Shown: positions 1 to 64,000 of the stretch, piece by piece | Layout of the letters: the number at the start of each line of letters is the position of its first letter | Numbering within the stretch: the stretch's first letter is position 1 | Origin: Dichotomocladium elegans | Lineage: Eukaryota > Mucoromycota > Mucoromycetes > Mucorales > Lichtheimiaceae | Assembly (NCBI GenBank): GCA_025716815.1 | Contig: JAIXMN010000026.1 | Location: 124,001 to 188,000, forward strand | DNA length: 64,000 nt | Direction of reading: 5' to 3' | Made by a program: the position numbers and the translations under genes | Notes under the pieces: model-generated | Database searches by the model: none | What the model was told of the DNA's origin: nothing | What the model saw: only the letters and a program-made list of their open reading frames with translations

Positions 1-6
1 CAGGTA

Positions 7-1332
7 TTACCAAATCCGGAACTTCTCCTTCCGACCAATCTCAGTAATGAGCTCCACATCCTCAGCATCCATGTCGAAGCGTACGAAATTTTCCTTGATG
101 CGCGAAGGCGTCACAGACTTGGGAATGACTAAATCATAGATCTGGTTATCACCTGAGCGTTCAAATAAAATACACATTTAAACTTTTACCCGCATAACCA
201 CGTGCAATACCCCAGTTGAGCAGCACCTGAGCGGGCGTCTTCTGGTACTTCTCAGCGACTTGCAGGACCTTGAATAAAGAGAACCGATCAGTATCAAATA
301 GCGAGTCGCAGGCGTCATATTTATCCGATTACTTACCGAAGGATGGTTGATCACTGCTGGGCCGGATTTGCTGAATCGGGCCAGAGGACAGTACGCCGTC
401 AAGACGATGTTGTGCTTCTTGCAAAAAGCAACGAGCTCTTCCTGGGGCAGACCAGGGTGAATTTCGATTTGGTTCACAGCAGGAGGGATCTCGCAGTTCT
501 TGAGGATTTCTTCAAGCATAGCAATTGTGAAGTTGGACACACCTAGGACAAGATATATCAGTGATCAAGCCGCTCACCCGCATGAATATATATGATCTTC
601 CCCTCTCCCCACCCAGCTCCGATTTTACCAATGCTCTCTACGAGGCCATCCTTGACGAGTTGCTCCATCGCTCGCCAAGTGTCAATAAGGGGAACATGAG
701 TGTTCTTGAGCTTTCCATCAGCATCTCTGGGTTTCAAATCAGTGGGCTCATAACCGCGGAATTCCCAGCTCAAGGGCCAATGGATCAAATAGAGATTCAA
801 GGTCTTAAGCCCAAGGTTCTTCAGCGATCGCTCGCACGCAGGGCGCACGTGCTGAGGCTCGTGGAACACCTGCCACAACTTTGTTGTCACAAATAATTCC
901 TCGGCAGGGACACCGCTGTCACGAATCGCATCAGCAAGTGCCTTCTCGGTACCATCTGTAGTTTTCAACAAGTCGAGACGGCTTAGTCCTCATATGGTAG
1001 AGGCGCAGGAGCGCGGAGAAAAGAGAAATACATACAGACATATGCAGTATCAAAATGCTATCCAGACGCGACGAGAGATATGTTTTTCGTGAGTGGTAAA
1101 TCCACGTATTCAATGCGCCTTCATTCATGCTGCGGTTTTACCTTGTATCCGACTTTGAGAGCCTCCTTGGCACCTTCGTATACCTCCTTAGGTGCACTTG
1201 GACCGCCATAAGTACCGAAGCCAATATAGGGCATCTCGTGACCGTTATTGAGCTAAGGAGAAGAAATAACACGTGAGTATCGCGCATGAAGTAAGTAAAG
1301 ACGAATCCTGCTCAACTTACCTTGATAGACAT
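7..1332 (-). CDS. aldo-keto reductase (NADPH-dependent aldehyde/glycerol dehydrogenase type)
   Basis: A soluble NAD(P)H oxidoreductase of the aldo-keto reductase family, (alpha/beta)8 barrel. The model has seven short exons: 1332-1321, 1252-1142, 1057-1036, 955-629, 542-337, 268-190 and 152-7. Joined, they read MSIK-LNNGHEMPYIGFGTYGG, then HFDTAYVYGTEKAL with the catalytic Asp and Tyr, then TTKLW, then LNLYLIHWP with the conserved His, then ESIGVSNF, QIEIHPGLPQEELVAFCKKH, LTAYCPLA and finally the cofactor-binding IPKSVTPSRIKEN. All are family landmarks. The start is the ATG in a 12-nt first exon with a GTAAGTTGAG donor. The frame meets a stop at positions 7-9, but a GTAATA donor overlaps it, so a further exon beyond the window edge is possible. 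The exact substrate (glycerol, glyceraldehyde or another aldehyde) cannot be read from the sequence. Confidence 0.9.
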
Positions 1333-3278
1333 CGTTGACTGATAGTGATACCGGAGAAAGAGAGGGAAGTTGCGGGTCAGACACGACAGCGCCCTATTCA
1401 GCCCCGCAGTCCCGGCTCAGATAAGCTCTAATTCCCGAACATGTTACCGCTCATGACGTAATTGAACTTGTTATATCATTTATCCACGTCAAAATGTTTC
1501 TCCTGTCCAATCGCCGTGCCGAGCGAGAATGGTTAACAACAACTTTACACCATGTATTTCCCCCCTTTAAGGCAAACTATGATCTTAGTGATATGAGGAA
1601 CTCTTCCTGGTAGGAATAACGTTTATATATATATATATATATATATATAAGTCTTGCTTCAACCTTGTGCATATTATATATTACGGAATTGATCTGTCAC
1701 ATTCATGTTACAACCTCTGCTCAGTCCTCGTTTTCTTCCCAATCATCGGTGAGGCGGTTTTGGCAACGGTATCTATGCTTACTTAGATTTTGTCACCGTA
1801 TTGATATTGTGTCAGTCAGTTTCTTGTAAATCACTTTCGCTCAGCATAATGCGACAGTCCATAACCTCCTCCGCGTTACCCTACCGATGGGTTCTGCGAC
1901 TGGTGGCTGCTGATATTCTATACTGGCTGAATGTGATCCGGCGCCCATAGGAGTGCCTATTGCTTGCTTTTACATCGAAATATCATGCTACCTGGCGGGC
2001 GAAAGTAATCACGTTTTGATCCTCACCAATGAGCGATACATAGAGAACAGCCATCCGACGCTGCATTTGATGACAGAAAGAAAGTTTGGTGGAATTTAGA
2101 TGAAACTAAGACAGAATGTTAAGTTGAACAAAAGGCTGTCTGAGGCGAACAGCCATTGATAACATTGGAATAATACCTGTATAGATATTATTTATTGTAC
2201 AAGCCGATATTCTCTCGCATTGTCCTAAACAATTTGATCAATATAATGCTAAGCTGTTCTTATTGAGATATAAAATTGGCTGTGATTCGATCTATCTTAC
2301 CGGCACGTAAATGAAGAGACATGAAAGAGATCTTCAACGGACACCAAGGTTTCTCACTATTGTTGCTGTTTACATAATTATCTCGTACAAACCCCTTCCC
2401 CTTTCCCTTTCTTTTACGGACGACGAGCTGTTTTTCGACATCTCTGCTGCTTTCCCCGCCTCCAATGATCCGCCATAATTTTTGTGACGCATATTTCCCA
2501 TATGAGGTTCTATTTTACAGCCCAGGATATGGTTGCAAAGGATTCTAACATGAATTTCCGCGTAGGATGGCAACCATACGCGACGTATGAGAGACTAATT
2601 GAAACCGCATATTACTCTTCGCATCATAAACACGGGTAAGTTGAAAGAAAAAGTTGCTAAAACTGCGTGTGAGCGTTATTCATGTAGGCGATGTTGATCT
2701 TGGCCGCCTTTGTAAGCAGAACATTGCTGAACGCAAGGGTACAACCGGCTGTTTATACGGGTATCCGGAGGAACACATCCTTGACAGGATTGATCGGTTC
2801 CCTGACACGGGCAGCTTCGGATTGGATGTGACTTTCGATGTTGTCATCCCTGGATGGCTAAATTTCAGAGGATAACTCATAGGCAACTTAACGTCAACGT
2901 ATTGTTAAGAAGAGCTACAGGGTCCCCTTCTACTGTATGTACTATAACTGCCTCAATGTTGCGCTGAATGGAGATGCATTCGTAGCCGTTACACTCAAAC
3001 CTTCCAAAAAACCTTCTTCAGAAAAGCGTAACCTTGTTTGGGGCGCTAAACGCCATGTACTATGCACGAGTCTCGCTTTCCTTCAACGGGGATTCTTACA
3101 TCCTTGTGCTCGGGATGTGGTCCGTCGAAGGAGAGCAAAAATTTGATTGGAGCGGCCGGGTTTTGTGCTTTAATAGGGAACTGGGTTTGATTTTGAGGAG
3201 GAGGTCTTTTTGAGGGTGAGCTTTGGTAGCAAAAACACCTATTTTCCTTATCCATTTCGTTGATTACCTTTTAATCCG
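1333..3278. other. intergenic region, no confident gene
   Basis: This spacer lies between two divergently transcribed genes and contains the TA microsatellite. Two open stretches on the + strand (2654-2875 and 2937-3146) run without stops for about 70 codons each. I recognise neither, and they lack a convincing splice connection to each other or to the downstream gene. The distal part must contain the promoters of the aldo-keto reductase (-) and SNW1 (+) genes. Confidence 0.6.
1622..1650. repeat. (TA)n microsatellite
   Basis: About thirteen uninterrupted TA units lie upstream of the aldo-keto reductase gene. It is a simple repeat with no evident function. Confidence 0.95.
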
Positions 3279-5366
3279 ATGGCTACTCTTTCGAGGTAAT
3301 TTGCAATTATCAAATACATGATTACGTTGACGCTAAATAATTGAGTTAGCTTATTACCAAAGCCTCGTCAGCAAGCAACACAATCGGCTCCGTCCCAATC
3401 TACTGCTCAATATGAAAAAAAACTGAATCAGCTCGTCACCACAACTAACAAACGCATCCCTCCATACGGCCAGCGTGCTGGATATCGTCCTCGCGTTCCT
3501 GAAGACTTCGGAAATGGTGGTGCATTTCCGGAAATTCACATTGCTCAATACCCCCTTAACATGGGCCGTACAAATGTCGAGCAGACTGAAAAAAGTGGTG
3601 GTGCATTGACTCTTCAGGTGGATGCCGAGGGGAATGTCAAGTACGATGCGATCGTTCGCCAGGGACATAGCGATGATCGTATTATCCATTCGTCTCTCAA
3701 AGATCTCGTTCCCCTTAAAGAACGAAAAGATGTCGATGTCGAGAAAATTGCTATGGACCGACCAAGCGAGGAGGTGGTAATGAGCGTTGCTGAAAAAACA
3801 AAGGCCGCGTTAGAAAAGATTGTGAATACCAAGATTGCGGCTGCACAGCCCAATAATGTTGTTCGGGCAACGGGTGGAACGAACAAAGATCCTACGTATA
3901 TCCGCTATACACCTGCAGCAAACCTTGCGAACGACAATTTCAACGCAGGCGCAAAGCAGCGCATTATCCGTATGGTTGATGCTCCATCGGACCCCATGGA
4001 ACCGCCAAGCTTTAGACACAAAAAGATCCCCGAGGACCGCCTTCTCCTCCTGCACCTGTCATGCACTCCCCACCACGCAAACTCACTGCGAAGGAGCAGG
4101 CCGAGTGGGTGATTCCACCCTGTATCTCCAACTGGAAGAACACCAAAGGCTACACCATTCCACTTGACAAGCGACTGGCAGCGGACGGTCGTGGCCTCCA
4201 GGAAATTACAATCAACGACAATTTTGCAAAGTTCTCCGAAGCTCTGTACGCTGCTGACCGCCATGCGCGTGAAGAGGTGCGCCAGCGTAATTTGATGCAG
4301 CAAAAGCTGGCGCAGAAACAAAAGGATGCAGAGGAGCAAAAGCTGAGAGAACTTGCACAGAAGGCGCGCGAAGAACGGTAAGCTACGTTTCAGTGATCTA
4401 TGATCAATAATAACTAGGTGCTCTAACATCTGGACATGCAGATCTGGTTTGAAGACGTCCGCCTCGACATCTGCGGCCGTACCGCCGTCCAATGCAAACC
4501 GTCCCACAGCAGCCTCGCTTATGCCTGACTATGATTCATCCGATGACTCCGACGCTAGCAGCCGCAGTAAAAATGCAAGCGAGAGCGAAAGCGAGGATGA
4601 TGGCCGAGGACGGAGACCATCCTCTCGTCGAGATACGGACGATGAAAATGATGAAGGGGCAAGAGAACGTGATCGATTGCGTCGCGAACGACAGAAGAAG
4701 CGAGAGCGTGAGATGCGCATGAGCCGAATGGGTACAGAAGCCAAGGCCAAACATCTTGCTCGGTAAATTATTATTACCACATGCGCAAATCACATAACTC
4801 ATCGATAATTGGAATAGAGAACAAGGCCGTGATATTTCTGAGAAGATTGCGCTTGGACTTGCCAAGCCAACCATGAGTAAAGAGAGCATGTTTGATGCCC
4901 GTCTGTTTAACCAATCAGAGGGTATTGGATCAGGCTTTAAGGATGATGAATGTAAGTTCAACTGCAGCAGTGATCGTGCAATCCGCTGATTCTCGGTTGG
5001 ATGAACATAGCATACAGTTTGTATGACAAGCCATTGTTCAATCAGACATCGTCGTCTATTTACAAATTCCGTGGAAACCAAGATGATTCTGATATATTCG
5101 GTTCGACGGACGCAGAAGACCTTGAGAAGGCCATCAAGCAAGACAAGTTTGGCGTGCGTAAGGGTTTTGCAGGTGCAGAAGGCGGTGTTGGAGGCTCAAG
5201 CGGCCCTGTTGAGTTTGAAAAGGAGGTTTTGGGTGCTTCAGCAGCTCCCAAGGAAGACGTATTCGGTCTGGATACGTTCCTTAACAAGGCTAAAAAGGGA
5301 AAGAGAAAGGCAACCAGTGACGACGAGGATGAAGGAGTTGACCGCAAAGGGAAAAGGAGAGCCTAG
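3279..5366 (+). CDS. SNW1: SNW/SKIP-domain spliceosome protein (Prp45/SNW1), reading frame broken
   Basis: Nuclear component of the activated spliceosome (Prp45 in yeast, SKIP/SNW1 in animals), also a transcription co-regulator. Exons are 3279-3295, 3350-4377, 4442-4762, 4818-4951 and 5011-5366. The 17-nt first exon gives MATLSS, joined to LLPKPRQQ as usual for the family. Seen in order: PPYGQR, PEDFGNGGAFPEIHIAQYP, VDAEGNVKYDAIVRQG, YIRYTPA, then the SNW hallmark SPPRKLTAKEQ...IPPCISNWKN and YTIPLDKRLAADGRG, a charged helical region, RDISEKIALG, DARLFNQ and the C-terminal YDKPLFN. All this is expected of a full-length protein. However, between HKKIP and RGPPSPPAP, in the run of C at 4028-4031, the frame moves by one base (one base fewer than required). 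No splice sites can account for it. As printed the protein would stop at 4112. Confidence 0.93.
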
Positions 5367-6329
5367 AGAAAGCCATCCACCAATAAAAATGAAATTTGAT
5401 TTATTTGGCATATTGACTTGCCGTGGCAAAGTGCATCTGTTGGGATGGGGAAAGAGACTGCCACGATGAAAACCCACGTGATGGCTTTATTTTCGGAATC
5501 GCATTTCACCGATACCGGGATGACGGAACATGGATCCCTCGTGCTACATCAGGTGAGTAGAGAGTGATCAAGTGACGCCACTTGCAGATATTGCGTAAGA
5601 TTTTTTTTATCCTAGCCCCTTTTTAAAACGCCTTGGTACTTAGCTCAATTTGGAAGGCGCTAACTCTATATATGGAAGGTCCTTACCCTTTACTTGCTAT
5701 CATTGAACCGTTTGCTTTTACGTTTTGGATGTTGATTTGCTCATTCTGGGAAATGTGTCTGTGGAGGGGGTTTTTTGGTGGTTGTCAGTTTTAGTTTTAT
5801 TTGCAGTGGATTTTTTTTGGATGAGCACAGTTGATGGAGTACATTGATCTTTGTGGGGGTGGCGGGGAGTTTTGGAGGAGTTTGCTTAGAAAAATGGTTG
5901 TGTGGAAACAGTAAAGAGGTTCATGGAATGGGTGACACTACAGAAGTAGAAAGGGAAAAGTTTTCATTCGTTTGTGTGGTCGGGGTGCCCTGCCCTGATT
6001 CGCTCAAGTATGCAAGGTACTTAACTTGATGTTCCGACGTAACTTACAAAAATGGTAACCGCTAAGCTGGGCTGGAAAATTGTTGCGAGGCAACGTCTCC
6101 TCACCTGACGGTCTGCATATGCCCTTCTTTTTTTTTCATGGGGATAAAGGCGCGGTAAATTCATGTCTTTGTATGTGCATTGTATAGATAAAAGTTGCCA
6201 AGGTAGACGTCTCTCTCTTTTATCCATAGTAAAAGTAAAAACTCTTGGCAGCAGAATCTCTTGGCGCCCCTACGCTGCTGCAAAGTTGACATATATGGGC
6301 GACGTGCATCTGTTCGCCTATTATAACCC
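5367..6329. other. intergenic region, no gene seen
   Basis: Spacer between SNW1 and the Helitron promoter. It contains G/T-rich low-complexity sequence (about 5750-5960) and several T-tracts. A small inverted repeat, GTTGC-GAG-GCAAC, lies near 6081-6093. The 5' terminus of the Helitron probably lies in this stretch, but I could not identify it. Confidence 0.5.
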
Positions 6330-6423
6330 AAGTCTTGGCCCTTTTAGAAGCAAAAAACTGCCTACATTGCGTTTTTCTTATCAAACAAGAAAGTCTTGGA
6401 AAAGTCTTGGAACGAGTATAAAT
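6330..6423 (+). promoter_or_regulatory. Helitron gene promoter: three AAGTCTTGG repeats and a TATA box
   Basis: A TATAAAT box sits at 6417-6423, about 115 bp before the start codon at 6537. Three perfect copies of AAGTCTTGG precede it at 6330-6338, 6391-6399 and 6402-6410. The spacing suits a core promoter with upstream protein-binding sites. The role of the repeats is inferred. Confidence 0.5.
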
Positions 6424-6536
6424 TATCTGCATCCGTAGCAGATTTGTTGAACATTGTCTTTACTGTTTCCTGCTGTCATCTACAGTTTATTCATCATCAA
6501 CGAGGGGACACAAGTGTGTTTGACGGATCCAACAAC

Positions 6537-9500
6537 ATGGTAAGTTGTTTTGTTTTTGGAATTTTTTATTACCACGAGAAACCTTTTTAAATTAATGATG
6601 ATTTTCTACTCAAGGGAGATCAACCTCCAACACGAACTTGCATCTGTGGCTCTTCCACACACCTGCGTACATCGTTTTCCGCCTGTCCATTGAATAGCCG
6701 AAGAATTCGCCAGAGGACTGAAACTTCTAATAATGTATGTATGCCTCTTTTTTTTTTCTGGGAAAGTTATTCAAAAGTTTGCATTTTTGAAAGCGTGCTA
6801 AAACCAAAATATATTTAGAGTTTGGCGATTATTGTTCCATCGCAATATAGTCCCATACCTTCCTGTCCGGCCTGTGGCTCAACAATTCATCTACACCCAA
6901 CTGACCACGATTGCCCTGTAAACATTTCGCACAGGCGAGGTAATTTTCGTTCTACTCGCATTTTTTTTTTTCACTTTTTATGCTAAAGATATCTTTATGT
7001 GATCACTCTCAAGGCGATCTTGCATCTACTGCCCCTGCTCATCCTCCTTGCGTTCGATGCGGCTCCCCAACTCATCAGCGTTCGTCTTCTCGCCAATGTC
7101 CTTTCCATAACAACAATAATCCTCAGTATCGCATTGCAAGAAGAGACCCATTCGAGCCAACGAATATTTTCGGGCCAAACATCTGTTATACCGAAGGACC
7201 ACAGTACCGACGCCACATCTTTGAACGCATGTCAGCAGAATGTCCATTCTGCCACGCTAAAATGTGGATCCACGAGCGCCTCGCCAATTCGTCTCTCACG
7301 AATCCACGTTTTGGATTGTGCTGCACAAGCGGAACGGTCCAGCTTACTCTGCCTCGCGCCCCATCGCAAGAGATCATTGCGCTGCTGACGGGAACAGATC
7401 CTGCTGCAGTGGAATTTCGCACGTCAATTCGCGCCTACAACAATGCCTTTTCCTTTGCTTCCATCGAGGATAACCATGACAGAGAACTTGCCAATGGTTC
7501 AAATGGCGTGTCAACCTACCGCGTTAATGGCACTGTATATCATCGCATGGGAACATTGCGCGCTGGCACGAATTATCCGCCGGCTTTTTCACAGATCTAC
7601 TTCACCGACCCTGACGAACAACTGGCACGACGAACCTCTCTCTTTTCGGATCTCAACAGAGATACAGTCGAGCTTCTCCAGGTCGTCATGATGCGCGACA
7701 ACCCCTACGCGCAGACATTCCTCTCTGCTTTTGAGCGCTATCAAAACGAGCCTTTTGGATCGCTGCGTGCAGTCATTCGTCCTGCACACCGGATGGGAAG
7801 GCGGTACGACCCACAGTCTACTCCTGAGGTGGCAGCATTGGTCGTTGAGAGGACAACGGACGGCACCGTCGACACCCACGCTATTGTTCTTGCTGACCGC
7901 GCAACAGGAGGCCTCCACAGGATAAGTTCTCTCCACCCGGCTTACATTCCTCTTCACTACGTTCTCATGCACCCGTTTGCGGACGAGGGATGGTATGCCG
8001 GGATGGAAAGCCGGACAACTGAGGGCAGCACTACCAGTGTCACTCTGCGCGAATTTGCTGCATACATGCTAATGATTCGACAAGGCCCAAGGCATACGTA
8101 CCACCACTACTTTGGCAGGTTGTTTCAACAGTTAGTGGTCGATAACTATGTACGGATCGAGGGTAGCCGCCTGCAGTATTTGCGAAGCAACCAGGACGAT
8201 CTCCGGCGAGAGTTCTACAGTGGGATGGTGGACGATATAGATCCTCGACAGCTCGGCCAAAGAACCATTTTGCCTTCAAGCTTCACTGGCGGCCCGCGCT
8301 ACATGAAGCAGGCAATGCAAGACAGCTTGGCAATCGTAAGCCAGCTGGGTGACCCAACTCTCTTTATCACTTTTACTTGCAACCCGAAATGGCCCGAGAT
8401 TGTCAATGAGCTTCTCCCAGGCCAGAAGGCCCACGACCGACCGGACATTTGCTCCCGAGTTTTCAACATCAAGATGAAGGAGCTCATTGCCCATATTGTC
8501 GACGGTGAAATTTTTGGCCATGTCGAGGGCTATATTGCGACGGTCGAGTTCCAAAAGCGTGGGTTGCCGCATGTCCATATGCTTTTTATCTTGCAAGAGA
8601 ACGATCGCCCAGAGACGGTAGCCAAGTACGATGAGTTTGTTTGCGCAGAGTTGCCAGACCCAGAGATCAACCCCATGCTTTATCGGACTGTCACAGCGAC
8701 CATGATCCACGGACCTTGCGGACAATTTAACAGGGGGCAGTCTTGCTGTGAACGAACAGGCCAGTGCGAGAAAAAGTTCCCAAAGAGATATTGCGGTCAA
8801 ACACGTGTGACCGGAGATGGAAATCCAGTCTATCGCCGGCGGGAGACTCCCAACCGAGGGCATCTTATTCCAAACCGGGGCATAATTGTCGACAATCAAT
8901 GGGTTATCCCATATAACCCATATCTCAGCCACAAGTATGACGCGCATATCAACGTAGAGATCTGCACCAGTACCCGGGCAGTAAAATACATTTGCAAATA
9001 CATTACCAAGGGAACCGACAGGGCTCAGGTCGAGATATCTCGCGGCCAAGTTTCTCAGGCGGTTGCCTCTACAACCATTACAGCTGCCTCTGCCTCGCCT
9101 CTGCCTCTGATTCTGATTCTGATTCTGATTCTGACTCTGATTCTGCCTCTGCCTCTGCCTCTGATGATCCTGCTACCGCTCCTCCTCCTGTGGACGAGAT
9201 CCAAGAGTACCTCGACGCGAGATACATCGGGCCCTGTGAAGCAATCTGGCGGACACTCAGATTCGATGTACACTTCCATAGTCCGCCTGTGATCCGCTTA
9301 GATATCCATCTACCTGAGCAGCAGTACGTCATATTCCGTCGGTCAATGTCCACAGAAGAACTAAACGCAGCACGTCATGCGGCAAGATCGGGGACCAAAC
9401 TCCTCGCCTTTTTCAGCCTCTGCTCCACCGACCCATTCGCCGCAAACCTCCTGTATTCCGCCATCCCCCGCCACTACACTTGGGACAGCAGAAACCGTGA

Positions 9501-11571
9501 GTGGAGAAGAAGAGAACGGCAGGAAATAGCAAACGTAGTATCCCGCATGTACTTTGCATCACCGTCCAATATGCCCCTCTACTGCCTCCGCTTACTTTTG
9601 CAAAAGATACCAGGTCCGACAAGCTTCGATGACCTACTCGCGAATGGGGTCGGTGCTCCACACCCGACCTTCCAGGCTGCTGCTCTTGCAAGAGGTTACT
9701 TGGAATCTGACGACGAGTGGGAACAGTGTATGGCGGAGGCATCGCTTATTGCTTCTGCGGCATCCTTGCGCGCACTTTTTGTCTGCATATTGATCCACAG
9801 CTCTCCTGCTGACCCGTTGCAGCTCTGGAACAACCACCGCGAACGAATGGCGGACAATTACTTTTTCGAGTTCCGACGGATCCGTAATATGCCCAGTGAG
9901 CAGGACTTGCAGCAACAAGACGTGGATATCATCTACCAACGCACGCTTGGCGCCATTGACTCGATCATGCAGGCATCAGGCCGCCGCCTCTCGGATTTTC
10001 CGACCCTGCCCCAGGAGTCCCGAGACACCCTCGAAGAATCCGTGCCACCGGCTCAAGTCCTAATCAATGCCGAGCGCACGCAATATGATCAGTACGAACA
10101 AGCCTTGCAAAATGCCGAATTGGTTCATACCCTCAATGATGACCAGAGAGCTGCGTACAATGCTATTGTCACATCAATTGCTGAGCAAGCCAGCAACCCT
10201 CATGTACCGCGCATTTTCTTCATCAATGGTCCCGGCGGTACAGGAAAGTCGCAAGTCTTTAGAGCTCTCTTGACCCATGTACGCGCTCAACAGGAGATTG
10301 CGTTGCCTGTCGCCTCATCCGGCATTGCCGCAATTCTGCTTCCCGGTGGCCGCACAGCTCACAGCCGCTTCAAGATCCCACTCGATCCAGACGAAACAAG
10401 CACCTGCAGCATTAGCCTGACCAGCGCACACGCGCATCTCATTCAAAGTGCTTCTCTGATCGTGTGGGATGAGGCCGTCATGGGTGGCAAGTACTCCTTT
10501 GAGGCCGTGGACAAGACCCTCAAGGACATTATGGGTGCAATCGACCCTCCCTGCGAACACATTCCCTTTGGTGGCAAGGTGGTTGTCTTTGGCGGCGACT
10601 TTCGCCAATTGCTTCCAGTTCTCAAGAAGGGTACACGCCCAGAGATCGTCGCTGGCACCATCCAACGCACTACGTTCTGGCGCCATGTCCGCATTCTGCA
10701 TCTCAACATCAACATGAGAGTGCGAAATGCCGGTCCTCAAGCTGCTGCCTTTGCTGACCTGCTCCTTGCTGTTGGTGATGGAAGGCCACCATACCACGAG
10801 AGCTTCGAGATCCCGCAACAGTGGCGTATCGAGGCCAACGACAGCATGGATCTCATTCATGTCATCTACCCTTCGATCCGCCTCCCAAACCAGCCATCGG
10901 TTCAGTTCCGCGATGGTGCTATTCTTGCCACCAAGAACGCCGACGTTGACGATATCAACAACAAGGCTTTCAGTGTCTTTCCCGGTGAAAGCAGAGAGTA
11001 CCATTCCCACGACCGCATCATTGACGCCGATGACCCAGATGTAGCGGCATCAAGCTACCCTCCAGAGTTCCTCAACAGCCTCAATTCCTCAGGTGTTCCC
11101 CCACACTGCTTGAGGCTAAAGGTGGGTATGCCTTTGGTGCTGCTCCGAAATCTCGACCCCGCTGCAGGCCTCTGCAATGGCACCAAACTCATCCTCACGC
11201 GGCTTATGGACCATTGCATTGCCGTCAGATCCATTGCCCATGGCCAACAGGGCGTGGAGCATATTATTCCTCGAATCAACCTCTGTACCAAAGAGGGCGA
11301 GATGCCATTTGTCCTGTGCCGTCGCCAACTGCCTGTTCGTCCCGCGTTTGCAATGACCATCCATAAGGCACAAGGCCAAACACTGTCCCGTGTGGGTATT
11401 CATCTTCGCGAACCTGTATTTACACACGGGCAGTTATATGTCGCACTGTCACGAGCAACAAACCCTGACAACCTGCACGTGGCAGTCTATGGTGATATGA
11501 CAGCTACCCACCCCGCAACAGCGAATGTGGTGTATCCCGAGGTTCTTCTCCGCCAGTCGACCTCTATATAA
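6537..11571 (+). CDS. Helitron Rep-PIF1 helicase transposase with three zinc-knuckle-like motifs (frame broken once)
   Basis: Transposase of a rolling-circle transposon, about 1,600 residues if read through. Inferred exons are 6537-6539 (the ATG alone), 6615-6734, 6819-6939 and 7014-11571. The first three long exons each begin with or hold one copy of a C-x2-C-G-x3-H...C-P knuckle: CICGSSTHLR...CP, CPACGSTIHLH...CP and CVRCGSPTHQR...CP. The Helitron N domain follows. Rep motifs are FITFTCNPKWPEI, the HUH motif in GLPHVHMLFIL, and the two-tyrosine motif YICKYITKG. An Asp/Ser and Ala/Ser repeat links to DEIQEYLDARY. The PIF1-like helicase has GPGGTGKS (Walker A, near 10230), IVWDEAVM (Walker B), FGGDFRQLLPV, and C-terminal TIHKAQGQTL and YVALSRAT. 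The frame changes by one base at about 9096, inside the repeat, so as printed the gene is two overlapping frames. Confidence 0.93.
9086..9163 (+). repeat. coding (GCCTCT)n/(GATTCT)n hexanucleotide microsatellite
   Basis: Ala-Ser and Asp-Ser codon repeats lie between the Rep and helicase parts of the Helitron protein. One unit at 9092-9096 reads GCCTC instead of GCCTCT. That is exactly where the reading frame shifts. Confidence 0.9.
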
Positions 11572-12177
11572 ACATTAACTATGCCCATACCGTTCCTTTT
11601 TACTTATGACGCCAACTTTTTTCTCCATTCATTCACCTATGCCCTTCTACCGTTCCTTTCTTTTTCGTCAATAATAATAAAAACCAAGACCTGTCCCGTG
11701 TAACCAACTTGCGCCACAAAGCAAAAATCTATTCTCCACGACACGTACGGGGGGTCTAGGGGGGTTTACCCCCCAGCGAGCCGAATTCTCTGTAGCCCAG
11801 GAAGCGACTGACACGGAGCGCAGCGCAGGGGCTCAGTCAGCAGACGGGCGAAAGAGGCTGGAGGCTCGTTATCATTATTTGATCATGTAAACTAGCGAAA
11901 AATGGCAACGGACGTAATAAAATATCATTGTAAAATGGCATGAACTATGTATCTAATGTGTAGACAATGCCTCGTCTTTTTTTTCATGGCAGTTGCGCTT
12001 CGGAGCATTGTAAGGATGGGGGAAGGGAGAATTATATAGGGCTAGTATAGTATCGAATGGGGGGGTTGGTGAGAAGGACGGATGCTAATGTGTATCTTTT
12101 TGCTGGTTTATGAAATGTAAGATAGATAGAGTGAGTAATGGTGGTAGAAGCCTGAGGTTGTCGAGGATCGATATGCA
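11572..12177. other. 3' flank of Helitron, no gene
   Basis: Holds the hairpin described above, a T-rich stretch after the transposase stop, and A/T-rich sequence leading to the convergent diacylglycerol kinase gene. No coding sequence was recognised. Confidence 0.5.
11749..11774. other. G6-TCTA-G6-TTTA-C6 hairpin element downstream of Helitron gene
   Basis: Six G, TCTA, six G, TTTA, six C. The second G-run and the C-run form a perfect 6-bp hairpin with a 4-nt loop, and the first G-run could pair instead. A further GACTGA...TCAGTC inverted repeat follows at about 11806-11838. Such GC-rich palindromes are typical near Helitron 3' ends, but the CTRR end itself was not pinned down. Confidence 0.4.
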
Positions 12178-14095
12178 TTAGCGCCTATGCTCATCAAGAA
12201 CTAAGCGGCCTTGGGCGTGTCCATCATTCCGGCCGAGCGTCCAGATGGTGGAATGAAGCTTGAAGCTGACTACCTTTGGGTCTTTTAATATGTAAAACTC
12301 GCCATCACACATTATACAGATGATGTTTTCGCGCTCGTAACGATTGCGTCGCCAAAGCCGTTGCGCAGACTTGCGCTCCTTGGGGTCCCGAAAGCGGATC
12401 TCAAAGGGGTCCTGGAACTGGCCAAGACGAGATACATGGCTCCGGTAGTTAGCGAGCTTTTTAATATAGGAGGCCATGGTGTTAATGGCCATAATTTCCA
12501 TACGACCGTCGTTGGCGAGCTGAGGTTTCCACGTCTTTGGATCGGTTGGACCAGTCCGATTACTGACACATTCTAGGCCGGATTTTGCTTCACCCCATAG
12601 ATCGACTTCGCGTCCCCTGATGATCTGTGTTGTGAGCGAGGAGGCATACATTGAAGCAAACTGTGTATGCTGTAACGTTCCACTCACCAGATATGGGGAA
12701 TATTTTGAATAACAAAGTCGATGGGATGCTTTGTCATGACCGGCACAGACCCATTATATGCAGCCTTTTTTTCATGCGGCTTGGGAGCTCTCAGGACGGT
12801 TTTGTTGTCCATGACAATCTCGTCGATGAAGGCCGTAACGGGGGGAAAGTGCTTCCAGAAGACCCACTTGGCGCTTTCAATGGTGTAAACCATCATGTTC
12901 GCCAGCCGATTACCAGCACGATGTTTCTCGAAGCCCGATCCGACATAGCCCTGGACGCCGATCGACATGTAGTTCGACATTTTCCGAGCAAAAGAGTATC
13001 TTGAAATGTCGTCGTAGTTCCTAATTTCTGGGATGTCGTGGCCATCGGCACGCTCCGGGCCAGCGAGGCGAACATAACCAGAGCTGTGGGACGTCATCTC
13101 GACGCCCCAGATATCGAGACGAGCTGGTTCAGAATGCGTAAGACGATCGCAAACGAGTTCTTCAAGATGATGGAGTCCATTTCCGAGGACGTCCTTATGA
13201 GGGATGGTGCGGCCCCACCCTAGCACCTGGCTGAAATCATTGCCAGTACCGAAAGGGATACCTATGACAGATCATGACGACAGGTGTGGGGCGGGCGCAG
13301 GGAGAGAAGTTTAGTTGGAGAGCGTGTGTGCGCTTTTTTTTTTTTTTTACGGAAACGTACATGAAAAATAGACAAGATCGAAGTCGATATCGTACTCATC
13401 CACAAGTTCGACAACGCTCATGACGGTGCCATCGCCTCCGGCACTCCACACCTGAATATGTCGTTGTGCAACCATGGGAGACACCTTCCCGGGGGCGATG
13501 GGCGAGAGCTGGTCAATTTGAGAGGCCACAAGTGTGATATTAGCTATTCCGGTCTCGCGATCTTCCTTGTCGAGAATGTTATGGATCTCGACCTGAACTT
13601 CTGGTATTTTGCGTAGTCTAAACTTCTGGATCGGAAGGTCGGTGAGATACCGGCCTTTTTCGTCGCCAGAACGGGGATTAACGAAGATGAAGATGTATAT
13701 GCTGGGGCTGCAGGAACCAACCGCATTCTGAAGGACGTTAGGGTCGATCTTTGCCGAGAGACGGTTGATTGCTCTGCGTTGGGCGGAAGAAGACGTTGTG
13801 ATAGTCGTAGTTGAAGGGGGCCACTCCTCGCTGGAGGAAGTGGATACGGTGTCAAGTGTGATCGGCGATGAGGGACCCTCGCGGTCGATCGTCAGTTTTA
13901 GTTCTAATGGAAAAGGAAGATAAGTCTGAGGTTGTTTGGATTTGGGTTTGCTTAGTGTGTATTACTTGCTGGAGTCTGGTGGGCTTTTAGCTCGTGGATG
14001 AGAGAAGATTCCATCACAGCAAAGAACTTGTCCGTGCGAGGGTCAGTGCTCAGCGTATCAGACTCCAAAGGGACAGGGAAACCTGCAACAGACAT
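12178..14095 (-). CDS. diacylglycerol kinase (DAGK catalytic + accessory domains)
   Basis: Phosphorylates diacylglycerol to phosphatidic acid, a lipid-signalling and phospholipid-turnover step at membranes. The start chosen is the ATG at 14095 (MSVAGFPVP). A TATATAAAGC box lies about 110 bp upstream. The catalytic domain runs from FIFVNPRSGDEKG through the nucleotide-binding SAGGDGTVMSVVE (near 13430) to PFGTGNDFSQVLGWG (near 13230). The accessory domain follows with GVQGYVGSGFEKHR, NRLANMMVY, FIDEIVMDN and IPHIWGREVDLWGEAK. That last join uses the acceptor after ATCATCAG at about 12620. It ends LVLDEHRR. No C1 zinc fingers, PH domain or EF-hands are seen, so this is a compact fungal form regulated differently from animal DGKs. 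At least four exons with short introns. The Ser/Thr-rich stretch near 13800 is probably disordered. Confidence 0.9.
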
Positions 14096-14201
14096 AGGAA
14101 TAGCAACGTGTGTGGGCGTACGTGTATGGCGCGGTGGGGGGGGAGCGGTTGCGTGGACAGAACTGATAGGAGGAAAAGGAAGCAAAGAGTAGATGCTTGA
14201 T

Positions 14202-14211
14202 GCTTTATATA
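14202..14211 (-). promoter_or_regulatory. TATA box of diacylglycerol kinase gene
   Basis: TATATAAAGC on the minus strand, 107-116 bp before the chosen ATG at 14095. It argues against an upstream in-frame ATG at 14230, because that start would put the TATA box inside the coding region. Confidence 0.5.
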
Positions 14212-15144
14212 TTATTACATCATCGCCCATTTCCCATTTGGAGTGGGCAAAGCCCTATCGCGTGTTGTGTGCAAATACCCAATTAGAAACTACTGCTGTC
14301 AAATGCTATCCGGCTACATTCGGCCTATTGAGTCAACTGGGTCGGGCCGATACCAGGCGTGATCTTTCGTCCTACAACGGGAAAACAATTTCTCCCCCAT
14401 GGTATACATCATCCGAAATGGCGTTATGTGCGTGTGTATATACTTCTGCGATATCTAGGTCTAAGAGAATAAGTAAAATAGAGAGAGGCGTTGATATTTA
14501 TGGATGCCATATGTCGAATAATGTCGAATCATGACAAGTAAAAAGATCCCCCCCAACGAACCAAACAGAAGACATGGTCACGGCCCACTGCGCGACTGTG
14601 TCTTGTGAATGGCGACCGAATGACTTTCTACGTCCGCTCCAGTCAAGATTAGCAGGATCTTGGGGGTCCCTCCGTCATTCTTTCGACTCCGCAGGAAATC
14701 CGGACTACTACCCTTTGCCGCAGTGCAAGCAGATATGATCACGCCCGGACCAAGCAGACGGAAAGCCGATTTTCTTGTTCGAGCCCCGGTCCTTGTGTGA
14801 TCATGCCCTAAGTTGGCCTGTATTAGATTAACTGACGCTCAAGGTTAGCGAAGGACGTGAAAAGCAACCGATAAATCCTATCTGTAATTCCAAATCTTAA
14901 TGTCACGTCCTGGTTGTGAGATCCTTGGAATTGAATACATAAAATCCCAAGGCAGATCCTCAAAATGGCTATTATAATCTGCCTGCTTTCTGGAATGACA
15001 TGCGACACAAAGCCGTGAGTGACAACTATTTTGCTGATAGGCCTGCACTGTCGTGCGCGACGGATATCACTTGGATGAGTTGACTGGTCATCCTCCCCCC
15101 CCTTTCGTGCAGAGCTCTGCTGGAGAGTAAATTCCCTGTCGGCT
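14212..15144. other. gene-poor spacer
   Basis: No recognisable gene. It contains an imperfect 15-bp inverted repeat (arms 14737-14751 and 14788-14802, sharing GATCAC and GGACC at the ends). This was examined as a possible tRNA and rejected. Confidence 0.5.
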
Positions 15145-15239
15145 CTGCAAGGCATGATCTGTTCTGCAAGGCGCGAATTGTCCTGCAAGACGTAAACTAT
15201 CCCGCAAGGCATGAATTGTCCTGCAAGGTGTGAATTGAT
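15145..15239 (+). repeat. five 19-bp tandem repeats, consensus CTGCAAGGCRTGAATTGTC
   Basis: Five contiguous 19-nt units start at 15145, 15164, 15183, 15202 and 15221. The length is exactly conserved and one to several substitutions separate the units. The third unit is the most diverged. It lies in a non-coding region near possible retroelement debris. Confidence 0.85.
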
Positions 15240-15528
15240 TTTTTCTAGGTCATGTAATTACAGATAATATGATAGACCAAACAATACAATGAATGCATAT
15301 TCACTTTCAGAAAAATCACGCAATGTTGCTTCAAAGAGCGAAGCAATGCTCCGATCAAAGCTGTTGACTACTCTTTGCTACTCAACTTCAGGACTGATCT
15401 GGATAACAAATGCTCCGCAAAAACTTCAGAGTATGTACTCTAGCTTCTCTGCTTTGACTCTCCTGTAAAACATTTAGAAATAACAGTAAGTCACATATGC
15501 TACTTGAGTATTATGAACATAACTTAAG

Positions 15529-15744
15529 TTGCTTACACAAATGCAAGCCTTGCATCAAAACTGGGGTGTCCCGAAATATCGCGTGGAGCTTTTCGCCTCC
15601 ACTGTTAAAGATCAATTTGTGAAGACATTCTCCAACGCATGGATTCATCATCGATGCACCTTGAGGCTTGAAGTCACCGGGATGTCTCGGACATTTGATC
15701 GAATGGTCAAAAGCTTTGCAGCGGCGTCAAACTCCACTCGATAG
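15529..15744 (+). pseudogene. possible retrotransposon (DIRS-like RNase H end) remnant
   Basis: The open stretch contains HQNWGVPKYRVELFAST and KTFSNAW. These resemble the WG-P-x-x-V-D-LFAS...F-x-SW segment that follows reverse transcriptase in DIRS-type elements, which are common in zygomycete fungi. The match is from memory of the motif, short, and without a complete domain around it. No start or stop context suggests a live gene. Treat it as decayed repeat DNA. Confidence 0.3.
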
Positions 15745-16104
15745 TGGTTAATAAATGGAGCCATACGTACACGCTTTACAACCGCTTGCTCCACATTGTA
15801 TGATCCGTCATTTTTGCACTCCCATGATTTCCATGCTCAACTGCAAGCAGAAATCGTGTAACTAGTGCGGGCTGGGCAACGTCTCTTCAGAATAAATTAA
15901 CGTTTCATCGAGTTTTCGAGAATTTTCATATCACTGCCGCCGCGCCGCTGACAGATGTCCAAGAAGTGTTTAATATTGTCCTTATGATCATTGCTATCTA
16001 TAGTAACCTGATGGTGAGCCTAGTAGCCTTTGTAAATTCATGTCAATGGCATGCGGATTCTGTGGATATAGGATTTGTTCATCGCTTCTAAAATAAGCAT
16101 CACA

Positions 16105-16410
16105 TCATTTATGTGTAGAGCTGTGGAAATTTCTGCCTTGGAGAATCGGGTCCTTCACAACCTCTTCTGATCGAGCCATGTGAACTGTTCCATTTCTTAC
16201 ATATGGGCGAAATTCTGCGCGAGGAGGCGTGCCACCAGATGGACCGGTCTTTTTTGAGGTTACGAGAATAAAGAAAAATCGTATTTGTTTGGCTTGGTGA
16301 CGGTTTACTACGGCACCATTGGACATCTTGTGAGCTCTTTCTTGTGAGTCAGTTCTATCCTGCATTGAATGAGAACATGTACATTGATAACATCTTCGCT
16401 GCTGAGTCAT
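16105..16410 (-). pseudogene. possible reverse-transcriptase fragment (decayed)
   Basis: The stretch reads FFILVTSKKTG, then FRPYVRN, HMARSEEVVKDPILQGRNF. The order VPKKTG...RPV...LN...hFkMe-x-l-x-x-v-x-d-x-I in retroelement reverse transcriptases is similar but degraded. Shortly beyond, on the same strand in another frame, SNDHKDNIKHFLDICQR recalls the segment after the YxDD motif. The catalytic YxDD itself is not visible. The possible RNase H fragment nearby is on the opposite strand, so any element here is rearranged. Confidence 0.22.
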
Positions 16411-19400
16411 TATAGCTGCTGATGGGAAAAAGACGGGTTCTAAGTTATGCGAATATTCCGGAGGTTTATTAAAAACCGCTAGTCAAGTAAGCTAGCGAAG
16501 TTTGGTTTTGTCGATCATGATGAGACTCCACCACGAAGGAAGCGGCGGAAATGGCAAGGTCTTTGACGTTATATAGTGTGAGAATGGCATCTTCCGATCA
16601 TTGTTTATATATCATAATTTTGATGGATAATATTGTATCTCCTGCATTGTTGTATCGTCTCCATAATTTTTCTCTTTGGTTGCTATTGTCTTTAATTTTC
16701 TATGAACAATGGCCCCATCCTGATTTGCAAGCAGAAGTCTAAGCGTTTTAATTTTTGGCTTCCGACAGCATTGGAATTTATCCTATCCAAATGACGATCA
16801 CTCAAAGCACTTCATGCCAACAGCAGAGTGGAGAGGTTCACAAGGCGAGAAGGTTAAAGCTTTCAACTTGTTTAATCGGAAAAGATGCAGCTAAAACGTC
16901 CAAGACGATGCATACGTTGATGCGGAAAACGATCTTGACGATGACAATGGTATAGATACTGCCTTGAGTGAACCAACTGCTGGCTACACAAAGGAATTTG
17001 ATAACGCAGAGGCGTCAGTATAAGAGATCTCATTGTAATGAATATCAGTATAATGGGTGGTCACTCTAACACATTCAAGCATTTCCAGAAGCTGTTGGTA
17101 CATTGCATTTCCGTTACTGCGATATACATGATATTACACAGCTTCTTTCTCTACATTGCCGCTTCTGGAATTGCATGTTTTTGATTCCAGAGATACACAA
17201 TCGCGATGATGAACTGGTATACGTCCGACGTTTATACTGGAACTTGGTGCGATGAAACTGAAGTAATGATGATACAGAAACAAGAGTACATAACATGGTA
17301 TATTTAAGGTTGAATTCCCAGGCTACGTGATCTTGCTATCGATGATCGCCTCCGATCAAGCGTTGATATCCGAAAATGCGCGACATAAAGCATGACCCGT
17401 TCTACATCAAGTTTGGTATTGAAAACATGCCGATTTGCAAAAGTGCATACAACTTCTTCTCGTTCATGCGTTTTTACCGTACAAAATAAGAAAAATTCCG
17501 GTGAAAATAAGGGAACAGAAAGTAGCACATGCCATCAGCGTGCTAGCTTTATTACTGGTCGTCAATTGGAAGCCGTCAGCGGGTTCGATTGCTCTAGCCT
17601 TGTTTGCTATAGCAAGGAATGCTGTTTCATGCTATATCGCAGAATTTCTAGTGCAATGAGTTCAGAATATCCTTATTTGCGCTCTGATCCAAACATGCAT
17701 TTATCTTATAGTAGCAAACTGCTGGCGAATGTGAAGGATACAACCTCAAGTCATCTGTGCCTTCACTGCAGGGCCCCTGCAACTGTTTGGTCCCGAAGAA
17801 AAGTCTGCTTGTCTGGTGTGGAGCACTTGATACATGAAGAAAATTTATGAGTATACTGGTCGACTGATCGAAACCGGAAAAGCAGATGAAGCAGATGATC
17901 CTCTCATACGAAAATAACACAGACGTTCTAAAGAGGAAGTCAAGTTGTAGATAAAGACATGGAATATTATGTCCTAACCTACGTACCTAGAATGCGTTTT
18001 GGAACGACCCGATGGTAGCTATGCGTATGGCACTAACTACCAATGGTCTATATCAGCATGGCGGACACCATGCTCTTGGTCCTCCCAGATGAGAAGAAAA
18101 TGGCCAGAAACATCAACACATGATAACGTCTTAAAGCAGTTGTGACAGCTATATTTTTTTCCAAAGAGATTTTAGGACATCAATGATCCGTCATTCCATA
18201 AAACCACGCTTTCAAACGCAGTTTCCTGCTGTGGACTCTGAATTAAAAATATCATATGAGTGCAAGCGTCAAAGTCTTAGATATGAACTCGGACTAATCA
18301 TTTTTGGATTTGATGTGGTGCATACACGATTTGGTACCATTTCATGTGGCCATTTATCTCCGTCACTTCATCGACTTTTTTCCCTCCATTCTGCTATTGA
18401 TTTCTCTGCATTGAAAATTCTGTTCCATCAATTTGACTATTTGAGTTGAAATTGATATGATAACAAAGTACAGATTGAATAGAATTATGAAATATAGTAA
18501 CCATTGGTTAACGTTAGTGCAAAGCATGATATATGTATATGTTTCCTGTAAGATCTGGTATGCACTGAAAAGCGCGCGGAATACTGAAAGGCATGTATGG
18601 GTTAATATATTATTGTGCATCTGCTGCGATGTAAATGGTGTAAAACAGGATGCAATGCAAAGAAGCTGTAGTTAACGTATCAAGACGTAAAAATCATCGC
18701 ATCAGACAGTATTATTAAGCAAGAGGAATACTAATAGTTCTTCAGACTCCTACATTAACTACCTGACTGAACTCAAAAGTTTGTCAGATGTTTAGTCGAG
18801 AAACTTACGTCGAACCATTGGAGGCGGCAGAAAGACCAGCAAAAGGGACACCAACAGCGACCGATCATCAGTTAGAAAATGACGGCCTTGCATCAGAGAG
18901 CTAGACCACAATACTGCTGAGGATTCTGGCATCCTTTGAGGGTCTCACCATGCCTTTCAATTGCCGGCACGGTACGACGAACAACGAAGAACAGTGAACG
19001 TCATATTTCAATTAAAGACAGCTTACCAGATTGTTTAGCGCCATGCAAGAGAATGTAAGGATGCCTTTGGCAAGGGAAAGATTTTTTGCACGAATTTAAT
19101 TACCTATGCTATAAGAAATTTTAATGTTTAATATACAGGTACTTGTTTGAACAAAAGCCTTCTGAGGAGAGAGTCATTGGCTACAGTATGGAAATCATTT
19201 GCTGTTTAAAGCCTATGATACCATATACGTCATCTATGATAACATTAGTTTAGTTCGATCAAGTACTGAATCCGGTTGCAAGGCCATCTATATGAAGGCA
19301 TGGGTATGATAAAGAACTCCTTTCGACGACTTGGAGTAATTCTCAGAGATATAGCAACCACACTTTCTTGCATCAGTCGATCCCACGAAATACCAATACA

Positions 19401-19686
19401 GTGAAAGCTGCAACTGACTAGCACATCCTTTGATGAACTCGTCCCAAGACTCCTTTCAATAAAAAGGTAGATTGATAGCCATGAATATCAAGCGCGCATG
19501 TCACGGCATCTTGCTTCTCAACTATGCAATACGATTACTAAAATATCACTGCCTATCTTGCCTACACCGATATATGAGACGTTAAACAAACACGCACAGG
19601 ATTACCTTCACTCAATTTAGTAGAATTTGACGCTTTTATCTTCCATATATTGGATAATTATTAGGTCTCGTGCATGGTGGTTTCAT
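16411..19686. other. gene-poor AT-rich region
   Basis: No protein family or RNA gene was recognised. Open stretches of up to about 150 codons occur (for example 17392-17850), but with poor coding character and no domain I know. The composition and broken frames suggest old transposon remains. Confidence 0.5.
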
Positions 19687-22503
19687 CTAAATCATACCAA
19701 AACCTTCAGCATTACTGATACTCGTGAGAAGCCGCTCGCGTAGTTTTTCTTTGCTATTATACTCGCAAAGGAGTAGGACGTTATAACATGTGTGCGATGT
19801 GGGTAACCTATAAGCAGCCATCTATAAGTCTCACGTCCCTCTTCTGTGCAGCATGTCAAACTATATCTTACCTGTCGGAATCCGCGCCATTTTTTGCAAT
19901 CACAAATTGCAATTTTCCAAGGCCACCGATAGGTGCCTATAGAAACTTGTCAATGACTCCAATAAAATCCCGTGACTGATCCATGCATGCTGACCCTATC
20001 TGATCCAGTAGCAAAGAACAGGAGCCTTTTTTTCTCTTCTTCTGTAAAAGCGTGTACGATCTCCCAAAAGTGTCTAGGCAATTGTTATTCAATACTACTA
20101 CTTGGAATCGTTAGCTCGTATAGTACCTTATGATTAGTGAATCTTTTGTCCATCCGCCATCGTAGACAGTAGACCGTTCCAATGCTTCAAAATCGAGTTC
20201 TGAGCTTCCACAGATAAGCTGTTCAATCTCTTCCGGTCTGAAAATCTGCATAACAGCTTCCGATTACCCATCAAGCTTAGTTCAACATGTCTGCACGTGG
20301 CACTTACACTAATGGCATTGTCATGGCACAGCAGTTCAAATCCTTCTCGAAAAGCTTCGAACTCTTTACTAACTGACTCATTGAGGACGAACCTGGCATA
20401 GAGATCCACAAATTCTGCAATCATTTCATTAATCATCCGGCCACTTTTTACACCCCTTAATCCTATCGTTACCATGACGGTTCTCGTTTGTCAGTCGGAT
20501 TTCTGCACCATCAGGTTTCAAATCGCTTGTGTAAATATTACCCAGCGCTTCTAGATCAACTTGAAATGAGCGCTCGAATTCATTCTGGACGTCTCCGTCA
20601 TATGCCAGGAGGCGCTCCAGTCCTCTACCAAGGCTCTATGTATGAATTGTTGGCAATCTCTTCATTATATACCATGTTCTCCCAAAACATGATATCTTCC
20701 TTACTGGGTCAAGCTGTTTTAAATCTTCGAGGCCAACTTCTGATCCCATCAGTTTTTTGTACAAGGCCAATGGTAGATGAAGATCAAGGATGATAGAGTT
20801 ATATACCGCAAGTCCGAGCAATAATCCAGAAAGTTTGAACTCTGCCAGATTTTCTTGATCTCTGGCCGGATTAGGCGCAAACCAATACAGCCTTGACTCC
20901 TCGTTCATTGCGAACATGCCTATAGAGTAGATGGAGGATACATCAAGGTCACATTCGGCTTGGACAAAGTCATTAAACTTACCATATTTGGGATCAAAGA
21001 GTTCGCGGATGACAAGCTGGAAGAATTCTTTCTGCACACCGCCTTCATCCACGCCCTCTTCCCCAACGAATTGAACGCGCAGCTGCTTTTTCAAGTCGTG
21101 GATTGTCTTTTGCTCAAGCTGATGCAATGTGTCCGAAATAATATGATCCCGTCGTATTCCAAGAACCAAATAAGGGCTATTCACGCCTAGATCATTGCGT
21201 ATACCGTAAGCCTCTTTTGCTTAGGGCATCTAATCCGATTTAACCTTCAAATAAAGCACGAAAAAATGCATCCTGAAGCTCATGCCTCATCTGGAAAACA
21301 CTTTCAACTTTGAGGATATCCGCTTTCGCCGTTGGATTTAATACATAAGGATAGTCGCAGAACGAGAACCTGTGAAGTGGTTGTGCGCATAAATGTTGAT
21401 GTGTAAAGAAAAAGCAGCGCCTCCGTGTATCTGGTTACCCTTTCCGCTCCTTATAGTTCGGAATATCGACCTTGATCTCGAGATGATCGTTGATTGACTC
21501 GTTATAGAAACTTGTGTAATGAACAAAGTGCCGTTGCTCATTAAGCCGATCTTGGAGGATGGTTATAGCGCTAGTAAGATCATGATGTCCCGGTGGGATT
21601 TCATTTGGCATGAGATCAAATACTTACATAACATGGCGAAGCACTTGGTAGTGCTAATAACCACTGTGTCTTGGTAAGGCGATATCTTTTCCTCCTTCGT
21701 TTGCCGTGACAACCTAAGTCGTATGAGCTGGTGAAACGTTTCTAATAGGTTGCAAAACAAATGTTGCGAGGTCTGCGTTTCTGTTGGCTCAATCAAGTAC
21801 TGTAAAAATAGATCCTGATGGCTGGCGGACATATTAGCAACAATCTCGCAAAGATCAGCAAGAAGGTTGCCCGCACAATGGACGTCGACAAAGAGAGGAC
21901 ACTAGCATTTCAAGAAAGAAACGAATGACAGTGGTTTGCACTTCGAAAGGATAGAATAGACGCTGGCGAGCACCGACGAACCTGAAACAGAATGACGAGT
22001 GCACTGATATGCTCGGAAGCATGTTCTTCGCCGTTACGCCCGCTATATCGCAATGAGCTTTGAGCGATACCCGACAGTCGTTTCAGAATCTCGCGTGGAA
22101 GCTATGAGCGCAATGAGAAGATTGTAGAAGTTATTCAGCAATTTTCGTACATCGCGCTGGAGGATCTCGAATGCTTGCTGTGCCTCGTGCTTGTCTACAG
22201 GGCATCGATGCTCTCGCGGATTTTTCTAAGGAAGTCACCAGGTTATTGATTCGCTGGGCTGAAACCATTGTATATTTACAAGAAGAAAGCTTTTCGACAA
22301 GAAGTGGGGATTCCCAAAAGCGAGGAAGAGTCGGTTTACAAGCGGTGTCCAATCGTTTGTTGCTTGGCACCTAGAAATATATGACTTGATGACATCGAGA
22401 CTGAGGCATACTAATCAAAGGTGAATTCAAAGAACTGATCAAGTTAATAGGAAGTGTTACCTGTGGATGAGCTCATGGGAAGAAAGGAGTACTGTGGACC
22501 CAT
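19687..22503 (-). CDS. HECT-type E3 ubiquitin ligase (UBE3A/HUL4 family)
   Basis: Transfers ubiquitin from an E2 through a thioester on its HECT cysteine. It has many short exons. The N-terminal helical region reads [45 protein letters not shown], then [19 protein letters not shown]. The family-specific [12 protein letters not shown]...[12 protein letters not shown] precedes the HECT N-lobe: [33 protein letters not shown] and [15 protein letters not shown]. The C-lobe is spread over small exons that I joined by hand: [59 protein letters not shown], and the last exon [16 protein letters not shown]. The catalytic Cys codon is at 19786-19788. The frame ends AEGFGMI at 19687. The start ATG at 22503 follows a TTTTAG acceptor-like site, so a further upstream exon is possible. 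Confidence 0.88.
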
Positions 22504-22712
22504 CTTTTCTAAAAGAGAGTGCGGTTGTTATCAGAAATCAAAGCCAGACTTTCCATCCAGTTAGAGATAATGAAATAGGAGGAAGGGGGTAATAAGAGTA
22601 ATCTAAATGTTTAATCGTTCTCTTTTTTTTATATAAAAATATATTACATGGATACTAAATATACAAGAATAAAGTTGCGCGGTTTATAGATGGTTTTCTG
22701 TGTATGTTTCGG

Positions 22713-24891
22713 CTAGTAGCCTTTAGCAGCCTTGATCTCTCTAGCCTTCTTAGCAGGGTCAGCGAGGGCGAACCAGATGATGGTGCCCATACCGATGAGA
22801 GCAGCAATAATACAAGCAGCCATGGCACCTTTGCCCTTGGCTGTGAATCCATCGTAGATGAGAGTAAGGCCGCTCGGGGCACCCTTGAGATCCAAGCCAT
22901 CCTTGCCAGCGGCGTTGCCCTTGGGGTTGATGCCACTAGCTTTGCAGATATCCAAAAAGTCCTGAGGCACCTGCATGCGCTGTTGGGCAACATCGGGTGC
23001 TTCGATAAAAAGAGCCGCGAGACCGGACTCCAGATGCCATTCAATGTGACAATGGAAGAACTAGAGTAGAAACCCAAGCACTGGTGAGCTTACAATTTCA
23101 AGACAGCAAGGATGTACATACCCAAGCTCCGGGATTATCAGCACGGAAACGGATGATGGCAAAGCTTTCGGCGGCAACACTGACAACATCACGCTGGGGT
23201 GGGTTCTCAAGATTCCATTCGACCTTGGATGAGCTGGCATTATAAACACCCTCACCACGACCAACAATCTGGAAAACGTGGCCGTGCAAATGGAAAGGAT
23301 GGGAGCCTGCGTCGAGGTTGTTGAGTACAATTTCAACCATATCCAAATGTTTCAAAATGTGCGCTTGGGTCTGGGGACCGTAAACTTCTGGTGAGAGAGC
23401 GTATTCGCCCTGGTAGAGCATGGTGTGCAATGAGGGAGTCTTTGGAAGGATGTATGGGAGGCCATTGAACATGCCGCGGTTGATGCCGTCAGTGGTGACT
23501 TGGAAGTCAATTGTCAAGGTGATCTGATGGTCTGGCTCAACAGCAGCAGCGGGTTCGAGGCATGCAAGAATGTTGTCGGTGAAGTTGGATGCCATGCCAA
23601 CATCTTCAGATTCGGCAAATGTGTTATGGCTAGCATCATAATAGATAGGAACGGTCAAGTCTATGGAGGCGAATGAGAATTCAAACATTCCTTGTCAAGT
23701 ATGATCGTGTCTCATTTCTACGTACTGGTTTTCAAGTCCTCAGGAAGCACATCATACATGTCGGTGTTCATGTCAGCATGCATGTTGTAGTTCATATTAG
23801 TAGCGTTTTTGGCAGTGACAAGAACGGACACACGCTGGGCGGCAGTCAGGTATACACTCTGGACTGGTGTGCGGACAGTGTCAACCTAAGTAAAAAAAAA
23901 AAAAAGGAAGACGTATGGGCATTTAAGATCGCACATAGCAAAATAGCACTTACACCGTCAATTTCAATAACGTCAAGGGTATGGCCGTCGATGCTAACGT
24001 AATACATTGCGAAGCCAGACATATTGATAAGACGCAAACGATAGGTTTTCCCGGGCTTAAAGTTGAGGCTAGCGTTGACACCATCCATGATGAGGCCAGA
24101 CTGAGGGACGGGTTCAGCGCCAGTGGGATTCTTGATGTTCATAAAGGCATCGAGGTTTACTGAGCTCTGTTCGTGGTACCAATCTATCATAAATTATGAA
24201 TTTAGCATATTTGCTTGGGGCGTTTATGGCAAAAAGTCATACCGGCGAGAGTAACGGTGATATCTTCATCATATTTGTATGCTTCCACAGTGTTATGCAA
24301 GATTAACGGGGTTCGAAGACCATCCATATATTGTCCCTGGGAGAAGTATTAGAATAAGGGCACAGCTTTCGAATAGATAGTTTCTTAACGACATATACCA
24401 TGTAATGAGCGTGGACCCAGTACGATCCGTGCTGCGTAATGTTGAATTCGTAGGTCATGTCACCGCCAACAGGGATGGGGCTGCGATATCGTTTAAGATA
24501 TGAGTTAATACAATATCGTGCATTAACAATTTGTCAACATACCACTGAGTTACCATGGAAGGACCGTCCATCCATCCTGTGCCGTTCTGGAACATGCCGT
24601 GAGTGTGCAGTGCCGTAGGCTCGTCGAGTTCATTGTGCGCATGAATAACCAAAGTATCACCCAGTGTGGCTTCGAGGGGCGGTGGTCTGAGTTTATAATA
24701 CAACGTTAGTAAATAAGCAAAATTCATAGAGTAGCAACTTACGGCCAGGTGCCATTGACGCCGATGACGCGACGCTCGAAGAGACCATCAGGATTAGCGG
24801 TGGTGTAGGTGATATTCCACCAGTACTCGACACGCGCAGCTTGAGCAAGACTTGCGGCTGCTGCTGCAACTAGCAATGCACCAATTCTCAT
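22713..24891 (-). CDS. FET3: multicopper ferroxidase of high-affinity iron uptake (FET3)
   Basis: Plasma-membrane multicopper oxidase that oxidises Fe(II) to Fe(III) outside the cell and passes it to the FTR1 permease. MRIGALLVAAAAASLAQA is a signal peptide. Three cupredoxin domains follow, with copper ligands in HTHGMFQNG, HGSYWVHAHYM, HPFHLHGHVFQIVGR and, after an intron at about 23055-23120, FFHCHIEWHLESG. The C-terminus carries a single membrane span (AMAACIIAALIGMGTIIWFAL, near 22800), then a short basic tail. Many N-glycosylation sites (for example NGTGW, NMSGF). Multiple short introns, one flanked by an A13 tract (23889-23901 on the + strand). It is divergent from FTR1 with 438 bp between start codons. 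The pair is a classic fungal iron-regulon arrangement. Length, about 630 residues, is normal. Laccase activity is less likely given the anchor and the neighbour. Confidence 0.96.
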
Positions 24892-24982
24892 AGTGAAGAA
24901 CTAGTTGGTGAAAGACGAAAGAGCAAAAAAAGGAGAAGGGATTGCGTTCCGAGGCAAACAATCTGTTTCTTATTTTTAAGTC

Positions 24983-24991
24983 TTTTTTATA
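24983..24991 (-). promoter_or_regulatory. TATA box of FET3
   Basis: TATAAAAAA on the minus strand, about 92 bp upstream of the FET3 start codon. Confidence 0.5.
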
Positions 24992-25028
24992 TTGATCGGA
25001 CAAAGCTTTTCGTCATTTTCAATGTTTA

Positions 25029-25177
25029 TTATCAGATCCACAAAAAAAAAAACTTTGGTACGACAATCAAGAGCCGATTTTGTGTGTAACGATCTGATAA
25101 TGAATTTTTTTTTTTTTGTCACCCAGAATATCCTTTAGGGCAAATTTTTCGTTGGGCCCTGATTTTCGATCTGATAA
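25029..25177. promoter_or_regulatory. three ATCTGATAA GATA-factor sites in the shared FET3/FTR1 promoter
   Basis: Perfect ATCTGATAA occurs at 25029-25037 (- strand), 25092-25100 (+) and 25169-25177 (+). ATCWGATAA is the established binding consensus of fungal iron-responsive GATA repressors (SreA, Sre1, Fep1, Urbs1). These proteins shut off siderophore and reductive iron uptake genes when iron is sufficient. All three sites fall in the 438-bp region between the divergent start codons, interspersed with A- or T-tracts. Regulation of both genes by such a factor is inferred from the sites. Confidence 0.85.
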
Positions 25178-25329
25178 ACCAGCATGTCAAAGATTGAAAA
25201 ACTTTAGTAAAAAAAAAAAAAAGGAAATTGAGAGGCCAGGTGGGGAAGACATAAAAAACAGGGATATAATAACTCGCGGTATTCTTATTTCTGCTTTCTC
25301 TCCCGCTCTTTCCGCTTTCCTTCGCAACC

Positions 25330-26615
25330 ATGTCGCAGGATCTCTTCAACGTCCCGATTTTTTTTATCGTGTTTCGAGAGACAACCGAGGCAGCCATCAT
25401 TGTTTCGGTGCTGTTAGCTTTCTTGCGCAAGGTGTTTGATCAAGGACCTATCTATAAGCGTTTGCGCAACCAGGTCTGGATTGGCGGTGCGCTTGGCTTA
25501 CTCATTTGTCTTTGTATCGGTGCCGCCTTTATTGCTGTGTGGTACACTGTCCTTAACGATATATGGGGCAATTCCGAAGATATTTGGGAAGGTGTCTTTT
25601 CCCTTGTCGCGACTATTATGATCACCATCATGGGATTAGCCATGCTCAAGACCGAACGCATGCAGGAAAAATGGAAGGTCAAGCTTGCGAAAGCACTCGA
25701 AGCCGGCAACTTCAAATCCGGCAAGAAGTCTGGTTTCAAGATGTTCATGCAGCGCTATTCTTTCTTCTTCCTGCCCTTCATCACCGTACTTAGAGAAGGT
25801 CTCGAAGCCGTTGTTTTCATCGGTGGTGTAAGTAGTGTTTTCTATACATTACAAGTATCACACCTCTACAACTGGTACTAATCACTAAAACATATCTATA
25901 CAGGTATCTCTTGATGTCCAGGCCAAGTCAATCCCTATTGCTGCTATTATGGGCTTCATCTGCGGCGCCTTGGTCGGATTCCTCATTTATCGCGGCGGTA
26001 ACCTCCTTCACCTGCGCTGGTTTTTCATTTTCTCCACGTTGATCCTCTACCTTGTTGCTGCTGGTCTTATGGCGAAGAGTGTCGGCTATTTTGAACAGTA
26101 CTCTTGGAATCTCGTCATCGGTGGTGAGGCTGCTGAAGAGGGTGGCGACGTTATCCCGTACAAGGTCACTACCGCCGTCTGGCACGTCTCCTGGGGCGAT
26201 CCTGAATTGAAATCCGATACCAACGGTGGCTGGTAAGTTAGCTAAACTCAAACTTCTGGTGCGATTTATATCAAAACAACATACCCACACAATATGCACG
26301 TACTCTAGGCAGATCTTTAATGCAATTCTTGGCTGGAACAACACCGCAACCATTGGTACTATTACGAGCTACTGCCTTTACTGGGTTCTCGTAGCGCTCG
26401 CACTTGTCTACATGTACATGAAAGAGCGCAGATCCCTCATTCTTAAGGCTGAGCGAGGTGAATTTTACGAGGGAGAACATGGAGACGAAGCCCTGGATAA
26501 TGCCAAACAATACGTCAATGAAGAAGAAGGTGTCATCGTAGGCAAGGAGCTCGTTGACGCGGAGACATCCGACTTTGACGAGAAGACCAGAGCATCCGCT
26601 CCTATGAAAGTCTAA
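25330..26615 (+). CDS. FTR1: high-affinity iron permease (FTR1)
   Basis: Plasma-membrane permease that imports Fe(III) produced by the neighbouring ferroxidase. Exons are 25330-25827, 25904-26232 and 26309-26615. Near the N-terminus the first iron-binding motif reads RETTE (residues about 16-20) in a membrane helix. The second is the canonical REGLE in FITVLREGLEAVVF (residues about 155-160). Seven hydrophobic segments are visible, the last being YCLYWVLVALALVYMYM before an acidic, Glu/Asp-rich tail. Length about 377 residues, as usual. The first motif is R-E-T-T-E rather than REGLE, a variant also known in fungal Ftr1 proteins. The start ATG follows a CT-rich leader and a TATA-like CATAAAAAA at 25250. 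It is co-regulated with FET3 from the shared promoter. Confidence 0.97.
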
Positions 26616-29600
26616 TAGCGATAGCGGATCCTCCAGAAAGATAAATCATTTACTGTATATATATTACACTCATCTCTCTTCGAGCCTTTAAGCCCATATT
26701 TTTCTTAATACTTGTTTGATGTGAAATCATATAATCATTAAATTCTACTTACAATGATATAGCTCTTAACAAAGAAAAATCAAGTTGGTCTTAAAGCTAT
26801 TCGAATTCATTCTATTCCATTACAATGCAAATCTAATGTTTGATCCCCAAAACTAAGTAATATAAACTGTCATTGCTTGGAAAAACCGCTGCGAAATAAT
26901 GAAAGCATTTCGACTTCATGATCAAGTAACTAAAATATCTCCATTCTTAAAGAAGTGTGCCAAAAAAAAGGTAGAGATAAAATCACTGACGTTGCTTGGT
27001 GAAAGTGGTGAATTCATGGGTGACCCATCGATTAGGAAATGGTTTCTTGGGGTATTATTTGTCATTGCTTTGCCAGTGTGGAATGACAAGGTACGGGCAG
27101 TAAAGAAGAAAATATGACTTAATTGGGAATGGATTATACAACCAGCGACTACAGATCAGGAAAAAAGATTCCTAATCAGATAAAAAAATTGCATGGAAGG
27201 TAAGGAAGGAGAGAATTTGACAAGGGACCGATCGGCGAAAAAGTTTTGTTGGACAACAAACTTAGGGGCTAAAATTCGTCACACGTAGTAATTGTCGGCG
27301 ATCTTTTGGGTTGAAATATTGTGGAACCTGACAGCAGCAGTTTCCCATCTTCTCGGACCAACTAGATTATGATGACCCACCTTCGGGACGGACACGATCC
27401 TTTGATTCAGATCAGTTGCGGAAATTAAACATCCTCTTTAATGCACAGTTGCTATCTAACATTGCTCGGTTACTCGTGTACACCATCTTGAATGTAAGAG
27501 ATGATGCCTAGGTTAATAGCATCTGGTCGTGATGGGCCGTGATACCAAAAACCAGCAACGGCGAAACGGTGGTTTCCAAAGTCCAGCAGCTCTTTTTGTG
27601 CAATTGTCAAACACTATACGTGACTCCAGCACAATCGGTTTCTAAATGTTGTTGTGATTTTGTTATCAGATGTTTTTGGCGCCAGATTTGTCGAGCGGGG
27701 CATTGATAAGATTACGAGGACCGCTTGTTAGCCTTGCGTTATGTCGAAAGCTGAAGACCATATTCATCTCTACTAACCGAACATCTTTTGATTTTAAGGC
27801 ATGTAATAGATTCATATCGGAGATAATGTCAGGAGTTGTGCATGCCAAAAGAAGAGAGAAGCGACAGGTAAATAACCATTGAAGCGGCAGGGTCACCACT
27901 GATCTTTTATTCGAGATCTTCCGTAACGAACACAACGCCGGAGACGACGGGTCAGTTTAGCTTTCTTTGGACACTCCGCCGGAACGTAAATTTTGCGGAC
28001 AGTAAGCACAGATACCCGTGCAGTCTTGTTTTCTGCTGTTTCAGCGCTTTTCACGTAGACCATCACGAAATGGAAGTCCTCAGATTCCATAACAACTCAT
28101 TATCGGCCTCTGAGAAACATCATACGACCATCATGATTTCCTATCTGATAAACAGGTGTCAATAGTCACTTTGTTGTATGACACGAATGCGACGTTACGA
28201 CTGAAAACAAACCATCGCTTGATATCCATCAGTTGTATTTGTAGTTTATTTATCTGATGCTATCAGTCCCCTGACATTAAGAAACTAAAGCCACTGATAA
28301 TTCCATTATGCATCAAGAAAGAAACAACTTCAACGTGCTGGCAAGCAGGCTCAACAACCTGTTGCAATGACGTCGAAGATCACACCGGTATTACCACCTA
28401 TCTCCTGTAAACGACATGGCAAATCAACACTCTGAGAAGCATGAGAACTGTGTCCGTAAAATAAGTTCGTTCGACAACAGGCGATTAGGAGTAGGACCAG
28501 AAAACGGTATTGGTTATTTTATCTTTTATGCGGATACCAAAGCTCGCTGATGGTGGAACAGCAATCCGATATCCGGGATTGGTCTAATGTGGAATTCAAT
28601 TATCGTGCATGAAAAGAAGATACATATACTGCTAGAATACAGCCGATATCCGATGCAAAATTATATTAAGAAATATGTTATCCAAGCTTGCTATCTGGTT
28701 AAAATAATGGTTTAGGTCTAAATGGACTTAAGAAAGCAGCTATCTTACCCGCTAGCAATAGATTGTACCAAGATCGTTGAATACATGCGTGTCTATAAGA
28801 GTATATCAGCATCTACATTATTAGGACATCCATTTGACACTTTCCTAGGTCTCCTGCGAACCTAGTGGTATTCACGTCAACATATGCTATTTGGGAGGGT
28901 GCTGCACGGGCGATCCGCGCAAAACTTTGCTTCAGATACTCTAAAGTGGATGTCGTCAAAGGTTCTTAACTTTTTGCCTCCTGTAGCTTGTACGCAAGTA
29001 GTTCGCAACAATAAATCGATGGAGCGCTTTCTTGAACATTTTGGCGGCTGTCATATATTTTCCTATTCTTATGCGCCGACAGGCAATGTCTACACAATTT
29101 GCAATTCAAGCGTAAATGGCGAAACGCAGCTATCACCCGCTTATTGACCGAGAAAGACGCCTACACGAGTACGTCCGTCCCGAATGGTTATTTCAATAAA
29201 CGTTTCCTATAAAATGGCTCCAGTGTCGCTGTTTTAATAAAAATAAAAAAAAGGCCGAGGTTGATCGAGTCCCACATAATCACCTTCTGCCTCTTCTTTT
29301 TACCCTTTTGATTACTTGATTATATGGAAGTCTAAACTTTAACGACCAAGACTTCCCTGAATCAATGGGTTTCCGTCAACCCATTCTAAAAGAAGGATTT
29401 TACGTTCGCTATGGAAGCGTACATGATCGGCCACTACTATGTTTTAGGAAAACACGACCAGAACATTTTCTCTTTACGGTACCTGTCGTTGCGCCAAACG
29501 AACATGCATTTCGAGGTGCACTCCATTATCTGATGGTCCAACAACCTATGTCAAGTACTATCGATTTGAAACATCTTGCGTTAGCAAGATTAGTTTACAC

Positions 29601-31176
29601 TGTGCGAGGGCGCGTTAATCCTGCTTCTTTCATGCAATGCCGGCTTCCTTTGGCTTAGGAATATACATACTAACAGGCACATCATTGCTGTAGAAGCTGT
29701 AATGCTTACACCCTCGGTATGAGAGCAAGCGCGTTGGAGAGGATACAATGCATCGTCATCGACCCCCCGGTTCAGCGATTAGGGATAGTTGCGCTCATCA
29801 GCCACGTGTTCTTAACTATAGTAAATTAATTTTTTTGCAACATAAAATGTGTACACTTGAAAAGGAATCGTAAGATCCCAGAAACTGACGTGTTTCTTGT
29901 GTGTTAAGGTCCCTGGGGATAATTGATTGCCAAGCTCTTTCCTAGATTTGCCCTAGTGCTGGGCGCGGGTGCGGCATCGAGGAAGTATTTTGAGATTGCG
30001 ATAAACTTTGGGAGGTCCCCAAGAGAAGTGGAGCGGGTACGCTATTTATCATCTTACGCGGTCATTACCCGGTTTGCGTGCTGCGCCGTGTCTCGGTGTG
30101 CACTGCTCTTTGACGTCGATCGGGAAATCAACACAGCAGCATCAGAGGCACACTTGCAACCACCCTATTTTTCTTTTCATATGCTTCGCTGTTGTCAACC
30201 ATTTCAATGAGCCGCATAACATAATATCAAGTGACAGTAACAAAGAGGGCTATTTTGATTACAATAAATGGGACCTATCATTTTCTGCATGCAGCAGAAA
30301 AGGTGTGATCGGAATAGCCCGATTCCGTTAGGCTCAAAATAAATTGACAAACCCTGTTGTTTTTAGTAGTTTACCACGCCTACCCTTTTTTTTCTTGTTC
30401 ATACGCGCCACGACGCGTATCTTTCCTTCAAAGATGTTAGCCATTGAATTCACCTTGTTAACTAGACTTTATGCAGACAGAAGCTATAGTTTCAGCGGGT
30501 TTAATTCAAAGATCAAATGCTTTCATTCTGCCGAGAACAAGGGGAACATAGTTCACGTTTCCAACTAGCACAGTTTTAATCGGCGATTGTGGTTACAAAG
30601 ATATAAGCTGATCTTGTCAAACAAAGAAATGTATCTTTTCATATAGTAGTAAATACCTCCCTCACAATGAAGGCAAGGCACCATCACTGGATTACAAGCT
30701 AAGAAATTCGCCAGCATAGAGCCATAAATACAGAGAATACGTTCAACTCCTGGTTGATGTGATCTTGTTTCTATGACAGCGCGGGAATCTTGGTAACCTC
30801 TTTAGGTTCGCTGACTCGCCCAAGTCATTTGTCTGTGCGGCCACAAAACTTATTACCTGCATTTTAAAATATCTACAGAAAGATCATCCGCATTCTTCAC
30901 TTCATAATAATACTCCTTTTTTTTATCACTCGTTCATTTCATTATCGTAATATCATTCTCCCTGCTTCTTGCTCCAAGCACATATCTTTTTTTTTTTGCC
31001 GTCTTTCTTTTGTTTTGTGGTATATCTCTTCTTTCGAGCCAAACGTGAATTAGCACAGCATGGACTCCTGCAACATTGCTTTTGCAGCCTGTTCAGCTGT
31101 AGATTACAGATTTGGATTGCCTGGTACACATGACCTATAGCTAACAGGTAGCTGTGCGCACACACGCCTAACAGTG
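26616..31176. other. gene-poor region with extra GATA-type sites
   Basis: No protein family was recognised in 4.5 kb. Perfect ATCWGATAA sites occur at 27175-27183 (ATCAGATAA, +), 27663-27671 (ATCTGATAA, -) and 28143-28151 (ATCTGATAA, +). A 65-codon minus-strand frame (28090-27893) begins about 53 bp from the last site and is followed by AATAAA, but it has no recognisable domain. Other open stretches (28884-29147, 29365-29658, 29923-30210) are unrecognised and could be relics. Confidence 0.5.
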
Positions 31177-33331
31177 ATGATAGATACCCCGAGCACGACG
31201 GGAAAACAGCTTACCGCCACTGCCCACAAAGTTTTTAAGCGTGATCCACCGGGTAAGTAACAATATATGTTATTGGCAAGTATGGCCAGCGTAGCTAACA
31301 TATGTAGCAGGCAGTGGAGAGATGAGTGGCATTGAAGCGACTATCAACCATGATACTTCGAGTGATACACCTTCGGCTCGTACCAGCGATTCTCAATCTG
31401 AACTCGCTGGGAAGACGTCCGCGGCGGAGGTGCCTACTCCAACAGCTGCACCTACGAAAGAAGTAGAGACGAGTTCTGAGAATCAGGGCATTCACACATC
31501 TGACACGGCTTCCGAAAATGGCGGCTATATGGCGGAAACAACAAGCCAATACACCACGTCATCTACTCAGCTCGAGTCTGCAGCAGCAACCACAATTACC
31601 GCTTCAACCAAAGAGGAGCCCAAAGCAAAGACCGTTCAAAACGCCATCGTCACTACAACAGAAGATGCAGTCCCTACTACGACCAGTGAAAACGAACATC
31701 CTTCGACGACGATGACGATAACGAGGAGTGACGAGATAGTGTCAACGACGAAGCAAGACGAGGTTCCTACTACGACGAGTGAAAAAGAAAGCCCTTCGAC
31801 GACGACAACGGAAGAGGTAGTGTCAACGACGCAGCAAGACGAGGTTCCTACTACGACGAGTGAAAAAGAAAGCCCTTCGACGATGACAACGGAAGAGGTA
31901 GTGTCAACGACGAAGCAAGACGAGGTTCCTACTCGGACTACTGAGAAAGAAAGTCCTTCGGCGACGAGCGCAGACAATGTTCCTACTTCAACGGCAACAA
32001 GAACCATAGACCCGACAAACACAGAAGATGCGGTAACTACAACTAACCACAAAACAGACCCAGCTACTACGAGCGAAGTTAGGACTGCGACATCCGAAGC
32101 ACCCACAGAAATGATAGAGCCTACAGCTACAGAAAAGTCACATTCTGGTTCCACGACTGATCCTGAGACTACAACAGTATATCAGCCGCTACCCACGTCC
32201 ACCGAAGAGATTGTGCGTACGTCCACTTATACAGCTACTGCGACATCCGATGAACCCTCTCATACGGCCACAGACATCGATAAACCGTCAACCACCCCCG
32301 AAACCCAGCCGTCCGCCACGGACGAACCTCACGAAACAACCACAGAATATGCGCCTACCACACCACATATGCCAAGCCAAACTTTACCAGAGTCTACGGA
32401 TGGGCAGCCAACCAGCGCCGTGGTCTCGTCAGCCAACAGCGATGGTACGAGCAGCTATGCGTGGCCGATGCCTGGAACCACGCTTGCCTCAGAACACGCA
32501 GATCCATCAGGATCTGCTGTTAGCCCTGCTGAATCGACAAGCCATTCGTCCACTCCGGCAGGAGACACGGTTGTCCCAACCGTTTTCTTAAGCAGCGCCA
32601 TTCCCATCGGCGTGACGGCTTCCCTAGGAACCGAAACGATGATGGCTCCCTCTACGCCGCAGATGCCTCCGACAACCACCACCCCGGCACTGCGGGAGCA
32701 GTCTTTGGCTGACCAGGAAATCACAAGCACGAGATCTTTTTCTGTAACCTCGTCGACCGCGACACCGTCCCTGGTACTCGGCCAACTTGAATGCGCCGAC
32801 CACGCCCTTGCCGTCAATGGACGATGCCCTTCGAGTCATTTTTGCAACGCCGCGACGCGTCAGTGCGTGGCACTCAAGGATCTGGGCGAACAGTGCTACG
32901 AGGACTTCCAGTGCCTGTCGACTTACTGCAACAGCGTGTGTGTCGACGCACCGGTCCGTAACACGGCATCCAACCTGTCAGGTGGTCAGATTGCGGGTAC
33001 AGTCATTGGCGCTGTTGCTGCGGTTATCCTCTTGACTTGTCTGTTCAGGATTTATCGCCGCCGTAGACGTACTTCATCATTCCGTCGCCAGCATCATCAG
33101 GCTGTCATGTCGGAAATTCCAATCCACGAAGAAGCGATGGGTAGACCAGCACGGTGGTCCAAGTACAATTATTTGTCTGAAGTATTTGGATCGACGCCCA
33201 GTAGGTATTCTTCGGATCCAGTAGACTGGATGGACGAGCAGCAGCATCGTAGCAATTCCACAATGGTCTCACGATCCCAGCAGCCATCCCCTATCTTCCA
33301 AAGCAGCCATGCCGAACGCGGCCCTTCTTAA
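31177..33331 (+). CDS. mucin-like single-pass surface glycoprotein with Cys-rich module
   Basis: Architecture of a fungal cell-surface sensor or adhesin. About 500 residues are Ser/Thr/Pro/Glu-rich, probably O-mannosylated. Next comes a compact eight-cysteine module (LECADHALAVNGRCPSSHFC...CVALKDLGEQC...CLSTYCNSVCVD, about 32790-32950). A transmembrane segment, GGQIAGTVIGAVAAVILLTCLF, follows at about 32981-33047. The cytoplasmic tail begins with RIYRRRRR and is about 90 residues long. The large exon starts at 31311. An upstream exon ending at 31252 joins in frame and supplies an ATG at 31177, but I see no clear signal peptide there. The true first exon may therefore lie further upstream, and the start is uncertain. 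It resembles Mid2/Wsc/Msb2-type sensors in plan, not in detectable sequence. Function unassigned. Confidence 0.75.
31660..31990 (+). repeat. 81-bp coding tandem repeats in the mucin-like gene
   Basis: A 27-residue unit of the form DEVPTTTSEKESPST...EEVVSTTKQ is repeated. Two copies are nearly identical, flanked by one more diverged copy on each side (EDAVPTTTSENEHPSTT and DEVPTRTTEKESPSAT). The near-identity of the middle units at DNA level suggests recent expansion, as in length-variable surface proteins. Confidence 0.85.
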
Positions 33332-33542
33332 AAACTTTATGCCAGAAAAAAAAAAAAAAGAAACTCATTCTCAAAGCGGAGGCGATACAATCTCATTTTA
33401 GGCAGGAAAAAAAATCTTTACTTTTTGTTCGTAACCGGAGACTTAATACCAACTCCTTTATTTTTTTTTCTTAATATTATCCCACCTTTCGTTTATATAT
33501 ATATATATTGCTTAATTGGAAGACCAGTTATTCATTTAGAAA

Positions 33543-35162
33543 ATGAGCGATCTTGGAGTAGCAGTAGTCAAATCAATCGAAACCATCGGCGATGTTGCTT
33601 CAACAAAGGTCAGCACCGAAGCTACGGCCGACACGGCCCCAGCTGAAGTCGGCGAGAAGCGGAAAACAGAAGAAGCAGGGAACGAGGTACAACCGAAAGC
33701 CAAGCAGCGACGAGTGAAGCAGCATCGCGACGAGGATTTCCGTGATCGGAACGACTTGGACAGCGTTGAATACATTATAGAGAATGGTGCGTTGCAAAGA
33801 GGGGTAGGAAGCCGATGCGATCGCTTCTTTACTGAGTTATCTTCGGGTAGGCTTGCGCAAAGTCAAGCCATATTTTTTTGAATACCGAGCATACGCAAAG
33901 GGCCGTTGGATGAAACGACCAATTCTGAATGTTTTTGTCGAAGAGTTTCAGGACCGGAACGAGGTTTATTACGTAAGTTAGTTTAAAGTTTGATGAACGA
34001 GAATAAATAGAATTATTCTTGTCAGCGACATGCCATCGAGCACGGACTCATCACCATCAATGGCGAAAAAGTCGGTCTCGATTACGTGATCAAGAACAAT
34101 GACGTTCTTGGCCATCATATTCACCGCCATGAGCCCGTCGTTACGGCCAAGCCAATCGACATTGTCCATCAGGATGACAGCCTTCTGGTGATCAATAAAC
34201 CCGGAGGCATTCCGGTAAGGACATGGCCTCGCACTTTTGTAGATAGCTAGGATGTCCTGACGTAGTGTCTAGGTCCATCCGGCCGGTCGTTATCGTCACA
34301 ATACGGTGATTCACGTACTGCGAAAACAACTCAACATACCCCGTTTGTTTCGTGAGTACAATTTAAGAGGGCGGAAGCGTTGTATGTGCGCAACAGCCTT
34401 TCTAACCAAATCCATGCAGCTGCAAATCGATTGGACCGGCCCACATCAGGACTGATGCTTATTGGACTTAATTCTGAACGCGCGCGCCAGTTCGAGAGTC
34501 AAATGGTTTCTGGACAGATTCAAAAAGAATACGTCTGTCGTGTGGTTGGCGAGTTCCCAGAGTTAGTAAGATCATAGACGCTATGCAAAGAGCCCAAACT
34601 GAACTAACGGGGGGACGTGGGGATATATAGTGGCGAGATTGTATGCGAAGCGCCCATCAAGACGATTTCTTACAAACTGTCCCTGAACTATGTCCATCAG
34701 GACGGCAAAGCATGCAAGACAGTATTTGAGAAAATCAGCTACAATGGCAAAACTAGCGTAGTACGCTGCAGACCAAAGACGGGCAGGACTCATCAAATCC
34801 GTGTGCATCTCCGATACCTCGGCTTTCCGATTGGAAACGATCCTATTTACGGAAACGATCTACCGTGGGCACCTTTGCTGGGCAAAGGCCAAACGCTCGA
34901 CGATGAAGCTTCTGAAAAGGTCGTCAACAAGGTGCTTGAAGAGTCATCGTTCCCGGAGGGCATGTGGGAGGACAAGCTGGATGAGGAAAGCGGAGTAAAA
35001 AAACGAGAGCCCCGATGCGATGAGTGTGGGTTGATGTTGACGCCAGATCCACAGCCAAAAGAGCTGTTTATATGGCTACACGCATGGCGATACGCGGGCG
35101 AAGGATGGGCCTACGAAACTGAACTGCCGTCGTGGGCTGAAGAGGTCTTTGATGACGATTGA
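33543..35162 (+). CDS. RluA-family RNA pseudouridine synthase (PUS9/RIB2-like)
   Basis: Isomerises uridine to pseudouridine in RNA. By its closest features it is of the fungal Pus8/Pus9 type that modifies position 32 of tRNAs. It begins MSDLGVAVVK with a charged, Lys/Arg-rich N-terminal extension. An S4-like RNA-binding segment follows (RHAIEHGLITINGEKV), then [27 protein letters not shown]. The catalytic motif II reads NRLDRPTSGLMLIG, with the nucleophilic Asp present but Asn in place of the usual His before RLD. Then KEYVCRVVGEFP and the motif III region GRTHQIRVHLRYLGFPIGNDPIYG are present. The C-terminal part has a CDECG pair of cysteines and FIWLHAWRY. Six or so exons with short introns, all with GT-AG ends. 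It converges with the RRM gene. The two stop codons are only about 95 bp apart. Confidence 0.93.
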
Positions 35163-35257
35163 TTTGGAAACGAATAACGAATAAAGATTCCGTCACAAAA
35201 GAGCGCCATCTTTTTCATATACAGCTACTGACTGCTTACAACTACGTTTCACCTAGT

Positions 35258-37095
35258 TTACCCACAAGATACGTTCAATTGCTTTGTTTCTGCAACCAGT
35301 TCCTTCACATCATCGTCACTACTATTACGGCCATTGCTATGCAGCTCTGCGCCAGGATTATTTTGAACAAATGCCGGAGTGGTTGACCTGGAGACAATGG
35401 ATTGGTCCTCGTGCAAGCAAGAGAAAGGTCAGAATCAACGGCCACTTACTGGGAGTTTACGTGCTGAGAGTAAAGTGTGTCCATCATTGGAGCCATACCG
35501 AGCATGGTCTCTGGTGTGATGGGCATAGGGCGTACATTGCCTGACATAGCAGCCGCAATGGCAGCGGCCATAGGAGCAGGGAGCGACGGTTGGAACCCAG
35601 CCGACATGGATTGGAAATCACGGGGGGAGCGAAACGTGCGCTTCCGCGCTGTTTGACTTTTGAGCTTCTTCTGAGCCGGCGAATCAGCAAATCGGACCTG
35701 CAGGGGAGCAGAAGAGCCTTCGATACTACGACCATTAAACTTCTCAATAATGGCCTGTGCAGAAGCACGGTCGGACATTCTTGTCGATAGATCGAGTAAG
35801 CGGTTTGTCTGAGCTCGGACGTCACATCTATTTACCTTGCGAAACCCACACCGCGGCTGATGGTAGAACGAGGGTCTCTTAAAATCCGATTTGACACGGT
35901 CGTGTAAGGTAAAAACAACGCTTCAAGTTTCTAGGTCATGCGCCAATGCCATCAGTGATCTTCGTTCTGCGTCACGTGATGACTTTAACTTACCTGCTCA
36001 GTCATGTCTAAAGGAAGGTTAGATACATAAATATTCGTGGATGTCTCGTCTTGTAGACTCTTGAGCCGCGAGCTGAATGACTCCTGCAAGGACGTGGTCA
36101 ATAAAACAAATGCAAATTCACGCAAAACCAATCAAGTACCTGTCCTACTCGGGCAAATGATGCCTGGAGACCCTTCTTGTTCATCTCTATGATGGCTTTC
36201 TCGGCCTCTTCTTCTTTTTCGTACATAACAAACCCATAACCCTTGCATAGGCCCGTCTTTTGATCAATCATGGCTTTGGAAGACATAACATTGCCAAATC
36301 TATATGTTACAGGGCCGATATGGGATGAGGATGCAAAATGGATACATGTCTACACGGAATCTCCACTTACTCTTTACAAAGTTCATCAAAGGTCTCGTCC
36401 GAGACAGATTCGGCTAGGCCACGGACATATACATTAAGGGAGTGATACTGAAAATCCTCCGACTGCTGTTGCGGCTGCTGGGAGGACTGACGACGTTTAT
36501 CCAGACTCAGCGGAGCGGGAAGCGGGTGTTGATACTGATGGTGCGATGGAGATGCAACGCCTGTCAAGATGGGGGATGAGATGTGCAGCGGTGGGAAGTG
36601 GGGCTGGATCATATACGCGGCGTGGATGGGAGGCGATAGCGTGATGTTGCTGTATTGGAGGTGAGGGCTGAAAGGCGGACTTATAGGGTTCACCGGCGGT
36701 GATTGGGGATGGATGGCAGGCGAGCCTGGGTAACTATTCGCATCTGGATAATACTGAAACTGAGGGCTCATAGGATACAGGTCTGAATAGACATAGGCTT
36801 GATGATAATGCTGCTGCGCTTGGTGCTGTAGGTGGGCACTTCCTCCGGCTGGCTGTTGTTCCTCGATGCACGTACCACCAGCGGTGGTGTTACTGGCAGC
36901 GGCTGCCGTACGAAGGAGATGGTCATACATTGCAGGATCGATAAATCCGCCAGCATATGGCGGGTAGGGCGGAGACCCGGGCGTCATCAGACCGGCCACT
37001 TGCACAGGCTGGTTAGGGACTCGTTCTGTCCTTTTGCTTTCTCTGCGGGAGCTCTTGGAAGGCTGACAAGGATCGGGATTCGTTTGGGTTGTCAT
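35258..37095 (-). CDS. two-RRM RNA-binding protein (RBMS/MSSP-like)
   Basis: Single-stranded nucleic acid-binding protein with two RNA-recognition motifs of the RBMS type. The N-terminal 200 residues are Pro/Gln/Ser/Tyr-rich low complexity. RRM1 starts LNVYVRGLAESVSDETFDELCKEFG and contains the RNP1 GYGFVMYE. RRM2 starts TNIYVSNLPLDMTEQ and contains RILRDPRSTISRGVGFARM (RNP1). A tail follows with PMAAAIAAAMSG and MAPMMDTLY. The apparent stop after HVNSQ is part of a GTAAGTGG donor (35449-35444). Splicing to the acceptor at 35388 adds a final exon, 35387-35258, encoding STTPAFVQNNPGAELHSNG and ending NVSCG. That model keeps the frame and is preferred. Likely a post-transcriptional regulator. 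The target is unknown. Confidence 0.9.
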
Positions 37096-38306
37096 AAAAA
37101 ACAGATGTCAAAAATGGAGAAAGGAGGTCCAGCTGCGGGAATCCCACGAGCAAAGGGGCAACGGAGTAAGAAAGAAGAATTAAGGAAGAGGCGTTAGTGA
37201 CGTAAGGCAGGAATGCAGCAAAAAGGCGAAGGGAACCACGAATGGGTATGTAGAGGGATCAAGGGAGGATAAGGACAGATTGACTTACAGCTCTATTAGT
37301 GATGACCTCGGATGGGGGAGTTTCTAAGGGGGAAAGAGTGAAGGGTGACGTTCTGTTCAATTTGGGAAATCAATCAACAGCCCTTCGCGTTCGGGCGCAG
37401 CGGCGCACAGCGGCATCGAAATAATCCTTTCCGTGTTCAACCTAATCCAGGAAGGCGTCACCTCTCCGCATACACACGCTACCTATCACCACCAATGGCT
37501 CCATAGTCCTTCCTCGTCGACCCACCTTCTCTGGAGGGGGCGGGTCACATTTGGCACCAAATTAGTTTCGATTCTATGGTCGTGCACCTTTTAAAAAAGA
37601 TGCCGTTCGTTACACAAAACCCAACAACAGAGCAAACAGTATCCACATCGACCCGAAGCTGTATACCTGCGGCCTTCGTCAATGACGTGAAGTGTCCATC
37701 TGAAGGCCAGTTATGTTTGGGTCGAATGATCTTACTATATTCATATCCTTGTTGATGGGGAACTCCGGTCTGCCATTATACAGAAACAGAGCACACTATC
37801 TTTAAAGACCATATTGTCGCTATCAGTCCCAAGCTAGACGAGTATTGACTAGCACAGTATGTTGCCTTTTGGAAACGATTGAAACATACTGCTAGAAGTA
37901 GGCGAATCACTTATTATATTGCATCGAGATCTGCCCTCTTTGCTGCAGACCAGAGAACCCTTAGCCCTCGTATATTTTAAAGATTGCACTACCTTGAATC
38001 GCTGCTATAATCATATACAGCTCCGCTTTCCAAAGGAATGGCTACGTGGTGTTCATTATCATAGTAAAGCAAAATCACACACCCATAAAAAAGGTTAGTT
38101 TAAAAGGTCAGCCCCAAGCATATCACCCAAGGTATCTTAGATATTCCCATCGAACACGCACTGTGCTTCATGTGAATTGTACAACGCGGAGTGGAACATG
38201 GATGTACTTCTAATGCAAATAAAAGAAGAGAACTAGAAATATATAATCTGGTGCTGCGATATGTGGTATTTTATGAGAATGTAAAAGAAATGAATGACTG
38301 ATATTA
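37096..38306. other. intergenic region, no gene seen
   Basis: Contains the promoter and probable leader of the RRM gene, and downstream sequence of the RabGAP gene transcribed in the same direction. No open frame with coding character was found. Confidence 0.6.
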
Positions 38307-41300
38307 CTAGAGTAACTTATGGTCGGGTTCGTCATCTTCGTCCTCATCATCACCATATTCCTTAAGCAGTCTGTCTACTTCCTCTAAAACATCTGTTCCA
38401 TCCTCTTCTTCTTCGTCATCATCATCTTCCACGTCCGAACCTATGACATGAGCCTTGTTTTGTTCACCAGTATCGGATTCAATTGCTTGTAACGCTCCTT
38501 CAACTCTGCTTGGCGAAGGAGATGGTTCGGAGATGATGTTGGTGTCTGGAGAAGACCTCGATTCCGTTGAAACAGAGGAACCAGTCGTTTCTTTTGAAAC
38601 TCCTTCAAGAGGCAATGTAGGCGTAGGTTGAGTACCACTGCCGCTGCTACTGCTTGTGGGTGAGGCTGTAGTAGATGACTTCAACGATAAAGGTGAAGCG
38701 GCGGCGGCACGTTGTCGAGCATTGCTTGCAAATTTTGCGCCTGTGGCTAAAAGACTGTCGAAGATCTCGCGGCCGAGGCTTCGCTGCATCTCTGTAGGCT
38801 TGTCATAGAGTCTGAAAGACTGCGCAAATTCATGATCAAAGAAGTTCTCTAGGACTTCATCAGCAAGGACAAGCATCCTGAAGAGGAGATGAGAATATTG
38901 CTCCACTGCTGGTTCCATTAACAGACGTGTAGTACCTCAAAGATGCTAATGAGACGTATTTATCTTCATCGGCAGGGTTATCTTCTTTTGTCTCTGCGTA
39001 CTCGAAGGCATTTCTCAGGAATGCGGACACAGCGTTAAGATGCTCATCTGACATGACTCGGAATATCCAGAGGAGTGTCTCGGAAAATTGAAGAAGCTCA
39101 TCGCGGTTGAGGTACCGGTCTTTGTCAATATCATGTAAGTCAAAGAAAAGCCCGATTTGAGCATTATGGTCGCCCTTGAGGATACCACCAAGGCCAACGA
39201 TCACATCCTAATACGTTGTTTCTATGAGCACTTATAATGCGCGTACTAACTTCTTTTTTTAATACCTGAAGGCCAACACTGCCTTGCTCACCACGATCAA
39301 ATAACTTGAACAGGCGAACAAGGAATGTCTTTCCAACTTTGTAATGTCGTTCCTGGTCAGCCTCACGATCCTTAGCCGAGAACTTGGCCCAGCTCGCAAG
39401 ACTACCGATGAATATCTCGAAAGCATCATAGTCCATGCGCTCCCCTCCCTTCTCCTTCGCTCGATAGTATTGCACGTTATAGAATTTGTCGTAAATAATG
39501 CCAAGCTCATCCTTCTCCAGACCTGCTGTGTCATCGATGTTTCGAAGTGTTGATCGCTTAGCAAAGGACTCAATACCTGCAACTACTTTGAGTTGATGCG
39601 TTTGGCGCATTTCACGGATCTTCTCATCTGTAACGCTGCTGAATTCCCGATATGCCACAAGTAATAGCTCGTTAAATCGCTATAAATGATCCGAGATAAG
39701 CACCGTTGTTCGCTTGTCCTCAGAGGAACATCGCAATCCGTTTCGCTCACCGTTAGATTCCTCGCCTTGGAATTTTGTGAGTCAGGATAAAGTGGTTCGT
39801 GAAGCGAATTAAAATACTGCTTTAACACGTTCATAAAGGCCCCATCGTCGGTCGTTTTCAGTAGATCATCTCCATTGATTTTCAAAATAGCTAGAGCATA
39901 TATATCATTGTTAGCTGTAAGCCATTTTTCCTGTTCAAGAAGTTATATAGCTTCATACCCAAACTACATAAAAATTTCATATGTCAGCGACAGAAGACAG
40001 GAGACCATATTGCTCTTTCTCTACATTACCCGATCTGGAACAAAACCTTGGGACCGTCCATGAAGAAGCAATCAAGGACTCTAAAGGCAAAGAGGAGCGG
40101 CATCGAGTTGATATACAAACTTAAGAACCACGGAAGACAAGCGACGGATAACTGGATGTCAGTCTTCCTAAAATGGCCATGTAAAATGGGCATTGTGGTC
40201 TCCAAGATATTCTCGAAGATAATCTGATCGAGGAGCGCTCCGTACATTGATGTACTATAGTAGCCTGGGAGCATATCCTCGCAGAGGACACTGAGCGTGT
40301 AAAACGCCTGTTCTTCGCTCATATAACTAAAGTCAATCATTAGTTTCCGCAAACATCTTTTATGGACGAGAATAAGAGTCTCTCACATGAGAATCGCAGA
40401 TGTCACGATGTTCATCGCTTGGCAGTAGCCAAGTTCGGGATCTTTCCATGAATAGGCACTTAGTACGCGTCGCAGACTATCAATCCCTTGAGGTGTTTGA
40501 TATGCGGAGTATTCAGGTAGAGACCTATCATAAAAGAAATTAGCGTCTCTTTGCTTACCAGTGCAGTCGTTACCTATTCAAATCCTTCTCGATCTCTTCA
40601 AGGCTGAAGGAATTCTTGCCTTTATTTTCCTCGAGGATGCGGGTATAAAAGCCCTGATTCATGAAGCGCTGATGGATGGCGCCCGAACACACCTCCCATA
40701 TTTCGCCACGGAGACGGTTGGGCAAACCAACACGGACCAATCTGCCAAACTGAGGGGTTTTCACCAGAGTCAAGTTCCGACCGTATTCTACACAGAGCGA
40801 ATAATAACACCTTTCCAATGTTAAAACATCCCGATCAATATGTAGCTCTTCCCTCCAACCTTCTCTTTTACAATAGCATTATTCACACTACCATTGAAAT
40901 ACTTTTGCCATAGCTTCATCTTGCTCTTGTCCTTCATCTTCTTTGAATCACCAGGGAAGCCAAATGTGAGCCCGAGACCTCCGGGTGCACGATCAATGAT
41001 CTCGTACGATTGATCCTGAACCACGAGTTCAGATGGACAAGTAACAAGGAACTTCTTGAGCATCTTCATGTATTTGATTTGCTTACGCAAATGGGACGTC
41101 AGATGCCCAGAAAAGTCCTCGTACTGCTGTTTTGTGCTAGTTTGTAAAGTATCAGGATCCGTCCGCATCCAGCATGCATGTCTTCCCTTTTGCGCATCAA
41201 AAGGCCTTACACATTGAGACGGAATTGGCTATATCCTTGATGCCAGTTGAGAATTTTGATAGAGAATGCATGACTCGGCTCATCAATCCGTTCTACACGG

Positions 41301-42909
41301 CGAATAGTATACAAGGGCATAATTGCATCGAAGTAGCGTCCTTTGTCTGTCGAGTTGAAAGTCAAAAACGCCTCAGAAAGGCAAAGCCGACCCGTAATCC
41401 GATCTTCATCGCCACCGTCCTGTTGCTCAAAAAAGCGGGTTGCATCCACACTGGTCAAGAGCTGTTCGGTGCTAGGAAGCCGGAAGCGGGCACGGAAACG
41501 TTCGTCTCGCTTTTGGGCGGCTAGATCCATTTTGAGTGGTTGCATCATTTTTCTGATCTCAGAAATCGGCAGTGCAACCGCTCTGGTATTGGAAAGGTCT
41601 CTGTCACTTGCAGCATCAATGTCGCTATCTCGAATATCAATTGAAATTTCTCCTCCGGGAGACTGCTCGAGCGCGGTGCTCTTTAATACACGTTGCATTG
41701 CGAGTCCTGTCAGTTGGACCAGAAGATCGTAAACCTATTGAGAGATCTTGAGCTGTTAGGAAAAACAATTTTACTCATTTCTGGGTCACATACTTGGTCT
41801 CTCTTGAATAAATTAGACAAGAAATGCTAGCAGTATATTTACGTTAGCGTTCAATATCTCCTCCCCATAAGCCGAAACAGATATGCTCTCCGCGTACCTC
41901 TGTCCTGTCTTTCATGATGAGTCTGATTGCATCTGCAAACACACCACGCTTGGACTTCTCCTTTCGAATATCTTGGATGGACTTGAGCTCTAGCAAGAGC
42001 TTCGTCTCGTAACCTAACAAGTACGAGTAGAAAGCGATATAATTTTCGCTGAGATACAGCCAGCCCTGCGTGGTCATCCGCTTCGTATAATAGGCACATG
42101 AGTAATCTAGAAATTTTCGCGTTAATTTCCTCTCTCTTCCCTCCGTGCAGATCTATGCATTTACAGTTTACTAGGCGTTCTGTCACAGGCACATCAAAAG
42201 TTCGCCGAAAGCTTCGAGAAGCAGTCCTAACATTTGGATCCGCCGATATTTCATCTGTGCCGGTATCTATGAAATCACATTGTGTATTGGCAAGGATGCG
42301 CTATGTGTTACACAAAAAACATCTACCTCTCCGTGTTACGATTGAATTGATTTTCGTAGCCACGAACTCCTCCTTTTCAGAACCATCCAGAATTCCCAAG
42401 GGAGGAAGAAGATTAACTAAATTACAGGAATCGTCCTAATATCGTTAGCAGCAGCGGAGAACACCCCAAAAGTCATATACGTAAATCGTATTTTGGTTTC
42501 TCCCCATATCCCACATTACTTTCAATCCAACGCCAAACAGTATCAGCTTGCTTTTCGGTCTCTGCAACAGCTATTTGAAGGCAACTACCGCTTGCGCGAC
42601 GATAAAGCAATCGATAGGGCGATTGCTTGGTATCAAGGCTAATGTCATCAACATAATTAGATGTGCTTTTTTTCAAAGGCACGCGCACTTTTCCATCTTC
42701 ATATCAGAAAAAAAAGAACATGAAGCTTACACGTTCTGTACAGTGCCTAGGACATTGCGTATGATCGAACTTTTGCGCACTTTAGCTTGTTGGAGAAGAA
42801 AGTAGCGATTCTCCTGGATCGTTTCCCAAAAAGGGCTGACGGCCGTCTCGATGGGAGTAGGGAGAGTGAAGTTGCTAAATGCCGTCTCTGCTGCTGCTGA
42901 TGTTGTCAT
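38307..42909 (-). CDS. GRAM-TBC-EF-hand Rab GTPase-activating protein (Gyp2/TBC1D8-9-like)
   Basis: Stimulates GTP hydrolysis by Rab proteins in membrane traffic. The N-terminus ([11 protein letters not shown]...[17 protein letters not shown]) and the following PH-like GRAM domains are spread over several exons at about 41.2-42.8 kb (for example [18 protein letters not shown] and [14 protein letters not shown]). The TBC domain spans about 39.8-40.8 kb. It has [18 protein letters not shown], the arginine finger motif IEKDLNRSLPE and the glutamine finger GYCQAMN, so both catalytic fingers are intact. [17 protein letters not shown] follows. Downstream, at about 39.1 kb, is a canonical EF-hand loop, [12 protein letters not shown], preceded by a degenerate one. 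The C-terminal 200 residues are Ser-rich, then strongly acidic, ending [11 protein letters not shown]. About 1,150 residues. The order GRAM-GRAM-TBC-EF-hand is that of Gyp2/Mdr1 and TBC1D8/9. Confidence 0.92.
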
Positions 42910-42920
42910 TGTAGTTGCAT
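42906..42920 (-). promoter_or_regulatory. four-codon upstream ORF overlapping the RabGAP start codon
   Basis: ATG CAA CTA CAA TGA on the minus strand. The TGA of this mini-ORF overlaps the main ATG as ATGA, so ribosomes ending there are placed on the main start. A role in translation control is inferred only from position. Confidence 0.4.
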
Positions 42921-45465
42921 CCCACAGATTTAACGAAGGAAAAGGGAGAAGAAGAAAGAGGAGGAGAAATAGGAAAAGAGAGAGAGGGAGGGAGACAAGG
43001 AACACTGACAATTCGCTCACAGTCTAAAAAAGCCCATTAATTCAATCAGCGGCAGCTTTCATATATATTTTTGAAGAATAAAAAAGAAAACTGAAGTCGA
43101 CTGATGCTGCACCCAACAGCGCAAAGGTTGGAGATAGTTATGGAAAAATGGAATTCTTATATCTGCTGTTAGGGTGACCATGTACATTTTTCTCTCAGGG
43201 TTGAGGAGTGAACTTGCCTCAGTAACCGACAAGTTATTGGAATTATTTGATGACAGAGCTAAGTGCAGAAGCGGTCAACCCTCTATGTATATCGTAATAT
43301 ATATGATGCGCTCTGTCTCGTTTGTAACTACACACAATGCGAATTACCGACTTTCAGAATCCTGCGAATATAAGCTCCCGCATAGACTTTACATTTCCCG
43401 GAAACAGAAAGAACCTGCGAGGAGTAGAACTGGAAAATCGTATAGATACGGCAGCATTGCGCATGTACAATGCTTCTCTTATCTTTCTTAAACATGCAGG
43501 AACATGTCGCTGATAAGGAAATGTGTCCTCTTTAAACCGCAACCCCATACAATATCCCTAAAACTTGTAAAGAGCTACTCAAATCATGTTTTATGCGTTA
43601 CCTGAATTTTGACAGTCAACGACAACGCAGAATCACTTTCGCCTACGCTTAGGTCGCCACTATTCACCTTCATCATTTCGTATGTCGCACTTATAACCAG
43701 GAGGAATATTCGTATTGTATCTACTACAGCTTAATAAGTACATTCATGTGGTACACCCAGATTGATACGATCACATAGGCAACTGTAGTGGATGTATGTT
43801 ATCGTCCTTTATTTGTAATGGCTCCAGATAGAGACATGTCGGATATGGTGATATAAAAATATCCAAGCAGAAAAGCCGGTACGTACCTAGCAATTCGTCT
43901 ATACGAGAACTGTTGCTAATCCATAATCCGTCGCACGCCAATCGAGTTGGCCAGGTTGTATTCTTTTTCTTTTGCCGAAGGGATGTATGTATGCCGACCA
44001 TCGCTCGGATTATTCCGTTATCTTTGCTTCGTCTTTTTATTCTTCCGCGCGATTTCTCCGCATCGCCCGCACTGCGTATGCATATATTTTTATTCCATAG
44101 CGGTTTAATGTTTTGCTCGACAAGAGGGGAGCAGATCCCACAGCTTATAACGTGATTTCTTCAGGACAAGATGGAACAGAGCTTGATGCTTCCAGATGCT
44201 TACCTAAATATTGATTTACGGGAGATGCCGCCTGCAGAGCAAGCTTGACTATTTTACGCATCAGAGTGCGCCATTTGACCTTACCTTAATTCGCCATCAA
44301 CATGTTTCGCGGCGATCGCGACAGAAGAAGCGGAGACCGTGTAATTGTACGGATTTCGAGTTTGAATTTCTGGTAATTGCCTTCACAAGGCGTGTCCTCC
44401 TAGGTTCTCATATAGAAATACCGTCAGCAAATAGCGTGCATAAAGCCTCTCTAGATGAATATCCTCTACCGTACGAGATAAAGGGAAAAGTCTTATAAAC
44501 ATATTTCTATTAGCGAAAAATAACCGCCAGTGCTGTGAATATAGTCTTATACCAGGAAGACCTTTCGTGCGACCAAAAATGTCGCGCACCTGACCTGTGC
44601 ATTTTATAGCGTCCAGCTGACATCTAGAAGATGAAAACCTTTACCCTAACCTTTACTCGCGGCGAAGAAATTGTTACAAGCAGCAATTGCTTTCTTCAAC
44701 CCAACACCTTTATCAAACACATCGTTATTTTTTTTCACTTGCCTTATATATAAAACGGATGTTATTTTTCTGAATTGCCCACTAGCTTACCGAAAAATCC
44801 TGTTACCTCCGTTTTCTTTTTTAAAATCCCACCCTTCCATTTCCTTTTTCCTTCCCAAAGAGCTCGAAACGGCCAACGTTGAATAAGCGTAAAGCAGGGG
44901 CAACCAAACTTGACTCCCATGTGTTGGGGGAGGGGATGAAAGGATAGAAGCCCATGGAAAGCGCGGCGCTTTGAGCGCGGGGAATTCCCAACTTGGAGTA
45001 CCACAACTTGTCTCCAAATTTTAATTCCGTATGAGAAGGCTTTTCTCACAGGCCTTTTCGCTTCTCTTTATCCTTTTGGCATGTTGGGTACTTATCCTGC
45101 TCGCCGAGCCCCAATGACTACCGGTTAACGAAGTATGATGCACGGCATCAACTGTTGGTTGGCGTCTCGTGGGTCCTCCTCCTACCCATGCTTAGCGCTG
45201 GTCGGTCTTGGTGTATTGGGATCTTGCTGGTCAAAATCCTGGTGCATCAGTATAGACTTGAGGGAGGTAGGCAGTATACTCGAGCTTCGGCTTGGGTATC
45301 CGTCATGAGTGGGTGCGGTGTCTGCTTGTTGGAGGGATCTCTCCGAGGACGCACGATTGGCGCCGGTCATGCGAAGGAGAGGGGATACACAGCAGCCGGC
45401 CTTCACGTGGCTATCCCTGTTACGAGGCTCTCTTTTGAGGGTCTCAACCAACGGGCTGCTCAGTT
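42921..45465. other. gene-poor region
   Basis: No recognised gene. Between about 44,880 and 45,460 the sequence becomes more GC-rich than the surroundings. A perfect AAAGCGC-G-GCGCTTT palindrome lies at 44958-44972. An open stretch at 45155-45532 on the + strand has no recognisable domain. Confidence 0.5.
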
Positions 45466-45483
45466 AATGAAAATGAAAACCCC

Positions 45484-45540
45484 AAAATATTTAAACGAAA
45501 ACAAAATATTTAAACGAAAACAAAATATTTGAACGAAAAC
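45484..45540 (+). repeat. three 19-bp tandem repeats, AAAATATTTAAACGAAAAC
   Basis: Exact units at 45484-45502 and 45503-45521, and a third with one change at 45522-45540, followed by a partial unit. Confidence 0.9.
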
Positions 45541-45610
45541 AATATTTCTCGGGTCCAGGAAGTCCTCGTAAGAGTTTCTTGAGACTTAATTTTTATTGCT
45601 CTGGAACTAT

Positions 45611-45656
45611 GGCCTCGTTTAGCAGGTGTGGCTGCTAAGCGGGGCCTTTTTTTTTT
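45611..45656 (+). terminator. 15-bp hairpin followed by T10
   Basis: Left arm 45611-45625 (GGCCTCGTTTAGCAG), 6-nt loop, right arm 45632-45646 (CTGCTAAGCGGGGCC). As RNA all 15 positions pair, two as G-U. Ten T follow directly at 45647-45656. The shape is that of a polymerase III or intrinsic-type terminator, or of a transposon end. No transcript is identified. Confidence 0.45.
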
Positions 45657-45676
45657 CAAAAAAATGAAAATGAAAA

Positions 45677-47954
45677 TATGTGGTGCATGTGAGCGTGTAA
45701 ATGCACTATCAATCTCCTATGTCATTAAATATAGAATTGCGAAGATACACAGTTCACTCACTTAAACTTCTGCAAATCGCCGTGGAGAGGGAGAAGCGAC
45801 CAACTTGAAGCACTGGAATACTTGAAGAAAACATCAGAAGAGTACTCAGTCTATATTTAGGGAAGTTCAACCAAACTTGCAATTTGGAATGCTGAAAATG
45901 GTGATGTGCGTAATTGTGGGACAACCGAAAGCAATATTCACATCAATGCTTGTTAAAGCTGAATGTCCCATACCTTGAAGTGTACAATTTGCTGCTTCAT
46001 GGCGGCATGAACTGCGAATGATATGAGAGATAGATTGTTCCATCGCGCTTTTTGCACCCAGATATACATCAAAAGATGTGGGGCAACGCTACAATGAGGA
46101 TCAGCATGAAGAATGTAGTAACGAAATTGGGAATGGACCATAGAAAAACTCTAACGGTCGGTGATTAAGCACATACTGCGGGAGCGTAATCCCATCGTCA
46201 AGAAACTTAATAGCAAAGAGCTCTCGCGCCCAACCAGTCTCCAAAGAAAGCAGAACCAGAAAATCACCAGAGGTAACCCTTATTGAATGACAACCACGAA
46301 GCTCATCCTATGTTTATTTATTCTGTAGCCATATTTATCTCGTAGTTCCTATCCATTTCTGCCAGCTTTACCTTAAAACAGGGGAAGCGTGCGTGGATGG
46401 GGCTAGATACAGTAACCAGGATGTTGTGCGAATAAACGCTGGTCACCGTTATCCATGCTTCTTCCACAGCTTTGTCCCGCAACGAGGGATATGAATCGCA
46501 CCTGCTCATGATCGATAACCATATCATCCGTCTTGTGGTTACTCTGAATACGTACGCATGGGTGGAAGAGTATGCAGTGTTTTGAAAAACGTTGCCTCCT
46601 GTAAAACGAGCATTTCTCAAAAGATTTGATTGTTTTGGGATTGCACCATAAGAGAAACCATGAGTGTACTTGTGGGATCACCATACAAAGGGATGGCGGG
46701 TCCGTGGTTGACGTCCCTGATTGGGCTACAGGTCTCAGGCTTATCTTCCTCGCTAATCATGGCCGCAATGATTTCTGGAGTACTACCGATCTAATAATTA
46801 CAACTGAGCCTGAGTTTGATCCTCGACGCATCTTGGTTGAGAAGAGATGCCCTTGATAATGACGAGTACGGGAGAATCTTGGCATGGTTTTGATATAGGC
46901 CCCACCCGAGAGCGGAGATGTCTGGAGCAGACGGAAAGAAAAAATCGGCGGTATTACTTTAAACCAAATACAGAACATCAACGCATAGCCCTTTTTCTGC
47001 ATCGCACGACAACATCAACGTTAGGTCAACAAAAACTGCACTCGGTGACAGTTACGTAAGAGCAGCACGTTAAGATGAGAGTCTTAAAGAGCACCAAGTC
47101 AGCAAACCATCGTGGGGGCCGCATGGCGTTTATCTGCACAGATTAGTGAGGGCACAGGGACTTGGGAATAATCCAAGCTGCAATCTCAGGACTGGTGCAA
47201 AGTGCCTTCAAAGGGCGCAAATGGCCGCGTAAGATCTGAAGTTCAGTAATTGATTACAACTGCTTATAGGTGTACCTGCTGTGGCGATTGGATAGGATTA
47301 TGAGAGTATTAACCGTTGCCGTATAACAAATCAGTGCAAGTCGGAATGCAGAAATCAGGGTGAGATCAGCTTAATGGAGATTGTTACCGAGACATCAGCT
47401 TCGATATGACCCTAACAGAGAAGAGTTGTCATGGAGAATAAAGACCTTGGTATGTAGAATATTTGCGACAGGGTCGAGAGAATAAAAAGGTGTCGGAAAC
47501 GATAGCCATTTGATCTCTATATAACTGCGGCGACACATCCCGGATAGGGAAAAGGCACTTCGAGTGGCGGTCTACTCCTACACCGATTGATGAATTAGTC
47601 TCTAGCCTGCTGCGAGAGTATGGTAGACAAAACGATGCTTGATCAATGTATAATGCATGGTTTCTTTATTGATGTACATCTGTATCAGCGCGTGAACCCA
47701 GTACGCCACGTCAGGGGTCTGAAGAAATAAAAGGAAGAAGTATACTGAAAAGGATATCGCTATTTAGCGAGCATGGAGCAGTTCAGTTGTGATGCATTTG
47801 GAGCTAAGCAGCTAACTATGGATATGACTAATGCTTGAGCTAGCATCGTGCAGTTTCTATGTTCACGTGAGGATTAAAAAGGTGGGGTTGTTGCGCAGAT
47901 AGTAAGCAATGCAAGATCCGTAATGAAGCTACTGTGTTATTGCATGCAGAGCAT
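45677..47954. other. gene-poor region
   Basis: Nothing recognised. The + strand frame at 46626-46856 (VDVPDWATGLRLIFL, NDFWSTTDLIITTEPEFDPRRI) reads like a piece of an old coding sequence interrupted by stops. I could not assign it to a family. Confidence 0.45.
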
Positions 47955-48417
47955 CAGCGTTGGTATGATCTGACTCGTGACTTATACCATTCGTATCGGT
48001 CGTCATCCGCAAATAATGCTTGAGCAGGTTCGTGTGTCAGCATCCGAAACTCGTTTTTCTGCTGCTCGATTGTCTTTCTGTTCAAATAGGGGAGATTGCA
48101 TACCACCACATTGAACATTCCGTGACGATCATTTCATAGCGCTGTATCACACTCTTCCCACTCGTCTCATGTCGGATCAATACCCAACCTTGACAATTGT
48201 GAATGCCTTGTTGCTGACTAATTTGATATCCGCTACACTACCATGGAAGATAGAGAGCGATACATTGCTGCATCTAGCCCAACATCCAGTACCCACCGCA
48301 GCCTATTTTTTGATATGTCGCTCGACAAGTATGCTAGCGTTGCGTCGACTAGAGTTCCGGTGCTCGGTCATGGATCAAACACCATCTGTCACTCCGCACA
48401 TAAATCCATAAAACATG
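47955..48417 (-). pseudogene. decayed inverted copy of the methyltransferase part of the RluA-HemK gene
   Basis: Read on the minus strand, this segment aligns along its length with 50776-51265 of the intact gene on the + strand. Shared landmarks include ATGTTTTATGGA, CGAGCACCG, GTCGACGCA, TTGTCGAGCGACATA, CAAGGTTGGGTATTGAT, TATTTGAACA-AAGACAATCGAGCA, AAAACGAGTT-CGGATGCTG and ACGAATGGTATAA. Changes include many transitions, small deletions and frame-breaking stops, so it no longer codes. It corresponds to the PrmC core from before the IPRP motif to past NPPY. The copy is in inverted orientation about 1.1 kb upstream of the intact gene start. No matching copy of the N-terminal part was found. 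Confidence 0.85.
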
Positions 48418-49520
48418 TCGTAGTCCTCCTGTTCATGACACTGCGCTTCTTCTGCCTGTAAGCAATACTCGATAATCTCGCCTTATTGAAATCAGAGGGG
48501 ACGGAAGCTCGGGATAGTAATTGCAAGTAAGGAATATTCGAGAAGTGATGGTCAAGTGCTAAATCGTCTTCTGTCGAAGCTACCGGTGGCCCACTCCAAA
48601 TCATACAAAAACAAAAGAGAGGATTGCTTTATTCAATAAAGAGGAGCGCATCTCAAGGACTCGATCTGGTAAGATTTTTGGACCAACAATAAAAACGCAT
48701 GTAGCTACTCAGCATCTTTTCGGTGGATTGTCACCCAGCAAAAAAAAGCATCTTTATCTTATTTACCACAACGCAGATAGTGAAGTCCGAGTTAAATCGC
48801 AGTCCTGTATCAGGTAAGGCGAGAAAATGAGTATGTATCAAACAAGTATTTTCCCTGGTGGCTTTCCATGATCAGCGGCCAGTCCTAGGAGTACATTTAC
48901 TCTCACCATCCACTGTGCGACTGATCGGTCTAGGAAACGCTAATTTTTCCTATGGTACAAGCCCGGTGAAGTAAGGACTTGAAGAAATATAGTATTATAC
49001 CCGCTCGATGCTTTGTTAGAGGTCCTGTCTTTGTCACCGCATAACATAGAGTATATCTCTTTCGTACTGGGAGACATCTCCTCTACTAATAAAGACAACT
49101 CAATAGATTAATTGTCCATATTGCTATCGGTCAGTGCTTAGAAAAAATAGAGTCTATGAACGTCGCTCTCTTGGTATCCTTGATGGTAAACCATCATAGC
49201 TGATAAGGCAAGACCCAGTAAATCTTTCAATATTAAACAAATCCTTTTCACCGTTTTCGGAAGCTCTGTTTGCTGCCCCCAAAAAATCTTCCCAGCCCTC
49301 ACGGTACTTGAGATGGATAGTTATTTTCTTAGAGTACATTGTCTTTAGATACCTTTGTCATACCAACGTTCCATTCCTCCCTTCACTTGCTCTCTTGGGC
49401 ATGGATGCTGAATGTTCATCCGCTATAAAAGTTCGGAACCGAGTCTTTTTCCGACGGAGTTCCCTATTTGGCAAAACCACCGGAAGGGTATCTGACTGTT
49501 CTTTTTCTTTATATTAGTCC
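48418..49520. other. spacer between the pseudogene and the intact gene
   Basis: No recognised coding sequence. It presumably contains the promoter of the RluA-HemK gene in its distal part, with a T-rich leader just before the ATG at 49521. Confidence 0.5.
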
Positions 49521-51413
49521 ATGGTTGATCGAGACAAGATTAATTATCTAAAGGTGTCAGTTAGCGATGCCGATGATGGTACTCGAATCATGAAATGGCT
49601 TGTGCATCGGTACCGAAATATTGTTCAGTCCAAAGAATGCTGTAAACGGTCTTTCCATCGCAAGGAGATCACTGTAAATGGCGAGGCGGTAGAGGAAACG
49701 CGTATTTTGCACGCAAACGACGTGGTCGAAGTCAAGTACAACAGAGGCCTTGTCGAGATAGAACGGCTCAAGACTGTGCCGGTGGATATACGGTATCAGG
49801 ATGCTCATCTTGCTATTGTGTGGAAGGCGCCGGGACAGGTAACTGATCAAAAAATGACGCGAGACCTGCATGGGGCTAACAAGGAATTGTAACGGATAAA
49901 GAGCTTTGGCGTTTTTGAACGAGCGCTGCCATTTGCGCTAGGGCGATCCAAAGATGATCCCCCTCTGTGGTGTATCTATACTATGCAAAAAGCAGGCTCA
50001 GGTTTGGTAAATCGAGAAAAGAAAGTGTGTATGGTCTTTGCGAAGGACTAGCTTACGAGTATGATGTGCAATTAGCTTGTTGTCACGAAATCGGAGGAGG
50101 CAAAGGCTTATCTTAATAAGGCGTACAAGGAAGGCAATGACTTTGATGTGACAATGCGAGTGATTTGCCATGGCCATGTCCCTGCGGACTTATTAGATAT
50201 CCTGGATGACAACGACGTGCAACCATCGCAGCCGACCCCTGATGACGAAATTGCCGCGAGCAAAGACGGAAACAACGATGATGATGATGTCATGGAGGAA
50301 GACACTCCTACAGTAGCTGCCAAAGACCTGCTGAAGTCGCTCAAGATTGTGCAGATCACGCGGTCGAACAATGCCGATTACCTAAGCACACTCGATCTCG
50401 GCTTGAGGCCGCCAGTGTCTACTATTGCAATTCGAAGTCTATTCTACTATCGCTCGCCGTATCCGATCGTGGGCAACTCGACCTACACAAAGTTCCTCAA
50501 GTCGAGCCGAGACAAAGGTCTGTGCATGAGCGTGACACAGGTGAGGCTCGTCCACCCTGTGACCGGAAAGCGGATGACTTGGACAGCGAGCGAGCCGGAT
50601 AAATTTGAGCTCTTGCGAGCACGAGAGCAGAAGTTCTGGCGACGGAAATTGGACGAAAAGCTAGCGGCTCTTGAGAAAGCCGGTCTTTTGGCAGCAGGCT
50701 CAGGACAGGATAACAGTGCGATTGACGACAATCAGGAAGAGAAAGGACGGCCACTGGCATATATAGTGGGCGAAAAGATGTTTTATGGACTTTTGTTCAA
50801 AGTGACAGATGCCTGTTTGATTCCACGGCCGAGCACCGAAACTCTCGTCGACGCAGTGCTGGCACAGTTGTCGAGCGACATACCAAAAGATGGGCCGCGG
50901 CGGATACTGGATATTGGGACTGGATGCGGCAATGTACTGCTTTCTATCCTTCACGCAAGTGCTGCGGATGTCAAGGGAGTCGGTGTCGACATCAGCAACG
51001 AGGCACTCTCAATCGCGAAGGGCAATCAAGCAAGGTTGGGTATTGATTCATCGCGAGTCGAGTGGGAAGAATGCGATATGGCGCTATTGAATGATCGTCT
51101 CGGAATGTTCGATGTGGTTGTATGCAACCCTCCCTATTTGAACAAAAAGACAATCGAGCAACAGAAAAACGAGTTCCGGATGCTGGCACACGAGCCTGCT
51201 CAGGCATTGTTCGCGGATGACGACGGGTACGAATGGTATAAAGTCCTGAGCGAGGTCACACCCACACTCATGCATCGACGGTCCAAACTGGTACTTGAAT
51301 GTGGCAAGGGGATGATGGATCGAGTCAAGCTGATTATGAGTGGATGGAAGACTGTCGAGATTCGGAAGGATAAGCAGGGATGGGATCGATGCCTGGTTTT
51401 GGAACTGGAATGA
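49521..51413 (+). CDS. fusion of S4/RluA pseudouridine-synthase-like domain (inactive site) and HemK/PrmC-type methyltransferase
   Basis: Exons: 49521 to about 49838, about 49911 to 50007, and about 50074 to 51413. They join in frame at CAG|GTAACT...AAAG, then TTG|GTAAAT...TTAG. N-terminus: an S4 RNA-binding segment (DADDGTRIMKWLVHRYRNIVQS...ITVNGEAVEETRILHANDVVEV), then the RluA strand VDIRYQDAHLAIVWKAPGQ. The place of the catalytic HRLDxxTSGLL motif reads YTMQKAGSGLL (49977 onward), so Asp is replaced by Gln. TKSEEAKAYLNKAYKEG and a GxPIVGxxxY-like FYYRSPYPIVGNSTY complete the RluA fold, with an acidic insert between. C-terminus: PrmC features RPLAYIVGEKMFYGL, CLIPRPSTETLVD, the AdoMet motif ILDIGTGCGNVLLSI and the catalytic VVCNPPYLN. 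HemK/PrmC enzymes methylate glutamine in release-factor GGQ motifs. Whether this one does is unknown. The RNA-binding half may guide it. Confidence 0.88.
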
Positions 51414-51728
51414 AATAAAGCATTTGTGACCACACATATTTCATCAAGGGAAACAGGCTATGTCCACAACTCCAGAAGGATTAAGCTCAAATGAAAAACG
51501 TCCCAAAGGTTGTCACACACCCCCTTTTTTTTTAAAAGAAAAAAAGACAAATACGGAAGTTTGCAGGATCCATCCAATATAAGCGGCGGGCGCTGGGGCC
51601 CAATAGGATGTTGCGCTTTGTGGGTTGTGCGCATACTGTTGTAGTACATTCCCATTCGATCCATCATATCGTTTCCCACTCTGCCTTACTTATTTTTTCC
51701 CTCTTATTCTCTTTCTTTCATAATTCCT

Positions 51729-52262
51729 ATGGGTGTAGTAGAACCAGCAGCGAGCAAACAAAGACGACGCCTATTGTTCAATCGGTTAATAAAGACTAGG
51801 GTTTCGGCAGACCCGACCACATACAGCCCCCAACGACAAGAAGTCCTATCTCCTGTTACAGCCATGCCGTCATCGCCCTTGTTCATCAGGAAAGACAACA
51901 GTTACCATCATCAAGATGGCATCGAGAACGACGATGACGTTCCGCTTATTCACATCATGCAGCAGCCGCGGGCTTGCAAACCTATCTACAAGCATGGCTG
52001 CACGCACCGAACGGATACCCCGGCGGAGGAAGACGATGAAGAAGACGACAAAGACCTCATTCCGATCGCATTAGCCTTATCACCAAGACTGGGTTCAGAG
52101 CAGGGCCATTACAAATCCGTAGCGGACAAGTACAAGGAAAAGGTCAAGAAACGACTTGCCATGAATAATAATGACCACCAGCACAACGAAATCCACGACA
52201 GGAATGACGACGACGACGATATACCAATTATTCATATGCTGCGGAAAACAGCTATGCAATGA
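51729..52262 (+). CDS. small acidic protein with repeated D-D-D-[VI]-P motifs (unknown)
   Basis: An intronless frame of 177 codons beginning MGVVEPAASKQRRR. I do not recognise a domain. A short motif recurs: NDDDVPLIHIMQQ, DKDLIPIALAL and DDDDIPIIHMLRK, that is, an acidic run followed by I/V/L-P-[LI]-I and a hydrophobic pair. It alternates with basic and Gln/His-rich spacers, suggesting short linear motifs in a disordered protein. The transcript would run in the same direction as the fusion gene, about 315 bp downstream of its stop. AATAAA-like sequence (GATAATAAAGT) lies directly at the stop. The motif spacing and clean frame support a real gene, but no homology is claimed. Confidence 0.55.
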   Translation: MGVVEPAASKQRRRLLFNRLIKTRVSADPTTYSPQRQEVLSPVTAMPSSPLFIRKDNSYHHQDGIENDDDVPLIHIMQQPRACKPIYKHGCTHRTDTPAEEDDEEDDKDLIPIALALSPRLGSEQGHYKSVADKYKEKVKKRLAMNNNDHQHNEIHDRNDDDDDIPIIHMLRKTAMQ

Positions 52263-53358
52263 TAATAAAGTACAATAAAAAGGGATTCATAAGATCACCT
52301 TTCACATGTTTATCCTATCCGCGGTGGAAAAACATATTCACGTCGCACAAACGTCTACCTTTCTCGTTACATCGCATTGTTATTCCTGGGGGTTGCAATC
52401 TTCGAAAGACACACGTTACGTATATGTCAACAGCGGTAGCATAATCCGCCACTTTACCTCATACAGCACAGAAAATATTAGTAACGTGTTACTGTAGCAT
52501 TGTACTCTAGTTTCAAAAGAAGCCCCTCGTGCTGGCATACTGTACCAGATAGGGCTGAGGAGCCAATGGGACTTGACGAGTAGCACTGGTCTATCAGCTG
52601 AGCATTAACGATCACAGCTATTAACAGGCAGGCCAGTTGACAGATTCATAGTAAACAGCCATAACCTAACATCCATTAACCTCAGGACTGCTAATATTTT
52701 GGGGGATGGGTTGTCTAGAGATACGATACGATGTGTGTGCATAAACTATTGAAGGTGAGGACTTGATGCCTGGAAGGAAAGCAGATCCCGGACAAGCGAT
52801 GCAGGCTTAAAGTGTGGATGTAGTGTATCCACGCGCAGTCTTACACAGCCACACGCCCAGTCGCAGTTTTGCCTTTGATAACTCCAGCGATACAAAGTCC
52901 ACACGCTGGCAGAACCAGCCGAAAACCTAAAAAAGGAAGAAATAAAGAAAACAGGGCGGCGCCCTTGCGTTGGATACCTAAAATAAGTAACCTGTGGCGC
53001 GGAACGAACCTCTTATACTCTGTCAACGGCTTGCTCGAGCTTCTCGCCACATTGACCAAAGAAAACCACTACTCGCAGCGATGTCTTTGTCATTTCATTC
53101 GCGCCGACATTTGGATGAATTAAAGAGGAAACAATCTGTAACAGACTTGTTTTTCTTTCATACTGTTCAGCATCGCTACGGAACATCGGTTTGCTTGTCA
53201 TTGAGTCGTACAAGAAGTTGAAAGGCTATTATATATTATCCGAGCTCCTCTCAGCACTTTCTCTTTCCCTCTTTCTTTTTCGTTTTATTCCCGTCAATCA
53301 GCCCTTGTTCTTCTTCATTGATCATATCCCTCATCCTAACGACAAAACACATCAAGTC
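52263..53358. other. intergenic region, no confident gene
   Basis: Possible small spliced gene on the minus strand (about 53213-52841) with an AG acceptor near 52930 and a hydrophobic last stretch, GFRLVLPACGLCIAGVIKG. It cannot be assigned. A TATATTAT element at about 53230 and a CT-rich leader before 53359 suit the promoter of the downstream gene. Confidence 0.45.
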
Positions 53359-54365
53359 ATGCTTACTTCAATACGCGCCAGTACGGATTCATCCGGGTTA
53401 TATGCCGCCCCAGAAAGTGCGCCCGACCGGCTTTTAGATCCCAATGACATCCTGGTGTGTGCCACCTCCCGCAAGGTGTATGCCATCCATAAAACGACGG
53501 GCGAGCGTATCTGGCGGTCCGACTTTGTGTCTGCCATGTCTTCGACGAAAATCATCTCACTCTTCGTCACTGATCTGAATACACTTCTCGTCGCAGGCGA
53601 TGGAGAAACCGCCTGTTTTGATCTCTTTACCGGAAAACGCAATTGGTCGAACACGTTGTGGGTAAGGAAGGAAGAAAAAGACGCGATGGGAGAGGCGGGT
53701 TTTGTTTATTCATCAACCATTTTAGGGCTGCGGTTTTGAAAAAGTTGGCATCGTATGCACATCGGTTCGTGGTCCTACGACGACTAGGTTCCAGGGCCAG
53801 CGGACACAGCCGCCTGCCTACAGCGACACAGCAGCACTCGATCCCGACGTGACATCCACACAACGCCCGCCAGCGTATTGCCAGACGCCTATCGCGATTG
53901 CATGCACCAATGGCAAATGTGTTGCTATGGACGCACGCACCGGTCTAGGTGGGATGTCCTCCTCTTTTTTTTTTTTTTGATGAACACACATTAAACTCTG
54001 GACGACTATATACTTTTGCATATCTCCACATGTTAGGTCTCTGGCGATTTGAGTGTCCGAGCGGCGGTCGAAAAATGCCGTCTGTCCTCGTCGATCCACC
54101 TAACGAGCACGGCAACGACCAGCGGATCTTCATCGGCTGCGGCAAAATGGTCTACTGTCTCGACGCACTCTCCGGGAGACTCTTCTGGAGCATGAAGATC
54201 TCGAACGCAAAATTCTTTGGCCAGGGCCCCATGACCATGGCCACTGCATGGAGCTCACAACTCGCCGCTCAAGCCAACACCGCGTTTAACCAGTTTCCAT
54301 CCGCACACAAGCAGAGCATCAGCCGGCCATGGCGGTCGCGACGGCATCCATCGCAGGCGTCCTAA
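53359..54365 (+). CDS. PQQ-type beta-propeller protein (unknown role)
   Basis: Repeat protein of the quinoprotein-like propeller class. Three exons join as NTLW|GCGFEKVG and ARTGLG|LWRFECP. Blade repeats of the form [VKA]-x-A-[ILM]-[DHN]-x2-[TS]-G-x2-x-W are seen four times: RKVYAIHKTTGERIWRSDF, ETACFDLFTGKRNWSNTLW, GKCVAMDARTGLGLWRFECP and KMVYCLDALSGRLFWSMKIS. The ATG at 53359 is preferred over an in-frame ATG at 53191. The upstream part contains a TATA box and a CT-rich leader, although that longer start would add a hydrophobic segment. About 270 residues. The C-terminus (SHKQ-like, Ser/Arg-rich) is low complexity. No catalytic PQQ-dehydrogenase residues were identified, so it is probably a binding scaffold. 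The substrate or partner is unknown. Confidence 0.75.
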
Positions 54366-54633
54366 GCATTTGATGCATGGTCATTCTCATTTCTTGGAAG
54401 GACCCAAGGGAAAAAAAAAGAAAGCAATGGTGGGATCCGCGCGGAGCGCGCTGGTTTGATCTTTAGAGATACGCAATACACAAGTATACAGTAATCTTTT
54501 TCATATATTTATTTGCTTTTGCCCTTTTCTATTAAAATGGGGGGGGCGGATATCTGTTGGTACAAACACTGTACAATAACAATCTAAGGAAATTCATTTT
54601 TTTTTACAAATAAAAAAGTGAAGACGAGAGCAT

Positions 54634-57600
54634 CTACGGTTGATATTCTTTCATTGTCCTCTCATGCTGAAGTCGTGATGCTCCTTTAGTAGCAGCAGGA
54701 ACTGTTGTCCGCGCACCCTCTTTCGCCTTTGCCATCTTGATGGTTCGCTGTTTGCCTTCTTCATCCACCCGGATATATTTGTCCCCCTCCGCAAACCCTC
54801 GGATCATGTTGGATGGCGGGAGATCGTCCTTCTTTTGTTTGTTGTTATTACTCGCTCCACGTGCATGTTGGGTCGATTCATGATCTGTCCAAAAAAAAAG
54901 ATTCACGGTGTTTCAGAATCAAAGAATGCCCACCACACACCCTAAACCGAGCTTACTTTTTAAGAACTTCGTCAGCTCAAGCCATCCGCCACCTACGCGG
55001 ACCATGACAACCTTGCTCGGTAAAATCCGGCAATACACGAGACGGGGGAACTCGTCTCCAAACCAGTACTTGCCCGCCTCACCAGCAACTCGCTTGATCT
55101 TCATTCGGTATTGACTGTCATTCACGATCTTACCGAGATGGACATCGAGCTCATTCTTTGGGTCTGCAACGTACTTTGCGGCCACAGGCGCGGTGGTGGA
55201 TGTGCGTTGAGAGTGGGCGGTCGTAGGCGTTGGTGTGCGTCGCATGGCTGCTGCACGGCTGTTGACGCTTGCGCGGCGGGGAGAGGAGGCTACAGGAGGG
55301 GGAGGCGTCGGTGTGAGGCGGCTACCTTGACTGCCCGGACGACCGCCGGGTGGTGTGCTCTTGCCCAAAGAGAGCTTCGTGAAAAACTCCTGGTCGAGCT
55401 GTTCAATCATTCCCTGGAGCTCCTTATCACGCATGCCCACCTTTTCTTTGACAGCTGCCCATGCAGCGAGTGCGCCATCTAACTGGCTCGCCACATGCTC
55501 CATGAACTGCTTCCGCGCTTCCGCCCGCGCCGTCTCAATCCACTCCGCCATCTGAGCCTCCGCATCTTTGATCGCGTGCGTCAGCTTTCGCAATAATAGC
55601 TGGATATCGCTCTTGTTCACCCGATTGTTTTTCCCTGCCTTGGGGGTTTCATCGGCCAACTCATTCAGCTGCGCAATTCGCGCATGCATCTTGTCCACCA
55701 GGCCCAAAAAAAGCGACAGGTTGCCTTCTAACTCGGCCTGCTCCTTGCGCGCCTGCACCAGCTTTCCAAGTTCGTCCACGGCCTCGCTGAGTTCCCATCG
55801 TTGTCGCTTCAGCTTTCCATCTTTGTCCGTCAGTCCAGCCACTAGCATGTCCGCGTCCTGAAGTCGCCGAGCTAGTCCGTCTGACATTGCGTCCTGGATT
55901 GCCTTGAATTCAAGGTGCTCCTCCGCCATACTCTTGCCCTCCAGCTGGATCATCCGGTGCTTCAGATCGCTGACAAATCGTGCGGTCTCTGCTAGTTTAG
56001 CAAGCGCATGTTGGCGCATCTGCGTATCCTTGAGCTTTGCATGCGTCTCCTCCGCTGACCCGCGCGTCCGCGACCATTCACGTCTTACAGTGTCCTGGCG
56101 ACGATCAATGGCCCGCGTCACAGCCGTCACACGCGCCGCCGCGCCTACGCCCCGGAGTGACATCCGGAGACCGGCCTTTATCTCGTTGCCAAGTGCGAAG
56201 AAGTCCTGGATGTGTTGCTCAATGGCCTTCTGCCGTCTTTCGAACTCAGAAAGATCTGGCAACAATGCACCCTTGGTTCGCGCAATGCGCGCGCTGCGCG
56301 AGAATCGCGCCACGGTCTCCTTGAACTCGTTCAGCAAGCCCATCGTGTCCAGCTCCACCTGAGCGTGGTTGCACACAGACTCAAGCACCTGCATGTATGC
56401 CTCCTCTATGATCGCCCGGTTCTCGAGATCTGCAAGTAGCTTTTCCAGCGGCTGCTTCAGACCATCGGTTTCGGACCGAAGTACATGGTACGTCGTCACC
56501 AGCATAGTGGCCTGTTCAGAAAGCGTACCACGTTCCAGACTCTCCCTACAACGTGCGTGGACGCTGCGTGCTTCTTTCAGGAGAGTCACGTACGTCTGGA
56601 TCATATTCTGAATGGCCGACGGCTTCTTTTCGGCGATACTCGGGCTCGACACAGCTTGCTGCTTTATATGTGTCACCTGTTCATCGCAGAGAGCCACGTA
56701 CCGCTTTAATTGATCGCTGTACGCTCCCAGAAGGTTTGCCTTTTCCAGGTCCATCCGGCGTTGGACGAGGGTCGAATGAAGCGAATGCAACTTTGTCGAG
56801 ATAGTCGAACCCACGTGCTCAAGAAAAGCTGTACGATTGATCATGTCTTCGTTCGAAGAACGGACATCCTCAAGCAGACCTTCGAGCTCGCGCGTGGTTG
56901 CATTGAGACGTTTTTCAATCGCTGTGAGTAGATTGCCCTCGCTATTGCTTGTTGCACTGTGGCTGCTGCTAGTCCGGCTCCGAAAGCTGCTGCTCGTCGT
57001 GCTACTGCTATAGACTCTGCATCGGCCTCCCATATCCCGCTCAATTGTTCGGAGGCTGTGCATCAAGTTGTCCACGGTATCATATCGCTCGATCCACCGA
57101 TCCACCCGCCTCAGAAGCCCCAGAAGCCTGTCCTGATGCAGCTGCAATTCAGCCCATTCCTCTTGCACTTGACTCTGGATCGCATCAATTGCATCAATGT
57201 CCACAACCCCGTTGCCCTCATTCTCAGCACTGCTGGCTTTGATAAAGTCATAATATCCCTGCAGATCATCGTAAACATCTTTACAGTCATTCCACCGGCG
57301 TTGCGCGTCTTTATGTGCTGCTACCAGTTGCTGTCGCAGACAAAGCCGGTTCTCAGCCGTTACGGTGTCAAAGTTTGCATACGTCTCCTTGAACGCGTCC
57401 TGGACCCGCATCACCGTATTGGTGACAATGGCCGAATTCTCAACATATGTGTTACGAAGTCGATTCAGGTTGACTTTATCATAAAGGGATGATAATGCTG
57501 CCCGGATCGAGACCACCATGTCGCTTGCCGCATCCAGCTGCGCCTTTACTGCTTCAAGAGCCACCTTAATCATGCGCGCCTCAGGCTGTTGCTGTTCGTC

Positions 57601-60600
57601 AGCTAGAGGCCGCTGGGGAAAATCACGGGCTAACGATGCATCGAGAATGTCCACGCGTTTCTGCCATTGTTGGATCGTCTCATCGCGCAGAAGAACGTAG
57701 TCAGCTTCGTCGATATTGGTCTGGAGGATGCTTAGCTGCTTGAAGAGCTCGGATACCCGGTAATATTGATCCGTCGGCTCCAGGACCACCGACAGCGTGT
57801 GCAGAAATCTCGGGACATCCTCTCGTAGACGGCGCCAGCTGTCACTGATCCGTTCCTGGGTGGTCGCGATCATATCAAACTCTCTGGAAAGCACATCGTC
57901 ATGCTGCTCTTCGTCTTCGACTACCGCTGGTGTCTCGTCAAACGCAGCAACGCATTGGTCAAAGAGCGACTCGAGAACGGCATATATATTATCTTTGGTC
58001 TTATCCATCGCGCGTTCCATACCCGCCAACGTACTCACCGCGTGCTGAAGCTTGTCCATACATAACGGCGCTGACTTACCGGCCGCAATCAAGTCATCAT
58101 CGTACTTATTCAGCATTTCACACCGTTCGGCTATCCATAGTTCGCATGCCTCTGCATGCTGCTTATATAGGCTCAACTGAACCTGACACCGCGTCATGAT
58201 TTCCTTGCTCTCTAACTGCTGCTCCAGATTTGTGGCAAGCTTTTGGATATACGCACTGCGCGTCGTCACCGCATCCCTGATCACCTCGTTGATGGTCTCG
58301 TCCTGAATCTGGGCCTGCTGCCGCGCCGGATACGGGATTTCGGCGGTTTTTTCAAGGACGTCCGCCACATGCGTACGGAATATCCCGAGCCGTCTAGGAA
58401 CTTCACTGTGGCGGTCTCCTAGCATATATTCCCTAATCTCGCTAGCTTCCGCATCAAGCTCGTTGATCTTACGCATGAACTCGTTCACCATCCTGTGCTG
58501 GGTCACAGTTGCCTCAGCCATGTTCAGGTGAGTCTTGAGTCTGTCCACGGCATCTTTCAGTGCCTCGCGCTTATCGCGAACGATTTCATTATCGTGTTCC
58601 TCACGTTTGTCGTCGAGGAGAGAGCCGATTATTTCTTCATAATCCCCATAAAACCGTTTGTTTAGGCGCTTGTATTCCTCCAGTATTTGCTGATCTTGAT
58701 CCTCTTTCGCGTCAGGACTCCATCGGGCATGGGAGGTAACGAAGTTGTTCACGTCGGTCTCATGCTGAGCAACTGCGTCGAGTGCATCGTCAACGGCCGT
58801 TACCCACACCATCTGCTTCCTGGCCTCACCGAGTTCAGTAAATCGCTTAGCAAGTACGGAGCACAAACGGCGCTTCATGCGGTATAAAGAATCCATCCGC
58901 GATTCCATATGCGCAGGAATGCTGCTTTTGGATCGCTGGCAACGTACTAGGGCGTCACTAAGTTCATGATATGCTTGGTCGATTTGCACAAGTTCTTCAT
59001 TTACAAAGGAGTCTTTTTCTTGTTCGAGAGTCGCCAACCATGACTGCCAGCTGTCAATGTCTGCCTTGGTCACGGTCTTGTCCGTTTGATATAGCTGCTG
59101 GCTTGCTTCCTTCGTGATATCTTTGACCTTAGCCGCTGTTGCAAGGCACATGGTCTCCCAGTTAACACGCTTCTGGGCTGCATCAAACATGGCAGTCTGT
59201 GCTTCCATCGCATGCTTGAGTTCATCCAAGTCAAGAAGTACTTGGTCAAGCCGATGTTGTAATCCATCTTGTTGATGGTCCTCACCATTCAGCAGCTGAG
59301 CAATATTATCCTGGAGACTGTGGATATTTTGCTGCTCAAATATTTCCATTTCTGCCACGCATTTTTGATGCTTTGCTTGCTGTTCATGCAGGGACTCGAC
59401 CGCCGTCACCACGTCGATGCTTAATGGATCAATAAGCGGCTGTTGTTCAAGAGCAGCCATATGGTCGCCAATCCAATGTCTGAGCTCGTCAATCTCTGTC
59501 TGGTATAGCTCTACGAGCTGCTTGATCTTATCCGCATTCTGATGCACATTGTACGCCTTATCCAACTCGGCGAGGAGCTTCTTCAATTCAGCCCGCTGTG
59601 CTGCTAAAAATGTGTCCATCTCGCGCTGTGTCCGTTCGTGGTGGGTGTGGAGATCAAAATCTTCCCAATAACCTCCTATATCGGGCACCTGGAGCACCGG
59701 TGGCATATTGGTGTTGTCGATCAGCGCTTGCACGGTCCGCTTGAGACGCATGAGTGCATGGTGATCCGCAGTGTGAGGATCTTCGAGGTCAAGGAGCTTT
59801 TTACCCTGCTCCTTTACCTGCGCTGCCGCGTCGAGCCAGTCAACAATGGATCCCCGTTGCACAAGAGTCGCTGCTGCGTAATCCAACAGACCGCTCAGGT
59901 CTTTGTGCTTCTTATCGAGCATCTCGCTATAGCCTTCGTCTTCTTCCTCGCTGCTGGTAGTACTAGCAGTGTCTACCATCACTACACGCTCGCGGAGTGC
60001 TGCAAAATGCCATTCGTCCTCATCGCTGTTGCACTTGCCGGATGTCGTATAATGGCGAGAAGGCACAAAGGTTGCCTTACACTCGATAAAGCTCCAGAGA
60101 TCATGGACAATCGGCAACAGATGCTGATCGACTCGATTAGATGTTACCAATTCACGCTCATGTTCCTGAAGTAAACGCAAAAGGCGCTGGTAACTTTCAG
60201 CAAGTTTTTCCTCGGCATTGATGAGCGCATTTCTGTCGATATACACGTTGTTGGTCTTATCGATTTCTTCTTCGATTGCCTGAGCGCGTTCTAGAAGCCG
60301 GGAATACTCTGACCCATTGACTCTGTTCCTGATAGACTCCCAATCATCACTGTCCACATGTGCAAATGTCTTATCGCACCAGACAGTCAAGGATTCCATA
60401 TCGCGGAGGAGCACATCCGACTGCTCCTTGAGTGATAAGCGTTCGATCAAGAGCTGTTCCATGACGTACTGAAGGTCATCTATACGAGACTGCATTGTGT
60501 TTCTGATCCGATCGTTCTCTTCTTGGTTAGTTTGTGCTGTGGCGTCGTCCATCCATGCCTCGTCACAGAGGTAGGGCACTCTGGATACTTCTTCCGCGAT

Positions 60601-63600
60601 GAAATTGGACACCTTCTCTTTAAACGTTTGGACCTGATCACTATTCTCCACCGATACAGCCTCCTCCTGGAGCCGGTTCAGGCCATTTATCACATGTGTC
60701 GCGATCTGCTCCTGCTCCGCGGACCGACAGCAATATGTTACCCTTCGATCCACATCCTCCAGCGACTCCACCAGTGCACTTTGTCGCAACTCCATGTGCT
60801 CCGGCAGCGGCTCGATCTTATCCATCATCTGGTAAACATCCACCGTCTGAGCAAAGGTCTTTTGACTAAACTCATCGAGCTGCGCTCGCCATTTCTCAGT
60901 GTCCTTTGGCCGATACGGCCGTGATTTGGCTGTGCATGTTTGACGAAATGAAGCAAGCCAGGCAGTTGCCTCGGCTATCAGTAGCTCCCATTTTGTGCGA
61001 AGGCTAGCGAGATCCATCAGCTGCGTGTGCCGCTGTACCACGGTGACCAGCTGGTGATTAATTGCAATAGTGTCCTGGAGAATGGTGCGTGTGGCGTTCT
61101 TCGCAGTGTCATCTTTTGCTGGTATGTTTTGGTCGCTGTTCAGCTGTTGCATTTGATGCTCAATCGATGTAACATCATCAAACCGCTCTAGCTCCCGCCT
61201 AAGGTGGTCGTTCTCAAGAATGGCCTCGCTGTATGCCGAGCTGTCAAACTCTACTGCTGCTAACGGATGGCTGAGATCATGTTGCCGCTGCTCGAGCATG
61301 CGTATGCGGCTCCAGAGCCATTCACGGACTCGCTTCGTTTCAATGAGCCAGAAGCGGACCTGCTCGACGCTGTCACTAACTTGCTGGCATTGAGACTGGA
61401 GGTCCTCAAATCGCTGGTCAAAACGCGGCTGATAGGCGCTGTTGTCCGAAGAAAACAGGTCGTCATATTCTTGGCGGATGCCATTGAGCTTGCTCTTGAC
61501 CATGCTAACCTGCGTCTCGAGGTCCAAGAGCTTGGCGTCGTCAGCAGTGATGTCGTCTCGGATATGCGTCAGCTTATCATGGAGGGAATCCATGAGCTTG
61601 CCGAAAGAAATGCCGCGTTTGAAAAGGCTGCAATGGCGCTTAGCCTTTTTGAGTTCTTCTTGGTCGATAAGATCATACCTTGCCTGAAGGACGCTGTGTG
61701 CACCAGCGACTGCCTCTCGCACTGCAGGAAGCAAGTCGCGCAGCATGGCGCGGTAGGTCCTCCAGGTGGTATTCTCAAAATGCTGGAGGCGCGCAGAAGC
61801 ATCCGCAACTGCCTGAGTCATGGAGTCCAGCACGGCATCAGCATCTCCGTCCAGCGGGTGATGATGGGTGTAATATTTTCTCAGGATGGGTATCATAACA
61901 GCCTCATTGAGTTCCGACTGCGTCAGGGCGGCCAGCCGCGTGTAGTCGCCAATGGCCTCCTCATTTGCAACGAGGTCATTCTCAATCCGTATCAGGTCAG
62001 CCTTGGTGCTGTGTAGTGTGTCCTGGAAGTCTTTCCATTCGGCCGTTAAGTTGTCAAAGAGTTTGCCAACTTGTGACCGCTGCAGATCGGTTAACCGAAT
62101 CAGCGTTTCGTCGTCATGCTTTTGGCTGACAGGTGCCAGCATCATCAGCGTGTCCCTGGCCTCCTTTGCTGTGGCGAGATACTGGACCTCGTCGAGAGCC
62201 TGATCCTCAATGATTTCAATAGCCTCGAGGTATTCGGCAATTGCAGAAGACGAAGTGAACTCTTCAGGAATCTCGTCCAGAGTGCGCGTGTTTGTCTTGA
62301 TGAAGGATATAGCAGTCTCATGGATGGTAAGAAGCTGATCAAGGAGCGGATGAACGCCCCGAGGAAGATGGCCTGTGAGCTGCATCATCAGGCGGCTGTT
62401 GAGATCTGCCTTTATACGGGCTTTTTCTTCCTCGCCTAAAGTTGATTCGCGCTGGTGCATCATTGCCGGTCGCCGAGGCTTCCTCCGCCGTGTAGATGAC
62501 GGGATCTGCACAGGCTGGGGTGCCTCAAGTGGTGTCCTGGGATCTGCTGGCTGCACAGCGGCTGTTGGACCAGCCTCTGATGTCTTCATCGGCTGTCCAA
62601 CGAGCACTGGCGACATCTCGGTGTCTTCTTCCATTGCAGGCGGAGATTCGCATATCCTTTCATTTTCGCCTCCGTCTTTTTCAACAACATCATGGCCCAT
62701 GGCGTGTGCAATAGCCGCACGCCGTTTAGCTGTGTTTTCTCGACGCGTAGCAGGGGACTCCTCCCGCTGTGCATGAGACATGACTTTATAATACTCGCTG
62801 ATGTACATCATAATGGTGGGTTCATAGGGGTATTCGACATCGATCAGGTCCTCAGGATCAAGATAGCGTGGGATATGGAGGTATTTGTATGCAGTATCGA
62901 ATGCAAGGACGAGGAGATTGTGCCATGCGGATTTTTCGGAGAGATCCATGTTAATGTTGTAGCGTTCGGTGAGCAAGTCCGGGATTAGGGTTGTATCGTG
63001 GCGATGTAAGAGTAAACAAAAAGCAAGACCGTTGCGCCAGGACCTGGAGAAGTCCTGGATGGAGGGAATCATGTCGGCGGCAATGTAGTCTTCGAGTTGA
63101 GTCCGTACCCAGTACAGCAACGCGATTTTTGCGTCATTACTACCATGACCCTTGTTATTGGGTGGCATAGCATTATCGGCGGTGATGGTGTTTCTCCGGC
63201 CCGGTATCGATGTTGGCGGCTGTACGTGTGCTGCATTTGCGGGTGTCATCAGGGGGAGGCGATCATCTTCGTTGCGTCTTTGCGAGAGTTCCTGTGGAAC
63301 ATGTTCATCGATGCATATCTTAGATTTCCACGGCCTCAGGGAATGCAGAAACTCAAACTTACAGAGAGTGATGTTATATAATCATCGGACCCATGATCCG
63401 CAAGTATGGCGCCGATTTGGTACCTGAGCATGATAAAGAAGATCAGGGCAAGCGTCTTTTTGACATCACCATTGACAATGGCCTCATTTCCGATATCCGG
63501 CATGACATCGATGCCCTGCTGACGCTCAAGGAAGTTGAGGGCCTGCGCAACGTTTGAAAGCTGGTGAATTCGCATATTCATGCGCTCGGGCTTGGGGGCG

Positions 63601-63983
63601 TTTTGTCCGGATACCACCGAGAGAAGCTTGAGAAGTTTCTTACCGTCCTTGAGGTCAGTCTCGATCTTCGCAATGGGAGGCTCGGCCACCTTTGCAAGCT
63701 GAGAGTTGACCCACAGCGTTAACGATCGCTTCTGAATGTCATGGTAGTCGAGACCGAGATTGCGCATAGCAGCATCATCTTGTTGTATGATTGTTTTTGC
63801 TGTTGTCTGCTCGCGCAAGAAAGAAGATCCCGTACGCTTCAGGGCAGTGCCTCCTATTCCTCCTCCATTAACAGAGTACGATGCCCCTCCTCCTGTTGTT
63901 GACGGGGGCGGCGTGGAGGGTAATGATGGGCGGCTCATTTTCATGTCAGCATATATGCAAGGAATGAGAGTGCGAGAGGACAA
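54634..63983 (-). CDS. spectraplakin-like giant cytoskeletal linker (CH-CH, long coiled rod, GAS2)
   Basis: About 3,070 residues in three exons: 63983-63363, 63291 to about 54950, and about 54890-54634. The N-terminal actin-binding module has CH1 (SLTLWVNSQLAKV, IETDLKDGKKLLKLLSVVSG, ALNFLERQQGIDV) and CH2 (ALLYWVRTQLEDY, FSRSWRNGLAFCLLLHRHD, DPEDLIDVEYP). A rod of about 2,400 residues follows, with heptad-rich, Trp-containing helical segments like spectrin repeats and two Ser-rich breaks. After a Pro/Ser/Thr linker comes a GAS2 domain, YVADPKNELDVHLGKIVNDSQ...GKYWFGD...YCRILPSKVVMVRVGGGWLELTKFL, known to bind microtubules. The last exon adds a basic tail ending RTMKEYQP. The layout implies an actin-microtubule cross-linker. 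The start could also be one of two ATGs 39-45 bp downstream (MKMSRPSLP). The 8.3-kb middle exon is uninterrupted. Confidence 0.9.
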
Positions 63984-64000
63984 GCGTAGTAGTAGATATG

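Follow-up and report, generated by a model that had tools for sequence, protein, structure and literature searches.

Glutamine methylation in translation is known to come from HemK enzymes, and RluD, RluC and RluA are pseudouridine synthases of 23S rRNA and tRNA, a family whose usual ligands are rRNA, pre-rRNA and tRNA. For eukaryotic cells, the consulted passages of PMC8904536 count two PrmC homologues, give HEMK1 a predicted mitochondrial signal, and set out a Phe before NPPY as the Mtq2-type rule. The catalytic activity of Mtq2 is required for 60S biogenesis, according to excerpts of PMC7708063. Chains with the RluD fold occur in ribosome assembly particles, judging by the entry titles of the pre-50S particle 7bl5 and of the trypanosomatid mitoribosomal particles 7aoi, 6yxx, and 7am2. 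In the literature on HemK/PrmC fusions and inactive pseudouridine synthases that is readable without a subscription, no description of a fusion between these two kinds of enzyme was found; PMC5372719 matches only within its list of references, where no fusion of this kind is mentioned, and a narrow literature search returned no trypanosome mitoribosome assembly paper naming RluD, while a wider one returned three.

The protein analyzed here, from Dichotomocladium elegans, joins both kinds of enzyme in one chain. With PrmC/HemK (E. coli 2b3t, T. maritima 1sg9) it shares the methyltransferase fold, a GxGxG-type SAM motif, NPPY, and the PR and EP..AL signatures, whereas it carries an S4–RluA module in front, lacks the acid of IPRP[E/D], falls into a separate tree group, and scores just below the RF_mod_PrmC cut-off. 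With RluD, RluC, and RluA it shares the S4 and catalytic-domain fold, the KPxG loop, the GL..AK[TS] strand, and a QIR Arg common in its relatives, but it is devoid of HRLD and GRTHQ, has a methyltransferase attached and, in Mucorales, contains an acidic insert. The mitochondrial Mtq1/HEMK1 is likewise a HemK methyltransferase, yet it is encoded by a separate gene in the same genome and has no RluA half. Mtq2/HEMK2 (with Trm112) belongs to the same HemK superfamily and shares NPPY; the residue before it is Phe in the Mtq2 type, as in the corresponding D. elegans gene on contig C30, while the fused proteins have Cys, as in D. elegans, or rarely Thr or Ser.

The fused gene and its product

The window, a stretch of 64,000 nucleotides (contig JAIXMN010000026.1, positions 124,001 to 188,000, forward strand), comes from a D. 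elegans assembly of 39.4 Mb in 122 contigs (GCA_025716815.1). A preliminary description of this DNA, spliced by hand, had proposed one gene for an S4 domain, a full-length RluA-like fold, and a PrmC methyltransferase, and its coordinates, strand, and content prove correct: at window positions 49521–51413 on the + strand, three exons encode a 586-aa protein comprising S4, an RluA/RluD-like fold, and a HemK/PrmC methyltransferase. The gene model was chosen among 147 open-frame two-intron models (GT–AG introns of 40–150 nt) by splice consensus and agreement with orthologues. The features of the locus are listed below.

47951..48416, − strand: incomplete, decayed copy of the fused gene's HemK part, about 1.1 kb upstream of the gene; 78% nucleotide identity across 496 columns, containing stop codons and NLPY; not functional
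49521..49838, + strand: exon 1, with the start codon, the S4 domain (about 49548–49754), and the onset of the RluA-like domain with its KAPG loop; placed by the N-terminal match to full-length orthologues
49839..49901, + strand: intron 1, 63 nt, GTAACT...AAAG, with a CTAAC branch-like site; an in-frame TAA results if it is retained
49902..50006, + strand: exon 2, RluA-like domain including motif I
49977..49988, + strand: YTMQ replacing HRLD (dead motif I); Q at this position in 14/14 Mucorales rows read
50007..50075, + strand: intron 2, 69 nt, GTAAAT...TTAG
50076..51413, + strand: exon 3, with the remaining RluA-like domain and its acidic, poorly conserved insert, a helical linker, the HemK/PrmC methyltransferase, and the stop codon
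50751..51410, + strand: HemK/PrmC domain (residues 367–586), with IPRPSTE from about 50820, DIGTGCGN at 50910–50933, and NPPY at 51126–51137

The joins APGQ/SFG across intron 1 and SGL/LVV across intron 2 are the same as in the annotated Lichtheimia and Fennellomyces proteins. The acceptor of intron 1, AAAG, is not of the commonest type. A TTAG that resembles an acceptor lies shortly before the start codon and makes a 5′ exon possible. Two separate genes, or a mis-join between them, can be ruled out, since annotated one-chain proteins of many genera span 94–100% of the query. The deposited D. elegans protein P0001 (461 aa) is 100% identical over 76% of the 586-aa query; this deposited model starts late and runs partly in a wrong frame (MIPLCGVSILCKKQAQ...), so that the whole S4 domain and roughly half of the RluA part are missing from it.

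The fold was modeled with AlphaFold2 on the Lichtheimia orthologue P0002, which is 60% identical to the D. elegans protein (mean pLDDT 84.8, pTM 0.62). In this model, residues 8–349 align with full-length RluD (2ist) at an rmsd of 11.8, hence not as one rigid body, and residues 333–602 align with PrmC. P0002 also matches rluA_subfam (4.6e-12), RF_mod_PrmC (2.6e-55), and hemK_fam (5.7e-42) in sequence, its rluA_subfam score of 45.8 being under the family cut-off of 192.7. The S4 domain alone scores under the Pfam cut-off; it is assigned because the rluA_subfam matches of the relatives begin in S4 and because of the RluD alignment of P0002. Judged from this orthologue model, an S4 domain and an RluA/RluD-like fold are present in the fused protein. 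Among protists, two of the seven fused proteins scanned (P0162 and P0050) match rluA_subfam at 0.001, and the N-terminal half of the diatom type is detected solely by a custom profile, whose E-values refer to a set of 156 proteins. The model of the diatom-type Amphora protein P0088 (AlphaFold2, pLDDT 82.7, pTM 0.55) appears by eye to have the element order of the RluA half of P0002; the 50 structure matches listed for it are filled by methylases and include no RluA chain.

One-chain fused relatives occur in Mucorales genera, Endogone, Jimgerdemannia, Mortierellaceae, Coemansia, Syncephalis, several chytrids, and Anaeromyces, and further in Tetraselmis, Amphora, and other protist and metagenomic proteins. 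These matches place the fusion in early-branching fungi, some algae, and other protists. The source-named fused matches listed include none from Dikarya, animals, or land plants (about 8,000 candidates scored per search, 120 of 299 matches in one listing, and many proteins bearing no name). For a bacterial origin of the fusion, genome contigs were scanned with patterns derived from HemK motifs, and no fusion was seen in the best 80 of 211 contig loci, all 80 of which match only query residues at or beyond 275, that is, linker and HemK. As far as sequences tell, the dead synthase joined to a live HemK is old and family-wide, not the mutation of one copy.

Loss and constraint in the synthase half

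To read the active-site columns, 56 fused proteins were aligned to five bacterial RluA references of the active type, four of which are near-copies; P0164 gave no data, which leaves 55. The count leaves out rows whose models start after or lack motif I (P0001, P0009, P0010, P0013, P0015, P0016, P0021–P0024) and rows that are too diverged (P0054–P0060, P0063, P0067, P0070, P0072, P0087, P0088, P0093, P0130), and it includes as uncertain P0165–P0167 (alignment) and P0031 (Ile, a possible gene-model error). HRLD at motif I occurs in none of the 55. At the nucleophile position there are 21 E, 14 Q (the 14 Mucorales rows), 9 D, 3 P, 2 S, 2 A, 2 G, 1 N, and 1 I. The Asp is found in P0032, P0036, P0046, P0047, P0048, and P0158–P0161, all from chytrid-type fungi or Anaeromyces and all having lost the H and the R, and the remaining chytrid rows carry S, N, or E. 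By lineage, several chytrid-type fungi have Asp, the Mortierella-, Endogone-, Coemansia-, and Syncephalis-types and some others have Glu, and Mucorales have Gln. The residue that follows is K or R in 50/55, and the one after it is A, S, or G in 52/55 where the references are acidic.

Other elements of the site have fared unequally. The motif II Tyr is retained in 16/54 fused proteins (in 6/9 of the Asp-bearing rows), the KPxG Lys and Gly in 53/53, and the QIR Arg in 45/53; the D. elegans protein itself has Met for the motif II Tyr, and its motif III reads -STIAIRSL, with no GRTHQ Arg. On this alignment, motif I (HRLD) and the motif III Arg are lost, and the motif II Tyr is lost in the D. elegans protein and most relatives. 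The preliminary description had read YTMQ in place of HRLD beside intact methylase motifs, which we confirm at 49977–49988 and in the HemK domain, and had allowed that homologues might keep HRLD, this copy being merely mutated; the replacement is instead a trait of the family. A chance mutation or a pseudogene of a normal enzyme is ruled out by the same count, by the intact frame, and by the conservation of both halves. Its description of the site as dead stands for HRLD and needs to be softened for the nine chytrid-type or Anaeromyces relatives that keep the catalytic Asp, in which residual activity is possible.

Among 13 Mucorales, conservation is 0.82 in the motif I segment, as against 0.64 in residues 88–185 and 0.69 in HemK. 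The motif I segment ranks second among 300 segments of the N-terminal half, or fifth with gaps uncounted, on a par with the KAPG loop and one stretch of S4, and the idea that it is the single best-conserved stretch of that half was dropped on these ranks. Overall, the dead and live halves are conserved to about the same degree, and the dead one is under strong constraint. That the old cleft is constrained in spite of having no known catalytic residues is the main reason to suppose that it binds something.

In the tree of S4–RluA halves, deep branching is unsettled and branches are long; the Asp-bearing P0032 is sister to P0043 and P0044, which have S and N in place of the Asp. A separate RluA-type gene with intact NRLD and GRTHQIRVHL lies 14–15 kb from the fused gene, at about 33900–35163 of the window (+ strand, several exons). 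We read this neighbor as Pus9/Rib2-like, and it is a useful internal control.

The methyltransferase half among HemK proteins

The D. elegans fused protein scores 142.0 bits against TIGR00536 (hemK_fam), over the cut-off of 115.5, narrowly misses TIGR03534 (RF_mod_PrmC) with 187.4 against 199.1 (P0002: 187.6), and falls well short of L3_gln_methyl (PrmB) with 98.9 against 229.7. Its SAM motif DIGTGCGN and CNPPY are intact, and the CNPPY and EP..A columns are invariant in the alignment of relatives, as are the NPPY columns in a second alignment. In the wider set, CNPPY is present in 48/50 fungal and 28/28 protist fused rows, the other two having T- or S-NPPY, and EP..AL is found by pattern in 47/50 and 23/28, respectively. 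The Cys before NPPY was considered as the signature of a new class and dropped, being present in 63 of 97 ordinary PrmC-like matches.

The acid of IPRP[E/D], which we ourselves chose as a PrmC-defining feature from the rows compared, divides the two sets. It is present in 75 of the 76 ordinary PrmC-like rows matched by pattern (21 of 97 unmatched) and in none of the 63 fused rows matched, namely 0/47 fungal (3 of 50 unmatched) and 0/16 protist (12 of 28 unmatched), which have Ser, Gly, Ala, or Thr instead; the D. elegans protein has Ser. So consistent a change near the active site could mean another substrate. PrmC_N (PF17827) is not listed for the pieces of the D. elegans fused protein or for 10 relatives, an absence dropped as evidence for a swapped substrate domain because the same test also missed the N-terminus of D. 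elegans Mtq1. In the P0002 model, the predicted linker helices match a portion of PrmC from residue 4 onward.

The same genome holds an ordinary, Mtq1-like HemK gene at C112 (127.4 bits; reconstructed to 296 aa, with IPRWETE) and an Mtq2-like gene at C30, which carries FNPPY and whose single exon piece scores 55.9 bits, short of the cut-off of 87 for the family. The fused protein is therefore a third HemK. An apparent GC–AG intron separates IPR from WETE in the Mtq1-like gene (L005 1421–1502). In an unrooted tree of 70 HemK domains, 42 fused rows (25 fungal and 17 protist) are split from 28 ordinary ones, these being the rows that the searches returned and hence a biased sample, with support of 99/92 and in 98% of 200 bootstrap trees. 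The D. elegans fused HemK does not group with Mtq1/PrmC (the same 99/92 split, D. elegans Mtq1 being a long branch). Inside the fused side neither fungi nor protists form one group, and a single old fusion is the simplest reading of this tree. The branch nearest to the fused group, a long one, is P0168 of the oomycete Globisporangium splendens, a PrmC in which PF17827 is accompanied by another domain, PF01597.

Besides the decayed copy listed above, degenerate fragments of the HemK part, interrupted by stops, occur at G000:C50:340960-341361 (+) and G000:C112:361195-361715 (−). Several copies of the HemK part seem to have arisen and since decayed, and they are distinct from the intact fused gene.

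A putative RNA clamp and its alternatives

Where in the cell might the fused protein work? In 36 of 42 relatives, the S4 core is preceded by no more than 17 residues, and because this stretch is so short an N-terminal presequence is unlikely in most of them, subject to annotation errors and a possible 5′ exon. One relative comes from Anaeromyces robustus (P0046, one of the 6/42 that exceed 17, with 24 residues), whose genus belongs to the mammalian anaerobic gut fungi. PMC10978972 reports that in anaerobic gut fungi of mammals the hydrogenosomes have no genome, and it hints at an organelle genome in tortoise-derived ones. The presence of the fused protein in Anaeromyces together with such hydrogenosomes speaks against a purely organellar role in translation and for the cytosol or nucleus. 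The preliminary description had suggested a ribosome-guided release-factor methylase or a methylase with a new target; the purely organellar release-factor role is disfavored by the Mtq1-like and Mtq2-like genes, the short N-termini, and Anaeromyces, and a new target is the better fit.

Sequence and model establish the architecture, the conservation, the lost synthase site, and the retained methylase site. On that basis, we put at even chances the reading that the protein represents a third class of eukaryotic HemK beside Mtq1 and Mtq2, in which a putative pseudo-RluA RNA clamp brings a protein-glutamine methylase to an RNA–protein target. The S4–RluA half would have been retained as an RNA-reading clamp that docks, probably in the cytosol or nucleus, onto structured RNA such as rRNA, pre-rRNA, or tRNA; it would hold the HemK domain above a glutamine of a protein in that RNA–protein particle, and the glutamine so positioned would be N5-methylated. 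By analogy, two precedents make such a mechanism reasonable, the requirement for Mtq2 activity in 60S biogenesis (in the excerpts of PMC7708063) and the RluD-fold chain in the pre-50S–ObgE particle (7bl5, by title). Against this reading, RF_mod_PrmC scores lie just below the cut-off, only two of the seven protist proteins scanned match rluA_subfam at 0.001, and the Anaeromyces P0046 itself exceeds 17 residues. Moreover, the HRLD Arg contacts RNA in RluA and is lost in the fused family, so RNA is perhaps bound otherwise or not at all.

The nature of the methylated group is where the main rival enters. N6-adenine methylases have NPPY as well, so the target need not be a protein, and the loss of the IPRP acid, in 63/63 matched fused rows, sets the active-site rim apart from PrmC and makes another kind of substrate possible. 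The fused enzyme might thus methylate RNA, the S4–RluA clamp placing an rRNA or tRNA base (for example at adenine N6) in the NPPY pocket derived from HemK; RNA methylases that combine S4 with a methyltransferase are known, and the structure-match lists include TrmM, METTL16, and METTL5. We consider this fairly unlikely. On the side of protein methylation, the enzyme could be another release-factor methylase, acting on the GGQ of eRF1, mtRF, or a rescue factor with its N-terminal module exchanged or added and no guiding RNA; RF_mod_PrmC is indeed the nearest curated family at 187.4 bits, and the modeled linker helices align with part of PrmC. Nevertheless, Mtq1-like and Mtq2-like genes are already present in the genome, the fused HemK domains stand apart as a group in the tree, there is usually no space for a presequence, and the fusion is present in Anaeromyces, whose hydrogenosomes are reportedly genome-less, all of which makes such an enzyme quite unlikely.

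The remaining alternatives concern the RluA half. It might act as an RNA chaperone while ribosomes are assembled, or as a structural or dimerization scaffold, methylation being of secondary importance, as the titles of 7bl5, 7aoi, 6yxx, and 7am2 and the excerpted account of Mtq2 in 60S biogenesis (PMC7708063), a precedent for a HemK in assembly, would permit; a mere scaffold, however, would not need the ex-catalytic loop and the KAPG loop to be among the best-conserved stretches of the N-terminal half, nor are invariant HemK motifs expected of it, and we assign it a low probability. Continued pseudouridine synthesis by the module, at least in the chytrids that keep the Asp, is highly improbable: although 9/55 rows have the Asp, 6/9 of these with the motif II Tyr, and some other synthase families use an Asp without HR, the other rows have E, Q, P, S, A, G, N, or I in its place, the motif III Arg column is altered, and the sisters of the Asp-bearing P0032 carry S and N.

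Returning to the clamp that guides a methylase, we offer a fuller history only tentatively, as somewhat doubtful in its entirety: an S4–RluA synthase and a HemK methylase may have fused once in an early eukaryote; the catalysis of the former may then have been lost, and the fold kept as an RNA-reading clamp that chooses the target of the methylase within an RNA–protein particle, probably the ribosome or its precursor; and the rim of the methylase may have changed from IPRP[E/D] to IPRP[S/G/A] for a new substrate, giving an undescribed third HemK class. If this class is real, early-branching fungi, some algae, and other protists would have an unlisted glutamine (or RNA) methylation in their translation machinery. 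The family would then also show how, in nature, an enzyme that modifies RNA became a targeting module, and living lineages would still display several stages in the loss of its active site.
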